Assembly (NCBI GenBank): GCA_030645575.1
Contig: JAUSMJ010000026.1
Span: 18,993 to 82,992 of the forward strand
Length of the DNA: 64,000 nucleotides
Direction: 5' to 3'
DNA from: Caulobacter sp.
GTDB lineage: Bacteria; Pseudomonadota; Alphaproteobacteria; Caulobacterales; Caulobacteraceae
Under the pieces are notes generated by a model that saw only the letters and a list, made by a program, of their open reading frames with translations, had not been told where the DNA came from and searched no databases. This document shows positions 1 to 64,000 of the stretch, piece by piece; position 1 is the first letter of the stretch, and the number at the start of each line of letters is the position of its first letter. Made by a program: the position numbers and the translations under genes.

Positions 1-1277
<1,277 letters not shown>

Positions 1278-1425
1278 GTGAGGTCTCTCTAGCTCCCTTA
1301 CTGGCGGACGGCGGTGACGAGGGCCTTCATGAAGCGCCCCGGTTTTTCTCTTCCGTCCCCGGTTGGATCCTCTGGTCTGAAACGGGGTGACTTTCCGTTC
1401 TGGGAAAGCCGTTTGTCAGTCCGGC

Positions 1426-1453
1426 ATATGGGAAGCAAGGCGCCCGCCGCAAG
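1426..1453 (-). promoter_or_regulatory. Candidate heat-shock (sigma-32) promoter for dnaK
   Basis: On the minus strand about 150 bp upstream of the dnaK ATG there is CTTGCGG, about 14 bases, then CCCATAT. This resembles the alphaproteobacterial RpoH pattern (CTTG... / CCCATnT). A conserved heat-shock promoter is expected for dnaK in this group. The match is partial and made by eye, so the start site is not established. Confidence 0.35.
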
Positions 1454-1581
1454 AGCAAAACCCCGATCATGCCGGGGGCTTTGACCTCGTCACGGCGACG
1501 CCCCCCATTTGGGGCATGGCCTCGCCGGGGATTTCGTGACTTTCTGCGACCGTTCGAGGGGCTTCGTTCAGGAGGGAATCA

Positions 1582-1935
1582 ATGTCGACCCTGTCTACCC
1601 GGCTAAAGGCCGGTCTCGCGCTCGCCGTCATGGTGGCGACCACCGCGCTCACGCCCGGTCTGGCTTCGGCCGAGGACCGCCGCGTGAAAATCATCAACGA
1701 AACGCGCTTCACCATCGTGCGCTTCTATGCGTCGAACGTGAACGCCACGGGCTGGGAAGAGGACATCCTCGGCCAGAGCGTGCTGCGGCCGGGGCAGTCG
1801 GTCGTGATCAACATCGACGACGGCTCGGGCTACTGCCTGTACGACTTCAAGGCCGTGTTCGACGACGGCGACTCCCTGGTCCGCCAGCGGGTCGATGTCT
1901 GCAAGATCTCGTCCTACCGCTACACCGAGGACTGA
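1582..1935 (+). CDS. Small secreted protein of unknown function
   Basis: 117-residue protein with a clear Sec signal peptide (residues 1-30, cleavage near LASA-ED) and a mature domain of about 87 residues. The mature part contains VKIINETRFTIVRFYASN and paired cysteines (GYCLYDFKAVF, DVCKIS) that could form a disulfide in the periplasm. The start is well supported by AGGAGGGAATCA just upstream of the ATG. It is divergent from dnaK and convergent with the aminopeptidase gene. I recognise no family with a known function. The beta-rich look with an early Asn-rich strand resembles small extracytoplasmic domains, but that is only an impression. Confidence 0.85.
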   Translation: MSTLSTRLKAGLALAVMVATTALTPGLASAEDRRVKIINETRFTIVRFYASNVNATGWEEDILGQSVLRPGQSVVINIDDGSGYCLYDFKAVFDDGDSLVRQRVDVCKISSYRYTED

Positions 1936-1972
1936 AGACCGCCGGAGGCGACGGGAACCGGGGGGATCCCGC

Positions 1973-1997
1973 GGGCGGGGCGGCTAACGCCCCGCCC
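1973..1997. terminator. Bidirectional hairpin terminator between convergent genes
   Basis: Perfect 10-bp stem GGGCGGGGCG / CGCCCCGCCC with loop GCTAA, located between the stop of the small secreted protein gene (plus) and the stop of the M1 peptidase gene (minus). No long T-tract follows on either side, so it may be only a strong hairpin, but its position suits a shared terminator. Confidence 0.55.
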
Positions 1998-2016
1998 GGC
2001 GCCTTTCCAGGCAGGG

Positions 2017-4626
2017 CTAATGGCCCTTCTTCACCCATTCATCGATATCGCCCAGCCGCTCGCGCCGCACCCTGGCGCGATAGACGGCGGCCGACAGCGA
2101 CGCCTTGAGCCGCTGCGGAGGCTGGCCCTCGGCCTGGGCCATGGACAGGGCCTCGCCCGCGATGGTCTCGTCCGCCCAGCCGCCCGTGATCCGCGCCAGC
2201 ATCCCGACCATCGAGCCCGGCGCGAACAGGGCGTCGGCGCGTGTCTTGTTGGCCTTCAGATAGGCCCAGGTCATGGCCGGAAAGTTGCCCGACGGCCCGC
2301 GCAGGATGTTCTGGCGCAGGGTGATCGGCGGCTCGGCGCCAAGCGCCAGCTCCAGCGTGCGCCGCGCCAGGGCCTTGTCGCGCACCTCGCCGAGCACACC
2401 ATAGAGCTGCTGCTTCTCCAGGGCGTTGGTCGAGGTCCGGGCCATGGTCCGCAGGCGCTCCCAGGTCGCCGCATCGGCCTGCATGGCCACCACGATCAGG
2501 GCCGGTTCGCGGATCGCCGCCGGCAGGGCCGCGCCGTCCGTATCCATCCGTGCGAAGCGCGCGCGGGCCTCGGCGACCACGGCCTGGTCGTCGAACCGGC
2601 CCAGCGCCCTGACCAGGTCCGCCCGCAGCAGGATCGCCGTGGCCGGCTCGCCGGCGACGGGTGTCCAGCCAACCCGCGCCCAGACCGGCCCCAGCAGGGT
2701 CCGCGCCCGGGCGCGGAAGGCCGTCTGGCCTGTGTTTCCGTCATAGAGGCGGTCGATCTGGTTCAGCACATCGACCACCTGCATCCAGACCACCGGATTG
2801 GCGTCGGCGGGCAGGCTGGCGGCGAGATCGAGCCAGTCGGCGACCGGCGCCGCGCCCTCCTGGCCGAACGCCCAGTAGTCGTAGAGCAGGCCCAGCTGAT
2901 CCACCGCGTCGAGCCGGCCGAAGCGGGTCCGCAGCCGGGCGAAGGCCTTTTCATCGTAGGTCGTGCGGAAATAGCCGGCCTGGCCGAAGTTGACCAGCAG
3001 CGGCGCGCCCGCCGGGCCCTTGAGCCGCACCGACTCGCCCATCGACACCAGGCCGCGCCAGTCGCGCTTCTCGCCCGGCCAGGTCGCGGCCACCGGCGTC
3101 GACCAGCTGAGCGGCCGGCGGGACGGGGCATCGACGCCGAAGCGGCGCTGGGTCAGCCGCCAGGCCGAACCCAGGGAGGTGACCTTGATCAGCGGCACGC
3201 CGGGCTGGCGGGTGAAGTCGCCGGCGATGCGGCGGATCGGCTGGCCGGAGGCGGTCTCCACCGCGCGCCACAGGTCGTCGCTGATGGTGTTGCCGTAGGC
3301 GTGTTCCTTCATGTAGGCGCGCAGGGCGTCGCGGAAGTGATCGGCCCCGACCCAGGCCTCGATCATGGCGATGACCGCCTGGCCCTTCTGGTAGCTGATG
3401 GTGTCGAACGCCGTGTCGCGCGCGTCGGCGACTTCCTGCACGATCGGATGGGTGGCGGCGCGGGCGTCGAGATTCATCGCCCCGTCGCGGGCGGCCATGT
3501 CCTGTAGCTGAACCGACCACTCGGGGTGGAAATGGTCGGTGGCCTTGGCCTCCATCCAGGAGGCGAAGCCCTCGTTGAGCCAGATGTCGTCCCACCAGCT
3601 CATCGTCACCAGGTCGCCGAACCACTGGTGCGCCATCTCGTGGCCGATGGTGGTGAAGGCGTTCTGGCGGTCGGCCTGGCTCGAGACCTGGGCATCGACC
3701 AGCACGGCCTTTTCGAAATAGAGGATGGCCCCCCAGTTCTCCATCGCCGAGAAGGTCGCCGCGCCGCCGGGCACGGCCACCAGGTCCAGCTTGGGCAGGG
3801 GGTAGGGCGTGCCGAAATAATCGTTGAAGAAGGGCAGCAGCTGCTCGGCCGCGTCGAGCGCGAAGCCCGCCTCGCCGGTCGAGCCGCGCTTGACCACCAC
3901 GCCCACATCGACGTCGCCGACCTTGCGGCCCACGCGTTCGAAGTCGCCCACGGCCAGGAACAGCAGATAGGAGCTCATCTTCGGCGAGACCGCGAAGGTG
4001 GTGCGCGTCAGGCCGCCTTCGACCGGCGTGGCCGTCTCGACGGGCATGTTGGAGACGACCATGTCGGCGGTGGGCGCATCGACGGTCAGCTTGAACGTCG
4101 CCTTCAGGGCCGGCTCATCCCACATCGGCGCGAACCGCCGGGCGTCGGGCGACTCGAACTGCGTCGCCAGCAGTCGTTTGCTGCCCTGGGCCGTGTCGTA
4201 ATCGACCGAGAACAGGCCAAAGGCCTGCTGGTTGATCTTGCCCGTGTAGTCGATGGCCAGCCGGTGCCTCCCGGCGGTCAGGGGCTGGGCGAAGGTCAGG
4301 GTCGCGGTCTGCGCGGGGGCGTCATAGGTCACCCTGGGCGCCGCGTCGGCGCCATCCAGTCGCACCTTGCCAAAGGTCAGGTCGGCCGCGTTCAGCGTCA
4401 CCACGGCGGTCGGCCTGACCACCTGGACGTCGGCGCCGACCGAGCCGGTGAAGCTCAGGGCGGTCGCGTCGGGTCGCACGGCGATGTCGTAGTGGATGGG
4501 GGTGATGTCCGTGGGCAGGACGTGCCGGGCCGCCGGGTCCTTGCCGGCGCCGCAGCCCGCCAGAAGAACCGTCGCCGTCAGCGCCAGTCCCGTTACGATG
4601 CGATTGAACACGCCCGATCTCCCCAT
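2017..4626 (-). CDS. M1-family zinc aminopeptidase, predicted lipoprotein
   Basis: About 869 residues from the ATG at 4626. The N-terminus carries a lipoprotein signal (TGLALTATVLLAGC), so the enzyme probably sits in the periplasm or outer membrane. The exopeptidase motif appears as FSAMENWGAILYFE. The zinc site is HEMAHQWF near residue 328 with the third ligand in NEGFASW, giving the exact HExxH-x18-E spacing of M1 enzymes. An ERAP1-like C-terminal helical domain follows, as in Caulobacter PepN-like proteins. The longer ORF to 4848 is rejected because it overlaps the divergent alkB gene and would place the lipobox internally. Role inferred: trimming N-terminal residues from peptides. Confidence 0.95.
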   Translation of the reverse strand: MGRSGVFNRIVTGLALTATVLLAGCGAGKDPAARHVLPTDITPIHYDIAVRPDATALSFTGSVGADVQVVRPTAVVTLNAADLTFGKVRLDGADAAPRVTYDAPAQTATLTFAQPLTAGRHRLAIDYTGKINQQAFGLFSVDYDTAQGSKRLLATQFESPDARRFAPMWDEPALKATFKLTVDAPTADMVVSNMPVETATPVEGGLTRTTFAVSPKMSSYLLFLAVGDFERVGRKVGDVDVGVVVKRGSTGEAGFALDAAEQLLPFFNDYFGTPYPLPKLDLVAVPGGAATFSAMENWGAILYFEKAVLVDAQVSSQADRQNAFTTIGHEMAHQWFGDLVTMSWWDDIWLNEGFASWMEAKATDHFHPEWSVQLQDMAARDGAMNLDARAATHPIVQEVADARDTAFDTISYQKGQAVIAMIEAWVGADHFRDALRAYMKEHAYGNTISDDLWRAVETASGQPIRRIAGDFTRQPGVPLIKVTSLGSAWRLTQRRFGVDAPSRRPLSWSTPVAATWPGEKRDWRGLVSMGESVRLKGPAGAPLLVNFGQAGYFRTTYDEKAFARLRTRFGRLDAVDQLGLLYDYWAFGQEGAAPVADWLDLAASLPADANPVVWMQVVDVLNQIDRLYDGNTGQTAFRARARTLLGPVWARVGWTPVAGEPATAILLRADLVRALGRFDDQAVVAEARARFARMDTDGAALPAAIREPALIVVAMQADAATWERLRTMARTSTNALEKQQLYGVLGEVRDKALARRTLELALGAEPPITLRQNILRGPSGNFPAMTWAYLKANKTRADALFAPGSMVGMLARITGGWADETIAGEALSMAQAEGQPPQRLKASLSAAVYRARVRRERLGDIDEWVKKGH

Positions 4627-4669
4627 CCCGCACGCGGGGAGGTTAGACTGAAGCGGCCCGGAGTGAATC

Positions 4670-5275
4670 ATGAAGGATTTGTCAGGTTTCACCCTGCTTC
4701 CCGGCCGGCTGGATCCTTCGGCCCAGGCGGCGCTGGTCGATGCGGTGCTGACGGCCGCCCGAACCGCGCCATTCCACCACCAGGTCACGCCCGGCGGCAA
4801 GGCCATGAGCGTGGAGATGACGGGGCTGGGACCGCTCAGCTGGGTCACCGACGCGCGCGGCTATCGTTATGAGGCGCGCCACCCGCTGACGGGCGAGCCC
4901 TGGCCGCCGATGCCGCCGGTGCTGCAGGCCCTGTGGGCGGAGCTGGCCGATCCGGCGGTCCCGGCCGACGCCTGCCTGGTCAACCTCTACCGCGAGGGCG
5001 CGAGGATGGGCCCACACCGCGACCAGGACGAGGCCGACTTCGGCTTTCCGGTGCTGTCGGTGTCGCTGGGCGACACGGCGGTCTTCCGCCTGGGCGGTCT
5101 GAAGCGGACGGACCCGACCCGCTCGGTGCGGCTGGCCTCGGGCGATGTCTGCCTGCTGGCCGGGGAATCGCGGCTGGCGTTTCACGGCGTCGACCGCATC
5201 CTGGCCGGCTCGTCCCGCCTGGTTCCCGGCGGCGGCCGGATCAATCTGACGTTGCGTCGCGCGCGGCCGGCCTGA
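4670..5275 (+). CDS. alkB: AlkB-type 2-oxoglutarate/Fe(II) dioxygenase (DNA repair)
   Basis: 201 residues, close to the usual AlkB length. The Fe(II) triad is visible as H116-x-D118 in MGPHRDQD and H172 in LAFHGVDR. The 2-oxoglutarate-binding RxNxTxR pattern is RINLTLRR at the C-terminus. The family removes methyl groups from 1-methyladenine and 3-methylcytosine in single-stranded DNA or RNA by oxidation. It is divergent from the aminopeptidase gene and about 60 bases ahead of the dienelactone hydrolase gene on the same strand. No Ada box or ada gene was noticed nearby. Confidence 0.93.
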   Translation: MKDLSGFTLLPGRLDPSAQAALVDAVLTAARTAPFHHQVTPGGKAMSVEMTGLGPLSWVTDARGYRYEARHPLTGEPWPPMPPVLQALWAELADPAVPADACLVNLYREGARMGPHRDQDEADFGFPVLSVSLGDTAVFRLGGLKRTDPTRSVRLASGDVCLLAGESRLAFHGVDRILAGSSRLVPGGGRINLTLRRARPA

Positions 5276-5338
5276 ACCGCTTCCCAGCGGCGCCGGTCGG
5301 GGGATAGGGTGCGGCCAACGATACGAGGGAACCCCGCC

Positions 5339-6226
5339 ATGCTGAAGCTGACCCGCCCCGAGGGCTCGGAGCCGCGAGACTTCGACCTGTCCCGTCGCGC
5401 CCTGCCAGCCCTGTTCTTCGCCGGCTACGCCGCCGCCGCGGTATCGGCCCGGGCCGAGCCGATCCACACCGACGCCGAGGGCCTGATCGCCGAGACGGTG
5501 ATGATCCCGGCCGGCGACCGCGACGTACCCGCCTACCTCGCCCGGCCCGACGGGCGCGGCAGGCGGCCGGTGGTGCTGGTGGTTTCCGAGGTGTTCGGCA
5601 TCCACGAGTACATCCGTGACATCTGCCGGCGGCTGGCCAAGCTCGGTTATGTGGCCATCGCGCCGGACCTTTTCGCGCGGCACGGCGATCCCGCGCCGCT
5701 GGTCGACTTCGCCGCGATCCGCGCCATCGTCGGGGCGGCCACCGACGCGCAGGTGATGAACGACATCGAGGCGACCGCGCGGTGGCTGTCGGACCAGGCC
5801 TTCGTCAATCGACGGAAGATGGCCATCACCGGCTATTGCTGGGGCGGCGCCCAGGTCTGGCTGGCCTGCGAACGGTTCCGCCATTTCCGCTGCGGCGTGG
5901 CCTGGTACGGCCGGCTGTCGCGCCCGGCGGCCGGGCAGTTCCTGGCCGGGCCGGAACGGGAATGGCCGCTGGAGCTGGTCGGCTACCTCAAGGCGCCGGT
6001 GCTCGGCCTCTACGGCGGCAAGGACCAGGGCATTCCGGCCGCCGACGTCGAGGCGATGCGCGCCGGGTTGAAGCAATACCGCAAGAAGGGGTCCGACCTG
6101 ATCGTCTACCCCGACGCCCAGCACGGCTTCCACGCCGACTACCGCGCCAGCTACGACCCCGCGGCCGCCCAGGACGGCTGGCGGCGAATGATCGACTTTT
6201 TCCACGCGAACGGGGTGCGGCCGTAG
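5339..6226 (+). CDS. Dienelactone hydrolase family protein, probably exported
   Basis: Alpha/beta hydrolase, 295 residues from the ATG at 5339, preceded by GAGGGAACCCCGCC. The catalytic triad of dienelactone hydrolases is visible: Cys167 in GYCWGG, Asp229 in YGGKDQG and His262 in AQHGFHADY. The N-terminus has an RRALPALFFAGYAAAAVSARA stretch, suggesting a signal or Tat-like leader, as in the Caulobacter carboxymethylenebutenolidase-like proteins near dnaA. The real substrate is unknown; the family includes enzymes acting on lactones, esters and thioesters. The ORF-track start at 5309 lies before the ribosome binding site and is not used. Confidence 0.9.
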   Translation: MLKLTRPEGSEPRDFDLSRRALPALFFAGYAAAAVSARAEPIHTDAEGLIAETVMIPAGDRDVPAYLARPDGRGRRPVVLVVSEVFGIHEYIRDICRRLAKLGYVAIAPDLFARHGDPAPLVDFAAIRAIVGAATDAQVMNDIEATARWLSDQAFVNRRKMAITGYCWGGAQVWLACERFRHFRCGVAWYGRLSRPAAGQFLAGPEREWPLELVGYLKAPVLGLYGGKDQGIPAADVEAMRAGLKQYRKKGSDLIVYPDAQHGFHADYRASYDPAAAQDGWRRMIDFFHANGVRP

Positions 6227-6236
6227 GGCCATTCAC

Positions 6237-6361
6237 CGTCATGGCCCGGCTTGTCCGGGCCACCCAAGCGTGATGAGCCGAACGGAAGGGGCGAGGATCA
6301 TTCGCGCCCTCAATGTTGTCGCCCGTGTTCCTGGGTGGCCCGAATAAAGCGGGCAATGACG
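6237..6361. repeat. Inverted pair of a ~30-bp intergenic palindromic repeat
   Basis: Two copies in opposite orientation fill the gap between the convergent dienelactone hydrolase and dnaA genes. Copy 1 (6237-6266) carries GGCCCGG-CTTGT-CCGGGCC followed by ACCCA. Copy 2 (6332-6361), read on the minus strand, has GCCCG-CTTTATT-CGGGC followed by CACCCA. Both begin CGTCAT and end GGGCCACCCA. Each can form a small hairpin, and together they could form a larger cruciform or act as a terminator. Confidence 0.8.
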
Positions 6362-6371
6362 GCGGCGGGTG

Positions 6372-7805
6372 TTATCCCCGCAGCTTGCGCGTCAACGCTT
6401 CCAGGTCGCGGGACAGCTGGGGATCGTCGGCCTTCAGCGCCTCGATGCGGCGCACGGCGTGCAGCACGGTGGTGTGGTCGCGGCCGCCGAAGCGCCGGCC
6501 GATGTCGGGCAGCGAGCGGGTGGTCAGCTGCTTGGCCAGCCACATGGCCGCCTGGCGTGGCCGGGCGATGGAGCGGTTGCGGCGCTCGGACACCAGGTCC
6601 GCCTGGCGCAGGCCGAAATGCTCGGAGGTGGCCTTCTGGATGTCGTCGATGGTGATGCGCTTCTCGGCGCCGCGCAGGTGCGGCCGCAGGATGGCCTGGG
6701 CCTCGTCCAGCGACAGGCCGCCGACCTCGGCGCCCATGCGGGCCACCAGGGTGTTCAGGGCCCCTTCCAGCTCGCGCACGCTGTCGGTGAAGCGATCAGC
6801 GAGAAACTGCATCACCTCGGGCTTGGCCGAGGCGTTGAACCCGCCCTGGCGGCCCAGCGACGCCAGCTTGCGCTCGAGGATGCCCATGCGCAGCGTGCGG
6901 TCGGCTGGCTCGATGCCGCAGACCAGGCCCGCCGACAGGTGGCTGCGCAGCCGCGCGTCCATTTCGGTGATCTGGGCCGGCGGCCGGTCGGCCGAGAACA
7001 CCACGCGGCGGCCGTCCTCCATCAGGGCGGTCAGGGTGTGGAACAGCTCTTCCTGGGTCGATTGCTTGCCGGCGACGAAATGCACGTCGTCGATCAGCAG
7101 CAGGTCGGCGGCGCGCAGCTCTTCCTTGAACAGGGCCGTGGACCGATCCATCACCGCCCGCACGAAGGTCGACAGAAAGCGCTCGGCGCTGAGGTAGACG
7201 ACGCGCTTTTCCGGCGCGGCGCGCATCGCCTCCCAGGCCATGGCGTTGAGCAGGTGGGTTTTGCCAAAGCCGTAGCCGCTGTGGATCACCACCGGGTTGA
7301 AGTGGCCGTCGGCCCAGCTGGCCACGCGGCGGGCCACGGCGTGGGCGAACTCGTTGGCCGGGCCGGGCACGAAGCTGTCGAAGGTGAAACGGTCCTGCAG
7401 GCCGGCCACGCGGGTCGGACGGCCGCCGGGCGTCGGGGCGAGGGTCGGCGCGTCCGTCGCGACCGGGTCCATCACCTCGATGGCCTCGGCGATGATGTCC
7501 AGGCCGCCGGTGTCGGCCTCGAATTCCATGCGGGACTTCAGATCCAGGCTGCGCCCCGCCGGGTCGTGCTCGGCCCACAGCTCGCCGATGCGGCGCCAGG
7601 CGTTGCGGCGGATCCAGTCGCGGGCGACCCCCGTGGGCGTGACCAGCACGATGCGGCCGTCGGCGATCTCACGCAGGGCGGCCTGGGCGAGCCACGAGCC
7701 GAACGCGGCTTCGCCGAGTTCCCGGCGAAGAGCCAGGCAGGCCTTCGTCCAGACAGCGCCAGCCGGTGTTTGCGACGACATCGATCGCCCGCCCATGGAA
7801 GTCAT
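6372..7805 (-). CDS. dnaA: Chromosomal replication initiator DnaA
   Basis: Initiator ATPase that binds DnaA boxes and melts the origin. Order seen: N-terminal domain I (VWTKACLALRRELGEAAFGSWL), a linker, the AAA+ core with P-loop GYGFGKTHLLNAM, Walker B LLLIDDVHFV and sensor segments, then the C-terminal DNA-binding domain with the signature RRFGGRDHTTVLHAVRRIE. Length is about 477 residues from the ATG at 7805. Several in-frame ATGs (7859, 7817, 7805, 7796, 7781) precede the conserved domain, so the exact start is unsure; the ones before 7805 leave little room for a ribosome binding site. The P-loop is slightly unusual (GYGFGKT rather than GGVGLGKT). Confidence 0.98.
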   Translation of the reverse strand: MTSMGGRSMSSQTPAGAVWTKACLALRRELGEAAFGSWLAQAALREIADGRIVLVTPTGVARDWIRRNAWRRIGELWAEHDPAGRSLDLKSRMEFEADTGGLDIIAEAIEVMDPVATDAPTLAPTPGGRPTRVAGLQDRFTFDSFVPGPANEFAHAVARRVASWADGHFNPVVIHSGYGFGKTHLLNAMAWEAMRAAPEKRVVYLSAERFLSTFVRAVMDRSTALFKEELRAADLLLIDDVHFVAGKQSTQEELFHTLTALMEDGRRVVFSADRPPAQITEMDARLRSHLSAGLVCGIEPADRTLRMGILERKLASLGRQGGFNASAKPEVMQFLADRFTDSVRELEGALNTLVARMGAEVGGLSLDEAQAILRPHLRGAEKRITIDDIQKATSEHFGLRQADLVSERRNRSIARPRQAAMWLAKQLTTRSLPDIGRRFGGRDHTTVLHAVRRIEALKADDPQLSRDLEALTRKLRG

Positions 7806-8128
7806 CAGCCCCACCATTCCATTACGCTTTTTCCACCCGCGACACTCCTCCGCCCCCACGGTGGAGAAGTCCTCAAACCCAACGCAGACAGGTTCTCGCG
7901 CGCCGGATGCACGTCATCCGCCGCCGCCTTTCGCATCACCAAATTAGGAAATGAACCAAGCGTCGAGGCCTCACACTAACGACCCAAAAAACGGTGGGTC
8001 AAACGTGAAATTTGAGTCCGGACGCGGATATTTCTGTTGACTCACGAGGGCCCCTCGCGCCGCAAGGGAATCCGTTAACGCCCCTTCCGAGGGGTGTGGG
8101 AATTCGCCGCACACGCGAATCGCGAGCA
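7806..8128 (-). promoter_or_regulatory. dnaA upstream/leader region with a cluster of GANTC (CcrM) sites
   Basis: No gene is seen between the rpsT terminator and dnaA. Four GANTC sites lie within ~110 bp: GAGTC 8014, GACTC 8039, GAATC 8068 and GAATC 8117. A hairpin GACCCA-N8-TGGGTC lies at 7981-8000 in the presumed leader. In Caulobacter, dnaA transcription depends on the methylation state of GANTC in its promoter. I looked for TTATNCACA-type DnaA boxes and found none here, so I do not call an origin. Confidence 0.6.
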
Positions 8129-8130
8129 CG

Positions 8131-8164
8131 AAAAACCGGCCGGCGCGAGGGGCGCCTGCCGGTT
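8131..8164 (-). terminator. Rho-independent terminator of rpsT
   Basis: On the minus strand the stem AACCGGC...GCCGGTT, extended inward by GGCGC/GCGCC, is followed directly by TTTTTCG. It lies about 60 bases past the rpsT stop and separates rpsT from the dnaA promoter region. Confidence 0.85.
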
Positions 8165-8226
8165 GTTCAACATGCTGAAATATCGGGCGAACGGTGCTCG
8201 CCAACCCGTTTCGGGGAGTCCCGAAA

Positions 8227-8496
8227 TCAGGCGGCAGACAGCTTCTTCAGCTGGGCGTTCAGGCGCGAGACCTTGCGCGAGCCGGTGTTCTTGTGGACCA
8301 CGCCCTTGGACACGGCGCGCATCAGTTCCGATTGCGCGACGATAAAGGCGGCCTTGGCGGCGGCGGCGTCGCCGGCGGCCAGGGCTTCGTCGAACTTGCG
8401 CAGGAAGGTGCGCACGCGCGAGCGGCGGGCCTTGTTCACTTCCGTGCGGCGCTCGATCTTGCGGATCGCCTTCTTGGCGCCGGGATTATTGGCCAT
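8227..8496 (-). CDS. rpsT: Small ribosomal subunit protein bS20
   Basis: 89 residues beginning [17 protein letters not shown], rich in Lys/Arg, with the helical S20 pattern ([28 protein letters not shown]). It binds 16S rRNA in the small subunit. Position next to dnaA on the same strand, followed by a strong terminator, matches the Caulobacter arrangement. The start has a purine-rich region (TCTGAGGTTC) upstream. Confidence 0.98.
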
Positions 8497-8638
8497 GAGC
8501 TTGTAGAACCTCAGAACGGACGGGCGCTCGCGAAAGGCCGCGCACGCCGGATAAATCGAAGGGCGGGCAAATACAGGAAGGCCCCCATCCGGTCAATGCG
8601 ACTCTGGCGGTTCGAGGGCCGCCATGTAGAGTTGGGAC

Positions 8639-9052
8639 ATGGACCGTCGCGTTTTTCTCGTCTCGACCCTGGCGCTGGCTGGCTGCGGTTCGGGCCCGCC
8701 CCGGCAATCGGTGATCTGCGACCCCGGCCTGGGCGCGGTCCTGACCCGGGCGCGGGGCCGGTTCGCCGAGCCCGGCGTGCTGGTGGTCAGCGAGGCGCGG
8801 CCGCAGTCGCTGCTCGAGATGGCCGAGGCCGAACCGTCCGCCCTGATCGTGACCCGCCAGAGCCTGATCGCCAACCGCCTGCAGCGCCTGGGCCACGTCC
8901 GGCTCGAGCACCGCTGGCAGGCGCGCATCGGCGGCGAGACCGTGCAGATTCTGGTCACCAAGGGCGCCGGCCCGGCGCAGTGGCGCGCTCTGCGGCTGGC
9001 CAAATGGCTGGCCGGGGACGAGGCCGCATCGGTTCTGGCGCAAGGCGGCTGA
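8639..9052 (+). CDS. Small lipoprotein of unknown function
   Basis: 137 residues starting MDRRVFLVSTLALAGCGSG, a short twin-arginine-like leader with a good lipobox (LALAGC). The mature part (~120 residues) has LGAVLTRARGRFAEPGVLVV, ALIVTRQSLIANRLQ and a C-terminal RALRLAKWLAGDEAASVLAQGG. This looks like a cut-down periplasmic solute-binding fold of the ModA type, but that is a weak impression. A molybdate permease gene occurs 18 kb away without a binding protein, yet no link is shown. It is divergent from rpsT and convergent with the CoA hydrolase gene. Confidence 0.75.
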   Translation: MDRRVFLVSTLALAGCGSGPPRQSVICDPGLGAVLTRARGRFAEPGVLVVSEARPQSLLEMAEAEPSALIVTRQSLIANRLQRLGHVRLEHRWQARIGGETVQILVTKGAGPAQWRALRLAKWLAGDEAASVLAQGG

Positions 9053-9076
9053 GGTCCGGCGCGGCCGGCCGCGAGA

Positions 9077-10339
9077 CTAAAGTCCCCGCCGGATCTCGGT
9101 CCACGCCGTCGCCAGCCGGTCGCGGTGGTCCGGGTCCGCCACCCCGATCAGCGCCTCGGCCCGGCCCTCGAGGGTCTGGCCGCGCAGGTCAGCGACGCCG
9201 TGCTCGGTGATCACCAGCCCCACATCGGCCCGCGGCACGGAGACGGCCGTCGGCGGCAGGCGCGGCACGATGCGGCTGACCGCGCCGCGCCGGGCGCTGG
9301 CCGGCAGGGCGAGGATCGGCAGGCCGCCCTTCGACAGCCGCGCGCCGCGCAGGAAGTCGGTCAGGCCGCCGACGCCGCTGATCTGGCGGCCGTCCTGAAA
9401 CTCGGCGTTGGCCTGGCCGAACAGGTCGATTTCGATCGCCGAATTGACCGCCACCAGCCGCGGAATCGCCGCCAGCACGCGGATGTCGTGGGTGACGTTC
9501 GACGGCGCGAAGCGGATGCGGTCGTCCGAGCCGCAACGGTCGTAAAGGTCGCGCGAGCCGGCCGCCAGGCCCGTCACCACCTCGGTCAGGGCGCCCGAAT
9601 CCAGCACCGGCAGCAGCGGATCGGTGACCATGCCCGAATGGATACGCAGCCCCTTCATGCCCTCCAGCGCCGCCAGCGCCGCGATGCCCGCCTTGCCGAC
9701 GCCGAACTGCACGCTGGCCCCGTCGGGGATCAGGCCCTGCAGGTGGCGCTTGATGGCGTCGAACGCCGGGTCGAGCGTCCCCGTGTCGTAGGTCAGCAGC
9801 GGATGGCCGGCCTCGGCGACCAGGTCGAAGCCCGACAGCGGCCAGGTCGCGCCCCGCACACGCGGCATGGCCGGATTGACCAGGGCGACCTTGAACACCT
9901 GCCGCGCCAGCACCGCCGGGGCCAGGTCGCTGGCGACGCCCAGCGACACATTGCCGTCGGTGTCGGGCTCGCTGACCTGGACCACGGCCGCGTCGAGCGG
10001 GGTCTCCTCCAGCCAGCCCCAGGTCTGGAACCAGGTCATCGGCCGAAGGCTGAACCGGCCCGCTTCGAAACTGGGCCGCCAGTCGGCCGACAGGAAGGTT
10101 CCCTCGGCCCGCGCCGTCTCGTGCAGGCCCGCCCAGTCGGTGCGGTTGATCCCGGGAACCGAAGCGCCGACGAAGGTCAGGCCGGCGGCCAGCTCGGGCC
10201 GGCGTCGGTAGACGTCAAGCAGGGCGAGAGGTTCGCCGGCCGCGCCGGAAATGAACACACGGCCGCCCCCCGGCTTCACCTTGCGGGCGACTGTCTCGGC
10301 GGCCGATTCGGCTGTTACGCGAATCACGTCATCATCCAT
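9077..10339 (-). CDS. Acetyl-CoA hydrolase/transferase family (4-hydroxybutyrate CoA-transferase-like)
   Basis: 420 residues. The N-terminal CoA-transferase lobe has GRVFISGAAGEP. The central region has SEPDTDGNVSLGV, and the C-terminal lobe holds the active-site glutamate stretch AVNSAIEIDLFGQAN followed by SGVGGLTDFLRGA and VITEHGVADLRG, typical of Cat1/AbfT-like enzymes. The family moves CoA between short carboxylic acids through a glutamyl-CoA intermediate. Cytoplasmic. No dedicated pathway genes are adjacent, so the acid substrate cannot be named. The gene is divergent from the small membrane protein gene upstream. Confidence 0.92.
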   Translation of the reverse strand: MDDDVIRVTAESAAETVARKVKPGGGRVFISGAAGEPLALLDVYRRRPELAAGLTFVGASVPGINRTDWAGLHETARAEGTFLSADWRPSFEAGRFSLRPMTWFQTWGWLEETPLDAAVVQVSEPDTDGNVSLGVASDLAPAVLARQVFKVALVNPAMPRVRGATWPLSGFDLVAEAGHPLLTYDTGTLDPAFDAIKRHLQGLIPDGASVQFGVGKAGIAALAALEGMKGLRIHSGMVTDPLLPVLDSGALTEVVTGLAAGSRDLYDRCGSDDRIRFAPSNVTHDIRVLAAIPRLVAVNSAIEIDLFGQANAEFQDGRQISGVGGLTDFLRGARLSKGGLPILALPASARRGAVSRIVPRLPPTAVSVPRADVGLVITEHGVADLRGQTLEGRAEALIGVADPDHRDRLATAWTEIRRGL

Positions 10340-10418
10340 TCAGACAGACGCCTGCAACTGTATGCGGCGCCAAGTGTTCAGCTTTTTGAATGCCCGGCCC
10401 GAGAGGACACCCCGCGTC

Positions 10419-10538
10419 ATGCGCGCCGCAGTCGATCACCCCTACGATGTGCTCAAGCCCTTCCTGTGGATCGCGGCGTTGAGCTTCGCCACCGGCTTCC
10501 TCGGCTACGTCGGGCTGCACGGCGGCCCGCCCGTCTAG
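10419..10538 (+). CDS. 39-residue single-span membrane protein
   Basis: The ATG at 10419 follows GAGAGGACACCCC. The product [19 protein letters not shown]... has one hydrophobic segment ([19 protein letters not shown]) and ends GGPPV. The ORF track gives a longer version from 10251 that would read back through the divergent CoA hydrolase promoter; the short form has the better ribosome binding site. Its stop codon overlaps the dut stop (convergent, sharing CTAG). Function unknown; it could be a small respiratory or envelope subunit, with no direct evidence. Confidence 0.6.
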
Positions 10539-10990
10539 GCCGCGCCAGTCGAGCCGAAGCCGCCCGCGCCGCGCGCGGTCTCGTCGAGGCTGGCGACCAG
10601 GCGCCACGCGGCGCTCGCCACCGGCGCGATGACCAGCTGGGCGATGCGGTCGCCCCGGCGGATGATGAAGTCCTCCTCCCCCAGATTGACCAGAATGACC
10701 TTCACCTCGCCGCGATAGTCCGCGTCGATGGTGCCGGGCGTGTTGAGGCAGGTGACCCCGGCCTTGGCGGCCAGACCCGAGCGCGGCCGCACCTGGGCTT
10801 CGAAGCCGGCCGGCACGGCGAAGGCCAGGCCCGTCGGGACCATGGCCCGGGCCATCGGCTGCAGCGTCAGCGGCGCGTCCTCGGCCACCGCCGCCCGCAG
10901 GTCCATGCCGGCCGCCAGCGGCGTCTCGTAAGCCGGCAGCGGCAGGCCCCGCGCGTGGGGCAGCTGGACGACGGGGATGGTCGGAGTCAC
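10535..10990 (-). CDS. dut: dUTP diphosphatase
   Basis: Trimeric dUTPase, 151 residues. The five family motifs are visible: [43 protein letters not shown] and the C-terminal GAGGFGSTG that closes over the active site. It hydrolyses dUTP to dUMP, keeping uracil out of DNA and feeding dTMP synthesis. Its start overlaps the end of coaBC by four bases, so the two are one transcript; coaBC-dut order is widespread in proteobacteria. Confidence 0.98.
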
Positions 10991-12183
10991 GTCAATGCCT
11001 TCGCGATGCGGGCGGCCAGGTCGGCCGCCACCTGGTTCTTGTGGGCGCGGTCCCAGCGCTCGACGCCGGCCTTGCTGATCAGCAGCACCGCGTTCTCCTC
11101 GCCGCCCATCACGCCCGGCTCGGTCACGTCGTTGGCGATGATCCAGTCGCAGCCCTTGCGCGCCAGCTTGGCCCTGGCATGCATCTCCACATCGTTGGTC
11201 TCGGCCGCGAAGCCGACCACCAGCCTGGGCCGGGCCGGGCCGGCTGCGGCGAGGGTCGCCAGAATGTCGGGGTTCTCCACCAGCCGCAGGGTCGGCGGGC
11301 CGTCCTTGCCCTTCTTCAGCTTGATCCCGAACGCCTCGTCCGGACGCCAGTCGGCCACGGCGGCGACGCAGACGGCCGCGTCGGCCGGCAGGGCGGCCTG
11401 GCTGGCGGCGAGCATGTCGCGGGCCGATTCGACATCGACCCGGTCGACGCCGGCGGGCGTCGGGAGGGCGACGGGGCCGGACACCAAGGTCACCCGGGCG
11501 CCCAACGCCGCCAGCGCCCCGGCGATGGCGTAGCCCTGCCGCCCGCTTGAGCGGTTGGTCAGCAGCCGCACGGGGTCGAGCGCCTCGGCCGTCGGGCCGG
11601 CGGTCACCAGCACATGCCTACCGGCTAAAGGGCGGGCGGCGGGCCCCTCCAGCAGGCCCAGGATCGCGCCGAAGATCGCCTCGGGCTCGGCCATGCGGCC
11701 AAGGCCGAACTCGCCGCAGGCCATGGCCCCCTCGTCGGGCCCGACGAAGGATACGCCGTCACCCTTCAGCGTGGCGAGGTTCCGCTTCGTCGCAGGATGC
11801 TCCCACATGCGCACGTTCATGGCCGGGGCCATCAGCACCGGCTTGTCGGTCGCCAGCAGGGCGGTGGAAGCCAGATCATTGGCCAGGCCGTTGGCGGCCC
11901 GGGCCATCAGGTCCGCCGTCGCCGGCGCCACGACCACCAGGTCGGCCGAGCGGCTGAGCTCGATATGGCCCATCTCCGCCTGGTCGGTCAGGGAGAAGAG
12001 CTCGCTATAGACCCTGTCCCCGGCCAAAGCCGACAGGGACAGCGGCGTGACGAACTGCGCGCCCGCCGCCGTCAGGATCGGCCGCACGGCCACCCCCGCC
12101 TTGCGCAAGAGCCGCGTCAGCTCCAGCGCCTTGTAGGCGGCGATGCCGCCCCCGACGATCAGCAGAACCCGCCGCTCAGCCAA
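10987..12183 (-). CDS. coaBC: Bifunctional phosphopantothenoylcysteine decarboxylase / phosphopantothenate-cysteine ligase
   Basis: Two steps of coenzyme A synthesis. The CoaC flavoprotein half begins [19 protein letters not shown] and has the [16 protein letters not shown] substrate loop. The CoaB half begins [25 protein letters not shown] and contains AVADWRP, KLKKGK and a late IIANDV. I choose TTG at 12183 (GGAGACGCGGGTTTG) because it places the start directly before [11 protein letters not shown], gives 398 residues (E. coli Dfp has 406) and has a good ribosome binding site. The ATG used in the ORF track at 12567 would overlap the divergent lipoprotein gene. Operon with dut. Confidence 0.96.
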
Positions 12184-12310
12184 ACCCGCGTCTCCGTCAG
12201 AGCCGTGAAATCCCGCCGCTGCATACGACGAGCCCGGCGCTTGACCAAACGCCAAACCCGTGTTCTTGCTATGTTCAGTTGCACGCTTGGATAGAAGACG
12301 AGGTGTGATC

Positions 12311-12835
12311 ATGGAAAGATTGACCGGAATGGCCGGTGTCGTGGCTCTGGCCGCGTTGCTGGCGGCCTGCGACGGCGGAGCCTCCGCCGTGCCCGTGCAT
12401 GAGGCGACGGCATCGCCACCGGCGGCGGTGGAGACGGCGCGATCAGGGACTCCGCGCGCGGCCGAGGCCCGCGCGGCGCCCGTGCGGCGCGTCGATGGCA
12501 AGCCCATGTGGTCCGCCAGCCGCCGGTTCACCGCCGACCAGAACGCCGAGCGCAACTTCCGGCGCAACGGAGCGGCCTTCGGCGCGGCGACGCTGGACGC
12601 CTATGTGGCCAAGGCCCACGCCTTCATCGCCCGGCCACCCAGGGGCGCCCAGACCCTGACCCGGCGCAATGGCGACACCCTGATCTACGACCCGGCCGGC
12701 AACGTCTTCGCCGTGGCCACCCGCGACGGCGCGCCGCGGACCATGTTCAAACCCGACGACGGGCCGGAATACTGGGAAAGGGTCAAGACGCGTGAGGCCG
12801 AGGGCGGAGCGCGGCGAAAGCGGGACGACGGGTAG
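12311..12835 (+). CDS. Lipoprotein with a C-terminal domain resembling BECR-fold RNase toxins (uncertain)
   Basis: 174 residues with lipobox AALLAAC at the N-terminus, then an Ala/Pro-rich linker. From about residue 70 there is a domain reading NAERNFRRNGAAFG, LDAYVAKAHAFI, RRNGDTLIYDPAGNVFAV and PRTMFKPDDGPEYW. This order of blocks (F..nG.eFg, Y...A..F, nGd.l.YD...n.FaV, RT.FkP...Y) recalls the C-terminal RNase domains of polymorphic toxins with the barnase-EndoU-ColE5-RelE fold, as remembered, not searched. The histidine usually seen in the first block is Asn/Arg here, so it may be a non-catalytic relative. Divergent from coaBC. Confidence 0.7.
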   Translation: MERLTGMAGVVALAALLAACDGGASAVPVHEATASPPAAVETARSGTPRAAEARAAPVRRVDGKPMWSASRRFTADQNAERNFRRNGAAFGAATLDAYVAKAHAFIARPPRGAQTLTRRNGDTLIYDPAGNVFAVATRDGAPRTMFKPDDGPEYWERVKTREAEGGARRKRDDG

Positions 12836-12841
12836 GCGTTT

Positions 12842-12896
12842 CCTCGACCCTCTTCCGCGAGGGAGAGAGGGGACCATGCGGAGCATGGTGGAGGCG
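12842..12896. repeat. Short palindromic repeat related to the pbpC-leader family
   Basis: A stem CTCTTCC-GCGA-GGGAGAG is followed by GGGG and a second small palindrome CCATGCGGAGCATGG, then GGAGG. The same order (hairpin, GGGG, CC..GCGAAGC..GG, GGAGG) is present in the pair at 50171-50358, so this looks like a third family member. It lies downstream of the lipoprotein gene. Confidence 0.55.
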
Positions 12897-12942
12897 CGCG
12901 CCGGTGGCGGCCGATTGGCCCCCGCCATCTGCTCGGCGGAGT

Positions 12943-13048
12943 TCGTCCTGATGTCTTGATGAGCATTCTTGCCCTGGCGGGTCCTTGAGCAAGGACCCGT
13001 CCGGAGCGAACTCTTCCATCAAGGCCTTCAGGGCGTATCACCATCCGG
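12943..13048 (+). repeat. Hairpin repeat element, copy A
   Basis: About 105 bp almost identical (around eight differences by eye) to 15407-15511. The core hairpin is CGGGTCCTT-GAGC-AAGGACCCG. An outer imperfect pairing joins CCTGA...CTTGATG on the left with CATCAAG...TCAGG on the right. It lies between the convergent lipoprotein and ubiB genes. No ORF is supported inside it. Confidence 0.9.
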
Positions 13049-13071
13049 ACGGGAGCGGGGCAGACCGCCTC

Positions 13072-14574
13072 CTACCCGGCCCACCACGCCAGCAGGAACG
13101 CCGCGCCGGCGATGGCGGCGCCGGCGGCCAGCCAGGTCAGGCCGGACGCGGTCCGGTCCGGCTCGGGCGCCACGGCGGGCGGGCCGCCGGTCTCGGCCAT
13201 CCGCGCGATGGCCCGCAGCGCCCGCAGGGCCTCCTCGGCGAAGTCCTTCGCCCGGGCGACCGGCGAGAGCTCGCGGGCGATCCAGCGGCGGACCACCGGG
13301 TCGGCGGCGGCCCACAGGTCGTGGTCGGGCCACAACCGCCGGGCGACGCCCTCGACCGTGACCATGGTCTTCTGCAGCAGCACCAGCTCAGGCCGCAACC
13401 GCATGTCGAACAGGGCGGTGATCTCGAACAGCAGCGACAGCAGCCGGCTCATGGAGAGCTCGCTGGCCGCCCGGCCGAACACCGGCTCGCCGACGGCCCG
13501 CAGGGCCTGGGCGAAGGCGTCCGGGTCGTGGTGCGCGGGCACATAGCCGGCGTCGAAATGCGCCCGCGCCACCCGCGCGTAGTCCCGGGTCAGGAAGCCA
13601 TAGAGGATCTCGGCCAGATAGCGGCGCGTCTCGGGCGACAACCGCCCGACGATGCCGAAGTCGACCGCCACGATGCCAGAGGGCGGTACGACGAACAGGT
13701 TCCCCTCGTGCAGGTCGGCGTGGAACACCCCGTGATCGAGGGCCTGGGCGAGGAAGGCGCGGATCAGGTTGTCGGCCACGGCCTTGCGGTCCAGCCCGGT
13801 CGCCTCGAGCGTCGCCGGATCGGACAGCGGCAGGCCGTCGACCCATTCCAGCGTCAGCACGCGTTTGGCCACGCCGTCCCAGATCACCTGGGGCGCGCGC
13901 ATCCAGCCGTCGCGGTTCATGATCTCGGCCAGCTCGGCGGCTCCGGCGGCCTCGAACCGCATGTCCAGCTCGAGTTGCAGCGAGCGGACGACGGTCTCGG
14001 CGAAGGCCACGGGCTCCAGCCGCCGCGCCGGCGGGATCAGCGCGGCGATCAGGCCGCCGGCCATCAGCAGGGTGGCGCTGTCGCGCGCCACCCGCCGTTC
14101 GATGCCGGGCCGCAGGATCTTGACCGCCACCTCGCGGCCGTCGGCCATCGTCGCGCGGTGCGCCTGGGCCAGCGAGGCGGCGGCGACCGGCTCGCCGAAC
14201 ACCGGAAAAATCTCATCGACCGGCTTGCCCAGCTCGCGCTCGACCTCGGCGCGGGCCAGGGTCGTGGGGAACGGCGGCAGGGCGTCCTTCAGCCGCGACA
14301 GGTCGGTGGCGAACACGGTTCCGAAGATGTCGGCGCGGGTCGACAGCACCTGGCCCAGCTTGATCGCCACCGGGCCGAGCGGCTCCAGCGACCGGGCCAG
14401 CCGCTCGCCTGGTCGGCCCAGGCGCGCCTGACGCCCGGAAAACAGCCGCAGGAACCCCGCCAAAGTCCGCACGCCCGGCGGCAGGACCTCGTCCAGCTCC
14501 CGCGGGATCAGCGCGTCGGCGCGGATCAACGTCCAGCCGGCGGCCAGCAAGCGCATGAATGCGGCCAGATCCAT
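13072..14574 (-). CDS. ubiB: Ubiquinone biosynthesis accessory kinase-like protein UbiB
   Basis: 500 residues from the ATG at 14574, four bases after the ubiE stop. ABC1/ADCK atypical kinase features are visible: KLGQVLSTRADI (the KxGQ helix), AAASLAQAHRA (the Ala-rich nucleotide loop), VAVKILRPG (ATP lysine), DHGVFHADLHEGNLFV (catalytic loop) and VDFGIVGRL (DFG). Two hydrophobic segments near the C-terminus (LTWLAAGAAIAGAAFLLAWWAG) anchor it in the inner membrane, as in E. coli UbiB. It supports aerobic ubiquinone synthesis. Translationally linked to ubiE. Confidence 0.97.
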   Translation of the reverse strand: MDLAAFMRLLAAGWTLIRADALIPRELDEVLPPGVRTLAGFLRLFSGRQARLGRPGERLARSLEPLGPVAIKLGQVLSTRADIFGTVFATDLSRLKDALPPFPTTLARAEVERELGKPVDEIFPVFGEPVAAASLAQAHRATMADGREVAVKILRPGIERRVARDSATLLMAGGLIAALIPPARRLEPVAFAETVVRSLQLELDMRFEAAGAAELAEIMNRDGWMRAPQVIWDGVAKRVLTLEWVDGLPLSDPATLEATGLDRKAVADNLIRAFLAQALDHGVFHADLHEGNLFVVPPSGIVAVDFGIVGRLSPETRRYLAEILYGFLTRDYARVARAHFDAGYVPAHHDPDAFAQALRAVGEPVFGRAASELSMSRLLSLLFEITALFDMRLRPELVLLQKTMVTVEGVARRLWPDHDLWAAADPVVRRWIARELSPVARAKDFAEEALRALRAIARMAETGGPPAVAPEPDRTASGLTWLAAGAAIAGAAFLLAWWAG

Positions 14575-14578
14575 GGTC

Positions 14579-15337
14579 CTAGAGAACCCGCCCCGCATGC
14601 AGGGCCGCCACGCCGCCGGTGAAATTGCTGTAGCCGACGCGGCTGAAGCCCGCCTTCTCGATCATGCCGGCGAAGGTCTTCTGATCGGGGAAGCGGCGGA
14701 TGCTCTCGACCAGGTACTGATAGGACTCCCGGTCGCCGGCCACCCATTCGCCGATTTGCGGGATGGCCTTGAACGACCAGGCGTCATAGGCCGCGCGCAG
14801 GGCCATGCCCGTGGGCTTGCTGAACTCCAGGCAGACGAACCGGCCGCCTGGTTTCAGCACCCGCCGCGCCTCGCGCAGGGCCGCGGCGATGTCGGTCACG
14901 TTGCGGATGCCGAAGGCGATCGAATAGGCGTCGGCGCTGGCGTCCCGCAGCGGCAGGCGCTGGGCGTCGCCCACGGCCCAGCAGATCTCGGGCGGCGCGC
15001 CCTTTTCCCGGCCCGCCGTGATCATCTCGGCGTTGTAGTCGATGATGTGGATGGTCGCGTCGTCGCCGCCCCTGCGCTCCTGAGCCGCGCGGGCCATCTT
15101 CGCGTAGCGCCGGGCCATGTCGCCGGTGCCGCCGGCCACGTCGAGGATCACCTCGCCGGGCTGGGGATTGAGCCGGGCCGCCGTGGCGTCCTTCCACAGG
15201 CGATGGACGCCCGCGCTCATCAGGTCGTTCATCAGGTCATAGCGGCTGGCGACCCGGTCGAACACGCCACGCACCAGGCGGGGTTTCTCGGTCGGATCGA
15301 CGTCGCGGTAGCCGAAGGTGGCGGTGCTCTCGCTCAT
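14579..15337 (-). CDS. ubiE: Ubiquinone/menaquinone C-methyltransferase UbiE
   Basis: 252 residues from [13 protein letters not shown] (ATG 15337, preceded by GGAGCAGGAC). The SAM-binding motif is [14 protein letters not shown]. Family signatures include [18 protein letters not shown] near the N-terminus and [34 protein letters not shown] in the centre; the C-terminus is [14 protein letters not shown]. It performs the C-methylation step of ubiquinone synthesis. ubiE-ubiB are co-transcribed and divergent from mutM, with repeat copy B between the divergent starts. Confidence 0.98.
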
Positions 15338-15406
15338 GTCCTGCTCCATAGACCCGCGCGGACGGGTCGGCTAGCGGCGACCAAGGCTCGCTACCTCGCG
15401 GCGGGG

Positions 15407-15511
15407 TCGTCCTGATGTCTTGATGAGCATTCTTGCTCCGGCGGGTCCTTGAGCAAGGACCCGCCGGAGCAAACCATTCCATCAAGGCCTTCAGGGCGTA
15501 TCAGCATTCGG
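15407..15511 (+). repeat. Hairpin repeat element, copy B (16-bp perfect stem)
   Basis: Same orientation as copy A. Here the central hairpin is perfect over 16 bp: GCTCCGGCGGGTCCTT, loop GAGC, AAGGACCCGCCGGAGC. Flanks CTTGATG and CATCAAG can pair outside it. It sits between the divergent ubiE and mutM starts, so it could influence either promoter. The ORF-track extensions of mutM into this element are artefacts. Confidence 0.92.
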
Positions 15512-15585
15512 AAGGCTCGGGTGAGTGTCAGCAGCCTCACCGTCACTCATGGACCCGGCCGCCCCGGTCGGCTAGCCAAGGACCC

Positions 15586-16449
15586 ATGCCCGAGCTTCCC
15601 GAGGTCGAGACCGTCCGTCGTGGCCTGGCCCCCGTGCTGGAGGGCGCGCGGCTGACCCGTGTCGAGCAGCGGCGGCCCGACCTGCGCTTTCCGTTTCCCG
15701 ACGGCTTCGCGCAGCGGCTGACCGGCGCGACCCTCACCCGGCTGGACCGGCGGGCCAAATACCTGCTCGGCCATCTGGATCGCGGCGATGTGCTGGTCAT
15801 GCACCTGGGCATGACCGGCCGGTTCGAGATCGAGGCGGCGGCGGGAACGGCGCGGCCCGGCGAGTTCGTCTACGCCGCCCCGCCGGACCCGAAACACGCC
15901 CATGTGGTGTTCGAGACCGAGCGCGGCGGGCGGGTAACCTATTCCGACCCGCGCCGGTTCGGCTTCATGGGGCTGGTTCCGGCCGGCGAGTTGGCGACCC
16001 ACCCGTGGTTCGTCGGCATGGGGCCCGAGCCGCTGGGCCCCGACTTCACCGCCGATCTGCTGGAAAAGGCCTTCGCGGGACGCAAACAGAACGCCAAGGT
16101 GCTGCTGCTCGACCAGCGCATCGTCGCGGGCCTCGGCAACATCTATGTCTGCGAGGCGCTGCACCGGTCGGGCCTCTCGCCGACGAAGCCGGCCGGGAAG
16201 ATCGCGAAGAAGGCGCTGCCGGGCCTGGTCGCGGTGATCCGCGCGGTGCTGGAGGAGGCCATCGAGGCCGGCGGCTCCACCCTGCGCGACTTCGCGGCGA
16301 CCGACGGGGCGCTGGGCTATTTCCAGCACCGCTTCCAGGCCTACGGCCGCGAGGGCCAGCCCTGCCTGACGCCGGGCTGCGGCGGAATCATCGCCCGCAT
16401 CGTCCAGGGCGGGCGATCGACGTTCTATTGCGCCGGCTGCCAGAAATGA
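15586..16449 (+). CDS. mutM: Formamidopyrimidine-DNA glycosylase (Fpg)
   Basis: 287 residues from MPELPEVETVRRGL, whose Pro2-Glu3 are the catalytic residues exposed after Met removal. The H2TH region includes LLDQRIVAGLGNIYVCEALHRSGLSP, and the C-terminal zinc finger has CLTPGCGG...STFYCAGCQK. It excises 8-oxoguanine and formamidopyrimidines and nicks the abasic site. The ATG at 15586 is required by the Pro-Glu start, so the longer track ORF is wrong. Confidence 0.98.
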   Translation: MPELPEVETVRRGLAPVLEGARLTRVEQRRPDLRFPFPDGFAQRLTGATLTRLDRRAKYLLGHLDRGDVLVMHLGMTGRFEIEAAAGTARPGEFVYAAPPDPKHAHVVFETERGGRVTYSDPRRFGFMGLVPAGELATHPWFVGMGPEPLGPDFTADLLEKAFAGRKQNAKVLLLDQRIVAGLGNIYVCEALHRSGLSPTKPAGKIAKKALPGLVAVIRAVLEEAIEAGGSTLRDFAATDGALGYFQHRFQAYGREGQPCLTPGCGGIIARIVQGGRSTFYCAGCQK

Positions 16450-16460
16450 GCGGGCGGTCG

Positions 16461-16480
16461 CCATCAAGGCCTTCAGGGCG
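16461..16480 (+). repeat. Partial third copy of the hairpin repeat (right flank only)
   Basis: CCATCAAGGCCTTCAGGGCG directly after the mutM stop is identical to the right flank of copies A and B. The hairpin core and left flank are absent. It lies in the short gap before the TraB/GumN gene. Confidence 0.75.
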
Positions 16481-16525
16481 TTTTGTCATCATCCCGGTCG
16501 GCCGGTTTCGAGGTAAGCCAAACAC

Positions 16526-17392
16526 ATGACCCGCCGCCTCCTGTCGCCCCTCGCGGCTCTCGTTCTGCTCTTCACCGCCGCCCCGGCCGCCGCCGAGCCG
16601 CCGGTGTGGACCGTGCGCGACGCCGACTCGACCATCGTTCTGTTCGGCTCGGTGCATGTGTTGCCCGCCGATCTGGACTGGCGGCCCGACGCCCTCGACG
16701 CGGCCCTGGCGAAAGCCGACGACCTGTGGTTCGAGACCCCCGTCGATGCGGAGAACGAGGCCGCGGCCAGCCGGGCCGCCATGGCCAGCGGTTACCTGCC
16801 GGCGGACCAGAGCCTGTCGGCTTTGCTGTCGCCGGAGGGCCGCGCCCGGCTGGACCGCGTCGGCGCGCGCCTGGGCGTCTCGCCGGCCGCCATCGACCGC
16901 CTGAGACCCTGGTTCGCCGACGTGACCATCGGGGTCGTCGCCCTGATGAGCCAGGGGGCCAGCGTGACCACGGGCGTCGAACGCACCCTGGCCGCCGCCG
17001 CTCCAGGGGCGCGGCGGCGCGCCTTCGAGACGCCGGCCGAACAGATCGCCTTCTTCGCCGCCGCGCCGCTGGCCGACCAGCTGGCCTCGCTGGAGGACAC
17101 GCTCAAGCAGATCGATGAGGATCCGGCCTACTACGACCGGCTAATCGACGCCTGGGTCGATGGCGACACCCGGGCGATCGAGGACCTGGGGTTGACGCCG
17201 ATGAAGCAGGTGTCGCTGTACCTCTATGACCGGCTGATCGTGCAACGGAACCGGCGCTGGGCCGAGACCATCGCCGAACGCCTGGCCGGGGCGGGCGAGA
17301 CGGTGATCGTCGTCGGGGTCGGCCATCTGGTGGGGCCCGACAGCGTGCCGGCCCTGCTGCGGGCCCGGGGCTTCAAGGTCGAGGGGCCCTGA
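16526..17392 (+). CDS. TraB/GumN family protein, secreted
   Basis: 288 residues with a signal peptide ([20 protein letters not shown]). The TraB/GumN (Tiki-like) family features are a first [21 protein letters not shown] motif and a C-terminal [24 protein letters not shown], with conserved Glu and His residues that in the eukaryotic Tiki relatives form a metalloprotease site. Bacterial members are periplasmic proteins of unclear role. It follows mutM on the same strand with a repeat fragment between. Confidence 0.88.
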
Positions 17393-17438
17393 GCAAAGAG
17401 GCTTGAGCCGGACGCGGCCGGCGGGCACAACCGCGCCC

Positions 17439-18218
17439 ATGACCTATCAGACCCTGATCGTCGAGACTCCGGCCGAGGGCGTGACCCTCGTCCGGCTCAA
17501 CCGCCCCGAGGCCCTCAACGCCCTCAACAGCCAGCTGCTGGACGAGCTGGGCCAGGTCCTGGACGCCGCCGCCGCGGACGAGGCCGTCCGCTGCCTGGTG
17601 CTGACCGGCTCGGACCGCGCCTTCGCCGCTGGCGCCGACATCAAGGAGATGTCGGACAAGTCCTACGCCCAGATGATGACGCTCGACTTCTTCACCGCCG
17701 GGGCGCGCAAGCTGGAACAGTTCCGCAAGCCAGTCATCGCCGCGGTCAGCGGCTACGCCCTGGGCGGCGGCTGCGAGCTGGCGATGATGTGCGACTTCAT
17801 CATCGCCTCGGAGACGGCGAAGTTCGGCCAGCCGGAGATCAACCTGGGCGTCTCGCCCGGCATCGGCGGGACCCAGCGGCTGACCCGCTTCGTCGGCAAG
17901 GCCAAGGCCATGGACATGATCCTGACGGCCCGGATGATGGACGCCGCCGAGGCCGAACGCGCGGGCCTGGTCTCCCGCGTCGTGCCGGTCGACAAGCTGC
18001 TCGAGACCGCCCTGGAGGCCGCCGGCAAGATCGCCGGTCATTCGCCGCTGGCGGTGATGATGAACAAGGAACTGGTCGAGGCGGCCTACGAGACCACCCT
18101 GTCCACGGGCGTGGCCCTGGAGCGCCGGCTGTTTCACTCCCTGTTCGCCTTCGAGGACCAGAAGGAAGGCATGGCGGCCTTCGTCGAGAAGCGAAAGCCG
18201 GGGTTCACCGGCAGATAA
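17439..18218 (+). CDS. Enoyl-CoA hydratase
   Basis: 259 residues of the crotonase fold. The oxyanion-hole regions are [11 protein letters not shown] and [23 protein letters not shown]. The catalytic glutamates are in the [19 protein letters not shown] segment, matching short-chain enoyl-CoA hydratases (EchA/FadB1 type). It adds water to trans-2-enoyl-CoA in fatty-acid beta-oxidation. The start at 17439 (MTYQTLIVE) matches the family N-terminus; the track's non-ATG start at 17403 is unnecessary. A Caulobacter homologue also lies near the origin genes, from memory. Confidence 0.95.
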
Positions 18219-18332
18219 CGTCAGGGCTCCGGGGCGCGGATTTACAGGTCCCCGGCTGCCCACATTGACGGGCGCCGCTGGCGGGATGGGACCGGCCTGG
18301 ACGGGGTGGAGCCCAGCCCTCATGCGGCGAGC

Positions 18333-19478
18333 CTAACCCAGGAGTTCGTCCGTGTGTTCGCCCAGCTTCGGCGCGCGGGCGCCGGGCATGCGCCGGTCGT
18401 CGATCTTCACCGGCATGGCCAGCATGTGCAGGCCTTCGGGTCGATCGGGGTGGTCGACCAGGTCGCGCATGCCGACCTCCGCGACGAACGGATTGTCGAG
18501 GGCCTGGAACAGGTCGTTGACCGGGCCGAACGGAACGCGGCCGGCGAACAGCGCGGTCCAGTGGGCGGTCGGCTTCGACGCGAACAGGGCGTCCAGCGCC
18601 AGCGTCAGGGCCGGCAGGTGACGGGCGCGGTCGGCGAGGGTGGCGAAGCGCGGGTCGGCGGCCAGGTCCGCGCGACCGGTCGTGTCGCAGAACTCGGCCC
18701 AGAACTTCTCGTTCATGCACATCAGCTGGCCATAGCCGTCGGCGGTCTTCACCCGCTGCACGGGGGCGAGGGACGGATGGGCGCCGTTCGGCAGACGGAC
18801 CGTCGGGTGTCGCTCGTTCATCGCCCAAACGGCCGGATAGCTAAGCTGGTGCAGGGCGACGTCGAACAGCGAGACATCGACGTCGCAGCCTTCGCCTGTC
18901 GTCCGCGCCGACAGGATCGCCGAGACCACTCCGAAGGCGAAGGTCGCCCCGCTCATGAAGTCGATGATCGATACGCCCATGCGCGCCGGCGGGCCGTCCG
19001 GCTCGCCGGTCAGGCTCATCAGGCCGCACTCGGCCTGCATCGGATAGTCGTAGCCGGGCCAGGCCTCGCGGCTGTTGTTCCGTCCGTAGGCCGACAGATG
19101 ACCGCAGACGATGGCCGGGTTGATCGCCTTCAGCGCGTCGTAGGTCAGGCCCAGCTTCGCCGGCTGGTCGCCGCGCAGGTTGTTGATCACCGCCTCGGCG
19201 CCGGCGACCAGCCGTTCGAAATCGGCCCGGCCTTGCGGCGTCTTCAGCTCGATGGCGGCCGATTTCTTGCCGCGGGAGAAGGTCTGGAAATACTGGCTGT
19301 CGTTGTCGCCCAGCATGAAGGGCCCGGTCGGCCGCGAGGCGTCGCCGCCCATCGACGGAGCCTCGATCTTGATCACCTCGGCGCCGAGCTCGGCCATCAG
19401 CAGGGTCGCATAGGGGCCGGCCCCGTAGTGTTCGATGGTCAGGACGCGGACGCCCTCCAGCGGGCGCTTCACCAACAC
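18333..19478 (-). CDS. Class III CoA transferase (CaiB/BaiF family)
   Basis: 381 residues. The N-terminus PLEGVRVLTIEHYGAGPYATLLMAELGAEVIKIE is the family signature. The catalytic aspartate region is ARMGVSIIDFMSGATFAFG, and the C-terminal segment has RVPFGPVNDLFQALDNPFV. Enzymes of this family transfer CoA between organic acids (formyl-CoA, carnitine, benzylsuccinate, racemase substrates); the substrate cannot be deduced here. Its start overlaps the end of the TrmO-like reading frame by 10 bases, so the two are translationally coupled. Confidence 0.93.
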   Translation of the reverse strand: MLVKRPLEGVRVLTIEHYGAGPYATLLMAELGAEVIKIEAPSMGGDASRPTGPFMLGDNDSQYFQTFSRGKKSAAIELKTPQGRADFERLVAGAEAVINNLRGDQPAKLGLTYDALKAINPAIVCGHLSAYGRNNSREAWPGYDYPMQAECGLMSLTGEPDGPPARMGVSIIDFMSGATFAFGVVSAILSARTTGEGCDVDVSLFDVALHQLSYPAVWAMNERHPTVRLPNGAHPSLAPVQRVKTADGYGQLMCMNEKFWAEFCDTTGRADLAADPRFATLADRARHLPALTLALDALFASKPTAHWTALFAGRVPFGPVNDLFQALDNPFVAEVGMRDLVDHPDRPEGLHMLAMPVKIDDRRMPGARAPKLGEHTDELLG

Positions 19479-19708
19479 CCCTCCATCAGCTCGGCCGCCC
19501 AGGCGGGCTCCCGCACCTCGCCGCGCGGCAGAAACCCCTTGAGCACCGGTTTGATATCGACCACCGGAGTTCCGTCGATGGCGTCCAGCCCCTCGACCTC
19601 AAGGGTCAGGCCGTTGACCGCGAGGATGCGGCAGACCGAGGCGCCCAGGCGGTTGGGCCGGTTACGGCCGCCCCGCACATGGCCGACAGTTTCGATCGCG
19701 AACGTCAT
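19469..19708 (-). CDS. TrmO/TsaA-like protein with an internal deletion
   Basis: 79 residues from the ATG at 19708 (GGAAAGGGAAGTGTCC upstream). It starts MTFAIETVGHVRGGR, like the first strand of the TrmO/TsaA fold (tRNA m6t6A37 methyltransferase), then continues immediately as NRPNRLGASVCRILAV, LDAIDGTPVVDIKP and PAWAAELMEGCW, which is the C-terminal third of the same family. The middle ~80 residues expected between VRGGR and RPNRLG are missing, although the frame is intact. Likely a shortened, perhaps inactive relative. Kept in frame and coupled to the CoA-transferase gene. The longer ORF to 19822 lacks family support. Confidence 0.75.
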   Translation of the reverse strand: MTFAIETVGHVRGGRNRPNRLGASVCRILAVNGLTLEVEGLDAIDGTPVVDIKPVLKGFLPRGEVREPAWAAELMEGCW

Positions 19709-20251
19709 GGACACTTCCCTTTCCGCCAACCCGGCCGGGCTAGGCTCGCGGGCGCGGACGGTCAACCCGGCCCTGGCCGCCCCCGGAGGAACATCCACCA
19801 CGGCGGTCCCGCCCGCCACCACCCGAAGGCCGCCCCGCCGGGGGTTACCGGCAGGGTCATAGGGTCACGCCGGCGACGGCGCCCCGGCGAGTGTGATGAC
19901 CCTTCAGGCAATCGCGGGCGAAAAATCCTGTTATTGAGAATTATTCTCATTGCGGTGGTGAGGTGCGACAGCTAAGAACGCCTCTCAATCGCAGGCGCGG
20001 TCGGGTTCGCGCCGCGAAGGGGACGAGAAGAGCTCTTGATGCGCAGGCTCACCATCACCGCCGCCGCGGTCGTCGGCCCGTCGTGGTCGCAAGGCCCGGC
20101 CTGGGCCGCTGAAGGCGACCGCGCCGTCAGCGAGTCCGCCAGGCCCCACGCAGCGGACGCCCTCCGCCCAGCCAGCAACAGAACGGCCGATTGGATGCGA
20201 CCGCCTCGCATTCCAGAGGCGCTCGCCAAGTTAAAGACCAAAGGAAATCCC
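19709..20251. other. 543-bp intergenic region upstream of siderophore receptor
   Basis: Contains the Fur palindrome and, after a run of AT-rich sequence, a frame (from 20039) that is open into the receptor and begins MRRLTITAAAVVGPSWSQGP...AWA, which itself looks like a signal peptide. I favour the receptor start at 20252, leaving this as a leader or a vestigial piece. No other gene is supported. Confidence 0.5.
19935..19949. promoter_or_regulatory. Fur-box-like palindrome
   Basis: TGAGAAT-T-ATTCTCA is a perfect 7-1-7 palindrome of the type bound by Fur (iron repressor) and sits about 300 bp upstream of a TonB-dependent siderophore receptor. Iron-responsive control of the receptor is the natural reading. 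Confidence 0.8.
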
Positions 20252-22312
20252 ATGCGCGTGCTTTTCGCATCCACAGCCATCCTCCTTGGCCTTCCGGTCG
20301 TAGCCGCCGCCGAAGAGCCCGCGACGCAGTTGGAGTCGATTATCATCACCGGGAGGACCCAGGGCTACATCGCGGTCGACTCCATCACCGCGACCAAGAC
20401 GGACACCCCGCTTCTCGACGTGCCCCAGAGCGTCAATGTCGTGACCCGCGCTCAACTCGACGATCAGGCGCTGTACAGCCTCGGCGAGGTGCTGCGTTAT
20501 GTTCCGGGAGTCACCGTGGGTCAGGGCGAGGGCAATCGCGACCAGGTCACCCTGCGGGGCCAGAACACCACCGCCGACTTCTTCCTCGACGGCGTTCGGG
20601 ATGACGTCCAGTACTACCGGGGTCTGTACAATCTTGAGCGCGTTGAAATCCTCAAGGGGCCCTATGCGCTGATCTTTGGCCGCGGCGGCGGCGGCGGCAT
20701 CGTCAATCGCGTGCAGAAGTCGCCCAGCCCCGCGGCCAGCTTCCTCGACGGCCGGGCCAGCGCGAACACCTTTGGGGCCTACGACCTGTCGCTGGACTTG
20801 AACACGCCCGTCAGCGAGATGGCCGCCATTCGCGTCAACGCCACCTATGAGGATCTCGCCAATCACCGCGACTTCTACGAAGGCGAGCGGTTCGCCGTGA
20901 ACCCCTATTTCGCCGTCGATCTGGATGGCGGCTGGAAGGCGGGACTGTCCTACGAATATGTCAACGACGATCGGGTCACCGATCGCGGCGTGCCGTCATT
21001 GTCCGGCGCTCCCATCACCGGCTATCGCGACCAGTTCTTTGGTGTTCCCGGAGTCAACCGGACCACGCTGGAAGCCCACATCGCGAAATTCCGCGTCGAT
21101 GGCGCCTTGACCGACGATCTCGCGTTTTCGACGACACTTCTCTTCGGCGACTACGACAAGGCCTATGTCAACGTCTTCCCGAACGGGGCCGCGACCGCCC
21201 GGAATGGCACGGTGGCCTTGTCGTCCTATGCCGACGCCACCACGAGGGAAAACGTCCTGGTTCAGAGCAATCTGGTCTGGAGCGTGGCGGCCGGAAGCGT
21301 CGGCCACAAGGTCCTGTTCGGCCTGGAGTACGGCGATCAGGCTTCGACCAACCAGCGCCGGAACGGGGTGTTGTCCAACGCGACTTTCAATCTCGCCAAC
21401 CCGGTGTTTCCCACTGTCGCCTTCCCGGCCGTGAACCGCGACACCGTATCGACGGTCAATTCATTCTCGGTCTATGTTCAGGATCAGATCAGTCTTGGCG
21501 AATGGTTCGACATCGTCGCCGGCCTGCGGTTCGATCGCTTCGACATCGACGGGGCGGACCGGCAGCCCAATCCCGACCGGCCCTTCACGCGCACCGACGA
21601 AAAGGTCTCGCCGCGGCTCGGGCTGATTTTCAAACCCCGATCGAACGTCTCGCTCTACGCCAGCTACAGCCAGTCCTTCCTGCCACGCTCCGGCGACCAG
21701 TTTCTGACTCTGTCGATGACCCAGGCCAATCTCGAGCCCGAAGAGTTCACCAACTACGAGCTGGGCGCGAAATGGAATATCCGGCCGAACCTGAACGTGA
21801 CCGCCGCCCTGTTCCAGCTGGACCGAACAAACGCGACCACGCCGGATCCGGCCAACCCGTTGGCCACCATCAATGTCGGGGAAACAAGGACACAGGGTCT
21901 GGAGCTGGCCGTGACGGGCTCCGTCCTGCCGAACTGGCAGATGAGTGGCGCTTACTCATATCAGGACGCCGTATTGCAGGGGAATGACTCCGTCCGCCTG
22001 GCCCAGGTCCCGGAGCATCAGTTCAGCCTGTGGAATCGCTACGATGTCAGCGACCGTCTGGGCTTCGGCCTGGGGGTCACTCACCAGTCCGATCAGTTCG
22101 CGGCGATCAGGACCTCGGCGACGACGACCCGCTTGCCGTCCTTCACCCGCGTGGACGCCGCCATCTTCTACGATGTCAGCGAGGCTGTGCAGGTACAGGT
22201 GAACGTCGAAAACCTGTTTGACGCCAGCTACTTCTCGGACGCGCATAACAACGTCAATATCTCGCCCGGCGCTCCCCTCAATGCGCGGTTCACCGTGCGT
22301 GCCAGATTCTAG
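20252..22312 (+). CDS. TonB-dependent siderophore receptor
   Basis: 686 residues. Signal peptide MRVLFASTAILLGLPVVAAA, then a short TonB-box-like stretch (LESIIITGR). The plug domain has DVPQSVNVVTRAQLDDQALYSLGEVLRYVPGV, LRGQNTTADFFLDGVRDDVQYYRGLYNLERVEILKGP and the glycine run FGRGGGGGIVNRV typical of hydroxamate/catecholate receptors. A 22-strand barrel follows and ends in ...RFTVRARF with a C-terminal aromatic. No STN signalling domain is present, so no FecI/FecR-type regulation is expected. Imports ferric siderophores across the outer membrane with TonB-ExbBD energy. Start chosen at 20252 (AAGGAAATCCC before ATG). Confidence 0.95.
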   Translation: MRVLFASTAILLGLPVVAAAEEPATQLESIIITGRTQGYIAVDSITATKTDTPLLDVPQSVNVVTRAQLDDQALYSLGEVLRYVPGVTVGQGEGNRDQVTLRGQNTTADFFLDGVRDDVQYYRGLYNLERVEILKGPYALIFGRGGGGGIVNRVQKSPSPAASFLDGRASANTFGAYDLSLDLNTPVSEMAAIRVNATYEDLANHRDFYEGERFAVNPYFAVDLDGGWKAGLSYEYVNDDRVTDRGVPSLSGAPITGYRDQFFGVPGVNRTTLEAHIAKFRVDGALTDDLAFSTTLLFGDYDKAYVNVFPNGAATARNGTVALSSYADATTRENVLVQSNLVWSVAAGSVGHKVLFGLEYGDQASTNQRRNGVLSNATFNLANPVFPTVAFPAVNRDTVSTVNSFSVYVQDQISLGEWFDIVAGLRFDRFDIDGADRQPNPDRPFTRTDEKVSPRLGLIFKPRSNVSLYASYSQSFLPRSGDQFLTLSMTQANLEPEEFTNYELGAKWNIRPNLNVTAALFQLDRTNATTPDPANPLATINVGETRTQGLELAVTGSVLPNWQMSGAYSYQDAVLQGNDSVRLAQVPEHQFSLWNRYDVSDRLGFGLGVTHQSDQFAAIRTSATTTRLPSFTRVDAAIFYDVSEAVQVQVNVENLFDASYFSDAHNNVNISPGAPLNARFTVRARF

Positions 22313-22482
22313 GCGTCTGGTCCGGCGTTCGCACCGGGTGGAGGCGATGATCAGGGGCCGGTCTCATCCTTTCTGGGCGGGCGCCTGGTCCGATCGGATT
22401 TGATCTGGCTCAATCACGACGAGAACCCAAAGTTTACGGGTCGCGGCCCATGGTCCAGCCGGGCAACGGGCGGAAACCAGAT

Positions 22483-24831
22483 ATGACCGGCGGCAAGACC
22501 GGAAATCGATCGACCAAGGCGCGCCGGGCGGAATCCGCCGCGGCGCGATGGTTCTTCGACAACGCTCTCGACATGTTCGCGGTGGTCAACCGCGAGGGGC
22601 AGTTCAAGGAGATCAATGACGCCTGGGAACGGGTCACCGGCTGGACCCGCGCGGACCTGGTCGGGACGTCGATCTTCGATCTGCTGCACGAAGACAGCTT
22701 CGAGGAAGCGCGCGACTCCCGCCGCCGCATGAAGCGCGACGGCCAGACCGTCAACCAGCTGAGGATCCGGCGCAAGAACGGCGAGTGGATGTGGATTCAG
22801 GGCCGCTCGCGGCTCGATCCCAACGACGACATGGTCGGCACCCTGCACGACATCACTGAGGTGGTCCTGCAGAAGGAGGAACTCGAGGCGGCCCGCAAGA
22901 CCCGCTCGTTGCTGTCCGAGGCGGCCGGCATCGGAACCTGGAGCTACGAACCGCACGGCGACCGCATCGAATGGTCCGAGGACATCCTGGCCCTGTGCGG
23001 CTGGGACCAGGCGGACATCGACAACACCGCCAGGTTCAACGCCATCGTCGATCCCGATCAGAAGGACATGGTCAACGCCGTCTTCGCGCGCGGCGTCGCC
23101 ACCGGCGAGGGGGCGACGATCGAGCACCGCATGCGCACCCGTGCCGGCCGCTGGCTGACCATGCGGGCGACCTTCCGCACCGAGCGCCGGGGCAAGGTCT
23201 TCGCGCTGAAGGGCATCTCCCAGGACGTCAGTGAACTGGTCGAGGCCCGCGACGCGGCCCGCGAGGGCGAGGCTCGTGTCCAGGCCCTGATGGAACAGGC
23301 GCGCATGGACGCCTGGCGCCAGGAGCTGGCGCTGGGCGCGGCCGACGCCGGCGCCTTCGAGATCGATCATTCGGCCCAGGGATTCTGGGCCAGCGAACAG
23401 TTCTTTCGGCTCGTCGGCCGGCGCATGACCTATGATGAGATCGCCGTGCCGGTCTGGTCCTTCGTGCACCGCGACGACCGCGGCCTGGTGTTCGAAACCA
23501 ACCGGCGCTGGGCCCGGGGCGAGGAGAACACCTCGATGGAATTCCGCATCCTGCTGCCGGACGGGCGGGAGCGCTGGGTTCGCGCCTCCTACCGGCTGGA
23601 CCGCCCGACCCGGAAGGGCGTGGGCCTGATCCTCGATATCGACGCCCGCAAGCGCCAGGAGCTGGCCCTCGTCGAGGCGCAGCGGGCAGCCGAGGCGGCG
23701 GCCGAGGCCAAGGCAAGCTTCCTGGCCAACATGAGCCACGAAATCCGCACCCCGATGAACGGCGTGCTGGGCGTGCTGCATCTGCTCAAGGGCGAGACCA
23801 TCAGCGACGACGGCCGGCGGCTTCTGGACGAGGCGCTCAGCTGCGGCCAGATGCTCTCGACCCTGCTGGATGACGTGATCGACTTCGAACGTATCGAGGC
23901 CGGGCGGCTGGATCTGAACGACGAGCCGGTGGACGCTGGCGAGCTGGCCCGCAGCGTCTTCCGGCTGCTGGAGCCCCAGGCGCGGGGCAAGGGGCTGACC
24001 CTCGATCTCGAGGGCGCGCAGGGTCTGGGCTGGGTGCGGTCCGATCCGGTCCGCCTGCGCCAGTGCCTGTTCAACCTGATGGGCAACGCGGTGAAGTTCA
24101 CGATCGCCGGCGGCGTCACCCTGCGCTGCGCCCGGCCGGCGCCGGGCCGCCTGGCCTTCGAGGTCCGCGACACCGGCATCGGCGTCCCGCTGGAAGCCCA
24201 GGACCGGCTGTTCGAACGGTTCCACCAGGCCGACGCCTCGACCACCCGCCGGTTCGGCGGCTCGGGCCTGGGCCTGACCATCACCCGGCGGCTGGCGGAG
24301 ATGATGGGCGGCGAGGTGTCGTTCGAGTCGATGCCCGGCGTCGGCTCGGTCTTCCGCCTGGAGATCGCCGCGCCCGACGCCCTGGCGACGGCGCCCCTGG
24401 CCGATCTGGCCGGCGCGCCGCTGGAGGATCTACGGGTCCTGGTCGTCGAGGACAACGCCACCAACCGGATGATCGCGGTCAAGATGCTCGAAAGCCTCGG
24501 CGCGTCGGCCCAGACCGCGGTGGACGGCGCCTCAGGGGTCGAGGCGGCCTCGACAGGCGTGTTCGACCTGATCCTGATGGACATCCAGATGCCCGGCATG
24601 GACGGTCTGGAAGCCTGCCGGCGGATCCGCGCCCAGGCCGGGCCCTCGGCCGCGACGCCGATCATCGCCCTGACCGCCAACGTCCTGTCGCACCAGCGCG
24701 ACACCTATCTGGCCGCCGGCATGGACGGGGTGGTTGGCAAGCCGATCTCGCCCGCCGCCCTGCTGGCCGAGATCTCGCGCCTCGCCGCCGGACCGCCCGA
24801 CGCGGCGGTCGCCGAGACCCAGGTCGCCTGA
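22483..24831 (+). CDS. PAS-containing hybrid histidine kinase/response regulator
   Basis: About 782 residues from the ATG at 22483 (an ATG at 22450 is also possible). Order: PAS 1 (WFFDNALDMFAVVNREGQFKEIN), PAS 2 (EAAGIGTWSYEPHGDRIEWSEDI), PAS 3 (ADAGAFEIDHSAQGFWASEQFF), a short coiled segment, HisKA with MSHEIRTPMNGVLG (phospho-His ~419), HATPase (NLMGNAVKFT, DTGIGVP, GGSGLGLTITRRL) and a receiver domain LRVLVVEDNATNRMIAVKML with phospho-acceptor Asp ~700 in LILMDIQMPGMDG. No transmembrane segment, so it senses cytoplasmic cues. The internal receiver suggests output through an Hpt or another kinase. Confidence 0.95.
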   Translation: MTGGKTGNRSTKARRAESAAARWFFDNALDMFAVVNREGQFKEINDAWERVTGWTRADLVGTSIFDLLHEDSFEEARDSRRRMKRDGQTVNQLRIRRKNGEWMWIQGRSRLDPNDDMVGTLHDITEVVLQKEELEAARKTRSLLSEAAGIGTWSYEPHGDRIEWSEDILALCGWDQADIDNTARFNAIVDPDQKDMVNAVFARGVATGEGATIEHRMRTRAGRWLTMRATFRTERRGKVFALKGISQDVSELVEARDAAREGEARVQALMEQARMDAWRQELALGAADAGAFEIDHSAQGFWASEQFFRLVGRRMTYDEIAVPVWSFVHRDDRGLVFETNRRWARGEENTSMEFRILLPDGRERWVRASYRLDRPTRKGVGLILDIDARKRQELALVEAQRAAEAAAEAKASFLANMSHEIRTPMNGVLGVLHLLKGETISDDGRRLLDEALSCGQMLSTLLDDVIDFERIEAGRLDLNDEPVDAGELARSVFRLLEPQARGKGLTLDLEGAQGLGWVRSDPVRLRQCLFNLMGNAVKFTIAGGVTLRCARPAPGRLAFEVRDTGIGVPLEAQDRLFERFHQADASTTRRFGGSGLGLTITRRLAEMMGGEVSFESMPGVGSVFRLEIAAPDALATAPLADLAGAPLEDLRVLVVEDNATNRMIAVKMLESLGASAQTAVDGASGVEAASTGVFDLILMDIQMPGMDGLEACRRIRAQAGPSAATPIIALTANVLSHQRDTYLAAGMDGVVGKPISPAALLAEISRLAAGPPDAAVAETQVA

Positions 24832-24894
24832 ACATCTTCCGTCGCCGCGCGGTTCTGCTAGACCTTGCCCGTGGCGTCTGGGGGGAAGATCAGC

Positions 24895-26550
24895 ATGACG
24901 ACGGCGGAAGCGGCGCGCGAAGACGCGCCCGTATCGATGCGAACGGTGGTCCTGGCCTCGTCGGCCGGCACGGCTTTCGAGTGGTATGATTTCTTCGTCT
25001 TCGGCACCCTGGCCTCGGTTATCGGCAAGAACTTCTTCGCCGAGCTGGGCGACACCGCCGGCGTGCTGGCGGCCCTGGGCCTGTTCGGCGCGGGTTTCTT
25101 CTTCCGGCCCCTCGGGGCGCTGATCTTCGGCCGGATCGGGGACCGGGCCGGCCGCAAGGGCGCCTTCCTGATCACGGTTATCCTGATGGGCGGGGCGACC
25201 TTCGCCATCGGCCTGCTGCCGACCTACGCCATGGCCGGGCCACTGGCGCCGCTGCTGCTGATCCTCATGCGGATCATCCAGGGCACGGCGCTGGGCGGCG
25301 AGTATGGCGGCGCGGCCATCTATGTCGCCGAGCACGCGGCGCCCGGAAAGCGCGGGGCGATGACCGGCTGGATCCAGACCTCGGCCGCGTTCGGCCTGCT
25401 GGGCGCCCTGCTGGTCATCCTGGCGGCCCGCACGGTGCTGGGCGAGGAAGCCTTTGTCGCCTGGGGCTGGCGCATCCCGTTCCTGGTCTCGGTCGGCCTG
25501 CTGGGCGTGTCGATCTGGATGCGGCTGAAACTGTCCGAGAGCCCGTCGTTCCAGAAGCTCAAGGACGCCGGTGAGGAATCGAAGCATCCCTTCCGCGAGG
25601 CTTTCGGCCAGTGGAAAAACCTCAAGCTGGTGCTGCTGGCGCTGGTGGCCGTGATGTTCGCCCAGGGGGCCGTCTGGTACACGGCCTTCTTCTACCTGCC
25701 GGTGTTCATCGAGCGGTTCCTCAAGGTCGAACCCCGGACGGTCAACCTGCTGGTCATGGCCGCGACCGCCGCCAGCGCGCCGCTCTACGTCTTCTTCGGC
25801 TGGCTGTCGGACAAGGTCGGCCGCAAATGGGTGCTGTGGTTCGGCATGAGCCTGGCGCTGGTCGCCTTCTTCCCCGCCTTCCACCAGATCGCCCGCTACG
25901 CCAACCCCGCGCTGGCCGAGGCCGGGCAGCGCACGCCGGTGACGGTGATCGCCGACCCGGCCGCCTGCAACCTGCAGTTCGACCCGGTGGGCAAGGCGGT
26001 GTTCACCACCTCCTGCGACATCGCCAAGAGCGCCCTGGCCAACGCTGGGGTGTCCTATCTCAACGAAGCGGGACTGGCGGGCGCGCCGGCCCGGGTCCGC
26101 ATCGGTTCGGCCGAGGTCGCGTCGGTCGAGGGTGGCGGCCTGGACAAGGCGGCGTTGAAGGCGGCCAAGGCGGACTTCGAGACCCGGCTGAAGGCGGCCC
26201 TCGTCGCGGCCGACTATCCGGCCAGGGCCGATCCCGCCCGGACGAACCTGCCGGCCCTGTTCGGGGTGATCATGGTCTTCGTGGTCGCGGCCACGGCCCT
26301 CTATGGCCCGCAGGCCTCGGCCCTGGTCGAGTTGTTTCCCACGCGCGTTCGCTATACCGCCCTGTCGCTGCCCTATCACGTGGGTACGGGCTGGGTCGGC
26401 GGGTTCGTGCCGTTCACGGCGTTCGCCATCGTTACGGCCACGGGCGATATCTACGCGGGCCTCTGGTACCCGTTCGTCTTCACCCTGATCAGCGTGGTGG
26501 CGACCCTGTTCCTGTGGCCGGAGACGCGCGGCCGCGACCTGGACGCCTAA
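24895..26550 (+). CDS. MHS-family MFS transporter (metabolite:H+ symporter)
   Basis: 551 residues from the ATG at 24895 (GGGGGGAAGATCAGC before it). The first segment GTAFEWYDFFVFGTLA, the RPLGALIFGRIGDRAGRK loop and RIIQGTALGGEYGGAAIYVAEHA are hallmarks of the KgtP/ProP/ShiA branch. Twelve membrane segments can be drawn. A hydrophilic insert of roughly 110 residues lies between segments 9 and 10, on the predicted periplasmic side, with two cysteines (AACNLQFDPVG...TTSCDIAKS). Probable uptake of organic acids or osmolytes by proton symport; the substrate is unknown. Convergent with modB, stops overlapping. Confidence 0.93.
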   Translation: MTTAEAAREDAPVSMRTVVLASSAGTAFEWYDFFVFGTLASVIGKNFFAELGDTAGVLAALGLFGAGFFFRPLGALIFGRIGDRAGRKGAFLITVILMGGATFAIGLLPTYAMAGPLAPLLLILMRIIQGTALGGEYGGAAIYVAEHAAPGKRGAMTGWIQTSAAFGLLGALLVILAARTVLGEEAFVAWGWRIPFLVSVGLLGVSIWMRLKLSESPSFQKLKDAGEESKHPFREAFGQWKNLKLVLLALVAVMFAQGAVWYTAFFYLPVFIERFLKVEPRTVNLLVMAATAASAPLYVFFGWLSDKVGRKWVLWFGMSLALVAFFPAFHQIARYANPALAEAGQRTPVTVIADPAACNLQFDPVGKAVFTTSCDIAKSALANAGVSYLNEAGLAGAPARVRIGSAEVASVEGGGLDKAALKAAKADFETRLKAALVAADYPARADPARTNLPALFGVIMVFVVAATALYGPQASALVELFPTRVRYTALSLPYHVGTGWVGGFVPFTAFAIVTATGDIYAGLWYPFVFTLISVVATLFLWPETRGRDLDA

Positions 26551-27239
26551 CCGCGCCCCGTCGGCCGCTCGACGGCCCGGCCGAAGGCGTTGGCGGCGAA
26601 CACCGCGGCGATGGCGATCGCTGTCGCCACGGCGCACAGCGTCAGGGCCCGCCCCTCGCCGCCCGGCGTCTGGACCGCCTGGTAGATGGCCGTCGGCAGG
26701 GTCAGGGTCTCGCCCGGAATGGCCGCCGCGAAGGTGATGGTCGCGCCGAACTCGCCCAGCGCCTTGGCGAAGCCCAGCACGGCCCCGGCGATCAGGCCCG
26801 GACCGGCCAGGGGAACGGTAATCCTCAGCAGGCGGAGCAATGGCCGCGCGCCCAGGGTCAGGGCGACCTCATCGACCTCCGGATCAATGGCCTCGATGGC
26901 GAGGCGGATCGGCCGGACCATCAGCGGAAAGGCCATCACGGCCGAAGCCAGGGCCGCGCCGGTCCAGTCGAAGGCGAAGACCACGCCAATCTCGGCCAGC
27001 GGCCGGCCCAGCGGGCCGTTGCGTCCCAGGAGGACCAGCAGGGCGTAGCCCGTCGCCACGGGCGGCAGCACCAGCGGCAGATGCACCAGGGTGTCGAGCA
27101 TGGAGCGGCCCGGGAAACGTCCTCGCGCCAGCAGCAACGCCACGGCGAAGGCCGCCGGCAGCGAGACCAGCATGGCCGCCGCCGCCACCTTCAGGGACAG
27201 CAGGATGGCGGCGATGTCGCCGGGCGAAAGGGCGGTCAC
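26547..27239 (-). CDS. modB: Molybdate ABC transporter permease ModB
   Basis: 230 residues, five to six membrane segments. It has the ModB-type EAA loop EVDEVALTLGARPLLRLLRITVPLAGPGLIAGAVLGFAKALGEFGATI and the C-terminal PGETLTLPTAIYQAVQTPGGE. ModB is the inner-membrane channel for molybdate or tungstate uptake. Its start overlaps the stop of the upstream siroheme-synthase-like gene by four bases. No modA or modC is adjacent. The nearby molybdenum hydroxylase and Moco genes (29-38 kb) make molybdate the likely ligand. Confidence 0.9.
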   Translation of the reverse strand: MTALSPGDIAAILLSLKVAAAAMLVSLPAAFAVALLLARGRFPGRSMLDTLVHLPLVLPPVATGYALLVLLGRNGPLGRPLAEIGVVFAFDWTGAALASAVMAFPLMVRPIRLAIEAIDPEVDEVALTLGARPLLRLLRITVPLAGPGLIAGAVLGFAKALGEFGATITFAAAIPGETLTLPTAIYQAVQTPGGEGRALTLCAVATAIAIAAVFAANAFGRAVERPTGRG

Positions 27240-28129
27240 GTTTCCGGCGCGGCGAGCAGGACCTCGACCGCCACCCCCGCCTCCGCCAGCGCCCGGATCT
27301 CGCGCGGGTCGATCGGGCCGGTGACCAGGCGAACCACCTGCCGCCCGGCCCTGGCCAGGGCGATCAGGTGCTCGGCCCCCGCGTCGCCCAGGGTCAGCCG
27401 GCCCGCGTCGCGGCGCGCCATGGCCAGGATGGCTGGTTCGACCCCGTCGGGAACGACCAGGCAGTCGGCCTCCGACAGCGCGCGCGCGGCGCGCAGGGTC
27501 AGCAGATCGGACGGCCCCTTGCCGGCGACGAACCGCACCAGGCCCCGGGGCTGGACGCCGCGAACCAGAGCCGCCTTCAACAGGGCCGAAGCGCGCTCCA
27601 TGTCGCCGTCGATGGCCGCCTGGGCCGTGGGACTGGAGAGGATTTCGCGCAGGAAAGTCCGGCGCATCGTCGGATCGGGCAGGGCCTCGCGCACCTCGTC
27701 CTGATGCTGGCGCAACAGGGCGGCGACCCGGCCCGAGCCTTCCGGAATCCGCGTCTCGATGGCGTTGCGGATCAGCGCGGCCAGCATCGGCGCGCCGCCG
27801 CCCGTGCCGACGGCGGCCACGACCTCGCCCCGGTCGATCAGGGCGGGGGTGAAGAAGTCCGACAGTTCGGGCCGATCGACGACATTGACCAGCGCCCGGG
27901 CCGCCCGGGCCGCGCCCGCCGCCGCCTGGACGAACAGGTCGTCCCCGGCGATGAAAGCCAGCACCGCGCCGGAATAGGCCCCCGCGAGAAAGGCCGACGG
28001 TCCCTCCAGCCGCACGACGTGCGCCGGCGAGCCCTCGAACAGGCGCGCCTTGGCATCGGCGGCCTCGCCGACGCCGGCGATAACCACCTTGCGGCCGGTC
28101 AGGGGGAAGAAGGCTGGAAAGGCGTCCAC
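27236..28129 (-). CDS. Siroheme-synthase-like protein: precorrin-2 dehydrogenase/ferrochelatase domain plus truncated SUMT domain
   Basis: 297 residues from GTG at 28129, with GGAGGGCCG directly before it; the track's ORF to 28405 runs through the MliC gene and is rejected. The N-terminal half (FPLTGRKVVIAGVGEAADAKARLFEG, VNVVDRPELSDFFTPALIDRGEVVAAVGTGGGAP, REILSSPTAQAAI) is the CysG-N/Met8p domain. The C-terminal ~100 residues (LVRFVAGKGPSDLLTLRAARALSEADCLVVPDG...LARAGRQVVRLVTGP...) match only the first half of the uroporphyrinogen-III methyltransferase domain and then stop. The SAM-binding GGDPFVFGRGGEE region of complete SUMT is reduced to GPIDPREI. The methyltransferase is probably inactive. 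Confidence 0.8.
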   Translation of the reverse strand: MDAFPAFFPLTGRKVVIAGVGEAADAKARLFEGSPAHVVRLEGPSAFLAGAYSGAVLAFIAGDDLFVQAAAGAARAARALVNVVDRPELSDFFTPALIDRGEVVAAVGTGGGAPMLAALIRNAIETRIPEGSGRVAALLRQHQDEVREALPDPTMRRTFLREILSSPTAQAAIDGDMERASALLKAALVRGVQPRGLVRFVAGKGPSDLLTLRAARALSEADCLVVPDGVEPAILAMARRDAGRLTLGDAGAEHLIALARAGRQVVRLVTGPIDPREIRALAEAGVAVEVLLAAPET

Positions 28130-28140
28130 CGGCCCTCCGC

Positions 28141-28452
28141 TCAGCCGACGCGGCAGTTGTTGTAGGGACCGCCAGGGAAGCCCGACAGCCTGGCGCTCTC
28201 GCCCTTGCCCCAGATCTCGTAGGCGCCGCTGGCGTAGCGCGCGCCGGAGGCGGCGGGCGCGTGCGGCAGGGCCTTGCTCACACCGCCGGCGGTCACCTTC
28301 GCCGTGTCGCCGGGCTGGTTCCAGGCCGCGGTGAACCCCTTGCCACCGTCGCAGCGATAGCGCAGCGGGCCGCTGTCCGTGCCGGGCGCGGGCGCGGTGG
28401 CGCAACCGGCGAGGGTCAGGCCCAGAGCGAGGATCAGGGACAGGCGGCGCAT
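28141..28452 (-). CDS. MliC-family lysozyme-inhibitor-like lipoprotein
   Basis: 103 residues with lipobox LTLAGC. The mature domain reads LRYRCDGGKGFTAAWN, ASGARYASGAYEIWGKGESARL and PYNNCRVG. The pattern of CD-G near the start, aSGaRY, a W-K-G block and a late Cys matches membrane-bound inhibitors of c-type lysozyme. It would sit on the inner face of the outer membrane and protect the wall from host or predator lysozyme. It overlaps the end of the cytochrome c gene by 19 bases. Confidence 0.85.
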   Translation of the reverse strand: MRRLSLILALGLTLAGCATAPAPGTDSGPLRYRCDGGKGFTAAWNQPGDTAKVTAGGVSKALPHAPAASGARYASGAYEIWGKGESARLSGFPGGPYNNCRVG

Positions 28453-28811
28453 GGACGTTCCTGGTTCAGGGTCTTCAGATAGTCGATGATCGCCGCCCGC
28501 GCCGCAGGTTGCGCCACACGGGCGAACATTCTGGTCCCGGCCGCGAATTCCGACGGGTTGGCGAGATAGGCGTCCAGGCTGGCGTCGGTCCAGGTTCCGC
28601 CCTTCCCTTTGAGTCCGGCGGAATAGGCGAAGCCGGGCGCGCCGGCGATCTTGCGGCCGGCGACGCCCTTGAGGCTCGGCGCACCCGGCGTATTGGCGCC
28701 GGTGATCGTGTGGCATCTTTTGCATCGGGCGTTGAAAAGCGCCTGGCCGTCCGCGGCGGCGGCGGGCAGGGCGGTCGCCAGGGTCAGGGCGGCGGCGAGG
28801 ACGAGGCGCAT
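28434..28811 (-). CDS. Periplasmic monohaem cytochrome c
   Basis: 125 residues. Signal peptide MRLVLAAALTLATALPAAAA; haem-binding CKRCH soon after; GAPSLKGVAGRKIA and a Met ligand candidate in GTRMFARV near residue 95-100; C-terminal helix AAIIDYLKTLNQ. Class I cytochrome c of the cytochrome c2/c550 type, an electron carrier in the periplasm. It is divergent from iorAB, whose product is a periplasmic-type aldehyde/isoquinoline oxidoreductase. Cytochrome c is a common electron acceptor for such enzymes, so a functional link is plausible but inferred. Confidence 0.92.
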   Translation of the reverse strand: MRLVLAAALTLATALPAAAADGQALFNARCKRCHTITGANTPGAPSLKGVAGRKIAGAPGFAYSAGLKGKGGTWTDASLDAYLANPSEFAAGTRMFARVAQPAARAAIIDYLKTLNQERPCAACP

Positions 28812-28879
28812 GGTCTGGTTCCGATCAGGGCGCCGCAGCCTAGACCGGACCGCGGAAAAATTCACTGGCGCGACTCCGC

Positions 28880-28894
28880 CTTAACAGCGTTAAG
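28880..28894. promoter_or_regulatory. Palindromic candidate operator between cytochrome c and iorA
   Basis: CTTAAC-AGC-GTTAAG, a perfect 6-3-6 inverted repeat, in the 150-bp divergent promoter region. It contains two TTAA elements but with five rather than seven bases between, so it is not a standard CtrA box. Confidence 0.45.
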
Positions 28895-28961
28895 ATAGGG
28901 TCGGCCACGAGACTTGCCAGACCGTGGCGAAAACCGAACGCGGACTGGGGAACGTTCACCA

Positions 28962-29432
28962 ATGGCCATAACGCTCGAAATCAACGGCAAGTCCGTCAGC
29001 ATCAAGGCTGCGGACGACACGCCCCTGCTGTGGGTGCTGCGCGACGAACTGGGTCTGACCGGCACGAAATATGGATGCGGCATCGCCCAGTGCGGCGCCT
29101 GCACGGTGCATATCGATGGCCAGCCGACCCGCTCGTGCCAGACGCCGGTCAGCGCCGTGGCCGGCATGAAGGTCACCACCATCGAGGGGCTCGGCGGCCA
29201 CCATCCCGTGCAGCAGGCCTGGGTCGCGGCCGACGTGCCGCAATGCGGCTACTGCCAGTCCGGTCAGATCATGAGCGCCGCCGCCCTGCTGGCGGAAAAG
29301 AAGCATCCGACCGACGCCGACATCGACGCGGCGATGAGCGGCAACATCTGTCGCTGCGGGACCTACCAGCGGATCCGGGCGGCCATCAAGGACGCGGCCG
29401 GCATCGCCACCGCCCTGTCGGCCAAGGCGTGA
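28962..29432 (+). CDS. iorA: Molybdenum hydroxylase small [2Fe-2S] subunit (isoquinoline 1-oxidoreductase alpha type)
   Basis: 156 residues. The N-terminal plant-type [2Fe-2S] domain has [17 protein letters not shown]...TRSC. The C-terminal all-helical [2Fe-2S] domain has [12 protein letters not shown] and [11 protein letters not shown]. These relay electrons from the molybdenum centre in the large subunit. [10 protein letters not shown] at 28962 is the family start; the track's upstream extension is not supported. It is followed 11 bases later by the large subunit. Confidence 0.95.
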
Positions 29433-29443
29433 GGGACATCGCC

Positions 29444-31615
29444 ATGACCGCGCACAGCAAGACCTTCGAACCCTCCCGCCGCGACCTGGTGGTCGGCGCC
29501 AGCCTGGTCGGCGGCGCCCTGCTGGTCGGCTGCTCGCCGGCCGATCTGCTCAGCATCGGCGGCAAGGTCGATGTCGGGGCCTTCGGGCCCTTCGTCAGGA
29601 TCGCCGCCGACGGGGCGGTGACGGTGATTTCCAAACACATCGAATTCGGCCAGGGCAATCACGCCGGCCTGGCGGCCATCGTCGCCGAGGAGCTGGACGC
29701 CGACTGGACCCGCGTCAGCGTCGAACAGGCCCCGGCCAACGCCAAGCTCTATTCCAACGCGGCCATGGGCGCCCAGGGCACGGGCGGCTCGACCGCCATC
29801 GCCAACAGCTGGGACCAGCTGCGCAAGGCCGGCGCCGGGGCCCGGGCGATGTTCGTCCAGGCCGCGGCCGGCAAGTGGAAGGTCCCCGCCGGCGAGCTGA
29901 CCGTCCGCGACAGCGTCGTCAGCCATGCGAAGAGCGGCAGGTCGGTCGGCTTCGGCGAGCTGCTGGCCGACGCGGCCAGGGTCAAGCCGCCCGAAAGCCC
30001 GGTTCTCAAGGATCCGAAGACCTTCACCCTGATCGGCACGGACCGGGTCCGCCGCAAGGACAGCCTGGTCAAGAGCACCGGGACGGCCCGCTACACCCAG
30101 GACGTCCAGGAGCCGGACATGCTGGTGGCGATGGTCGCCCACGCCCCGCGCTTCGGCGCGACGGTGAAGAGCTTCGACGCAACGGCGGCCAGGGCCGTTC
30201 CGGGCGTGTTCGATGTCTACGAGATCCCGACCGGCGTGGCCGTGACGGCCAGCAATACCTGGGCCGCCCGGCAGGGCCGCGAGGCCCTGAAGGTCGAGTG
30301 GGACGAGTCGAAGGCCGAAAAGCGCGGCTCCGACCAGATCATGGCCGAGTTCCGCGCCGCCGGCGCCGGCAAGGGCCCCAAGGATCTCAAGTGGGTACCC
30401 TTCGATTCGCACGGCGACGCCAGCAAGGCCGACGGCGAGGTGTTCGAGGCGACCTACGACTTCCCCTACCTGGCCCACGCGGCGATGGAGCCGATGAACG
30501 CCGTGGCCAGGGTCAAGGGCGCCAGCGTCAGCATGACGTTCGGCTCCCAGGCCCCGACCATCGACCAGCTCAACGCCGCCAAGATCGTCGGGACGTTGCC
30601 CGGCGCGGTGAAGATCGAGACCCTGTTCGCCGGCGGCTCGTTCGGTCGTCGGGCCAACTTCCAGTCGGACTACGCGGCCGAGTGCGTGCACATCGCCAAA
30701 AAGGTCGGCGGCGGCCGGCCGGTGAAGCTGGTCTGGACCCGCGAGGACGACATGCGGGCCGGCTATTTCCGCCCGATCGTGCACCATAACCTGCGCATCT
30801 CGCTCGACAAGGACGGCTATCCGGCCGTCTGGCGCCATCGCGTGGTCACCCAATCCCTGATGAAGGGATCGCCGATTCCCCAGAAGGGCGACCTGGACGC
30901 CACGGCCGTGGAAGGCGCGCTGGGCTCGCCCTACCTGAAGGCCACGCCGATCGTTGATGCCCAGCTGGCCCTGCCCGAGGTCGGCGTGCCGGTGCTGTGG
31001 TGGCGTTCGGTCGGGGCGACCCACACCGCCTTCGTCATGGAGCACACCATCGACCAGCTGGCCCGCAAGGCCGGCAAGGATCCGGTCGAATACCGCAAGG
31101 TGCTCTACGAACGGGCCGGCGCCAAACGACACCTGGCCGCCCTCAACCTCGCCCTCGAAAAGGCCGGCCCCGCCCCGGCCGGGCTGTCGCGCGGCGTGGC
31201 CGTCCACGAGTCCTTCGGCACCGTGGTCGCCGAGATCGCCGACGTCGAGATCGCCGACGGGGCGGAACCGCGCGTGCGCCGGGTGGTCACGGCCGTCGAG
31301 TGCGGCATCGCCATCTCGCCCAATCAGATCGCCGCCCAGATGGAAGGCGGCATCTGCTACGGCCTGTCGGCCGCCCTTTACGGCGAGGTGACGCTGAAGG
31401 ACGGAGTCGTCGAACAGACCAATTTCGACGGCTACCGCGTGCTGCGGATGAACGAGGCGCCGACGGTGGAGACTTACATCGTGCCGTCCGGCGCCGCGCC
31501 CTCGGGCATCGGAGAGCCCGGCACGCCGGTCATCGCCCCGGCCGTGGCCAACGCCCTGCTGGCCGCCGGCAAGCCGCCGACCTACCGGCTGCCGTTCGTG
31601 AAGACCGGTAGCTGA
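29444..31615 (+). CDS. iorB: Molybdenum hydroxylase large subunit (isoquinoline 1-oxidoreductase beta type), Tat-exported
   Basis: 723 residues from the ATG at 29444. The N-terminus PSRRDLVVGASLVGGALLVGC is a Tat leader (RRD) that may also be lipid-modified at Cys. The molybdopterin-binding parts include HIEFGQGNHAGLAAIVAEELD, GAQGTGGSTAIANSWDQLR, GGSFGRRANFQSDYAAE and the active-site glutamate stretch GIGEPGTPVIAPAVANAL. IorB-type enzymes oxidise N-heteroaromatics or aldehydes using MCD (cytosine dinucleotide) cofactor. The mocA gene next door supplies exactly this cofactor form and xdhC aids loading. Confidence 0.93.
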   Translation: MTAHSKTFEPSRRDLVVGASLVGGALLVGCSPADLLSIGGKVDVGAFGPFVRIAADGAVTVISKHIEFGQGNHAGLAAIVAEELDADWTRVSVEQAPANAKLYSNAAMGAQGTGGSTAIANSWDQLRKAGAGARAMFVQAAAGKWKVPAGELTVRDSVVSHAKSGRSVGFGELLADAARVKPPESPVLKDPKTFTLIGTDRVRRKDSLVKSTGTARYTQDVQEPDMLVAMVAHAPRFGATVKSFDATAARAVPGVFDVYEIPTGVAVTASNTWAARQGREALKVEWDESKAEKRGSDQIMAEFRAAGAGKGPKDLKWVPFDSHGDASKADGEVFEATYDFPYLAHAAMEPMNAVARVKGASVSMTFGSQAPTIDQLNAAKIVGTLPGAVKIETLFAGGSFGRRANFQSDYAAECVHIAKKVGGGRPVKLVWTREDDMRAGYFRPIVHHNLRISLDKDGYPAVWRHRVVTQSLMKGSPIPQKGDLDATAVEGALGSPYLKATPIVDAQLALPEVGVPVLWWRSVGATHTAFVMEHTIDQLARKAGKDPVEYRKVLYERAGAKRHLAALNLALEKAGPAPAGLSRGVAVHESFGTVVAEIADVEIADGAEPRVRRVVTAVECGIAISPNQIAAQMEGGICYGLSAALYGEVTLKDGVVEQTNFDGYRVLRMNEAPTVETYIVPSGAAPSGIGEPGTPVIAPAVANALLAAGKPPTYRLPFVKTGS

Positions 31616-31619
31616 CGGG

Positions 31620-31752
31620 GACAGGATTAGCTGTCCCTTGGGACTGCTTATCCTGTCTCTGTCACCGCATCGGGGGCAGGCTATCCAGTCCCAAGGGACA
31701 GGAAAGCCTGCCGTGACGGGACAAGCTGTCCCTTGGGACTGCTTGTCCCGTC
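31620..31752. repeat. Cluster of three REP-like hairpins (TT, AA, TT loop types)
   Basis: Three 38-bp hairpins fill the gap between the convergent iorB and mocA genes: 31620-31657, 31675-31712 and 31715-31752. Each has GTCCC-TT-GGGAC or GTCCC-AA-GGGAC at the tip and 18-base arms. All three have a T.T or A.A mismatch at the sixth pair from the loop, and hairpins 1 and 2 also at the tenth. Orientation alternates forward, reverse, forward, like a BIME. Relatives lie at 52391-52483. Confidence 0.93.
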
Positions 31753-31756
31753 GCTA

Positions 31757-32365
31757 TCACTCATCCACGTCGAACAGCACCCCATCGTCGTCGGTCGGGA
31801 CAAGCGCCAGGCCGTGGGTCATGGCGTTCAGCAGCCAGCCGGCGCCGCGATCGCCGGCCAGGGATCGCAGGGCCGGGAACAGCTCGGCCGAGAACAGCGC
31901 CGGATGCCCGCGCCGGCCATCGCACACGGGCGCCGCGGCCCGGGCGCCAGCTGCGAGAGCCTCCGCCAGCCTGGGCGCGACCTCATGCGGGATCCGCGGC
32001 ATGTCGCCCAGGAAGACGAAGACGCCGGTCGTGTCTGGCGGCAGGCTGGCGATCCCCATGCGCAGGGAGGCGCCCATGCCCTCGGCGTGCCGGGCGTTGT
32101 GCGCCAGATGCAGACGACCGGATTGGCCGGTCCTGTCGGCATAGCGGCTGGCGGCCGCGAGCACGGCCTGGTCCGCGCCCCAGACGACGGTCACCGACCG
32201 CACGGGCGCGGCGAAGGCGGCGGCCAGGGCGGCGTCCAGCAGCAGGCCCTCGCCCCAGGGCGCGGTCAGCTTGCCGCCGCCGAAGCGCGATCCCGCTCCG
32301 GCCGCCAGGACGATCGCTTCGAGCGCTCGATTTGCCTCAGCCCCTGTCGCCACGCTCGTCTCCAC
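31757..32365 (-). CDS. mocA: Molybdenum cofactor cytidylyltransferase (MocA/NTP-transferase family)
   Basis: 202 residues. The nucleotide-binding signature is [16 protein letters not shown]. Other blocks are [36 protein letters not shown] and a C-terminal GVLFDVDE, matching MocA/MobA-like enzymes that attach CMP to molybdopterin. MCD is the cofactor form used by IorB-type hydroxylases, which fits its position between iorAB and the moa operon. It is divergent from moaA with an 17-base gap between starts, so their promoters overlap. Confidence 0.92.
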
Positions 32366-32382
32366 CCTATTCTAGGGAGAGT

Positions 32383-33396
32383 ATGACGCTCCAGACCGCC
32401 CGTCCCGCCCTGATCGACGGCTTTGGCCGCACGGTGACCTATCTGCGGGTCTCGGTGACGGACCGCTGCGACCTGCGCTGCGTCTACTGCATGGCCGAGA
32501 AGATGGTCTTCCTGCCCAAGGCGCAGGTGCTGACGCTCGAGGAACTGGACCGGATCGCCAGCGCCTTCATCGGCCTGGGCGTGCGCAAGCTGCGGCTGAC
32601 CGGCGGCGAGCCGCTGGTGCGCAAGGGCTTCATGAGCCTGGTCGAGAGCCTGTCGCGACACCTGAGGTCTGGCGCGCTCGATGAACTGACCCTGACCACC
32701 AACGGCACACGGCTGGCCGAGTTCGCGGGCGACCTTGCGCGGCATGGCGTGAAGCGGGTCAACATCTCGATCGATACGCTCAAGCCCGACCTGTTCCGCA
32801 CCCTGACCCGCGGCGGCGACCTGGCCAAGGTCATCGCCGGGATCGAGGCGGCCCAGGCGGCGGGCATCGCGGTGAAGATCAACGCCGTGGCCCTGGCTCG
32901 CGACAACGCCGCCGAGATACCGGACCTGATCCAGTGGGCCCATGGCCGGGGCCTCGACATGACCCTGATCGAGGCCATGCCGCTGGGCGAGATCGAGGCC
33001 GACCGCACCGACCAGTTCCTGTCGCTCGAACAGGTCCGGCGTGAGCTCTCCAGCTACTGGACCCTGACCGACCTGCCGCTGAACACCGGAGGCCCGGCGC
33101 GCTATGTGCGCGTCGAGGAGACCGGCGGCCGGCTGGGGCTGATCACGCCGCTGAGCCACAATTTCTGCGAGGCCTGCAATCGCGTGCGGCTGACCTGCAC
33201 GGGCACGCTGCACACCTGCCTGGGCCGGGAGGACGCCAGCGATCTGCGGGCCGTGCTGCGCGCGGGCGCCAGCGACGCCGGCCTCGTCGAGGCGATCCGC
33301 CATGCCATCGACGCCAAGCCGCAAGGGCATGATTTCCAGATCGCGCGCGGCCAGGCGCCGGCGACGCGGCGCCACATGTCGACGACAGGGGGCTGA
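32383..33396 (+). CDS. moaA: GTP 3',8-cyclase MoaA (radical SAM)
   Basis: 337 residues from the ATG at 32383 (AGGGAGAGT before it). The radical-SAM cluster CDLRCVYC follows LRVSVTDR. Further landmarks are [19 protein letters not shown] and the second [4Fe-4S] site [11 protein letters not shown]...LHTC, which binds GTP. The C-terminus ends STTGG, the conserved di-glycine tail needed for activity. It makes 3',8-cyclo-GTP, the first step of Moco synthesis, with MoaC in the same operon. Confidence 0.98.
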
Positions 33397-33397
33397 G

Positions 33398-33637
33398 ATG
33401 GCGCGGGTGCTGCTGTTTGGCCGTCTCGCCGACGTGGCCGGGTGGCGCGAACGGATGATCGAGGCCGACAGCCTTTCGGCGCTTCGGGTGGCGCTGGCGC
33501 GGGGCGACGGGGTGCTGGGCGAGGCGCTGGCCGGTCCCGGCGTCCAGGCGGCGATCGACAAGACCATCGTGCGCGGCGACGCCGCCCTGACCCCGGCCTC
33601 CGAGGTCGCCTTCCTCCCGCCGATGAGCGGCGGATGA
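33398..33637 (+). CDS. moaD: Molybdopterin synthase sulfur carrier subunit MoaD
   Basis: 79 residues of the ubiquitin-like MoaD fold: MARVLLFGRLADVAGWRE at the start, EVAFLPPMSGG at the end. The C-terminal Gly-Gly is thiocarboxylated and donates sulfur in molybdopterin synthase. The ATG at 33398 overlaps the moaA stop (TGAGATG) and the stop overlaps moaE, so the subunits are translationally coupled. The longer track ORF is a frame extension through moaA. Confidence 0.96.
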   Translation: MARVLLFGRLADVAGWRERMIEADSLSALRVALARGDGVLGEALAGPGVQAAIDKTIVRGDAALTPASEVAFLPPMSGG

Positions 33638-34083
33638 GCGTGGTGCTTCAGACCGAACCGTTCGAGCCCGGCGCCCTGCTGACGGCCTTCGCGGCCGGCC
33701 GCGCGGAGACCGGCGCCGTGGCCAGCTTCACCGGCCTTGCCCGGGCCGAGCAGGGGCGGGCGGTGGCGCTGGAACTGGAAGCCTGGCCCGGTTTCACCGA
33801 CATTGAAATCGCCCGCATCGGCGAGACCGCCGCCGCGCGCTGGGGCCTGCAGGACTGGCTGGTGGTGCATCGCACGGGGCCGATCGCTCCGGGCGAAGCG
33901 ATCGTCTTCGTGGCCACCGCCGCGTCGCACCGGCGCGAGGCGTTCGAGGCCTGCGACCATCTGATGGACTACCTCAAGAGCCGCGCGCCTTTCTGGAAGA
34001 AGGAACACGGTCCGGACGGCGCGCGCTGGATCGAACCGACCGATCGTGACAGGACGGATGCTGAACGTTGGGAGACCACATGA
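33634..34083 (+). CDS. moaE: Molybdopterin synthase catalytic subunit MoaE
   Basis: 149 residues. Family blocks: TGAVASFTGLAR, LELEAWPGFTDIEIARI, HRTGPIAPGEAIVFVATAASHRREAFEACDHLMDYLKSRAPFWKKE. The Lys in PFWKKE corresponds to the catalytic lysines of MoaE. With MoaD it converts cPMP into molybdopterin. The start overlaps the moaD stop (GGATGA). Confidence 0.97.
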   Translation: MSVVLQTEPFEPGALLTAFAAGRAETGAVASFTGLARAEQGRAVALELEAWPGFTDIEIARIGETAAARWGLQDWLVVHRTGPIAPGEAIVFVATAASHRREAFEACDHLMDYLKSRAPFWKKEHGPDGARWIEPTDRDRTDAERWETT

Positions 34084-34631
34084 CCTCGCCCTTCCCCATC
34101 GGCGGCCGGATCGATGAAAGCCTGGCCGTCAAGCCCGTGCGCGTCGCCGTGCTGACCGTCTCCGACACCCGCGACGAGGAGAGCGACACCTCCGGCCACC
34201 TGCTGGCCGAACGGGTGAAGTCGGCGGGCCATGAGCTGGCCGACAAGCGGGTGGTGCGCGACGACGTGGCCCAGATCCGCCAGCAGATCGAGGCCTGGGT
34301 CGCTTCGGGCTCGGTCGACGCCATCGTCTCGACCGGCGGCACCGGCCTGACCGGCCGCGACGTGACGCCCGAGGCCGTGCGGCCGCTGTTCGACAAGGAG
34401 ATCGACGGTTTCTCGGTGATCTTCCACCTGGTCAGCTACCAGTCGGTGGGTCTTTCCACGCTGCAGTCGCGGGCCCTGGCGGGGCTGGTGAAGGGGGTGT
34501 TCGTCTTCTGCCTGCCGGGATCGAACGGCGCGGTGAAGGACGGCTGGGACAAGGTCATCGCCGCCCAGCTCGACAGCCGTCACCGCCCCTGCAACATGGT
34601 CGAGCTGATGCCCCGACTCCTCGAGAAATAG
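34080..34631 (+). CDS. moaB: Molybdenum cofactor biosynthesis protein MoaB (MPT adenylyltransferase type)
   Basis: 183 residues from the ATG at 34080, overlapping the moaE stop and preceded by GGGAGACC. It has the MogA/MoaB signatures [59 protein letters not shown] and [14 protein letters not shown]. Such proteins adenylate molybdopterin before metal insertion by MoeA. No moeA gene was found in the window. Confidence 0.96.
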
Positions 34632-34644
34632 GGCTGCTGGAGTC

Positions 34645-35124
34645 ATGAGCAAGCTGACGCACATCGACGACCAGGGCCGCGCGCGGATGGTCGATGTCAC
34701 GGGCAAGCCGGACACGGTGCGCGAGGCGGTCGCCACGGGCCTGGTGCGCATGGACGCGGCCACCCGCGTCCTGGCCCTGTCGGGCGACGCCAAGAAGGGC
34801 GACGTGCGGGCCGTGGCCGAGATCGCCGGGGTGATGGCGGCCAAGAGGACGTCCGAGCTGATCCCGCTGTGCCATCCGCTGGCCCTGTCGAAGGTCGAGG
34901 TGTCGGTGACGCCGCACGACGCGGGCCTGGCCGTCGAGGCGCGGGTGAAGACCACCGGCCCGACCGGGGTGGAGATGGAAGCCCTGACCGCCGTCTCGGT
35001 CGCCTGCCTGACCCTCTACGACATGCTCAAGGCGGCCGACAAAGGCATGGTCATCGAGGCTGTCCGGCTGGAAGAGAAGACCGGCGGCAAGTCGGGCGAG
35101 TGGAAGCGGCTGCATACGCTTTGA
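34645..35124 (+). CDS. moaC: Cyclic pyranopterin monophosphate synthase MoaC
   Basis: 159 residues. Characteristic [53 protein letters not shown] and the active-site [41 protein letters not shown]. It rearranges 3',8-cyclo-GTP from MoaA into cPMP. Last gene of the moaA-D-E-B-C operon; it ends four bases before the stop of the convergent hipA gene. Confidence 0.98.
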
Positions 35125-35127
35125 CGG

Positions 35128-36384
35128 TCAGGCCGCGAACGCGTTGCGGACGCGCTCGAGGCCATGGAGCACCTCATGCCGGGAGGACTCGCTTACACCG
35201 GCCCCGCTGGCGAACCCTGACCAGCCCGCGACGGCATCGGCGTTTTGCTCCAGGATTTCGTTGATCGTGGCGGTTGTCAGGCCGTGCAACTTTCCCAATC
35301 GCGCGACGTGGTCGCGAGTCGGGTTTCGGCCCTCCCCGTCGATGGCGAGATAGTGTTCGCCGCCGGGACCGATGGAGAAGGTCAGATCATAGGCCGGCGC
35401 CAGCCGCCATTCCCCGTCCGCGTCCATCAGGAAGGCATGCTGGCGTGTGTGATCGTCGCGATTGCAGGCCAGGACGTTGAACACCATCCGCCGGAACGCC
35501 GCCGCGACATCGTCCGCGTGCCGGGTGATCCGCAAGGTCGCCCGCAGGAAGGTGTCATAATTGGCCGACGGCCGGTCAGACCGCGCTTCAATGGCGCCGC
35601 AGAGGGAGACCATGTGCAGCTTCCGGCCGGGCTCGGGACGGTCAAACCGCCTGGTGGCGAAACAGGGCGGCCCTGACGCCGTCTCCAGCAGTCGGTGCTC
35701 CGACAGTGTCAGGCCCGCGGCGGCGGCCATGTCGGCATAGGCGGCCTCAATGGGGCCGATATCCTGGGGATCATTGATGGCCGGAAACTTGACGATCCAG
35801 GCATCGTGGCCCGCCGCCGTTTCTCCCGCTGAAACCGAGATCGCGCCCTCGGCGTCAAAGCCCACATGCACCTTTGGGCGCGCGCCGCCTGATCCTCCGG
35901 CCAGTCGGGCCAGAACCTCGATCAGCGCACTGTCGTTCCCGGCCAGGATGGCCGCTGACTCCGTGACCAGGGTGTTGAGGTCAAGGGCCTCGTCGGCCGC
36001 CGCCGGCGTTGTGGCGGGAGCATAGGTCAAGGCGCCGCGCCCCTGGTCGCCGACCAGCGCCAGTCGGTCCAGTGGGTTGAGCTCCTCGATGCGCACGCCG
36101 AGCCCGGCGAGCCGCTTGCGCATGACCACATAACCCCAGCCCTCCGGGAGGCTGTCGGCGAGGAAGCCATGAAGCCCTTCGAAGTCTCGCCCCCGGGCGG
36201 CGAGGAGCCCTGGGTCGGGTGGGTAGAGCAGGGCTGAAACGTCCAGGCGGGCGGCAATGACCTCTCGCGACCACTCCAGCTGCGCCAAGCCGTCCGCCAT
36301 CGCCAGGCGAGCGGTCGGGATCGGGGGAGAGTCGGTCTCGAAGGCCAGCGATGCCGACAGCGGCGTTCCGGGGGCGAGCTTCAT
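35128..36384 (-). CDS. hipA: HipA-family serine/threonine kinase toxin
   Basis: 418 residues. N-terminal HipA lobe (ALYPPDPGLLAARGRDFEGLHGFLADSLPEGWG). The nucleotide-binding and autophosphorylation region is GGSGGARPKVHVGFD, then the core has WIVKFPAINDP (ATP lysine), the catalytic loop FNVLACNRDDHTRQHAFL (N-x-D-D-H pattern) and APAYDLTFS. HipA kinases inhibit translation by phosphorylating aminoacyl-tRNA synthetases; in Caulobacter HipA1/2 also do so. The 5' end overlaps hipB by four bases. It is inserted between moaC and xdhC, with locally lower GC than the neighbours. Confidence 0.93.
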   Translation of the reverse strand: MKLAPGTPLSASLAFETDSPPIPTARLAMADGLAQLEWSREVIAARLDVSALLYPPDPGLLAARGRDFEGLHGFLADSLPEGWGYVVMRKRLAGLGVRIEELNPLDRLALVGDQGRGALTYAPATTPAAADEALDLNTLVTESAAILAGNDSALIEVLARLAGGSGGARPKVHVGFDAEGAISVSAGETAAGHDAWIVKFPAINDPQDIGPIEAAYADMAAAAGLTLSEHRLLETASGPPCFATRRFDRPEPGRKLHMVSLCGAIEARSDRPSANYDTFLRATLRITRHADDVAAAFRRMVFNVLACNRDDHTRQHAFLMDADGEWRLAPAYDLTFSIGPGGEHYLAIDGEGRNPTRDHVARLGKLHGLTTATINEILEQNADAVAGWSGFASGAGVSESSRHEVLHGLERVRNAFAA

Positions 36385-36683
36385 CGGCTCGACGACGCTC
36401 GTGAAAGCCTGACGGTCCCGGCTTGCTGACGTAGAAGGTCATCCAGGCTGATTGCTGCTGGCTTGGGAAACAGCGCCGCCAGGCCCTCCTCGCAGCGCAG
36501 GACCATTGCCGCCTTGACCATGTCTTCGATGGAAGCCTGTCCCTGGCCCTCGAGGCGTCGCCAGGTTCGGTAAGCGACGCCGGCGCGCCGCGCCGCCTCC
36601 TGTTGGGACCAGCCAAGGCTTACCCTGCGGCCTCTAATCCGACTTCCGAGCTCCTGAAGGATTTCCGGGCAGGTTTTAAGCAT
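36381..36683 (-). CDS. hipB: HipB-like XRE-family antitoxin/repressor
   Basis: 100 residues from the ATG at 36683 (a TTG at 36701 is the alternative). The helix-turn-helix is WSQQEAARRAGVAYRTWRRLEGQGQASIEDMVKAA, preceded by LGSRIRGRRVSLG. The C-terminal tail (ISLDDLLRQQAGTVRL) may contact HipA. HipB proteins bind and inhibit HipA and repress their own operon. The palindromes immediately upstream fit that role. No strong ribosome binding site precedes the ATG, which overlaps the second palindrome, so near-leaderless translation is possible. Confidence 0.88.
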   Translation of the reverse strand: MLKTCPEILQELGSRIRGRRVSLGWSQQEAARRAGVAYRTWRRLEGQGQASIEDMVKAAMVLRCEEGLAALFPKPAAISLDDLLRQQAGTVRLSRASSSR

Positions 36684-36745
36684 CGTCCATATATGGCCCA
36701 AATGGGTTCATTGCGCAACATAACTGTCCATATACGGACAGTTAT
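36684..36745. promoter_or_regulatory. Two palindromic operators for hipBA
   Basis: Operator 1 (36720-36745) is a perfect 10-6-10 inverted repeat, ATAACTGTCC-ATATAC-GGACAGTTAT. Operator 2 (36684-36698) is a weaker CGTCC-ATATAT-GGCC with the same core and touches the hipB start codon. Centres are ~41 bp apart, near four helical turns, so dimers would lie on the same face of the DNA. Confidence 0.8.
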
Positions 36746-36762
36746 AACTCCCAGATTGCACA

Positions 36763-37710
36763 TCAACCGACGACCGGTGCGGCCCGTAGGGCCACCACCT
36801 CGCCCACCGTCGCCACGGCCACCTCCCAGGGCGCCTTGCCGCCGAGGTCGAGGCCGATGGGCGCGCGCAGCCTGGCCAGTGCGGCCTCGCCGATGCCGTC
36901 GGCCCGCAGCCGCGCCAGGCGTTCGGGCAGCCGCTTGCGGGCGCCGAGCAGGCCGACATAGGGCGCGGGCGACGGCAGGGCGGCCAGCAGGGCCTCGTGG
37001 TCGATGGCCATGTCGTGGCCGCACACGGCCACGGCGGTCCAGGCGTCCAGGCCGATGGCCGTCAGGGCCCGGGCCGGCTCGTCCCGGCTGTAGGCGACGC
37101 CCGCCAGCGGCGGCGGAGCGGCCGGGCCGCGCGGCCGGATCAGGCTGGTCTCGAATCCGGCCTCGGCGGCCAGTCTGGCGATGGCCAGGGCCGTCGGGTC
37201 GGCGCCGAGCACGACCATCCGCCAGACCGGATCGTGCCGCCGCGTCAGCGCGCCGGACCAGGCCTCCGCGGTCTCGCCGCAGGTCCGCCGCGCGCCATCG
37301 CTGATCCAGACCGCCGGCCGGCGCAGGTCCATCAGCTGGAAGAGCCTGGCCGCCGCCGCGTCGTCCGGGCTGATCCGCTCGACGAGGATCTCGATCCGCG
37401 CGCCGCACAGCAGGCGGATGTCCGGCCAGGGACTGCCCTCGCCGTAGACGAGGCGGCGCGGCGCGCCATCGGCCAGGCAGGCGCGGGCATGGCCGGCCAC
37501 ATCGCCCTCGACGCAGCCGCCGGACAGGAAGCCCGACACCAGGCCCTCGGCGAACACCATCTGGGCGCCGACGGGTCTTGGCCCGCCGTCGCCGAGCGCG
37601 GCGATGGTCGCCAGAACGGCGGGCCGGCCGGCCGTCAGCGCCGCGCGCAGAGCCGGGCGCTGATCGTCGGTCAGGCCGTAGTCGGGCCAGTCGGGCAGGG
37701 GCGCGTCCAT
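36763..37710 (-). CDS. XdhC-family molybdenum hydroxylase accessory protein
   Basis: 315 residues from the ATG at 37710. N-terminal XdhC domain: AVLATIAALGDGGPRPVGAQMVF, GFLSGGCVEGDVAGHA, LVYGEGSPWPDIRLLCGARIEILVE. C-terminal Rossmann-like XdhC/CoxI domain: VVLGADPTALAIARLAAEAGFE, YVGLLGARKRLPERLARL, ARLRAPIGLDLGGKAPWEVAVATVGEVVA. It binds, protects and sulfurates Moco before insertion into xanthine-dehydrogenase-type enzymes, here presumably IorAB. The track start at 37794 runs into the divergent gene's leader and is unlikely. Confidence 0.95.
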   Translation of the reverse strand: MDAPLPDWPDYGLTDDQRPALRAALTAGRPAVLATIAALGDGGPRPVGAQMVFAEGLVSGFLSGGCVEGDVAGHARACLADGAPRRLVYGEGSPWPDIRLLCGARIEILVERISPDDAAAARLFQLMDLRRPAVWISDGARRTCGETAEAWSGALTRRHDPVWRMVVLGADPTALAIARLAAEAGFETSLIRPRGPAAPPPLAGVAYSRDEPARALTAIGLDAWTAVAVCGHDMAIDHEALLAALPSPAPYVGLLGARKRLPERLARLRADGIGEAALARLRAPIGLDLGGKAPWEVAVATVGEVVALRAAPVVG

Positions 37711-37720
37711 GGGCCCGACA

Positions 37721-37736
37721 TTAACCCCCGCTAAAC
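37721..37736. promoter_or_regulatory. CtrA-box-like site
   Basis: TTAA-CCCCCGC-TAAAC, seven of eight matches to the CtrA consensus TTAA-N7-TTAA with the common trailing C, in the 104-bp divergent gap between xdhC and the glycan operon. Candidate cell-cycle control of the latter. Confidence 0.4.
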
Positions 37737-37814
37737 GCTCTCGATACCGCTTCCTTAAGGGTCTCGGGCGCATGGTTACCCCCGACTTCACCACGAAGCC
37801 CGGAAGGAACCCCG

Positions 37815-38858
37815 ATGGGGCGCGTCGCCTTCATACCCTCGCCACCCGCCCCGAAGGGGGGGCCGCGCCTGCGCGCGCTTGGGTGCCGGCTGTGGGACGA
37901 CGGCGGCGACGAGCGCATCGATTTCGACATGGCTGGCGGCTCGGCGCTGCTGGGGCATGCCCATCCCGTCGTGGAGGCCGCCGTCGCCGCCGACGCGCCC
38001 GTCGAGGATGACGTGCGGGCCGCGCTGGCCGACCTCCTGCCCACCCCGGCCGGGGTGCGCTTCTGCGCCGAGGAGTCCCAGGCCCTGCCCGCGGCCATCG
38101 ACGCGGCCCGCCGCGCCACCGGCCGCCGCCGCGCCGCCGTCTGGGACGTCGGCGCCGGCGCCTATGGCGGCGTGGACGATCTGGCCGCCATCGTGGTCGA
38201 TCCGCTGGGCGCGCCGCCCGCCGATCTGGCCGCCGTCCGCCGCGCGGCCGACGCCGCCGGCGCGGTGCTGATTTTCGACGAGGGCGTCTCCGCCTTCCGC
38301 GTGCACGAGGCCGGGGCCCAGGGCCTGAGCGACGTCACGCCCGATCTGGCCGTATTTGGCTCGGCCCTGGCCAACGGCCGGTCGATCGGCGCGGTCGCCG
38401 GCCGCACGGACCTGATCCAGGCCCTCGACCCCGAGGATCTGCCGGCCCCTTCGACGCCGTCGCTGGCCGCGGCCGGGGCCACGCTGCGGCTGCTGGCGAG
38501 TGACCCGGTCGCGCCGCGCCTGCGGGTGCTGGGCGCCGAGCTCCAGGCCGAGGTGGCCCGGCTGGGCCGGGTCGCGGGTGCGGAGAAGCTGTTCGCCCTC
38601 GACGGCGACCCCTCCCTGCCCACGCCGCTGTTCGCCCGGCCCCAGATCGAGGGCCTGTGGCTGCGCGGGATGGCCGGCCGCGGCTTCGTCGTCGTCGGAC
38701 CGCACGCCCTGTCCGCCGCCCATGGCGAGCCGGAAGTCGCCGCCCTGATCGCCGCCTACGGCGCCCTGCTGCCGAAGTTCGCCGAGGAAGGGCCCCGCCT
38801 GGGCCCGATCCCCCGTGCCGATTTTATTTACGACGTTCGTCCAGAAGGACACGCATGA
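37815..38858 (+). CDS. Class III aminotransferase-fold protein lacking the PLP lysine
   Basis: 347 residues (full enzymes have ~430). The fold of glutamate-1-semialdehyde aminomutase-like proteins is visible: DFDMAGGSALLGHAHPVV near the start and AGAVLIFDEGVSAFR (PLP-ring Asp155). The segment PDLAVFGSALANGRSIGAVAG follows, where the usual GKIIGGG lysine is replaced by Ser183. The N-terminal part before the GHAHP block is short. Without the Schiff-base lysine it should not transaminate normally. It heads an operon with an aldo/keto reductase (4-base overlap) and a cytidylyltransferase, suggesting surface-sugar biosynthesis. Confidence 0.85.
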   Translation: MGRVAFIPSPPAPKGGPRLRALGCRLWDDGGDERIDFDMAGGSALLGHAHPVVEAAVAADAPVEDDVRAALADLLPTPAGVRFCAEESQALPAAIDAARRATGRRRAAVWDVGAGAYGGVDDLAAIVVDPLGAPPADLAAVRRAADAAGAVLIFDEGVSAFRVHEAGAQGLSDVTPDLAVFGSALANGRSIGAVAGRTDLIQALDPEDLPAPSTPSLAAAGATLRLLASDPVAPRLRVLGAELQAEVARLGRVAGAEKLFALDGDPSLPTPLFARPQIEGLWLRGMAGRGFVVVGPHALSAAHGEPEVAALIAAYGALLPKFAEEGPRLGPIPRADFIYDVRPEGHA

Positions 38859-39730
38859 ACCCCCTTCTCTCCAAGCTTGGTCTGGGCTCGGCCCAGTTCG
38901 TTCCCGGCGCCTCGACCCCGGGACGCGGCCGCACGCCCGAAGTGGAGGCGCGCGACATCCTGACCATCGCCGCCCGCGGCGGCCTGTCGGTGTTTGACGC
39001 CTCGGGCGCCTGGGGCCGGGCCGAAACCCTGCTGGGCGATCTGATGCCCCGGCCGCTGCCGTTCCGGTTGGTGGTCGCCACCGTCCGGCCCGACAAGGGC
39101 CCCGACTTTGTCGAGGGCGAGCTGCGCGCCAGCCTCGCCCGTCTGGCCGTGCCGCACGCCGACGCCGTGGTCGTGCCGCTGGCCGGGGACCTGTTCGGCC
39201 CGCAGGGTCTGGCCATGTGGACCCGTCTGCAGCAGCTGCGCGACAAGGGGCTGGTCGGCAAGATCGGCATCTCGGTGCATTCCACGGACGATCCCGTCGG
39301 GGTCGCGCGCCGCTTCAAGCCCGACCTGATCCAGGCTCCCGCCTCCCTGCTCGACCAGCGCATGCTGGCCGATGGCACGCTGGAGCGGATCGCCGGCATG
39401 GGGGTCGAGGTGCAGCTGCGCTCGATCTTCCTCAACGGCCTGCTGTTTCTGCCGCTCGACCGCATTCCCACGCCGCTGAAGGCGGCCTCGGGCTCGCTGT
39501 CGAAGGTGCGGCGCATGATCGCCGAGGGCCGCAGCGATCCGCTGCAGGCCGCGCTCGGCTTCGCCCTGTCGCGTCCCGAGGCCAGCACGGTGCTGGTCAA
39601 TGTCACCACCGCCGCCGAGCTGTCGGCCGTCATCGCGGCCGCCGCCAGTCCCCCTCCCGATCTCGACTGGAACGAGATGGCCATCGACGATCCGGTGGCC
39701 CTCGATCCTCGCCGGTGGGCCGCCGCCTAG
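38855..39730 (+). CDS. Aldo/keto reductase family protein
   Basis: 291 residues from the ATG at 38855, overlapping the upstream stop. It begins LLSKLGLGSAQFVPGAS and has GLSVFDASGAWGRAETLLGD (catalytic Asp, with Trp-Gly in place of the usual Tyr), GLVGKIGISVHSTDDP and LQAALGFALSRPEASTVLVNVTTAAEL. It belongs to the branch often found in polysaccharide and nonulosonate clusters, e.g. beside SpsF-like cytidylyltransferases. The catalytic Tyr of AKRs, normally four residues after the Asp in a D-T-A-xx-Y pattern, appears absent, so activity may be altered. Cytoplasmic. Confidence 0.88.
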   Translation: MNPLLSKLGLGSAQFVPGASTPGRGRTPEVEARDILTIAARGGLSVFDASGAWGRAETLLGDLMPRPLPFRLVVATVRPDKGPDFVEGELRASLARLAVPHADAVVVPLAGDLFGPQGLAMWTRLQQLRDKGLVGKIGISVHSTDDPVGVARRFKPDLIQAPASLLDQRMLADGTLERIAGMGVEVQLRSIFLNGLLFLPLDRIPTPLKAASGSLSKVRRMIAEGRSDPLQAALGFALSRPEASTVLVNVTTAAELSAVIAAAASPPPDLDWNEMAIDDPVALDPRRWAAA

Positions 39731-39766
39731 GCGCCTTCCGGCAAACGCTCAGAAGGAGCCGTCGCC

Positions 39767-40477
39767 ATGACCCTCGCCATCGTCCAGGCCCGGATGGGCT
39801 CCAAGCGGCTCCCCGGCAAGGCGCTCGCGCCGCTGGCCGGCCAGCCGCTGATCTGGCGCCAGCTCGAGCGGCTCAGGGCCGCCCGCACCCTGACCCGCAT
39901 CGTCGTGGCCACCAGTTGCGAGCCGGGCGACGACGCCCTGGCCGCCTGGCTGGTGTCCCGGGGCCAGGCCGTGTTCCGCGGCGCGCCCAGCGATCTGCTC
40001 GACCGCTTCGCCCGTTGCGCTGTCTCGGCGGGTCCGGCCGGCCATGTGGTGCGGGTCAAGGGCGACGCGCCGTTCGTCGATCCGCGCGTGATCGACGAGG
40101 CCGTGCGCATGGCCAGGGTCAGCGGCGCCGACTATGTGTCCAACCGCGAGCCGGCCAGCTTCCCGCGCGGGATGGAGGTCGAGGTGGTCGCCACCCCGGC
40201 CCTGATCGCCGCCGCCGCCGAGCCGCGCGAGACGATGGCGCGGGTCTCCCCGACCGCCTTCATCCGCGCCAACCCGGGACGATTCTCGCAGGCGAGCTTC
40301 AGCCATCCGCGCGACCTGTCGAAGCTGGACTGGCGCGTGAAGACGGCCGCCGACCTGGCCTTCGCCCGGTCGATCTACGGCGCCCTGCACGCCATCGACC
40401 CGGGCTTCGGCATGGCCGATGTGCTGGACATCGTCGGCGGACGTCAGGACCTGGCGAAGATCAGTTACGCAGCCTGA
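39767..40477 (+). CDS. SpsF/NeuA-type cytidylyltransferase
   Basis: 236 residues, AAGGAGCC ahead of the ATG. The nucleotidyltransferase signature is AIVQARMGSKRLPGKALAPLAGQPLIWRQLER; other blocks are VFRGAPSDLLDRFARCA, VRVKGDAPFVDPRVIDEA and the metal-binding D in KLDWRVKTAADLAFAR. These enzymes activate acidic or amino sugars as CMP derivatives for glycosylation (flagellin glycosylation in Caulobacter uses relatives). It overlaps the end of btuB by 17 bases, convergent. Confidence 0.9.
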   Translation: MTLAIVQARMGSKRLPGKALAPLAGQPLIWRQLERLRAARTLTRIVVATSCEPGDDALAAWLVSRGQAVFRGAPSDLLDRFARCAVSAGPAGHVVRVKGDAPFVDPRVIDEAVRMARVSGADYVSNREPASFPRGMEVEVVATPALIAAAAEPRETMARVSPTAFIRANPGRFSQASFSHPRDLSKLDWRVKTAADLAFARSIYGALHAIDPGFGMADVLDIVGGRQDLAKISYAA

Positions 40478-42290
40478 AGCCGACAAACACCCCCCGGCCC
40501 GCTTCGCCGTAGCCGAGCGATTGCTGATAGGTCTCGTCGGTCAGGTTCACCACCCGGGCCGTCAGGTCGAGGCTGTCGGTGAGCGCCCAGCCGGCGGCCA
40601 GGTCGGCGACCGCGAACCCGTCCCGACGGGCCGGCGCGAAGGTCGAGGGGTCGGCGTCGGCCTGTTCGCCCTCGGCCCGCAGGGTCAGCGCGGCCTTCAG
40701 CCGGTCACCCGTCCATAGCAGGCTCAGCGTCCCGGACTGTTCCGGCGCGCGGATCAGCTCGGCGCCCGTGGATTCGTCGATGGCGTCGGTGAAGGCGTAG
40801 GCGGCCTTGAGCGTGAAACGGTCGGTCAGTTCGGCGTCCAGCTCAACCTCGACCCCGGTGGTTTTCGTGCGGTCGATGTTCACATAGCGGCCGACGCCGT
40901 AGCTGATCTGGTCCTTGACCTCGAGCCGATAACCGGTGACCCGGACGAACAGCCGGTCGTCGCCGGACCGCCAGGCCAGGGCGGCGTCCCAGCCCTCGGC
41001 GGTCTCGGGCTTCAGGCCCGTGGACGGCCCGGCCGGGAAGCAGAAGTCGCAGACAGTCTGGCTGATGGTCGGGGTCTTGAAGCCCTGGCCGAAGCTGGCC
41101 GAGAGCCGAAAGCCGTGGTCCAGCTCGAACACGCCGGCCAGCCGGGCGGTCGTCCTGGCGTCGAATTCGTCCGGCGCGTCGTGACGCAGGCTGGCGGTGA
41201 CGGTCAACCGCTCGAGGGGCGCGACCCGCGCCACGCCGAAGGCCGAGGTGGCGCCGAGATCCGACGTGGCCCCCGTGCTGATCGAGGCCTCGGTATCGTC
41301 GCGCTCGACGCCGACGAGGAAGGCGAAGGCGTCGCCCGCCTCGCCCCGGCCCGCCGTCCAGCGCCACGTCGCGCGCCGGGCGTCGTAGCTCGACGGGAAG
41401 GCCGAGATGTTGTCGCGGGTCAGGTCGTAGAGGCTGACGCTCAGCGTCTGGTTCAGGCCCAGCGGGCCGTCGGCCCTGACGCGGGCGAACCCGGTCCAGC
41501 TGCGGCTTTCCGACCGGTCAGTCGTGTCGCCGAAGACGAAGAAGGCGTCGTAGCCGTCGATGTCCGCTTCGGCCTCGTTGTAGCGAACGCGGGCGTCGAG
41601 CTGGACGCTGTCGGACAGGGTCAGGCGGGCATTGCCGCCGACGGTCCAGCTGGTGAAGCCGTCGTCCTCCGCGCCGACGGCCGCCTTGGACACGCCATCG
41701 CTGGAATAGGCGGACGCGGTGACTCCCAGCGCGCGGCGGTCGTTCGCGACGCCGAAGGCGGCCGTCGCCCGCACCGTGCCGAATGACCCGGCCTCGGCCG
41801 AGGCGCGCCAGCCGTCGGTCTCGCGGGTGGTGAAGGCGATGGCCCCGCCGATGGCGTCCGAGCCCCACAGCGAGCCCTGCGGCCCCGACAGCACCTCGAT
41901 CCGCTCGACGTCGCCCAGGTCGAGGCTGGAGAAGTCGAAGCCGCCGTTGGGACTGGACGGATCGTTCTGGACCACGCCATCGACCAGCACGAGGGTCTTG
42001 TCGCCGCTCGCGCCGCGCATGCGCACCGTGGTCACGCCGCCGAAGTCGCCATTGCGGCTCAGCGACAGGCCCGGAATCGTCTCCAGGATGTCGCCGGCGA
42101 ACGTCGCCTGGCTGGCGGCGATGTCGTCGGCGGTGATGACGCGGGCGTCCGGCGCCTCGTCGATGCGGGTCTCCAGACGGGTGGCGGTGACGACCAGTTC
42201 ATCGACCGGGACCGGCGAGGCGGTGGTCCCGGCGCGGGCGGTCGTGGCCAGGGCCAGCAGGGCCGTGGTGGTCAGCAGAAGGCGCTTCAT
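40461..42290 (-). CDS. btuB: TonB-dependent vitamin B12 receptor BtuB
   Basis: 609 residues, the usual BtuB length. Signal peptide MKRLLLTTTALLALATTARA, TonB box DELVVTATR, plug with VITADDIAASQATFAGDILETIPGL, LVDGVVQNDPSSPNGGFDFSSLDLGDVERIEVLSGPQGSLWGSDAIGGAI, and a barrel ending in GRGVFVGFRLRN. A cobalamin riboswitch lies directly upstream on the same strand, which settles the cobalamin assignment. It brings B12 across the outer membrane with TonB energy. Two cysteines (TVCDFCFP) lie in one extracellular loop. Confidence 0.96.
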   Translation of the reverse strand: MKRLLLTTTALLALATTARAGTTASPVPVDELVVTATRLETRIDEAPDARVITADDIAASQATFAGDILETIPGLSLSRNGDFGGVTTVRMRGASGDKTLVLVDGVVQNDPSSPNGGFDFSSLDLGDVERIEVLSGPQGSLWGSDAIGGAIAFTTRETDGWRASAEAGSFGTVRATAAFGVANDRRALGVTASAYSSDGVSKAAVGAEDDGFTSWTVGGNARLTLSDSVQLDARVRYNEAEADIDGYDAFFVFGDTTDRSESRSWTGFARVRADGPLGLNQTLSVSLYDLTRDNISAFPSSYDARRATWRWTAGRGEAGDAFAFLVGVERDDTEASISTGATSDLGATSAFGVARVAPLERLTVTASLRHDAPDEFDARTTARLAGVFELDHGFRLSASFGQGFKTPTISQTVCDFCFPAGPSTGLKPETAEGWDAALAWRSGDDRLFVRVTGYRLEVKDQISYGVGRYVNIDRTKTTGVEVELDAELTDRFTLKAAYAFTDAIDESTGAELIRAPEQSGTLSLLWTGDRLKAALTLRAEGEQADADPSTFAPARRDGFAVADLAAGWALTDSLDLTARVVNLTDETYQQSLGYGEAGRGVFVGFRLRN

Positions 42291-42439
42291 GGCGCAGGTC
42301 CTTGTTCAAAGGAGCCCGCGCGGCGCCGCGTGGCGGAGTTTGTCCAAAGCGAACGTCGGCGCGCCGGCCGACGGTCGCTTCGACGGGAAGGCGCGCCTTC
42401 CCCGCGCCATCAGCCTGGACCCGGGCTGCGGACGAGCGA

Positions 42440-42598
42440 CGGCGGCGGCAGGTCTCCTGGCTCGCGGGTCGCCGGATCGCGTCCTCGCCTTCCCGGTTTC
42501 CCAGTGGCGCCGCTTGCGCGGATGAACGCGGCCCTCGCCGCTGACAGTTGCGGGCACAGCCGGGGAATTACACCCCTGTTCCCTCTTGGCCCCCGAAA
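42440..42598 (-). ncRNA. Cobalamin riboswitch controlling btuB
   Basis: Read on the minus strand: GGGAACAGGGGTGTAATTCCCC, then GGCTGTGCCCGCAACTGTCAG (the conserved receptor core), a variable stem, and finally the B12 box AGCCAGGAGACCTGCC near 42447-42463. This order is that of the AdoCbl riboswitch. About 150 bases then separate it from the btuB ATG, enough for a Shine-Dalgarno or terminator switch. High cobalamin should reduce btuB expression. Confidence 0.97.
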
Positions 42599-42662
42599 GG
42601 GACCGCCTGGGCGGGTTATGGGGGAGAGTGTGAGGGCGCGCAAGGCGGCGCTCCGCGAGTGT

Positions 42663-43025
42663 TTAGTCCGAAAGGGACCCAAGCCTCTCCCAAATCAACT
42701 CCTGGCGGTCCGGGGCCAGGGTGTCGGCTGTTTGAGCGACGACCGCGAGTTTTCTTGCCTCATCGGCGCTCATCTGACCGACCATGCTCGCTTGTCGCAG
42801 TTCACTTTCCGAGAAAAAGCTGAGGGACTGCAACTCAACGTAACTATCATGCTCAAGGAACAGGTTTTCGTCGGCCGCGATGTGATGCCAAGGCGGCCAC
42901 AGCGGCTTGCTGTTTATCCGAAGGAATAGTCTTTGAGAGGGGCACACACATATATGCCACTTGCGCCGGTTCCGCGGATTGATGCGCGGATCGGGAATCG
43001 CGATGACCGCTCCCGGCTTTAACAT
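42663..43025 (-). CDS. Putative toxin of a Panacea-type toxin-antitoxin pair
   Basis: 120 residues, cytoplasmic, no signal peptide. The N-terminal half (LKPGAVIAIPDPRINPRNRRKWHICVC, RLFLRINSKP, LEHDSYVELQSL) has short beta strands, and a final helical part follows (SADEARKLAVVAQTADTLAPDRQELIWERL). The beta-rich half with a DS-Y-V strand loosely recalls PemK/MazF-like barrels, but I cannot assign a family. It starts nine bases after the stop of the Panacea-domain gene. Codon and base use are visibly AT-richer than the flanking genes. Could be related to SocB of Caulobacter; not testable here. Confidence 0.8.
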   Translation of the reverse strand: MLKPGAVIAIPDPRINPRNRRKWHICVCPSQRLFLRINSKPLWPPWHHIAADENLFLEHDSYVELQSLSFFSESELRQASMVGQMSADEARKLAVVAQTADTLAPDRQELIWERLGSLSD

Positions 43026-43034
43026 TGAGCGTTG

Positions 43035-43571
43035 CTAGAGGACGGCAGACGAAGCCACCTCTCCCAGATACCGGGCCTTCTCCTGTCGCTGGGGGTCATC
43101 AAGGGCCAACAAATCTTCATACCGCATCGCACCGCCGTTTGCGGCGATGTAAGCGGGATCGTTGTGGCTTTCGATGAACAACTCATCAAAGGTCTTATCG
43201 GCGTGGGTGTCTAACGCGTATCGCAAAGACTCGACGTCACTGTTCGAGAGGCGGCGCAAGTTTGCCCCCCTCGTCGGCCTAACTTGGTAGCGGCCGACAA
43301 CTTCGAAAGGCAGATCACCGTTCGAGCCTAACGCCAGAATTTCAAACGGATCGCCCCTTAGAAGTCCATAAACAGTCTTTCCCAGGGGGCCATAGGTATC
43401 AGCGACGTAATTGTCGCCCGCCACGGGGCGGCCATGCTTATTCAAATGATATTTATCGGCGTAGAAAGCGCATTTCACAACATGATAGATATCAATTCCG
43501 GGCCGCTCATTAGCGAGCCAGACGATTGTCTCCAGAGCTTTAGCTGTGTTTACTGCGTATCTCGCTGGCAT
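43035..43571 (-). CDS. Panacea-domain (SocA/DUF4065-like) antitoxin
   Basis: 178 residues with AVNTAKALETIVWLANERPGIDIYHVVKCAFYADKYHLNKHGRPVAGDNYVADTYGPLGKTVYGLLRGDPF, the recognisable DUF4065/Panacea fold (KxxYfaDxxhLxxxGrpi.gd.Y.A..yGPv). In Caulobacter, SocA is a proteolytic adaptor-type antitoxin for SocB, and Panacea domains elsewhere neutralise many unrelated toxins. It is first in a two-gene operon, with the small putative toxin downstream. Lower GC than the surroundings suggests horizontal acquisition. Confidence 0.9.
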   Translation of the reverse strand: MPARYAVNTAKALETIVWLANERPGIDIYHVVKCAFYADKYHLNKHGRPVAGDNYVADTYGPLGKTVYGLLRGDPFEILALGSNGDLPFEVVGRYQVRPTRGANLRRLSNSDVESLRYALDTHADKTFDELFIESHNDPAYIAANGGAMRYEDLLALDDPQRQEKARYLGEVASSAVL

Positions 43572-43645
43572 AAATTGGCACCGCTCTCTTTAGCTATATT
43601 ATATAGGGCCAGCTCGAATCGTCAAGATGTTCGTGTTTTGTTCAC

Positions 43646-43662
43646 ATTGACGAACCGTCAAT
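43646..43662. promoter_or_regulatory. Palindrome upstream of the Panacea operon
   Basis: ATTGACG-AAC-CGTCAAT, perfect 7-3-7 inverted repeat about 75-90 bp upstream of the antitoxin start, in an AT-rich stretch. Candidate operator for autoregulation; it could equally be the binding site of another regulator. Confidence 0.5.
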
Positions 43663-43720
43663 CTGGAGTCCGTCCGCCTGAGTCGGGAGCAGAACCAGTC
43701 GCTGTCCATCATGGAAGAAG

Positions 43721-43749
43721 GGGGCCGCGCACCCTCAGGGCGCGACCCC
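43721..43749 (-). terminator. Hairpin terminator after ald
   Basis: Minus strand GGGGTCGCGC...GCGCGGCCCC followed by CCTTCTTCC directly after the ald stop codon. The stem is GC-rich with one G-T pair; the U-tract is weak. Confidence 0.5.
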
Positions 43750-43755
43750 TCGATC

Positions 43756-44868
43756 CTACCCCCACGCCCCGTACGGATCGACGAACGGCTTGCCGAGCGC
43801 CTCGGAGACGGCCGGGTGGGTCAGTTCGCCCTTGAGAACGTTCAGGCCCTTGGCCAGGTGTTTGTCGCGCCCCAGGGCGTCCAGGCCGTGGTCGGCCAGG
43901 GCCAGGCCGAACGGCAGGGTGGCGTTGCCGAGCGCTTCGGACGAGGTGCGCGGGGCGGCGCCGGGCATGTTGGCCACGCAGTAGTGGACCACGCCATCGA
44001 CCACATAGGTCGGCTCGGCGTGGGTCGTCGGATGGCTGGTCTCGAAACAGCCGCCCTGGTCGATCGACACATCGACCAGCACGCTGCCGGGCTTCATGCG
44101 CGACAGGTGCTCGCGCTTGACCAGCTTGGGGGCCGCCGCGCCGGCGGTCAGCACCGCGCCGATGACCACGTCGGCCTTGAGGATCTCGTCCTCGACGGCG
44201 TCGAGCGTCGAATAGCGGGTCAGCACCCTGCCCATGAAGATGTCGTCCAGCTCCCGCATGCGGGGGATCGACCGCTCCAGCACCACGACCTCGGCATTGA
44301 GGCCCATGGCCATGCGGGCGGCGTTCATGCCGACCACGCCGCCGCCCAGCACGGCCACGCGGGCCGGCGGCACGCCGGGCACGCCACAGAGTAGCAGGCC
44401 CATGCCGCCGTTGTGCTTGAGCAGGGTCTCGGCGGCGGAGAAGACGGCGATGCGGCCGGCCACTTCCGACATGGGCGCCAGCAGGGGCAGGCCGCCGCGG
44501 GCGTCGGTGACGGTCTCGTAGGCGATCGCCGCGCAGCCGGAGTTCAGCAGACCCTCGGTCTGGGCGGGGTCGGGCGCCAGGTGCAGGTAGGTGAACAGGA
44601 TGTGGCGCGGCTCCAGCCGCTCCCACTCGATCGTCTGCGGCTCCTTGACCTTCACGATCATCTCGGCCCCGGCGAACACCGCGTCGGCGTCGGCGACGAT
44701 GGTCGCGCCGGCCCGACGGAAGGCCTCGTCGGCATAGCCCGCGCCCTGGCCGGCGCCGGCCTCGACGATCACCGCGTGGCCGTGCGCGACATACTCGCGG
44801 ACCGCCGTGGGGGTCAGACCCACCCGATGTTCGCCGGGTTTGATCTCGGCGGGAACTCCAACGCGCAT
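43756..44868 (-). CDS. ald: Alanine dehydrogenase
   Basis: 370 residues from MRVGVPAEIKPGEHRVGLTP (ATG 44868). The substrate-binding Arg is in the start motif, the catalytic Lys in VKVKEPQ and the catalytic His in YLHLAPD. NAD-binding motif VAVLGGGVVGMNAARMAMGL, then VLVDVSIDQGGCFETSHPTTHAEP and VANMPGAAPRTSSEAL. Converts L-alanine to pyruvate and ammonia with NAD+. The track ORF to 45024 is an upstream artefact. No Lrp/AsnC-type regulator gene was noticed next to it. Confidence 0.98.
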   Translation of the reverse strand: MRVGVPAEIKPGEHRVGLTPTAVREYVAHGHAVIVEAGAGQGAGYADEAFRRAGATIVADADAVFAGAEMIVKVKEPQTIEWERLEPRHILFTYLHLAPDPAQTEGLLNSGCAAIAYETVTDARGGLPLLAPMSEVAGRIAVFSAAETLLKHNGGMGLLLCGVPGVPPARVAVLGGGVVGMNAARMAMGLNAEVVVLERSIPRMRELDDIFMGRVLTRYSTLDAVEDEILKADVVIGAVLTAGAAAPKLVKREHLSRMKPGSVLVDVSIDQGGCFETSHPTTHAEPTYVVDGVVHYCVANMPGAAPRTSSEALGNATLPFGLALADHGLDALGRDKHLAKGLNVLKGELTHPAVSEALGKPFVDPYGAWG

Positions 44869-45008
44869 GGTCTTTTCCTTCCCAAGGGATTTGGCGCGGC
44901 AAATGTCCTGCCAATGCCGCTGGGTCAAGCACGATCTTGCCGGTGTTCGCCTGACGCGCGAGCCGACTCGTGTGCGGATTGACCCGCTGGCAGGCTTGGG
45001 CTCACATC

Positions 45009-45022
45009 GTTCTTCGAAGAAC
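45009..45022. promoter_or_regulatory. 14-bp perfect palindrome ahead of the alpha-2-macroglobulin gene
   Basis: GTTCTTCGAAGAAC, a perfect palindrome 25 bases before the ATG at 45047. It could be an operator or a hairpin in the leader. Confidence 0.4.
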
Positions 45023-45046
45023 ACTCAAGGCCCGGGAAGGGCTCCC

Positions 45047-48000
45047 ATGACGCCGTCCGACGAAACCCCGCACGAGCCCGCCGCTGAACCCCCCGCGGAA
45101 GGTCACGAACCGCTGGCTCTGGAGCGTCCGGCCGCCAGGCGGCCCTTCTGGGCCAACTGGCGCCTGCCGGTCGGCGCCATCGCGGCGACCGCCCTGGCGG
45201 CCGGCTTCGGCGGCGGGCTGGTGACGGCCGGCGTGCTGTCCGGCGGCTTCGGCGGCAAGGGCGGCGGCCCGACCAGCTCGGTGGCCTCGGCGCCGAGCGA
45301 AAAACCCTCCCTGTGGTCGATGTTCGGCAAGCCCCGCGCGGCCGGCGCGCCCCGGCGCGGCATCCCCAGGCCGGACGGCTTCGCGGTCTGGAAGACCCGC
45401 CTCGACACCGGCAAGTCCGATCCGCTGGCCTGTATCGAGATGACCAAACCCCTCGACCCCGGCAAGGCCTACGCCGACTATGTGCTGGTTTCGCCGGACC
45501 TGGGCGGGACGCCGGCCGTCAGTGTCAATCAGAAGAACAAGGCCGAGCTGTGCATCGGCGGCCTGGGCCTGACCGAACGGCGCGTGACCCTGCTCAAGGG
45601 CCTGCCCGGCGCCGGCGGCCAGACCCTGGCGGCCAACGCCGACGTTGATTTCACCTTCGGCGAGAAGCCGCCCTACGTCGGCTTCGCCGGCGACGGCGTG
45701 ATCCTGCCGCGCGAGGACGCCGATGGCGTGGGTATCGAGACGGTCAACGTCACCCGCCTGTCGATCGAGGTCTGGCGCGTCGCCGACCGCAATCTGGTGC
45801 GCACCTCGATCAGCGCCCCCGATCCGACCGGCGAGGGCGATTGGCCCGGCGACTACGGCGACGACAGCCCCAATGACGAGGGCCGCGTGGTCTGGAAGGG
45901 CGACGTGGCGGTCAGGGGCGGCGCCGGCGAGCGGGTGACCACCGTCTTTCCGCTGGGCGCGGTGCTCAAGGACATGCAGCCGGGTGGCTATGTGATCAAG
46001 GCGCGCGACGCCTCGTCCAGGCCGACGGCCGCCGACGACCAGGACGAGGAAGGCGAGGGAACCCAGCCCGCCCAGGCCCGCCGCTGGATCATCTTCACCG
46101 ACATGGCGATGATCGCCTATGACGGCGCCGAGTCGCTGGATGTCGTGGTGCGCTCGCTGAAGAGCGCGCGGGTGCTGCCCGGCACGCGGGTCGCCCTGGT
46201 GGCCAAGAATGGCGAGACCCTCGCCGACGCCCGCACCGACAGTTCCGGCCGGGTCCGCTTCCTGCGGCCCCTGCTTGAGGGCGACGGCGCCATGCACCCG
46301 AAGATGGTCATGGCCTACGGCGCGCAGGGCGATCTGGCCGTGCTCGACCTGGACCGCTCGCCGGTCGATCTGTCGAAACAGGGCATGGCCGGCCGCAACG
46401 CGCCAGCTGGCGGCGACGAGACCGGCGGCCGCACCGCCGACGGCGAGATCGACGGCTTCCTCTACGCCGACCGCGGCATCTATCGCCCGGGCGAGACGGT
46501 GCACCTGTCGGCCCTGATCCGCGACCTGCAGTCGCGCGCGATCAAGGACCGAAAGGGCGAACTGGTCATCCGCCGCCCGTCCGGCGTCGAGTTCAAGCGC
46601 GTCGCGTTCGACCGCGCGCCGACCGGGGCGGTCACCGCCGATATCGTCCTGCCCAGGTCCGCCCCGCGCGGCCGGTGGAAGGCCGTCCTCGAGATCGAGG
46701 GCATCGAGCAGCCCTCCGGCCAGATGTCGTTCTCGGTCGAGGACTTCGCGCCACAGCGGCTGGCGGTCAGCACCGACGGCCAGGAGACGGTCCCCGTGGC
46801 CGCCGGCGAGACCCGCCAGGTCTCGGTCCTGGCGCGCTTCCTCTACGGCGCGGCCGGCGCCGGCCTGCAGACCCAGGGCGAGGCGCGGATCATGGTCGAT
46901 CCGAACCCGTTCCCGGCGTTCAAGGACTATGAATGGGGCGACCAGCAGACGACCTTCGAGGAGAAGTTCCTCGAACTGGGCTCGTCGGTGACCGACGGCG
47001 ACGGCAAGGCCGTGCTGTCGCTGGCCACGGCTGACGTCGCCGACGCCACCCAGCCGCTGAAGGCCACGGTCACCGCCTCGGTGTTCGAGCCGGGCGGCCG
47101 GCCCGTGCGCGAGAGCCTGTTTCTCAAGGTTCGCACCAAGCCCGTCTACCTGGGGGTCAAGGTCGAGCAGAGCGACGCCACGGGCGGAAACGCCGCGCCG
47201 GTCGCGCTGAACTTCATCGCCGTCAACGCCAAGGGCGAACGCATCGCCGCGCCGGGCGCGAGCTACACCCTGATCTCGGAAAACTGGGACTACGACTGGT
47301 TCCAGCAGGACGGCCGCTGGCAATGGCGGCGGACCAGCCGCGACGTGGTGGTCCAGAAGGGCGCGCTGGCCATCGGCGCCGGGGGCGCGGCGCGCATCAC
47401 CCGCCGCCTGGGCTGGGGTGACTACCGCGTGGTGGTCGAGGGACCCGGCGGCGCCAAGAGCGTCATCCGCTTCGCCGCCGGCTGGGGCGCGCCCGCCAAG
47501 GACGCCGAGGCGCCCGACTTCGTGCGCATCAGCGCCGGAACGGGAACCCCCGCCCAGGGCGATTCCGTCACCCTGACCATCAAGGCCCCCTATGCCGGAG
47601 AGGCCCAGGTGGCCGTCGCCACCGATCGGGTCATCGAGTTCAAGACCTTCCCGGTCGGACCCAATGGCGGTTCGGTGACCCTCAAGACCAGCGCCGCCTG
47701 GGGCGGCGGGGCCTATGTGCTGGTCAGCGTGATCCAGCCGCGCGACCCGTCGATGACGCCCAAGCCGCGCCGCGCCCTGGGGCTGATGTACGTGCCGCTC
47801 GATCCGAAGGGCCGCAAGCTGACCATCGACCTGGGCACGCCGGTCAAGCTGAACAGCCGCGCGCCGGTCGAGGTGCCTGTCACCGTCCACGGCCTCAGCG
47901 TCGGCCAGCGCGCCCGCGTCACCGTCGCGGCCGTCGATGAGGGCATCCTGCGGCTGACCAGGTTCGACACGCCCGATCCGGTGAAATGGTATTTCGGCAA

Positions 48001-50167
48001 GCGGGCCCTGACCCTCGACTACCGTGACGACTACGGCCGTCTGCTCGATCCGAACCTCGGCGCGCCAGCCAACGTCAACTTCGGCGCCGACCAGCTGGGC
48101 GGCGAGGGGCTGACCGTGACGCCGATCAAGTCGGTGGCCCTGTGGTCGGGGGTGGTCGAGACCGGTCTCGACGGCAAGGCGCGCATCAAGCTGCCCGCCG
48201 CCGACTTCAACGGCGAACTGCGGGTCATGGCCGTGGCCTGGACCGACGAGGCGGTCGGCTCGACCTCCAAGGCCATGACCGTGCGCGAGGCGGTGATCGC
48301 CGACCTCAACCTGCCGCGCTTCCTGGCGCCGGGCGACCGGCCGTTCGCGACGCTCGAACTGCATAATGTCGAGGGCGCCGCCGGCGGCTACACGGCCGAG
48401 ACCAGTTCCTCGGGCGGCATCGTCATGACGTTCAGGAAGCTGTTCCAGCTGGCGCTGGGCCAGCGCGTCGCCGAACGCATCCCGTTCATGGCCCCGACCC
48501 GCTCGGGCGTCGGCAAGGTTGGCTTCAGGGTCGCCGGGCCCAACTTCTCGACGGGCAAGGACTACCCGATCCAGACCCGCCTGGGCTGGAGTCCGATCAC
48601 CCGCACGACCGTCGAGCTGCAGCGGCCGGGCGAGGCCTTCACCCCGTCGGCCCAGCTGCTGTCGGGCCTCGCGGCGGGCGACGTCAGCCTGCAGGTCAGC
48701 TACTCGCCGTTCCGCGGCTTCGACCCCGGGCCGATCGCCGTGTCGCTGTCGCGCTATCCCTACGGCTGCACCGAACAGGTGGTGTCGGTGGCCTATCCGC
48801 TGCTCTACGCCCGCGAAATGGCGCCCGATCCGAAGAAGCGTTCGTCCTCGGCGGCGCTGAACGACGCGGTCGGTCGGCTGCTCGATCGCCAAACCCTCGA
48901 CGGGGCTTTCGGCCTGTGGCGGGTCGGCGACGGCGAGGCTGACGCCTGGCTGGGGGCCTACGCCACCGACTTCCTGTGGGAGGCGAAGCTGCGCGGCGCG
49001 CCCGTGCCGCAGGCGGCCGTGGACAGGGCCTTGTCGGCCATGCGCCGGATCAGCCGTCCCGAGGGCTGGGCCAGCGTCTCCTATCGTCTGGACTATCCCG
49101 AGTGGTGGTATCGCAACGAAGCCGAGTCAAAGAAGGCGACCCAGCGGATGCGCAGCCGCGCCTCGGCCTATGCCCTCTACATCCTGGCCAAGGCCGGCCG
49201 CGGCGACCTCGCGCGGCTGCGCTGGTGGCACGACGTCCACATGAAGGACGACGACTCGCCGCTGGCCCGGGCCCAGATCGGCGCCGGCCTGGCCTTGATG
49301 GGCGACCGGGCCCGCGCCCGCTCGTCGTTCAAGCGCGCGGCGGGCTCGCTCGGCTACCGCGACGAGGCCGACTGGTACCAGAGCCAGCTGCGCGATCTCG
49401 CGGCGATCATCGCCCTGGCCTACGAGGCCGGCGAGGTCGACATCGCCCGCGGCCTGCAGGGGCGGCTGGAGAACGCCGTCCGCGATCCCGACTCGCTGAA
49501 CACCCAGGAGCAGGCCCGCCTGCTGCAGGCGGCCTCCTTCATGCTCAAGGCCGCCGGGGTCATGCGCGTCGATGCGGCCGGGGCCATCGCCCTGACCCCG
49601 GCCGGCGGCGCCCCGCGCTGGTCGGTCGGCCGGCTGGCCGACGCCGTCTTCACCAACAAGGGCTCGGGCGCCCTGTGGCGGACGGTGACGGTGCGTGGCA
49701 CGACGGTCGAGGCGCCGGGCGCGGCGGGCAATGGCCTGTCGGTCGACAAGCGCTTCTTCACCATGCAGGGCGGGACGGTGAACCTGTCGGCCCTGCGCCA
49801 GGGCGACCGGATAATCGTGCTGGTCCATGGCCGCTCGACGCAGAACCGCACCGTGCCGCTGGTCGTCGATGACGCCCTGCCGGCCGGCTGGGAGATCGAG
49901 ACCGTGCTCGGTCCCGAAGACGCCAAGGAGGGACCGTTCAAGTTCCTCGGCGAGCTGTCGGGCGCCGACGTGCAGGAGGCGCGCGACGACCGCTACATCG
50001 CCGCCCTCGATCTGGCTGGCGCCCGGCCCTTCGCCATGGCCTATGTGGCCAGGGCCGTGACGCCGGGCGAGTTCTTCCTGCCCGCGCCGGAGGCCCGCGA
50101 CATGTACCGGCCCAGCGTCAACGCCCGCGGCTCGGCCACGCGCACGACGATCGCGCCGGGGAGCTGA
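45047..50167 (+). CDS. Bacterial alpha-2-macroglobulin (thioester type)
   Basis: 1706 residues from the ATG at 45047 (GGGAAGGG upstream). A short cytoplasmic N-terminus is followed by one membrane segment (LPVGAIAATALAAGFGGGLVTAGVL), then a long periplasmic part with repeated MG domains, e.g. DGFLYADRGIYRPGETVHLSALIRD and SVALWSGVVETGLDGKARIKLPAADFNGELRVMAVAWTD (the macroglobulin core). The thioester motif is intact: Cys1241-Thr-Glu-Gln1244 in YPYGCTEQ. It should trap proteases that breach the outer membrane. The next gene is pbpC, the standard partner (YfhM-PbpC in E. coli). Confidence 0.96.
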   Translation: MTPSDETPHEPAAEPPAEGHEPLALERPAARRPFWANWRLPVGAIAATALAAGFGGGLVTAGVLSGGFGGKGGGPTSSVASAPSEKPSLWSMFGKPRAAGAPRRGIPRPDGFAVWKTRLDTGKSDPLACIEMTKPLDPGKAYADYVLVSPDLGGTPAVSVNQKNKAELCIGGLGLTERRVTLLKGLPGAGGQTLAANADVDFTFGEKPPYVGFAGDGVILPREDADGVGIETVNVTRLSIEVWRVADRNLVRTSISAPDPTGEGDWPGDYGDDSPNDEGRVVWKGDVAVRGGAGERVTTVFPLGAVLKDMQPGGYVIKARDASSRPTAADDQDEEGEGTQPAQARRWIIFTDMAMIAYDGAESLDVVVRSLKSARVLPGTRVALVAKNGETLADARTDSSGRVRFLRPLLEGDGAMHPKMVMAYGAQGDLAVLDLDRSPVDLSKQGMAGRNAPAGGDETGGRTADGEIDGFLYADRGIYRPGETVHLSALIRDLQSRAIKDRKGELVIRRPSGVEFKRVAFDRAPTGAVTADIVLPRSAPRGRWKAVLEIEGIEQPSGQMSFSVEDFAPQRLAVSTDGQETVPVAAGETRQVSVLARFLYGAAGAGLQTQGEARIMVDPNPFPAFKDYEWGDQQTTFEEKFLELGSSVTDGDGKAVLSLATADVADATQPLKATVTASVFEPGGRPVRESLFLKVRTKPVYLGVKVEQSDATGGNAAPVALNFIAVNAKGERIAAPGASYTLISENWDYDWFQQDGRWQWRRTSRDVVVQKGALAIGAGGAARITRRLGWGDYRVVVEGPGGAKSVIRFAAGWGAPAKDAEAPDFVRISAGTGTPAQGDSVTLTIKAPYAGEAQVAVATDRVIEFKTFPVGPNGGSVTLKTSAAWGGGAYVLVSVIQPRDPSMTPKPRRALGLMYVPLDPKGRKLTIDLGTPVKLNSRAPVEVPVTVHGLSVGQRARVTVAAVDEGILRLTRFDTPDPVKWYFGKRALTLDYRDDYGRLLDPNLGAPANVNFGADQLGGEGLTVTPIKSVALWSGVVETGLDGKARIKLPAADFNGELRVMAVAWTDEAVGSTSKAMTVREAVIADLNLPRFLAPGDRPFATLELHNVEGAAGGYTAETSSSGGIVMTFRKLFQLALGQRVAERIPFMAPTRSGVGKVGFRVAGPNFSTGKDYPIQTRLGWSPITRTTVELQRPGEAFTPSAQLLSGLAAGDVSLQVSYSPFRGFDPGPIAVSLSRYPYGCTEQVVSVAYPLLYAREMAPDPKKRSSSAALNDAVGRLLDRQTLDGAFGLWRVGDGEADAWLGAYATDFLWEAKLRGAPVPQAAVDRALSAMRRISRPEGWASVSYRLDYPEWWYRNEAESKKATQRMRSRASAYALYILAKAGRGDLARLRWWHDVHMKDDDSPLARAQIGAGLALMGDRARARSSFKRAAGSLGYRDEADWYQSQLRDLAAIIALAYEAGEVDIARGLQGRLENAVRDPDSLNTQEQARLLQAASFMLKAAGVMRVDAAGAIALTPAGGAPRWSVGRLADAVFTNKGSGALWRTVTVRGTTVEAPGAAGNGLSVDKRFFTMQGGTVNLSALRQGDRIIVLVHGRSTQNRTVPLVVDDALPAGWEIETVLGPEDAKEGPFKFLGELSGADVQEARDDRYIAALDLAGARPFAMAYVARAVTPGEFFLPAPEARDMYRPSVNARGSATRTTIAPGS

Positions 50168-50170
50168 AAA

Positions 50171-50358
50171 TTCCTTCTCCCGGAAGGGAGAAGGAGGGGC
50201 CCGTCCCGCGGAGCCAAGGGCGAAGCGGGATGGGAGGTTGAGGGGTGACGGTGGAGGCAGTCGAAGCGTTGGCGAACGAGGATATCGGTCGGCGCCGTAA
50301 GCCCTCACCCTCCCGCCGCTTCGCGTCGGGCCCCTCCCTCTCCCTCCGGGAGAGGGGA
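50171..50358. repeat. Inverted pair of a ~60-75 bp repeat overlapping the start of pbpC
   Basis: Left arm 50171-50247 begins with the hairpin CCTTCTCCC-GGAA-GGGAGAAGG, then GGGGCCCG and ...CGAAGCGGGATGGGAGG. The right arm 50301-50358 is the same element in reverse (CCTCTCCC-GGA-GGGAGAGG, GGGGCCCGACGCGAAGCGGCGGGAGGGTGAGGG on the minus strand). The left copy contributes the GGGAGG and GTG used by pbpC; the right copy encodes SPSRRFASGPSLSLRERG in its N-terminus. Confidence 0.88.
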
Positions 50359-52380
50359 CTGGTCATTGGTCTGATCGCCTTCCTGTCATTCGAAGTCGTT
50401 GTCCTGACCCTAGACGCTCTGTTCCCGCCCGACCTGTCGCGCGGCCAGCGGTCCTCGCCGGTGGTGCTCGACAGGCGCGGGGCCTGGCTGCGGGCGCTGC
50501 CGGTCGAGAATGGCCGCTGGCGCATCCGGGCCGACCTCAAGCGGACCGACCCGGCCTTTCTGCGCCGACTGGTCGCCATCGAGGACGCGCGGTTCTGGCG
50601 CCATGGCGGGGTCGATCCGCTGGCCGTCGTCCGGGCCGGCGGCTCGGCCGCGCTGCGGGGCCGGATCGTCTCGGGCGCCTCGACCCTCAGTATGCAGACG
50701 GCCCGGCTGCTGGAGCCCCGACCGCGGACCCTGGGCGCCAAGCTGATCGAGATGATCCGGGCCGTGCAGCTGGAGGCGCGCTATTCCAAGCGCGAGATCC
50801 TCGCCCTCTACCTGACCCTGGCGCCCTACGGCGGCAATCTGGAGGGCGTGCGGGCGGCCAGCCTGTCCTACTTCGGCCATGAGCCCGAGACCCTGACGCT
50901 CGGCGAGCAGGCGCTGCTGATCGCCCTGCCCCAGGCGCCGGAGGCGCGCCGCCCCGACCGCCGCCCCTCGGCCGCGCGCGACGCGCGCCGGCTGGTGCTG
51001 CAGCGGATGGTCGCCGCCGGCCTGGCGACCCGCGCCGAGGCCGCCGAGGCGGACGCCGAGCCGTTGCCGGGCCGCGCCCCGTTCCCGGCCCTCGCCTGGC
51101 ACGCCGCCGGCGAGCTGGCCCGCGCCGCGCCGACCGGCCAGGCGACGGTGGTCAGCACGCTGGACGCGACGCTGCAGTCGCGGCTTGAACCGCTGGCGGC
51201 CGCCTACGCACGCGAGCAGGGGGCCGAGGCCACCGCCGCGATCATGGTCGTCGAGATCCGCGGCCGCGGGGTCCGGGCCCTCGTCGGGTCCGGCGGCCTG
51301 ACCCGGCCCGGCGGCTGGATCGACATGACCCGCGCCCTGCGCTCGCCGGGTTCGGCGCTCAAACCGTTCATCTACGCCTTCGCCTTCGACGACGGCATCG
51401 CCGCGCCCGATACCGAGATGCAGGACGTGGCCACCCGCTTCAACGACTACCAGCCCGAGGACTTCGACCGGGTGTTCCGCGGCAAGGTCACGGCGCGGGA
51501 GGCCCTGTCCCATTCCCTCAACGTGCCGGCCGTGGCGATGATGGAGCGGATCGGCCCGGCCAGCTTCCTGGCCCGGATGGAATCGGCGGGCGTGGACCTG
51601 CACCTTCCCGACGCCCGGACGCGAGCGCCGGGCCTGGCCCTGGCGCTGGGCGGGGAGGGGATCACCCTGCGCGATGTGGCCGTGCTCTACTGCGCCCTGG
51701 GCGACGAGGGTATCGCCAGGCCGCTGGCCTGGACCGAGGCGGACGCGGCCCGTCGCGAGCGTGGCCGGGGCGCGCGGCTGGTGCGGCCGGCGGCGGCGCG
51801 GCAGGTGCTCGACATCCTGCGCGACGCGCCGGCGCCCAAGGGTCGCATCCCGGGCGCCCTGACGCTGGGCGGGCCGGGCATGGCCTACAAGACCGGCACG
51901 TCCTATGGCTTCCGCGACGCGGTGGCGGCCGGGGTGGTCGGGGGCTATGTGATCGTCGTCTGGACCGGCCGGGCGGATGGCGGCGCGCGCGGCGGCTTCA
52001 CCGGGCGCGAGGCGGCCCTGCCCATGCTGTTCGACGCGGCCGACATTCTGGCGGCCCCGCGCGCCGCGCCGCCACCCATCGCGCCCAGGGGCGCGCCGGG
52101 CGCCCTGACGGCCCTGGAGCGGCCGGACCGGGGGCCGAACCTGATCTTCCCGCCCGACGGCGCGACCGTGCAGGTCGAGGCCTTCGGCCCGGCGTCGCGG
52201 GGCCTGGTCCTGGCGGCCGGCGGCGAGGGCCTGCGCTGGTATGTCGAGGGACAACCGCTGGCGCCCGATCCTGTCAGTGGGCGGACCATATGGCGGCCCG
52301 CGGCGGCGGGCTTCTACGCGCTGACGGTCGTCGATGCCCAGGGCCGCGAAGCCCGGGCCAAGGTGCGGATCAAGGGATAG
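50245..52380 (+). CDS. pbpC: Penicillin-binding protein 1C (glycosyltransferase/transpeptidase)
   Basis: 711 residues from GTG 50245. Short cytoplasmic tail, membrane anchor LVIGLIAFLSFEVVVLTLDALF, GT51 glycosyltransferase (VAIEDARFWRHGGVDPLAVVRA with catalytic Glu, GASTLSMQTARLLEP, KLIEMIRAVQLEARYSKREILALYLTLAPYGGN), transpeptidase with S-x-x-K in GSALKPF, SHSLN and KTGTSYGFRD, then the C-terminal BiPBP_C-like domain. Polymerises and may crosslink peptidoglycan. The tail is largely repeat-derived; no other in-frame start with a better ribosome binding site was found before the membrane segment. Confidence 0.95.
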   Translation: MTVEAVEALANEDIGRRRKPSPSRRFASGPSLSLRERGLVIGLIAFLSFEVVVLTLDALFPPDLSRGQRSSPVVLDRRGAWLRALPVENGRWRIRADLKRTDPAFLRRLVAIEDARFWRHGGVDPLAVVRAGGSAALRGRIVSGASTLSMQTARLLEPRPRTLGAKLIEMIRAVQLEARYSKREILALYLTLAPYGGNLEGVRAASLSYFGHEPETLTLGEQALLIALPQAPEARRPDRRPSAARDARRLVLQRMVAAGLATRAEAAEADAEPLPGRAPFPALAWHAAGELARAAPTGQATVVSTLDATLQSRLEPLAAAYAREQGAEATAAIMVVEIRGRGVRALVGSGGLTRPGGWIDMTRALRSPGSALKPFIYAFAFDDGIAAPDTEMQDVATRFNDYQPEDFDRVFRGKVTAREALSHSLNVPAVAMMERIGPASFLARMESAGVDLHLPDARTRAPGLALALGGEGITLRDVAVLYCALGDEGIARPLAWTEADAARRERGRGARLVRPAAARQVLDILRDAPAPKGRIPGALTLGGPGMAYKTGTSYGFRDAVAAGVVGGYVIVVWTGRADGGARGGFTGREAALPMLFDAADILAAPRAAPPPIAPRGAPGALTALERPDRGPNLIFPPDGATVQVEAFGPASRGLVLAAGGEGLRWYVEGQPLAPDPVSGRTIWRPAAAGFYALTVVDAQGREARAKVRIKG

Positions 52381-52390
52381 GGCGCCGGGA

Positions 52391-52483
52391 GGGCTTTCCT
52401 GTCCCTTGGGACTGGATAGCCCGCCCCGACAACGCTGGTCAGGGACTGGATAAGCAGTCCCAAGGGACAGCTAATTCAGTCCC
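52391..52483. repeat. Two REP-like hairpins (TT then AA loop type)
   Basis: Hairpin 4 (52391-52422): GGGCTTTCCTGTCCC-TT-GGGACTGGATAGCCC. Hairpin 5 (52442-52483): 20-base arms around GTCCC-AA-GGGAC. Same family as 31620-31752, with mismatches again at the sixth and tenth pair from the loop. It sits between the convergent pbpC and carbonic anhydrase genes. Confidence 0.93.
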
Positions 52484-52487
52484 CGCA

Positions 52488-53105
52488 TCACCCCTGCTTC
52501 AGCGCGTCGGCCTCGACGGGATTGGACACCGTCACGCCGAGGTCGTTCACCAGGCCATTCGACAGGCGATAGCACCAGCCGTGCACGGACAGGCTCTGGC
52601 CCCGGGCCCAGGCGTCCTGGACGAACACGTCCGAGGCCACGTTCCGGACCTGGCGGATGACGTTCAGCTCGCACAGGCGATCCCAGCGGTCCTTGTCGTC
52701 GAGCGTCTCGAGTTCGGCGCGGTTGGCGGTGTAGACCTCGCGGATCGGATGCAGCCAGTGGTCGACCAAGCCCCGGCGCACGCCATCGACGGCCGCCCGC
52801 ACGCCGCCGCAGCCGTAGTGGCCGACGACCATCACGTGTTTCACCTTGATCACGTCCACGGCGAACTGCAGCACGCTGAGATAGTTGGCGTCCTGCGGCG
52901 GCGCGAGGTTGGCGACGTTGCGGTGGACGAACAGCTCGCCGGGATCGAGGCCGACGATTTCATTGGCCGGCACGCGGCTGTCGGAACAGCCGATCCACAG
53001 GTATTCCGGACTCTGCTGGCTCTCCAGCCGGCGGAAAAAGTCGGGGTCGATCTCGGTCTTTTTCCGCGACCAGCGACGGTTGTTGTCCTTGAGCGCGTCG
53101 AGCAC
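52488..53105 (-). CDS. Beta-class carbonic anhydrase
   Basis: 205 residues. Zinc ligands Cys40-x-Asp42 in CSDSRVPANEI, then His96 and Cys99 in GHYGCGG. Other blocks: ELFVHRNVANLAP and a C-terminal VHGWCYRLSNGLVNDLGV. Converts CO2 and bicarbonate in the cytoplasm. It follows the maiA gene on the same strand with a 9-base gap, so may be part of that transcript. Confidence 0.97.
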   Translation of the reverse strand: MLDALKDNNRRWSRKKTEIDPDFFRRLESQQSPEYLWIGCSDSRVPANEIVGLDPGELFVHRNVANLAPPQDANYLSVLQFAVDVIKVKHVMVVGHYGCGGVRAAVDGVRRGLVDHWLHPIREVYTANRAELETLDDKDRWDRLCELNVIRQVRNVASDVFVQDAWARGQSLSVHGWCYRLSNGLVNDLGVTVSNPVEADALKQG

Positions 53106-53114
53106 GGCTGTCCC

Positions 53115-53753
53115 CTAGACCTGGGCGTCAGGCTGGTTGTTCGGGTGGGCGGCGGCGATCGCGGGATGCTCGGCCGCGTGGTCGGCCGCGCCGGCGAGGG
53201 CGGGGAAGGGCGACAGATCGACCTTGAACCGGCGCGCGTTGTAGACCTGTGGCACCAGCAGGCAGTCGGCCATCGTCGGCGCCGCGCCATAGGCGAAGCC
53301 GTCGCCATGCTTCGCGATCATTGGCTCCAGCGCGGCGAAGCCGTCGCCGATCCAGCGCCGGACCCAGTCGTCGATGGCCGGCTGTCCGACATCCAGCTTC
53401 GCCAGCGCCTTGAGGATGCGCAGGTTGTTCACCGGGTGGATGTCGCAGGCGACGATGCCGCACATGGCCCGCACGACCTGGCGGTCGAACGGAACCCTGG
53501 GCAGCAGCGGCGGTTCGGGATGGGTCTCCTCGAGCCATTCGAGGATCGACAGGGACTGGGTCAGGACGTGGCCGTCAGCCTCCAGCGCCGGCACCAGATG
53601 CTGGGCGTTGACCGCGCCATAGGCCTCGCCCTGCTGCTGGCCCGCGACCAGATCGACCGGAGCATAGTCGTAGGCCAGGCCCTTGAGATTGAGGCCGATG
53701 CGGACCCGGTAGGGCGCCGAGGCGCGCCAGGCGCTGTGCAGCAGCAGGTCCAT
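53115..53753 (-). CDS. maiA: Maleylacetoacetate/maleylpyruvate isomerase (zeta-class GST)
   Basis: 212 residues from MDLLLHSAWRASAPYRVRIGLNLKGL (ATG 53753), with the zeta-class active-site S-x-x-S/A-x-x-R-V-R pattern. Further: QHLVPALEADGHVLTQSLSILEWLEETHP, the GST-fold N/C hinge, and ALEPMIAKHGDGFAYGAAPTMADCLLVPQVYNARRF. Glutathione-dependent cis-trans isomerase of maleylpyruvate or maleylacetoacetate in gentisate or tyrosine breakdown. Its start overlaps the upstream FAH-family gene by one base (TGATG). The track's longer ORF is a frame extension. Confidence 0.93.
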   Translation of the reverse strand: MDLLLHSAWRASAPYRVRIGLNLKGLAYDYAPVDLVAGQQQGEAYGAVNAQHLVPALEADGHVLTQSLSILEWLEETHPEPPLLPRVPFDRQVVRAMCGIVACDIHPVNNLRILKALAKLDVGQPAIDDWVRRWIGDGFAALEPMIAKHGDGFAYGAAPTMADCLLVPQVYNARRFKVDLSPFPALAGAADHAAEHPAIAAAHPNNQPDAQV

Positions 53754-54403
53754 CAGACGATCCTGAACGACAGCGATCCGACGCCTTCGACCGATCCCTC
53801 GACCCGGTCGCCGCGCGCCAGGGGGCCGACGCCTTCCGGCGTTCCGGTGAAAACGAGATCGCCAGCTTCGAGTTTCCACAGCTTGCCGGCCTCGACGAGG
53901 ATTTCCTCGACCGACCAGATCATATCGGCGACCTGGCCGTCCTGCCGGGTCTCGCCATTGACGCCGAGCGTAATGCGGCCCCGCGGGACGATGCCGATGG
54001 CGGGAACGATGGCCGAGACCGGCGCGCTGGCGTCGAAGCCCTTGGCCGCGTCCCACGGCTGGCCCTTGGCCTTGAAACCGTTCTGCAGATCGCGGCGGGT
54101 CAGATCGACGCCGACCGCGAAGCCGAAGATCGATCCACCCTCGCCAATCGCCACGACCAGCTCGATCTCGTGGTGCAGGTCGCTGGTGGCCGAGGGGTAG
54201 GGGACATCCGCGCCGGGCGGAACCACCGCGTCGGCCGGCTTGCTGAAGAAGAACGGCGGGTCGCGGTCATCGCCGCCCATCTCGCGGCGGTGGGCCGCGT
54301 AGTTGCGGCCGACACAGAGGATGCGGCGCACGGGGAACGGCCGGTCCGAACCCTGCACGGGCACGGTCGGCTGTGGGCGGATCGGTACGGCGTACTGGGT
54401 CAT
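53753..54403 (-). CDS. Fumarylacetoacetate hydrolase family (fumarylpyruvate hydrolase-like)
   Basis: 216 residues. FAH-fold core: ILCVGRNYAAHRREMG, PPFFFSKPADAVVPPGADVPYPSATSDLHHEIELVVAIG with metal-binding Glu residues, FAVGVDLTRRDLQNGFKAKGQPWDAAKGFDASAPV and GDLVFTGTPEGVGPLARGD. In tandem with MaiA it fits the last steps of gentisate (NagK/NagL) or tyrosine degradation, giving fumarate plus pyruvate or acetoacetate. The ring-cleaving dioxygenase is not in this window. Confidence 0.93.
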   Translation of the reverse strand: MTQYAVPIRPQPTVPVQGSDRPFPVRRILCVGRNYAAHRREMGGDDRDPPFFFSKPADAVVPPGADVPYPSATSDLHHEIELVVAIGEGGSIFGFAVGVDLTRRDLQNGFKAKGQPWDAAKGFDASAPVSAIVPAIGIVPRGRITLGVNGETRQDGQVADMIWSVEEILVEAGKLWKLEAGDLVFTGTPEGVGPLARGDRVEGSVEGVGSLSFRIV

Positions 54404-54529
54404 GACGGTTTCCTAGCCAAAGCCGCCGGCAAAGTCTCGCTGTCCCTGCGCACCGCGCGTGACGCCCCCGGGATCGGAGACCGTAGTTCTTCCAGCCAAT
54501 TGACGGCGCCGCGGCCTGGCCTATGGTTC

Positions 54530-54673
54530 ATGGGAGGCGTCCTGGGGGCGATCCACTTGCTCAACCTCTTCAAACTGATCAAATGCATGCGGTTCGGGCA
54601 CCGTTGGAAGAACAGCCGGAAGAAATCCGGATTCCAGACGTGCGAACGCTGCGGCCTTCGGGTGAGGTATTAG
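54530..54673 (+). CDS. Small zinc-ribbon-like protein (47 aa), tentative
   Basis: The ATG at 54530 gives MGGVLGAIHLLNLFKLIKCMRFGHRW...CERCGLRVRY. One cysteine sits before FGHRW and a CxxC pair near the end, a layout like small DUF1660-type zinc ribbons. No good Shine-Dalgarno is visible. It lies on the plus strand between two minus-strand genes, its stop overlapping that of the TonB-like gene. It may be real or chance; the Cys/His layout is the only support. Confidence 0.45.
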   Translation: MGGVLGAIHLLNLFKLIKCMRFGHRWKNSRKKSGFQTCERCGLRVRY

Positions 54674-55494
54674 CGCCTGGCCGACAGCAGTTCGGCCCAG
54701 CGCCATTCGCGGGAACCCAGCGCCAGCCTGGGCGCGTCCGACCGGTCGTTTAAGGAAATCACCACGAGGCCACGCATCACGCGCGCGCGACAGGCGGCGG
54801 GAGCGAACGCCACCTCCATCGTGATCGCCTGTCGTACGCCCGCCAGTCCCTTGCCGGCCTCACGGGGGTTGCGCAGCCATTCGCCGTTCCAGACCAGGAT
54901 GGCCCCGCTCCCTTGCCCGAGGGCGCGATGCGACCGGGTCACCGCGGCTGTCACCTCGGGGTCATCGCGCAGGGCGTCCTGCAGACGGCGGACCATGTCG
55001 CAGCGTTCGGCGCTGGAGCCATTGCCGCCGCCGAGGCCTTCCGCCCCGTCACCCGTCCCGGCGACGGTCGCCCCGGCCAGGTCAGCCTCCCCCAGCGCGA
55101 CGCCGGGGTCGATCGACGCGGGACCGGCGACGACCCGCGCGATCTTTGGCGGCGGCGTTTGGCGCGGAACCCGCTGCCGCAGGGGCGGGAGAGCCGGGGG
55201 CGTCGGTCGCGGGGCCTCGGCCTTCGCCCACGGTGGCGATCCGCCCGAGCGGTCGGGCCGATCTGGCGGTGGGGGCAGCCTGGGCGCGAACATGACCGAA
55301 ACGAAGGGTGGCGGCTCAGGCTCGGGCGCCGGCGGACGTGGGACCGGGGGACCGGCGACGACCAGCGCTAACAGGGCGGCGTGGAACACGATCGCGACCA
55401 GGGCCGCCCACAGGCGCGCCCGCTCCGGTCGCCGAAGCGGGCGTTCGCCACGCGGCCGGTCCGGGATTCCCGGAAGGCGGGTCGAAGGGTTCAC
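54670..55494 (-). CDS. TonB-like N-terminal protein with unrelated C-terminal domain
   Basis: 274 residues. An Arg-rich start, one membrane anchor (LWAALVAIVFHAALLALVVAG), a proline-rich spacer (PRPPAPEPEPPPFVSVMF...PTPPALPPLRQRVPRQTPPP), a glycine-rich stretch and a compact C-terminal domain (CDMVRRLQDALRDDPEVTAAVTRSHR, AILVWNGEWLRNP, LAGVRQAITMEVAFAPAACR, MRGLVVISLNDR, WRWAELL). The layout copies TonB, but the C-terminal domain lacks the usual YP...A...G.V.v.f pattern. I recall similar conserved proteins in Caulobacterales; function unknown. Confidence 0.8.
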   Translation of the reverse strand: MNPSTRLPGIPDRPRGERPLRRPERARLWAALVAIVFHAALLALVVAGPPVPRPPAPEPEPPPFVSVMFAPRLPPPPDRPDRSGGSPPWAKAEAPRPTPPALPPLRQRVPRQTPPPKIARVVAGPASIDPGVALGEADLAGATVAGTGDGAEGLGGGNGSSAERCDMVRRLQDALRDDPEVTAAVTRSHRALGQGSGAILVWNGEWLRNPREAGKGLAGVRQAITMEVAFAPAACRARVMRGLVVISLNDRSDAPRLALGSREWRWAELLSARR

Positions 55495-55793
55495 GCTGCT
55501 GTAAAATCACCCGTCCGCGTCAGCATCGTGGCGAAGATGGAGCGTTCAGACAGAATATACGATGCTCCATTTCGGGCCTATATAGAGATTATTTTCAAGG
55601 CACATCGTCCCGCACGGCGGCAACGTGGAACACGATGATTGGTTCCATTCAAATGGATTTCCAGTTTCGAAGTCGCGAGGCGACTCAGGATCGTCAATTT
55701 TATGGCTGATACTGGCCATCGTTGAGACATCTATCAAAAGCTAGCTGCGGCGGCGTGGGGGTTCTGTCTCATGCAGTACGGAGGAGATTTGTC
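55495..55793. other. Divergent intergenic region, AT-rich, with small inverted repeats
   Basis: Between the TonB-like gene (minus) and the OmpA-type gene (plus). Contains ATGGAGC...GCTCCAT (55537-55570), TGGAAC-N10-GTTCCA and CCATT-CA-AATGG near 55630-55660, and an AT-rich core (CCTATATAGAGATTATTTTC). Probably two promoters; no gene is supported. Confidence 0.5.
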
Positions 55794-56345
55794 TTGATAG
55801 GATCAGTGCTCAAGGCCGCCGCCACGGGAAGCCTGCTTCTCGGGGTCGGACTCATGGGAAGCGGCTGCGCCACGAAGGACTTCGTGCGCGAACAGGTCGC
55901 GGTGGTCGATACGCGGGTCACGACGGTCGGCGGCACGGCCGGCGAGGCGCTCTCGCGCGCCAAGTCGGCGCAGCAGTTGGCGGAGGGCAAGTTCCTCTAC
56001 CAGGTCGTCCTGTCCGACGATTCGGTGAAGTTCCCGGTCGATCAGAATGCATTGTCGCCGGAGGCGGAAGCGCGGCTTTCCGAGCTGGCGCAGCGTCTGG
56101 CGAGCGAAAACCGCAACGTCTACCTGGAAATTCAGGGCTTCACCGACGCCACCGGGGATACGGCCTACAATGAACGGCTGGGCGAGGCCCGCGCCGAAGC
56201 GGTTCGGCGTTACCTGAACAAGGCCGGCGTCGCCCTGAACCGGATGGCGACCATCTCCTACGGCGAAGAATCGCCGGTGGCGCCCAACGAAACGCCCGAA
56301 GGTCGGGCCCAGAACCGGCGCGTCGTGATCGTAGTCCTGAGCTAA
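55794..56345 (+). CDS. OmpA-family peptidoglycan-binding (lipo)protein
   Basis: 183 residues from TTG 55794, chosen because GGAGGAG lies seven bases upstream and no in-frame ATG is available. Hydrophobic leader ending LMGSGCATKDFV (a weak lipobox; the residue at -3 is not Leu), then a helical segment with TRVTTVGGTAGEALSRAKSAQQ. The OmpA domain has VKFPVDQNALSPEAEARLSELAQRL, EIQGFTDATGDTAYNERLGEARAEAVRRYL and GRAQNRRVVIVVL, with the Asp and Arg that bind meso-DAP. It ties the outer membrane to the wall. Confidence 0.88.
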   Translation: MIGSVLKAAATGSLLLGVGLMGSGCATKDFVREQVAVVDTRVTTVGGTAGEALSRAKSAQQLAEGKFLYQVVLSDDSVKFPVDQNALSPEAEARLSELAQRLASENRNVYLEIQGFTDATGDTAYNERLGEARAEAVRRYLNKAGVALNRMATISYGEESPVAPNETPEGRAQNRRVVIVVLS

Positions 56346-56364
56346 CCTCGGCCAGCGGGTTCGA

Positions 56365-58182
56365 TCAGGCCGGATCGAACTCGCTGACCAGGTGGCCGGG
56401 CGCGATTTCCCGCAGCGCCGGAACATAGACCGGCGCCGCTGGATCGATCGGCAGCCTGGACGGCAGGAAGCGCAGGGCGGCCAGCGGGTCCATCGGCGAG
56501 GGCGGTTCGCCCGACAGCCGCACCCGCTGGCGCGTGCGTTCGATCTTCGGATCGGGGATCGGCGCGGCCGACAGCAGGGCCCGGGTGTAGGGGTGTCGCG
56601 GGTCCTCGTAGATCTGCTCGCGGCTCGCCTGTTCCATCACCCGGCCCAGATACAGCACCATGACCCGGTGGCTGATCTCGCGGACCACGGCCAGGTCATG
56701 GCTGATGAACATCATGGCCATGCCCATCTGCCGCTGCAGGTCGATCAAGAGATCGATGATCTGAGCCCGGACGGATACGTCCAGGGCGCTCACGGCCTCG
56801 TCGCAGATGACCAGCTTCGGCTCCAGGATCATCGCCCGGGCGATGCCCACCCGCTGGTTCTGGCCGCCGCTGAGTTCGTGCGGGTAGCGGTTGACCAGCG
56901 CCGGCGCCAGGCCGCAGCGGGCCATCATCGCGGCGGCGGCGGCGCGGCGGTCCTGGCGGCTCAGGCCCGGCCGGAAGACCTGCAGCGGCTCGGCGATGGA
57001 ATCGCCGATCGGCATGCGCGGATCGAGGCTGGCCAGCGGGTCCTGGAACACGATCTGCAGATCCTCGCGCGCGGCCCGCATGGCCTCGCGGTCGGCGTGG
57101 GTGATGTCGCGGCCGAGCAGGGTGACCGATCCGCCCAGGTCCCCGCCGCCGGGCGGCAGCAGGTTGAGCACCGCCCGCGCCAGGGTAGACTTGCCACAGC
57201 CGCTCTCGCCGACCACGCCCAGGGTCTCGCCCCGGCGGATCTCGAAATCGACGCCATCGACGGCCCGCAGCGACCGGGGCCTGGCGAACAGGCCCTCGCG
57301 GACGGGGAACCAGACCCTCACGGCCTCGCCCCGCACGACGACGGGCGCTCCGGGCGCGACCGGGGCCGGCGTCGGCCGGCCGCCGCGGTCTGGGCGATCC
57401 AGTCGCGGAATGGCCGCCAGCAGGCCGCGGGTATAGTCCGTCCGTGGCCGGTCGAAGACCGCCTCCACCGGCCCCTCCTCGACATAGGCGCCGTCCTTCA
57501 TCACGCAGACCCGGTCGGCGAGGCGCGCGATCACGCCCATGTCGTGGGTCACCAGCACCATGCCGGCCCCGGTCTCGCGCATCAGCTCCGCCATCAGGTC
57601 GAGGATCTCGGCCTGGACCGTGACGTCCAGCGCCGTGGTCGGCTCGTCGGCGATCAGCAGCTTCGGACCGCAGGCCATGGCCCCGGCGATCATCACCCGC
57701 TGGCGCATGCCGCCGCTCAGTTCATGCGGATACTGGCTCATGCGCCGGGCGGCCTCCGGGATGCGCACCCGCTCCAGCCAGTCCAGCGCGCGCCGGCGGG
57801 CCGCCTCGCCCGAAAGGCCCAGATGCAGCCGCAGGGGCTCGGCGATCTGCTCGCCGATCTTCACATGCGGGGTCAGGGCCGTCAGCGGGTCCTGGAAGAT
57901 CATCGTCATTTTCGAGCCGCGGATACGGTTCAGCTCGGCCGGCTTCAGCCCCAGCAACTCCTGACCCTCGAAGCGGACCGAGCCGGTCGCCTGTCCATTG
58001 CCGGCCAGCAGGCCCATGACGGTCATGAAGGTCTGGCTCTTGCCCGAACCGCTTTCGCCGACAACACCGAGACACTCGCCGGCAGCCACCGACAGGGATA
58101 CGCCGCGAACGGCTTCGACCAGGCCGTCGTGAGTCTGGAAACTGACCCTGAGGTCGTCGATCGCGAGCACGGGTCGGGACAA
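56365..58182 (-). CDS. Fused dual-ATPase of an oligopeptide/dipeptide-type ABC importer
   Basis: About 605 residues, two complete ATPase halves in one chain (YejF/GsiA type). Half 1: Walker [10 protein letters not shown], signature [13 protein letters not shown], Walker [13 protein letters not shown]. Half 2: [38 protein letters not shown]. Each ends in the oligopeptide-transporter extension ([29 protein letters not shown]). Note Asp-Glu-Ala instead of Asp-Glu-Pro in half 2. TTG 58182 has GAGG six bases before it; GTG 58194 is the alternative. No permease or binding-protein gene is adjacent, so the substrate is unknown. Confidence 0.94.
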
Positions 58183-58328
58183 GGGCGACCTCACACAATT
58201 GCCGGATTGGCGAGCGTAGTCGTTGCTGGCTGACGCGCAAAGGAACGTCGGGAAATCAAGGTGGAAGTCCCAGCGAAACGGCCGCCCATCCCCGTCCGTC
58301 GGCCAGCCATGGAGCGGCCGGGACGGGA

Positions 58329-58556
58329 TCAGTCGCGGCGGGGAAAGGTCGCCCAGAATTGATTGAAGGCGCTGGCATAGCTGGGGCGAGCGAAGGTCAC
58401 GGCCTTGTGGACATGATCCAGAAGCGGCGTGGACTGCATGGTTGGCGCCGCGTCATCGGCCCCGGTCGCGTCCGAGCGCTCGATGAAGCGGTACAGGGCG
58501 GCGTCGAACCGGTCGGCCTCGGGCCCCTCGGAAAGGCGAAACTCAAGTGTGACCAT
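58329..58556 (-). CDS. Small protein of unknown function (75 aa)
   Basis: [29 protein letters not shown]... from the ATG at 58556, with GAAGGGGGCATCC before it. Cytoplasmic, acidic first half, aromatic end ([20 protein letters not shown]). No recognised family. Divergent from the MipZ-like gene, with an AT-rich gap holding TTGCAT-N13-ATGCAA (58588-58612). Confidence 0.6.
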
Positions 58557-58763
58557 GGATGCCCCCTTCGTTAACGCTGAATGAATTTTGCATTGCAGCA
58601 AACACGATGCAACCTGTGAAACGCAGGTCCGCGCACGACCCGTCTGACGTCAGGGGCCGGCGCCGAAGGCCGACGTCGCCTGCCTTGACTTGGGACGAAC
58701 CAACCCGGACCCTAGATGCGGCGTGAGGGACCGCCCGTGGCCTGTCCTTTCAAGGGGGATGAT

Positions 58764-59639
58764 GTGACAATCTGGCGCCCGCCCGCGCCCGCAGGGGGAG
58801 GCAAGAGCCCGCCCGTCACGGCCCAGCCGAGGATCATCGTGGTGGCCAACGAAAAGGGCGGCGCCGGGAAGTCGACCGTGGCCGCGCTGCTATCGACGGC
58901 CATGCTCTATCAGGGCTGCCGCGTCGCCGTCATGGATGTCGACCTGCGCCAGCAGACGCTCAGCCACTTCTTCGCCAACCGCCGCCGCTGGCTTCCCGCC
59001 GCCAATGTCTCGGCCCCTGTTCCGCTGGAATATATGCTGGCCGACGATCCGGCTGACCTTGCCGAGGCTGACCCGGCCAGGGTCGTCGCCCTGTTCCACA
59101 AGGCGCTGATCCTGGCGATGGGGGCCGCCGACATCGTGGTCATCGACACGCCCGGGGGCGACACGCCGCTGTCGCGGGCCGCCCACCTGCAGGCGGATAT
59201 CGTCGTCACGCCGATGAACGACAGCTTCGTCGATTTCGACATGCTGGGTAAGATCGACCCGATCACCCTCAAGCTCGTCCGGCCCAGCCTCTACGCCAAG
59301 GTTGTTCACGAGGCGCGGCGCACTCGCGCCAACTACGGTCGAAAACTGGACTGGGTCGTGCTGCGAAATCGAATGGCCCTGACCGACGGGCGCAATCGCC
59401 AGCGGGTGACCGTGAACCTGGAACAGCTGGCCGAGCAGGTCGGTTTCCGGCTGGGGCCGCAGCTGCGCGAGCGGATCGCCTATCGCGAGATGTTTCCGTT
59501 CGGCCTGACCCTCGCCGACCTGTCCGCCAACCTCCGGCCGGCCGAGATCTCGACGCCGCGCAAGGCCGCGCGCGAGGAGCTCAATGCCCTGCTCGCGGCC
59601 CTTAACTTGATCGATGGAATCGGCGCCCCGGAGGTTTGA
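58764..59639 (+). CDS. mipZ: MipZ-like ParA-family division-positioning ATPase
   Basis: 291 residues from GTG 58764 with AAGGGGGATGAT directly upstream (an in-frame ATG at 58716 lacks this). Deviant Walker A NEKGGAGKST (31-38), switch IDTPGGDTPLSR, the MipZ-specific TPMNDSFVDFDMLG, LDWVVLRNRMALTDGRNRQRV and YREMFPFGLTLADLS. MipZ forms a pole-to-midcell gradient with ParB and inhibits FtsZ. Compared with Caulobacter MipZ as I remember it, there is an extra Pro/Gly-rich N-terminus of about 20 residues and many substitutions, so it may be a divergent orthologue or a second copy. Confidence 0.9.
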   Translation: MTIWRPPAPAGGGKSPPVTAQPRIIVVANEKGGAGKSTVAALLSTAMLYQGCRVAVMDVDLRQQTLSHFFANRRRWLPAANVSAPVPLEYMLADDPADLAEADPARVVALFHKALILAMGAADIVVIDTPGGDTPLSRAAHLQADIVVTPMNDSFVDFDMLGKIDPITLKLVRPSLYAKVVHEARRTRANYGRKLDWVVLRNRMALTDGRNRQRVTVNLEQLAEQVGFRLGPQLRERIAYREMFPFGLTLADLSANLRPAEISTPRKAAREELNALLAALNLIDGIGAPEV

Positions 59640-59765
59640 GCCGAAAGAGATCGGGGGTCGAAGGCCAGGCGTTACCATCCGATTCACCCTGCTCTCACAC
59701 CGCTCCTTAAGCGTCATTGTCTAGGTTGATTTCGTCGGACGCGTTGTCCGTCGGGAGACGATCCT

Positions 59766-60761
59766 ATGCTCGCCAGCACCGGGCGATTGGGCGGCGAAAG
59801 GGCCGCCCCTCAGCGACACCCCTTCAGGCTCAAACGCCGTCCGGAGGAGCGTGTCACCCTGCTCGGGCAGACCATGGACATGGTCAAGGCCGAGGAAGTG
59901 CTGCACTTCATCGCCAACCACGTCGCGCAGGGGAAGCGCGCGATCGTGGCCAACCACAATGCGCACAGCCTTTATCTCCTTCGCGGCAATGCCGAGCTCC
60001 AGGCTTTCTACGAAAGGGCGGACCTGGTGGAGGCGGACTCGCGACCGCTGCTGATGTGGGCGCGCCTGACCGGCCGCAGCAGCCGCGCCTTCCACCGCTG
60101 CACCTATCTCGACTGGCGCGAGGACTTCTGGGAAATCGCCGAGGCGCACGGCTGGCGGGTCTTCTACCTTGGCGGCGCGCCCGGCGTGGCGGAGAAGGCG
60201 GCGGCCAACATCAGGCGGACGCGGCCAGGCGCGAGGATCGCCGTCCGAGACGGCTTTTTCGACATAACGCCCGGGTCGGCGGAGGCTCGGAGCGTCCTGG
60301 ACGACATCGCCGCCTTCGCCCCGCACGTCCTGATGGTCGGCATGGGCATGCCGCGTCAGGAGATCTGGATTCATCGCAACTATGATGCCTTGCCGCCCTG
60401 CGTTGTCCTGCCCGTGGGCGCGGCCTTTGACTACGAGGCCGGCGTCCAGCGAGCCGCTCCGCGATGGATGGGGCGAATGGGTGTTGAATGGCTGTTCCGC
60501 CTGGTGGCCGATCCGCGCCGACTGTTCCATCGTTACTGCGTCGAGCCGTGGCGGCTCCTGGGACTGTTGGTCGATGACGCGGTCGCGTCCGCGCGATCAC
60601 GGCGGGAGAGGGCGCGCCGCGAACGCCGCCGCACCGCGGCGCCGGCCTCGCCTGATACGCCGCGCCGCCGCGCGTCCGATCAGCGCGGGCGTGAGATGGT
60701 GAACCCGGGCCCGCTGGGCGCCAAAGCCTCGGCGCCGGGGCGGCCCGCCCACGTCAACTAA
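59766..60761 (+). CDS. WecG/TagA/CpsF-family glycosyltransferase
   Basis: 331 residues. Family core: VTLLGQTMDMVKAEEVLHFIAN, IVANHNAHSLYLLRGNAEL, ADLVEADSRPLLMWARLTG, WRVFYLGGAPGVAEKAAANI, APHVLMVGMGMPRQEIWIHRN and PVGAAFDYEAGVQRAAPRWMGRMGVEWLFRLVADPRRLFHRY. These transfer an N-acetylmannosamine-type sugar to a lipid-linked precursor in cell-surface polysaccharide synthesis (holdfast HfsJ in Caulobacter is of this family, from memory). The C-terminal ~60 residues are basic and probably disordered, which may help membrane association. Confidence 0.94.
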   Translation: MLASTGRLGGERAAPQRHPFRLKRRPEERVTLLGQTMDMVKAEEVLHFIANHVAQGKRAIVANHNAHSLYLLRGNAELQAFYERADLVEADSRPLLMWARLTGRSSRAFHRCTYLDWREDFWEIAEAHGWRVFYLGGAPGVAEKAAANIRRTRPGARIAVRDGFFDITPGSAEARSVLDDIAAFAPHVLMVGMGMPRQEIWIHRNYDALPPCVVLPVGAAFDYEAGVQRAAPRWMGRMGVEWLFRLVADPRRLFHRYCVEPWRLLGLLVDDAVASARSRRERARRERRRTAAPASPDTPRRRASDQRGREMVNPGPLGAKASAPGRPAHVN

Positions 60762-60839
60762 CCGCGAGCGGCCGCCTGGCCCACGGGCCGGGATCGCGCC
60801 GCTGGCCCCCGCGAGCCGCTCAAGGTAGAAAGCCTTGAG

Positions 60840-62906
60840 ATGTCCAAGCCCGCCGCGTCACCGCCTTTCGACTCGCCCTACCGACACGGTTTCGTGCGGC
60901 TCGCGGCCTGTGTTCCCCGGACCACCCTGGCAGACCCGCGGGCAAACGTTGACGAGACCCTCGCGCTGCTGCGACGCGGCCACGACCGGAACATCGCCCT
61001 GATGGTCTTTCCGGAGCTGGGCCTTTCGGCCTATTCGATCGACGATCTGTTGCAGCAGGACGTGCTGCTCGACGCGGTGGAGGCGGGGATCGAGCGCCTC
61101 GTCGAGGCGAGCAGGGACCTCTATCCGGCCTTCGCCGTCGGCGCGCCGCTTCGTTTCGAGGGGCGGCTGTTCAACACCGCGGTGATCATTCACGGCGGTG
61201 AGATTCTGGGTGTGGTTCCCAAGAGCTTCCTGCCCAACTATCGCGAGTATTACGAGCGCCGCTGGTTCGCCAGCGGGCTGGGCGTGACGGGGCGCACGAT
61301 CAAGGTCGCCGGTCGGGACGCGCCCTTTGGCGTCGATCTGCTGTTCCGGTCGGAAGGCACGGCTCCGTTCACGTTTCACGCGGAGATCTGCGAGGACGTC
61401 TGGACGCCCGAGCCGCCATCGACGCGCGCCGCCCTCGCTGGCGCGGAGATTCTGCTCAATCTTTCGGCAAGCAATATCGTCATCGGCAAGGCCGAGGCCC
61501 GGCGGCTGCTCTGCGCGTCCCAGTCGATGCGCTGTCAGGCGGTCTATGCCTACTCCGCGGCCGGAGTCGGGGAATCGACGACCGATAATGCCTGGGACGG
61601 CCAGGCGTCGATTTTCGAGCTTGGCGAATGCCTGGCCGAGAGCGACCGCTTTCCCACCCAATCGACCATGGCCGTCATCGACGTGGATCTGGGCCGGGTG
61701 CGGCAGGAGCGAATGCGCACCGGATCCTTCGGCGACAGCATCGCCTGGCGCGAGGGCGAGGCGCCGTTCCGGGTGCGGTCCTTCGCGCTCGACGCTCCCG
61801 CGGGCCCGCTGGCCCTCGAGCGCGCGGTTGCCCGCTTTCCGTTCGTGCCGGACGACGAGGCCCGCCTGGCCGAACAGTGCCACGAGGCCTACAACATCCA
61901 GGTTCAGGGCCTGGCCCAGCGCCTGAAGGCCACCGGACTTGAGCGCCTGGTCATCGGGGTTTCCGGCGGACTGGATTCCACCCAGGCTCTGCTCGTGTCC
62001 TGCAAGGTCATGGACCTGCTCGGCCTTCCGCGCACCGGCGTCCTGGCCTTCACCATGCCCGGCTTCGGCACGAGCGAGCGGACCCGATCAAACGCCCTGG
62101 CTCTGATGTCCGCGTTCGGCGTCGAGGCGGCGGAGCTCGATATCCGGCCGGCGGCGAGGCAGATGCTGGCGGATCTGGGCCATCCGTTCGCCCGGGGTGA
62201 GCCGGTTCACGACGTAACGTTCGAGAATGTTCAGGCCGGACTGCGGACGGACTACCTCTTCCGTATCGCCAACCAGAGGGGCGGCCTGGTGGTCGGCACC
62301 GGCGACCTGTCGGAGCTCGCCCTGGGGTGGTGCACCTACGGCGTCGGCGACCATATGAGCCACTACAATCCCAACGGGTCGGTGCCCAAGACCCTGATCC
62401 AGCACCTCATCCGGTTCGTGGCCGATGCGGGGGAGTTAGACGGGGCCGGGGCGGGCGTCCTGCGCGACATCCTCGCCACGGAGATTTCGCCCGAGCTGAT
62501 CCCGGCGTCCGCCGACGGCCGGAGCCAGGCCACCGAGGACTTTGTCGGGCCCTACGCCCTGCAGGACTTCAACCTGTTTCATCTGACGCGGTTCGGCATG
62601 GCGCCGTCCAAGATCGCCTATCTCGCCATGGCCGCCTGGGGCGACGCCGCCGCCGGCGCCTGGCCCCCTGGCCTCCCGCCCGAAGACCGGCGAGCCTACA
62701 GCCCAGGCGAGATCAAGGCCTGGCTGACGCTGTTCCTGCGGCGCTTCTTCGCCAATCAGTTCAAGCGGTCGGCGCTGCCGAACGGCCCCAAGATTTCGTC
62801 CGGCGGGGCCTTGTCGCCGCGTGGCGACTGGCGTGCGCCGTCCGATGCGGGGGCAGGGGCGTGGTTGGCGGAGCTTGAAGCCAACGGGCCGGAAACCCCC
62901 GGTTGA
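60840..62906 (+). CDS. nadE: Glutamine-dependent NAD+ synthetase
   Basis: 688 residues, the long two-domain type found in Mycobacterium. N-terminal nitrilase/glutaminase: Glu59 in [10 protein letters not shown], Lys in [13 protein letters not shown], Cys in [16 protein letters not shown]-terminal synthetase: ATP loop [70 protein letters not shown] and the late [20 protein letters not shown]. It makes NAD+ from deamido-NAD+, ATP and glutamine. A 78-base gap separates it from the glycosyltransferase. Confidence 0.97.
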
Positions 62907-63193
62907 GGCTTTGAGGCCACATCGGCCGAACAACGATTGGTCAAGTGCTGGATAATCGCATCGGACTGACGTATGGTTTCATTGTTAGGTGGAAGGCCGC
63001 GCTTGGCCTTATTTCGGCATTGCGTGGAACTCACCGTTGGTCCAAGCGTTGCTGGGTTGGATTGAATGGCGTCCACATGTTCGTCGGGGGGTTGATTTTA
63101 CTCATCCCTCCGGAAACGTGGGAAACCAATCGTCCCAGGGTCGGCGCCGGCCATTCGGCGCGCGAGTTTAAGATTTAGAGCGAGGGGCTCATC
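62907..63193. other. Intergenic region upstream of the OmpA barrel gene
   Basis: 287 bases. A 77-residue frame (62945-63178) is open but lacks a ribosome binding site and family resemblance. The segment likely holds the promoter and a leader for the following outer-membrane gene; I see no clear terminator for nadE. Confidence 0.4.
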
Positions 63194-64000
63194 GTGAAGA
63201 AAAAAGCACTGTTGCTGGGCACAATGCTTGGCGCGCTGGCGCTGGCGCCTCAGGCGTTCGCACAATCCAACGGATTGTACGGCGCATTCGATCTCGGCTA
63301 CCATCAGCCCGACGACGTCAGCGTCTATTCGGCGACCTTTGGCTCGTCGGCCAACATCGAACTCGAAGGCGACATCGTCGGCTTCGCTCGTCTCGGCTAC
63401 CGGATCATGCCGAACTGGCGTGTCGAGCTGGAGACGGGCCTGCGGCCGGGCAACATCGACGAGCCGGGCGTGAGCGGGCACTTCAGCGCCCTGTCGCTCA
63501 TGGGCAATGTGCTCTACGACTTCATGCCGGACGCCTCGATTTCGCCGTTCATCGGCGTTGGCGCCGGCGCCGTTCAAGGGCGGCTGGCCGCGTTCTCGTT
63601 CCCGACGATCGATGCCTCCGACCGCGACACGGCCTTCGCCTATCAGATTCTCGCCGGCTTTACGGCGCCTGTCGCCGATCAGCTGTCGATCGATCTGACC
63701 TACCGCTACCTCGCGACGACCGACTTCAAGTTCGACAACCACTTCCTGGCCGGGCCGCTTGAGGCCGACTACAGGGACCAGTCGGTGACGTTCGGTCTGC
63801 GCTACAGCCTCCAGGAAGAAGCGGCGCCGCCGCCGCCGCCTCCGCCGCCTCCGCCCCCCCCGCCGCCTCCCCCGCCGCCTCCGCCGCCGCCGCCTCCGCC
63901 GCCGCAGTACGAGGCCCGGGAATTCATCGTCTACTTCCCGTTCGATCAGTACGTGCTGACGCCGGAAGCCCAGACGGTGGTGTCCGAAGCGGCCCAGTAC
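63194..64000 (+). CDS. OmpA-like outer membrane barrel protein with polyproline linker, 3' end cut by window
   Basis: Starts at GTG 63194 after GAGCGAGGGGCTCATC and is missing from the track because no stop lies inside the window. Signal peptide KKKALLLGTMLGALALAPQAFA, then an 8-stranded barrel (GLYGAFDLGYHQ, GFARLGYRIMPNWRVELETGLRPG, ISPFIGVGAGAVQG, SIDLTYRYLATTDFKFDNH, SVTFGLRYSL). A run of 26 prolines encoded at 63827-63904 follows, and then the OmpA peptidoglycan-binding domain begins (REFIVYFPFDQYVLTPEAQTVVSEAAQY). Caulobacter has similar proline-linked OmpA proteins. Confidence 0.95.
   Translation, partial: MKKKALLLGTMLGALALAPQAFAQSNGLYGAFDLGYHQPDDVSVYSATFGSSANIELEGDIVGFARLGYRIMPNWRVELETGLRPGNIDEPGVSGHFSALSLMGNVLYDFMPDASISPFIGVGAGAVQGRLAAFSFPTIDASDRDTAFAYQILAGFTAPVADQLSIDLTYRYLATTDFKFDNHFLAGPLEADYRDQSVTFGLRYSLQEEAAPPPPPPPPPPPPPPPPPPPPPPPPPPQYEAREFIVYFPFDQYVLTPEAQTVVSEAAQY

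Follow-up and report, generated by a model that had tools for sequence, protein, structure and literature searches.

Among the closest described systems, classical REPs carry a GT[AG]G tag (PMC2817692, PMC6006769), and TnpA-REP of E. coli requires this head in the form GTAG, acts on one strand of the folded REP and binds that strand only, its activity being lost once the mismatches in the stem are converted to pairs (PMC8266576). In the survey of Nunvar 2010 (PMC2817692), qualifying RAYTs were found in gammaproteobacteria only. Among TIR families there are some that occur as dimers and in many copies, and those of S. maltophilia include self-complementary ones (PMC3733652). For genes of subclass 2.1 of the TnpAY1 transposases, no REP-like sequences nearby were reported by Quentin 2018 (PMC6006769).

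The window analysed here, a stretch of 64,000 nucleotides from the draft genome of a Caulobacter sp. (3.20 Mb in 83 contigs), contains five copies of one oriented hairpin, three at 31617-31755 and two at 52385-52484, which all have the centre GTCCC-TT-GGGAC, or its complement, in common. A preliminary description had placed three hairpins with a shared tip in the first array, and these were indeed recovered, with their centres at 31633 (GTCCCTTGGGAC), 31688 (GTCCCAAGGGAC) and 31728 (GTCCCTTGGGAC); two more, centred at 52401 and 52457, make up the five copies of which it spoke. The tip that it gave (RTCCC-TT/AA-GGGAC) stands except for its variable first letter, which is G in all copies examined. 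Hairpin 1 (31617..31660, + strand) has the TT orientation and arm type AGC, is mismatched (T.T) six and ten pairs from the loop, and scores 66.7 bits with our covariance model R1. Hairpin 2 (31672..31715, - strand; 60.1 bits) is inverted, of arm type TCC and mismatched at the same two pairs, and hairpin 3 (31712..31755, + strand; 60.8 bits) is again of TT orientation and arm type AGC, with a mismatch at pair 6 only. Alignment thus agrees with the earlier observation of a mismatch six pairs from the loop in all three hairpins and ten pairs from it in two of the three. In the second array, hairpin 4 (52385..52428, + strand, arm type TCC; 57.9 bits) and hairpin 5 (52441..52484, - strand, arm type AGC; 65.1 bits) are the first and second half of one inverted pair with a spacing of 56 bp. 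Folded as DNA, the first array (171 nt) reaches -56.6 kcal/mol, with a z of -9.9 relative to dinucleotide shuffles, 0 of 200 of which were as good.

Both arrays sit between genes that converge on them, going by the ORF list and heuristic gene calls. Just 5' of hairpin 1 ends an ORF on the + strand (29030..31615; 861 aa as listed, with a start that is probably later) that by inspection looks aldehyde oxidase/xanthine dehydrogenase-like, and on the other side a putative MobA-like nucleotidyltransferase of 202 aa, likewise judged by inspection, is encoded on the - strand (31757..32365). A known RNA family was rejected for the hairpins, as an Rfam search of the window matches only a cobalamin riboswitch elsewhere (RF00174; 42430-42622, - strand; 96.2 bits).

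In the genome as a whole, the exact tip GTCCCTTGGGAC is present in 90 copies (48 forward, 42 reverse), versus 0 for a reversed-pattern control, and model R1 gives ~104 matches among the candidates listed, which is a rough count because a palindrome may match on both strands. When all 90 exact-tip copies are aligned by their centre, the five pairs next to the loop do not vary, having served as the search pattern. Further down the stem, pair 6 is T.T in 84 of the 90 copies and pair 10 in 67, and the mismatch positions are therefore conserved throughout the genome. Pair 15 is paired in only 53/90, while at pairs 7-9, 11-14 and 16-20 most copies are paired and changes often affect both sides. Among 75 distinct copies, stem covariation amounts to 0.350 compared with 0.119 in shuffles (none of 500 reaching the observed value), and pairing collapses as soon as the structure is shifted along the alignment by a single column. 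Copies entered this covariation alignment only if well paired (at least 10 of 12 stem pairs), a choice that raises the percentage paired, whereas the mismatch counts use all 90. Together, the covariation score, the collapse on sliding and the mismatch counts indicate that the stems have covaried while the mismatches were held in place, in line with what had been proposed from the differing arms of the first array. The element that emerges is 44 nt long, with a stem of ~21 pairs and a GGGGAC/GTCCCC foot of which position 7 is a variable pair. Mean column identity between copies is 82%, and because the copies differ from one another, recent movement is not evident.

The copies are also arranged in a regular way. 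Out of 35 pairs of neighbouring copies at most 200 bp apart, 34 are inverted (27 TT-then-AA and 7 AA-then-TT) and one has both copies pointing the same way. A spacing of 56 bp is the most frequent; the suggestion that one oriented element alternates its direction as in BIMEs thereby extends from the window to the genome. The main arm types are AGC (37 copies), TCC (36) and TCA (11), and close pairs almost always mix two of them, same-type pairs (2/33) being rarer than chance (permutation P ~1e-4). For many apparent singletons, model R1 finds a partner with an altered tip (e.g. C32:37632/37688 and C57:3939/3995).

The genome contains three Y1 (PF01797) genes, one of which, on contig C4, lies between two copies of the present hairpins, as would be expected from the earlier suggestion that a Y1/RAYT gene might lie near one copy. 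This gene is on the minus strand (L065:5577-6206; C4:11843-12169) and encodes 209 aa; the hairpins start at -87 and +617 relative to the gene start, the second overlapping the stop codon. The HxH motif, the catalytic Tyr (Tyr119) and the Y---NP motif (class 2) are all intact. A family profile of the protein matches E. coli TnpA-REP (4er8) with an E of 3e-8, and the protein itself matches NCBIfam REP_Tyr_transpos with an E of 3e-19 and 69.3 bits, which is below the curated equivalog cut-off of 80. As regards the HTH-like C-terminal extension of TIRYT / TnpAY1 subclass 2.1 enzymes, a Pfam HTH search gave no match at E up to 10, and the protein does have a C-terminal region, though a short one. 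For the own genome alone, the chance probability of the association between hairpins and transposase is, on a pessimistic estimate, up to ~0.007.

Taking together the number of copies, the fixed mismatches, the covariation, the inverted pairs and the flanked Y1 gene, the hairpins can be classed as a REP/REPIN-like family that has a RAYT. In our judgement they are highly likely to be one of the two components of a mobile system of the REP/RAYT type, the other being the C4 transposase as the probable mobiliser. Each 44-nt element would fold as single-stranded DNA on its GGGGAC/GTCCCC foot, with a variable foot pair 7 and fixed T.T mismatches, which, being A.A on the other strand, would make the two strands distinguishable. 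Two inverted elements ~56 bp apart would form a unit of ~100 bp (a REPIN or BIME). The 209-aa HUH/Y1 transposase would probably recognise, cut and rejoin this unit in single-stranded form, and new copies would arise in this way at other sites, most of them 3' of convergent genes. It is the strand difference between T.T and A.A, combined with the GGGGAC foot as the conserved end-signature of the transposase clade, that leads us to propose that the ~100-bp pair is cut and rejoined as single strands in a strand-specific manner; binding, mismatch-dependent strand recognition, cleavage and mobility are all inferred by analogy with E. coli TnpA-REP.

The foot itself sets the family apart from classical REPs. 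A GT[AG]G tag at the stem foot occurs in 12/90 and 4/90 copies, which is control level (12 and 5), and CGTC in 7/90 and 4/90 (control 6 and 6), so that GTAG, CGTC and CnGA tags, none of them consistently above control, were rejected. In the profile of copies, conservation of a tetranucleotide outside the foot is limited to a weak signal (<0.4 bit), and no unpaired tetranucleotide tag was found in the family at the place where classical RAYTs need one. On the other hand, the TIR signature GGGGWSAS is present in 7 and 20 of 90 copies by strand, versus 0 in controls, and the flanking signature of TIRYT / subclass 2.1, GGGG[AT][CG]A[CG], is found in relaxed form. Of the transposase homologues with both flanks (73), 51 have GGKGAC upstream and GTCMCC downstream; among 241 control windows taken at these loci, 9 do. 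On sequence grounds, it is the GGGGAC foot that appears to tie the family to the TIR-flanked 'TIRYT' branch of transposases. The initial assignment to REPs handled by a RAYT is thus borne out by the Y1 gene flanked by the same hairpins, but the family is not a classical REP, having no GTAG/GTGG or CGTC tag and a foot that points to the TIRYT branch.

The same foot, through its partial fit to GGGGWSAS, lends some weight to a different interpretation, in which the hairpins are MITE-like elements of the TIRYT type, i.e. short TIR dimers in which each hairpin would be a TIR turned self-complementary, mobilised as DNA that needs two ends. Self-complementary TIR families have been described by Di Nocera 2013 (PMC3733652), and in sister species non-palindromic inverted pairs of GGGGACAGCTTACT flank the syntenic transposase, with 59 copies in genome G249. 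We regard the MITE-like interpretation as possible but doubtful: it overlaps with the REP/RAYT explanation, from which it differs chiefly in naming and in the need for both ends, and the palindromic unit, the fixed mismatches and the alternating orientation are REP-like.

The transposases of the own genome, of L068 (a Caulobacter sp. MAG) and of L069 (a Caulobacteraceae MAG) have the same downstream gene, and those of L068 and L069 are flanked by non-palindromic inverted pairs of GGGGACAGCTTAC(T/C), a repeat with 59 matches in the genome of L068, 12 in that of L069 and only 8 in the own genome. In L068, a palindromic REP copy is also present upstream of the orthologous transposase, cut short by the non-palindromic repeat. 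The simplest reading of these three genomes suggests that one inherited transposase locus may have changed the repeat that it amplifies. Separately, at L068 ~2700-2790 and at G000 C4:7243-7290, the 3' arm of a REP is interrupted by a GGGGACAGCTTACT element that comes shortly after the GGGACA of the tip, and both places look as if one repeat had been inserted into the other.

The distribution among relatives is narrow. A 13-mer tip match is present in 12 of 249 genomes of the bacterial family, with many copies in the own genome only, while model R1 has no matches in 54 of 61 sampled genomes of the genus; three related genomes that were found via transposase homologues contain 12, 14 and 31 exact tips. 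The exact tip is nearly confined to the own species and its close kin. In G253, exact tips lie within ~20 bases of contig coordinate 1 in eight contigs (C16, C18, C25, C79, C119, C163, C203 and C204), which points to assembly breaks at the repeats, so that the copy number there is probably underestimated. As inferred from identical contig coordinates, G253 and G248 are one genome, and so are G262 and G249. With the foot-only pattern GGGGACNGG...CCNGTCCC, families with other tips were found in the same genus, in G182 (~50) and G047 (~24), where control counts are small, and in 20 of the 21 listed copies of these two families foot pair 11 is an A.A or T.T mismatch. In G022, G047 and G182, hairpins with the GGGGAC foot enclose transposase genes; such hairpins, with other tips, lie on both sides of the gene in L196, L206 and L208. 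Palindromes sharing the foot (GGGGACAGGCRCATGYGCCTGTCCCC) were also seen in further members of the genus (G091, G116, G191, G194 and G215).

At the intergenic site orthologous to that of the first array, no such hairpin is present in five relatives (G230, G249, G250, G111 and G253), three of which (G230, G249 and G250) have another repeat there, CTCCCCGC...GCGGGGAG. The absence of the array makes an insertion likely, but since the region has diverged and another repeat occupies it in three of the five, no junction can be defined. For the same reasons, a clean empty site with target duplication could not be read in any of the five. In L224, L225 and L228, the intergenic region at the array site contains the unrelated repeats CTCCCCGC...GCGGGGAGGGGG and CAGTCAGGCTCCGCCTGAC.

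The placement of the hairpins could alternatively reflect selection for a role as bidirectional terminators or stabilisers of mRNA 3' ends, with their spread not being due to a transposase. Heuristic gene calls place 33 of 53 hairpin clusters between convergent genes, 16 between tandem genes and just 4 between divergent ones, an excess of convergent sites over the 25% expected (P ~1e-8) that such a role would explain. The copy profile contains no T-tract 3' of the stems, however, for which reason rho-independent terminators were rejected. The tip and the T.T positions are moreover conserved beyond the needs of a terminator, the family is missing from nearly all sampled relatives, and the same hairpins bracket a transposase gene. 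This makes an origin by such selection unlikely, though a 3'-end role may be a secondary use of the hairpins.

Slightly less probable still is that the flanking of the C4 transposase is coincidental, the cognate enzyme having been lost or being another Y1 gene (that of C43 or C51). G230 and G111 do have a few hairpin copies and no Y1 gene, and the C51 gene has its own, multicopy hairpin family: on either side of it lies another kind of GGGGAC-footed hairpin, GGGGACACGTACCGGC...GCCGGAACATGTCCCC (C51:17709-18488), which with 67 approximate matches in the genome, versus 6 for a control, represents a second amplified family. Yet the present hairpins lie on both sides of the C4 gene, and one more occupies the orthologous upstream position in L068, whereas the C43 and C51 genes carry other flanks. 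Finally, that the palindromes result from chance or from the base composition of a GC-rich genome is ruled out for practical purposes by the reversed-pattern control (0 versus 90), by the covariation and by the absence of the family from most of the 249 genomes of the same bacterial family.

The REP/RAYT-type family proposed here can accordingly be set beside what has been described before. Like the GTAG/GTGG REPs and REPINs with their RAYT/TnpA-REP in E. coli, Pseudomonas and Stenotrophomonas (PMC2817692, PMC3116915), it consists of a short imperfect palindrome with a high copy number and inverted pairs, is extragenic and downstream of genes, includes a Y1 gene flanked by the same repeats and has stem mismatches as in E. 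coli REPs; unlike them, it is without the GTRG head and has a longer stem (~21 pairs) and a GGGGAC foot. With the CGTC-tagged REPs of alphaproteobacteria (Di Nocera 2013, PMC3733652) it shares an alphaproteobacterial host and inverted dimers that are often heterodimers, but those have stems of 8-9 bp, loops of 4-5 nt, the CGTC tag and no flanked transposase (PMC3733652). The TIRYT or TIRtron systems (Di Nocera 2013, PMC3733652; TnpAY1 subclass 2.1, Quentin 2018, PMC6006769) resemble it in that transposase homologues are flanked by inverted repeats starting with GGGGAC (consensus GGGGWSAS), whereas the Caulobacter repeat is fully palindromic, has two fixed T.T mismatches and amounts to ~100 copies in one genome. 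Since self-complementary multicopy TIRs were already noted in S. maltophilia, the kind is known; what is added here is a fully palindromic, mismatch-bearing and abundant family of the Caulobacteraceae, together with its transposase and several sister families, no description of which was found in the searchable open literature.

Tentatively, GGGGAC-footed palindromes might be added to GTAG and CGTC as a third superfamily of REPs, which would have arisen repeatedly in Caulobacteraceae from the TIRs of TIRYTs. The enzyme would read the foot and neighbouring mismatches, with the tip diverging, and a fixed-locus transposase would be able to switch the repeat family that it amplifies. Because TIR dimers of the plain kind, palindromic TIRs on the flanks of a transposase and REP-like families in full amplification all occur in one clade with the same foot, the steps of REP origin become directly comparable. 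The absence of GTRG, the tag by which REPs are usually defined, likewise makes the recognition rule (foot plus mismatch) testable in a tractable Caulobacter. If the enzymes found here belong to subclass 2.1/TIRYT, the statement that no REP-like sequences occur near its genes needs revision.
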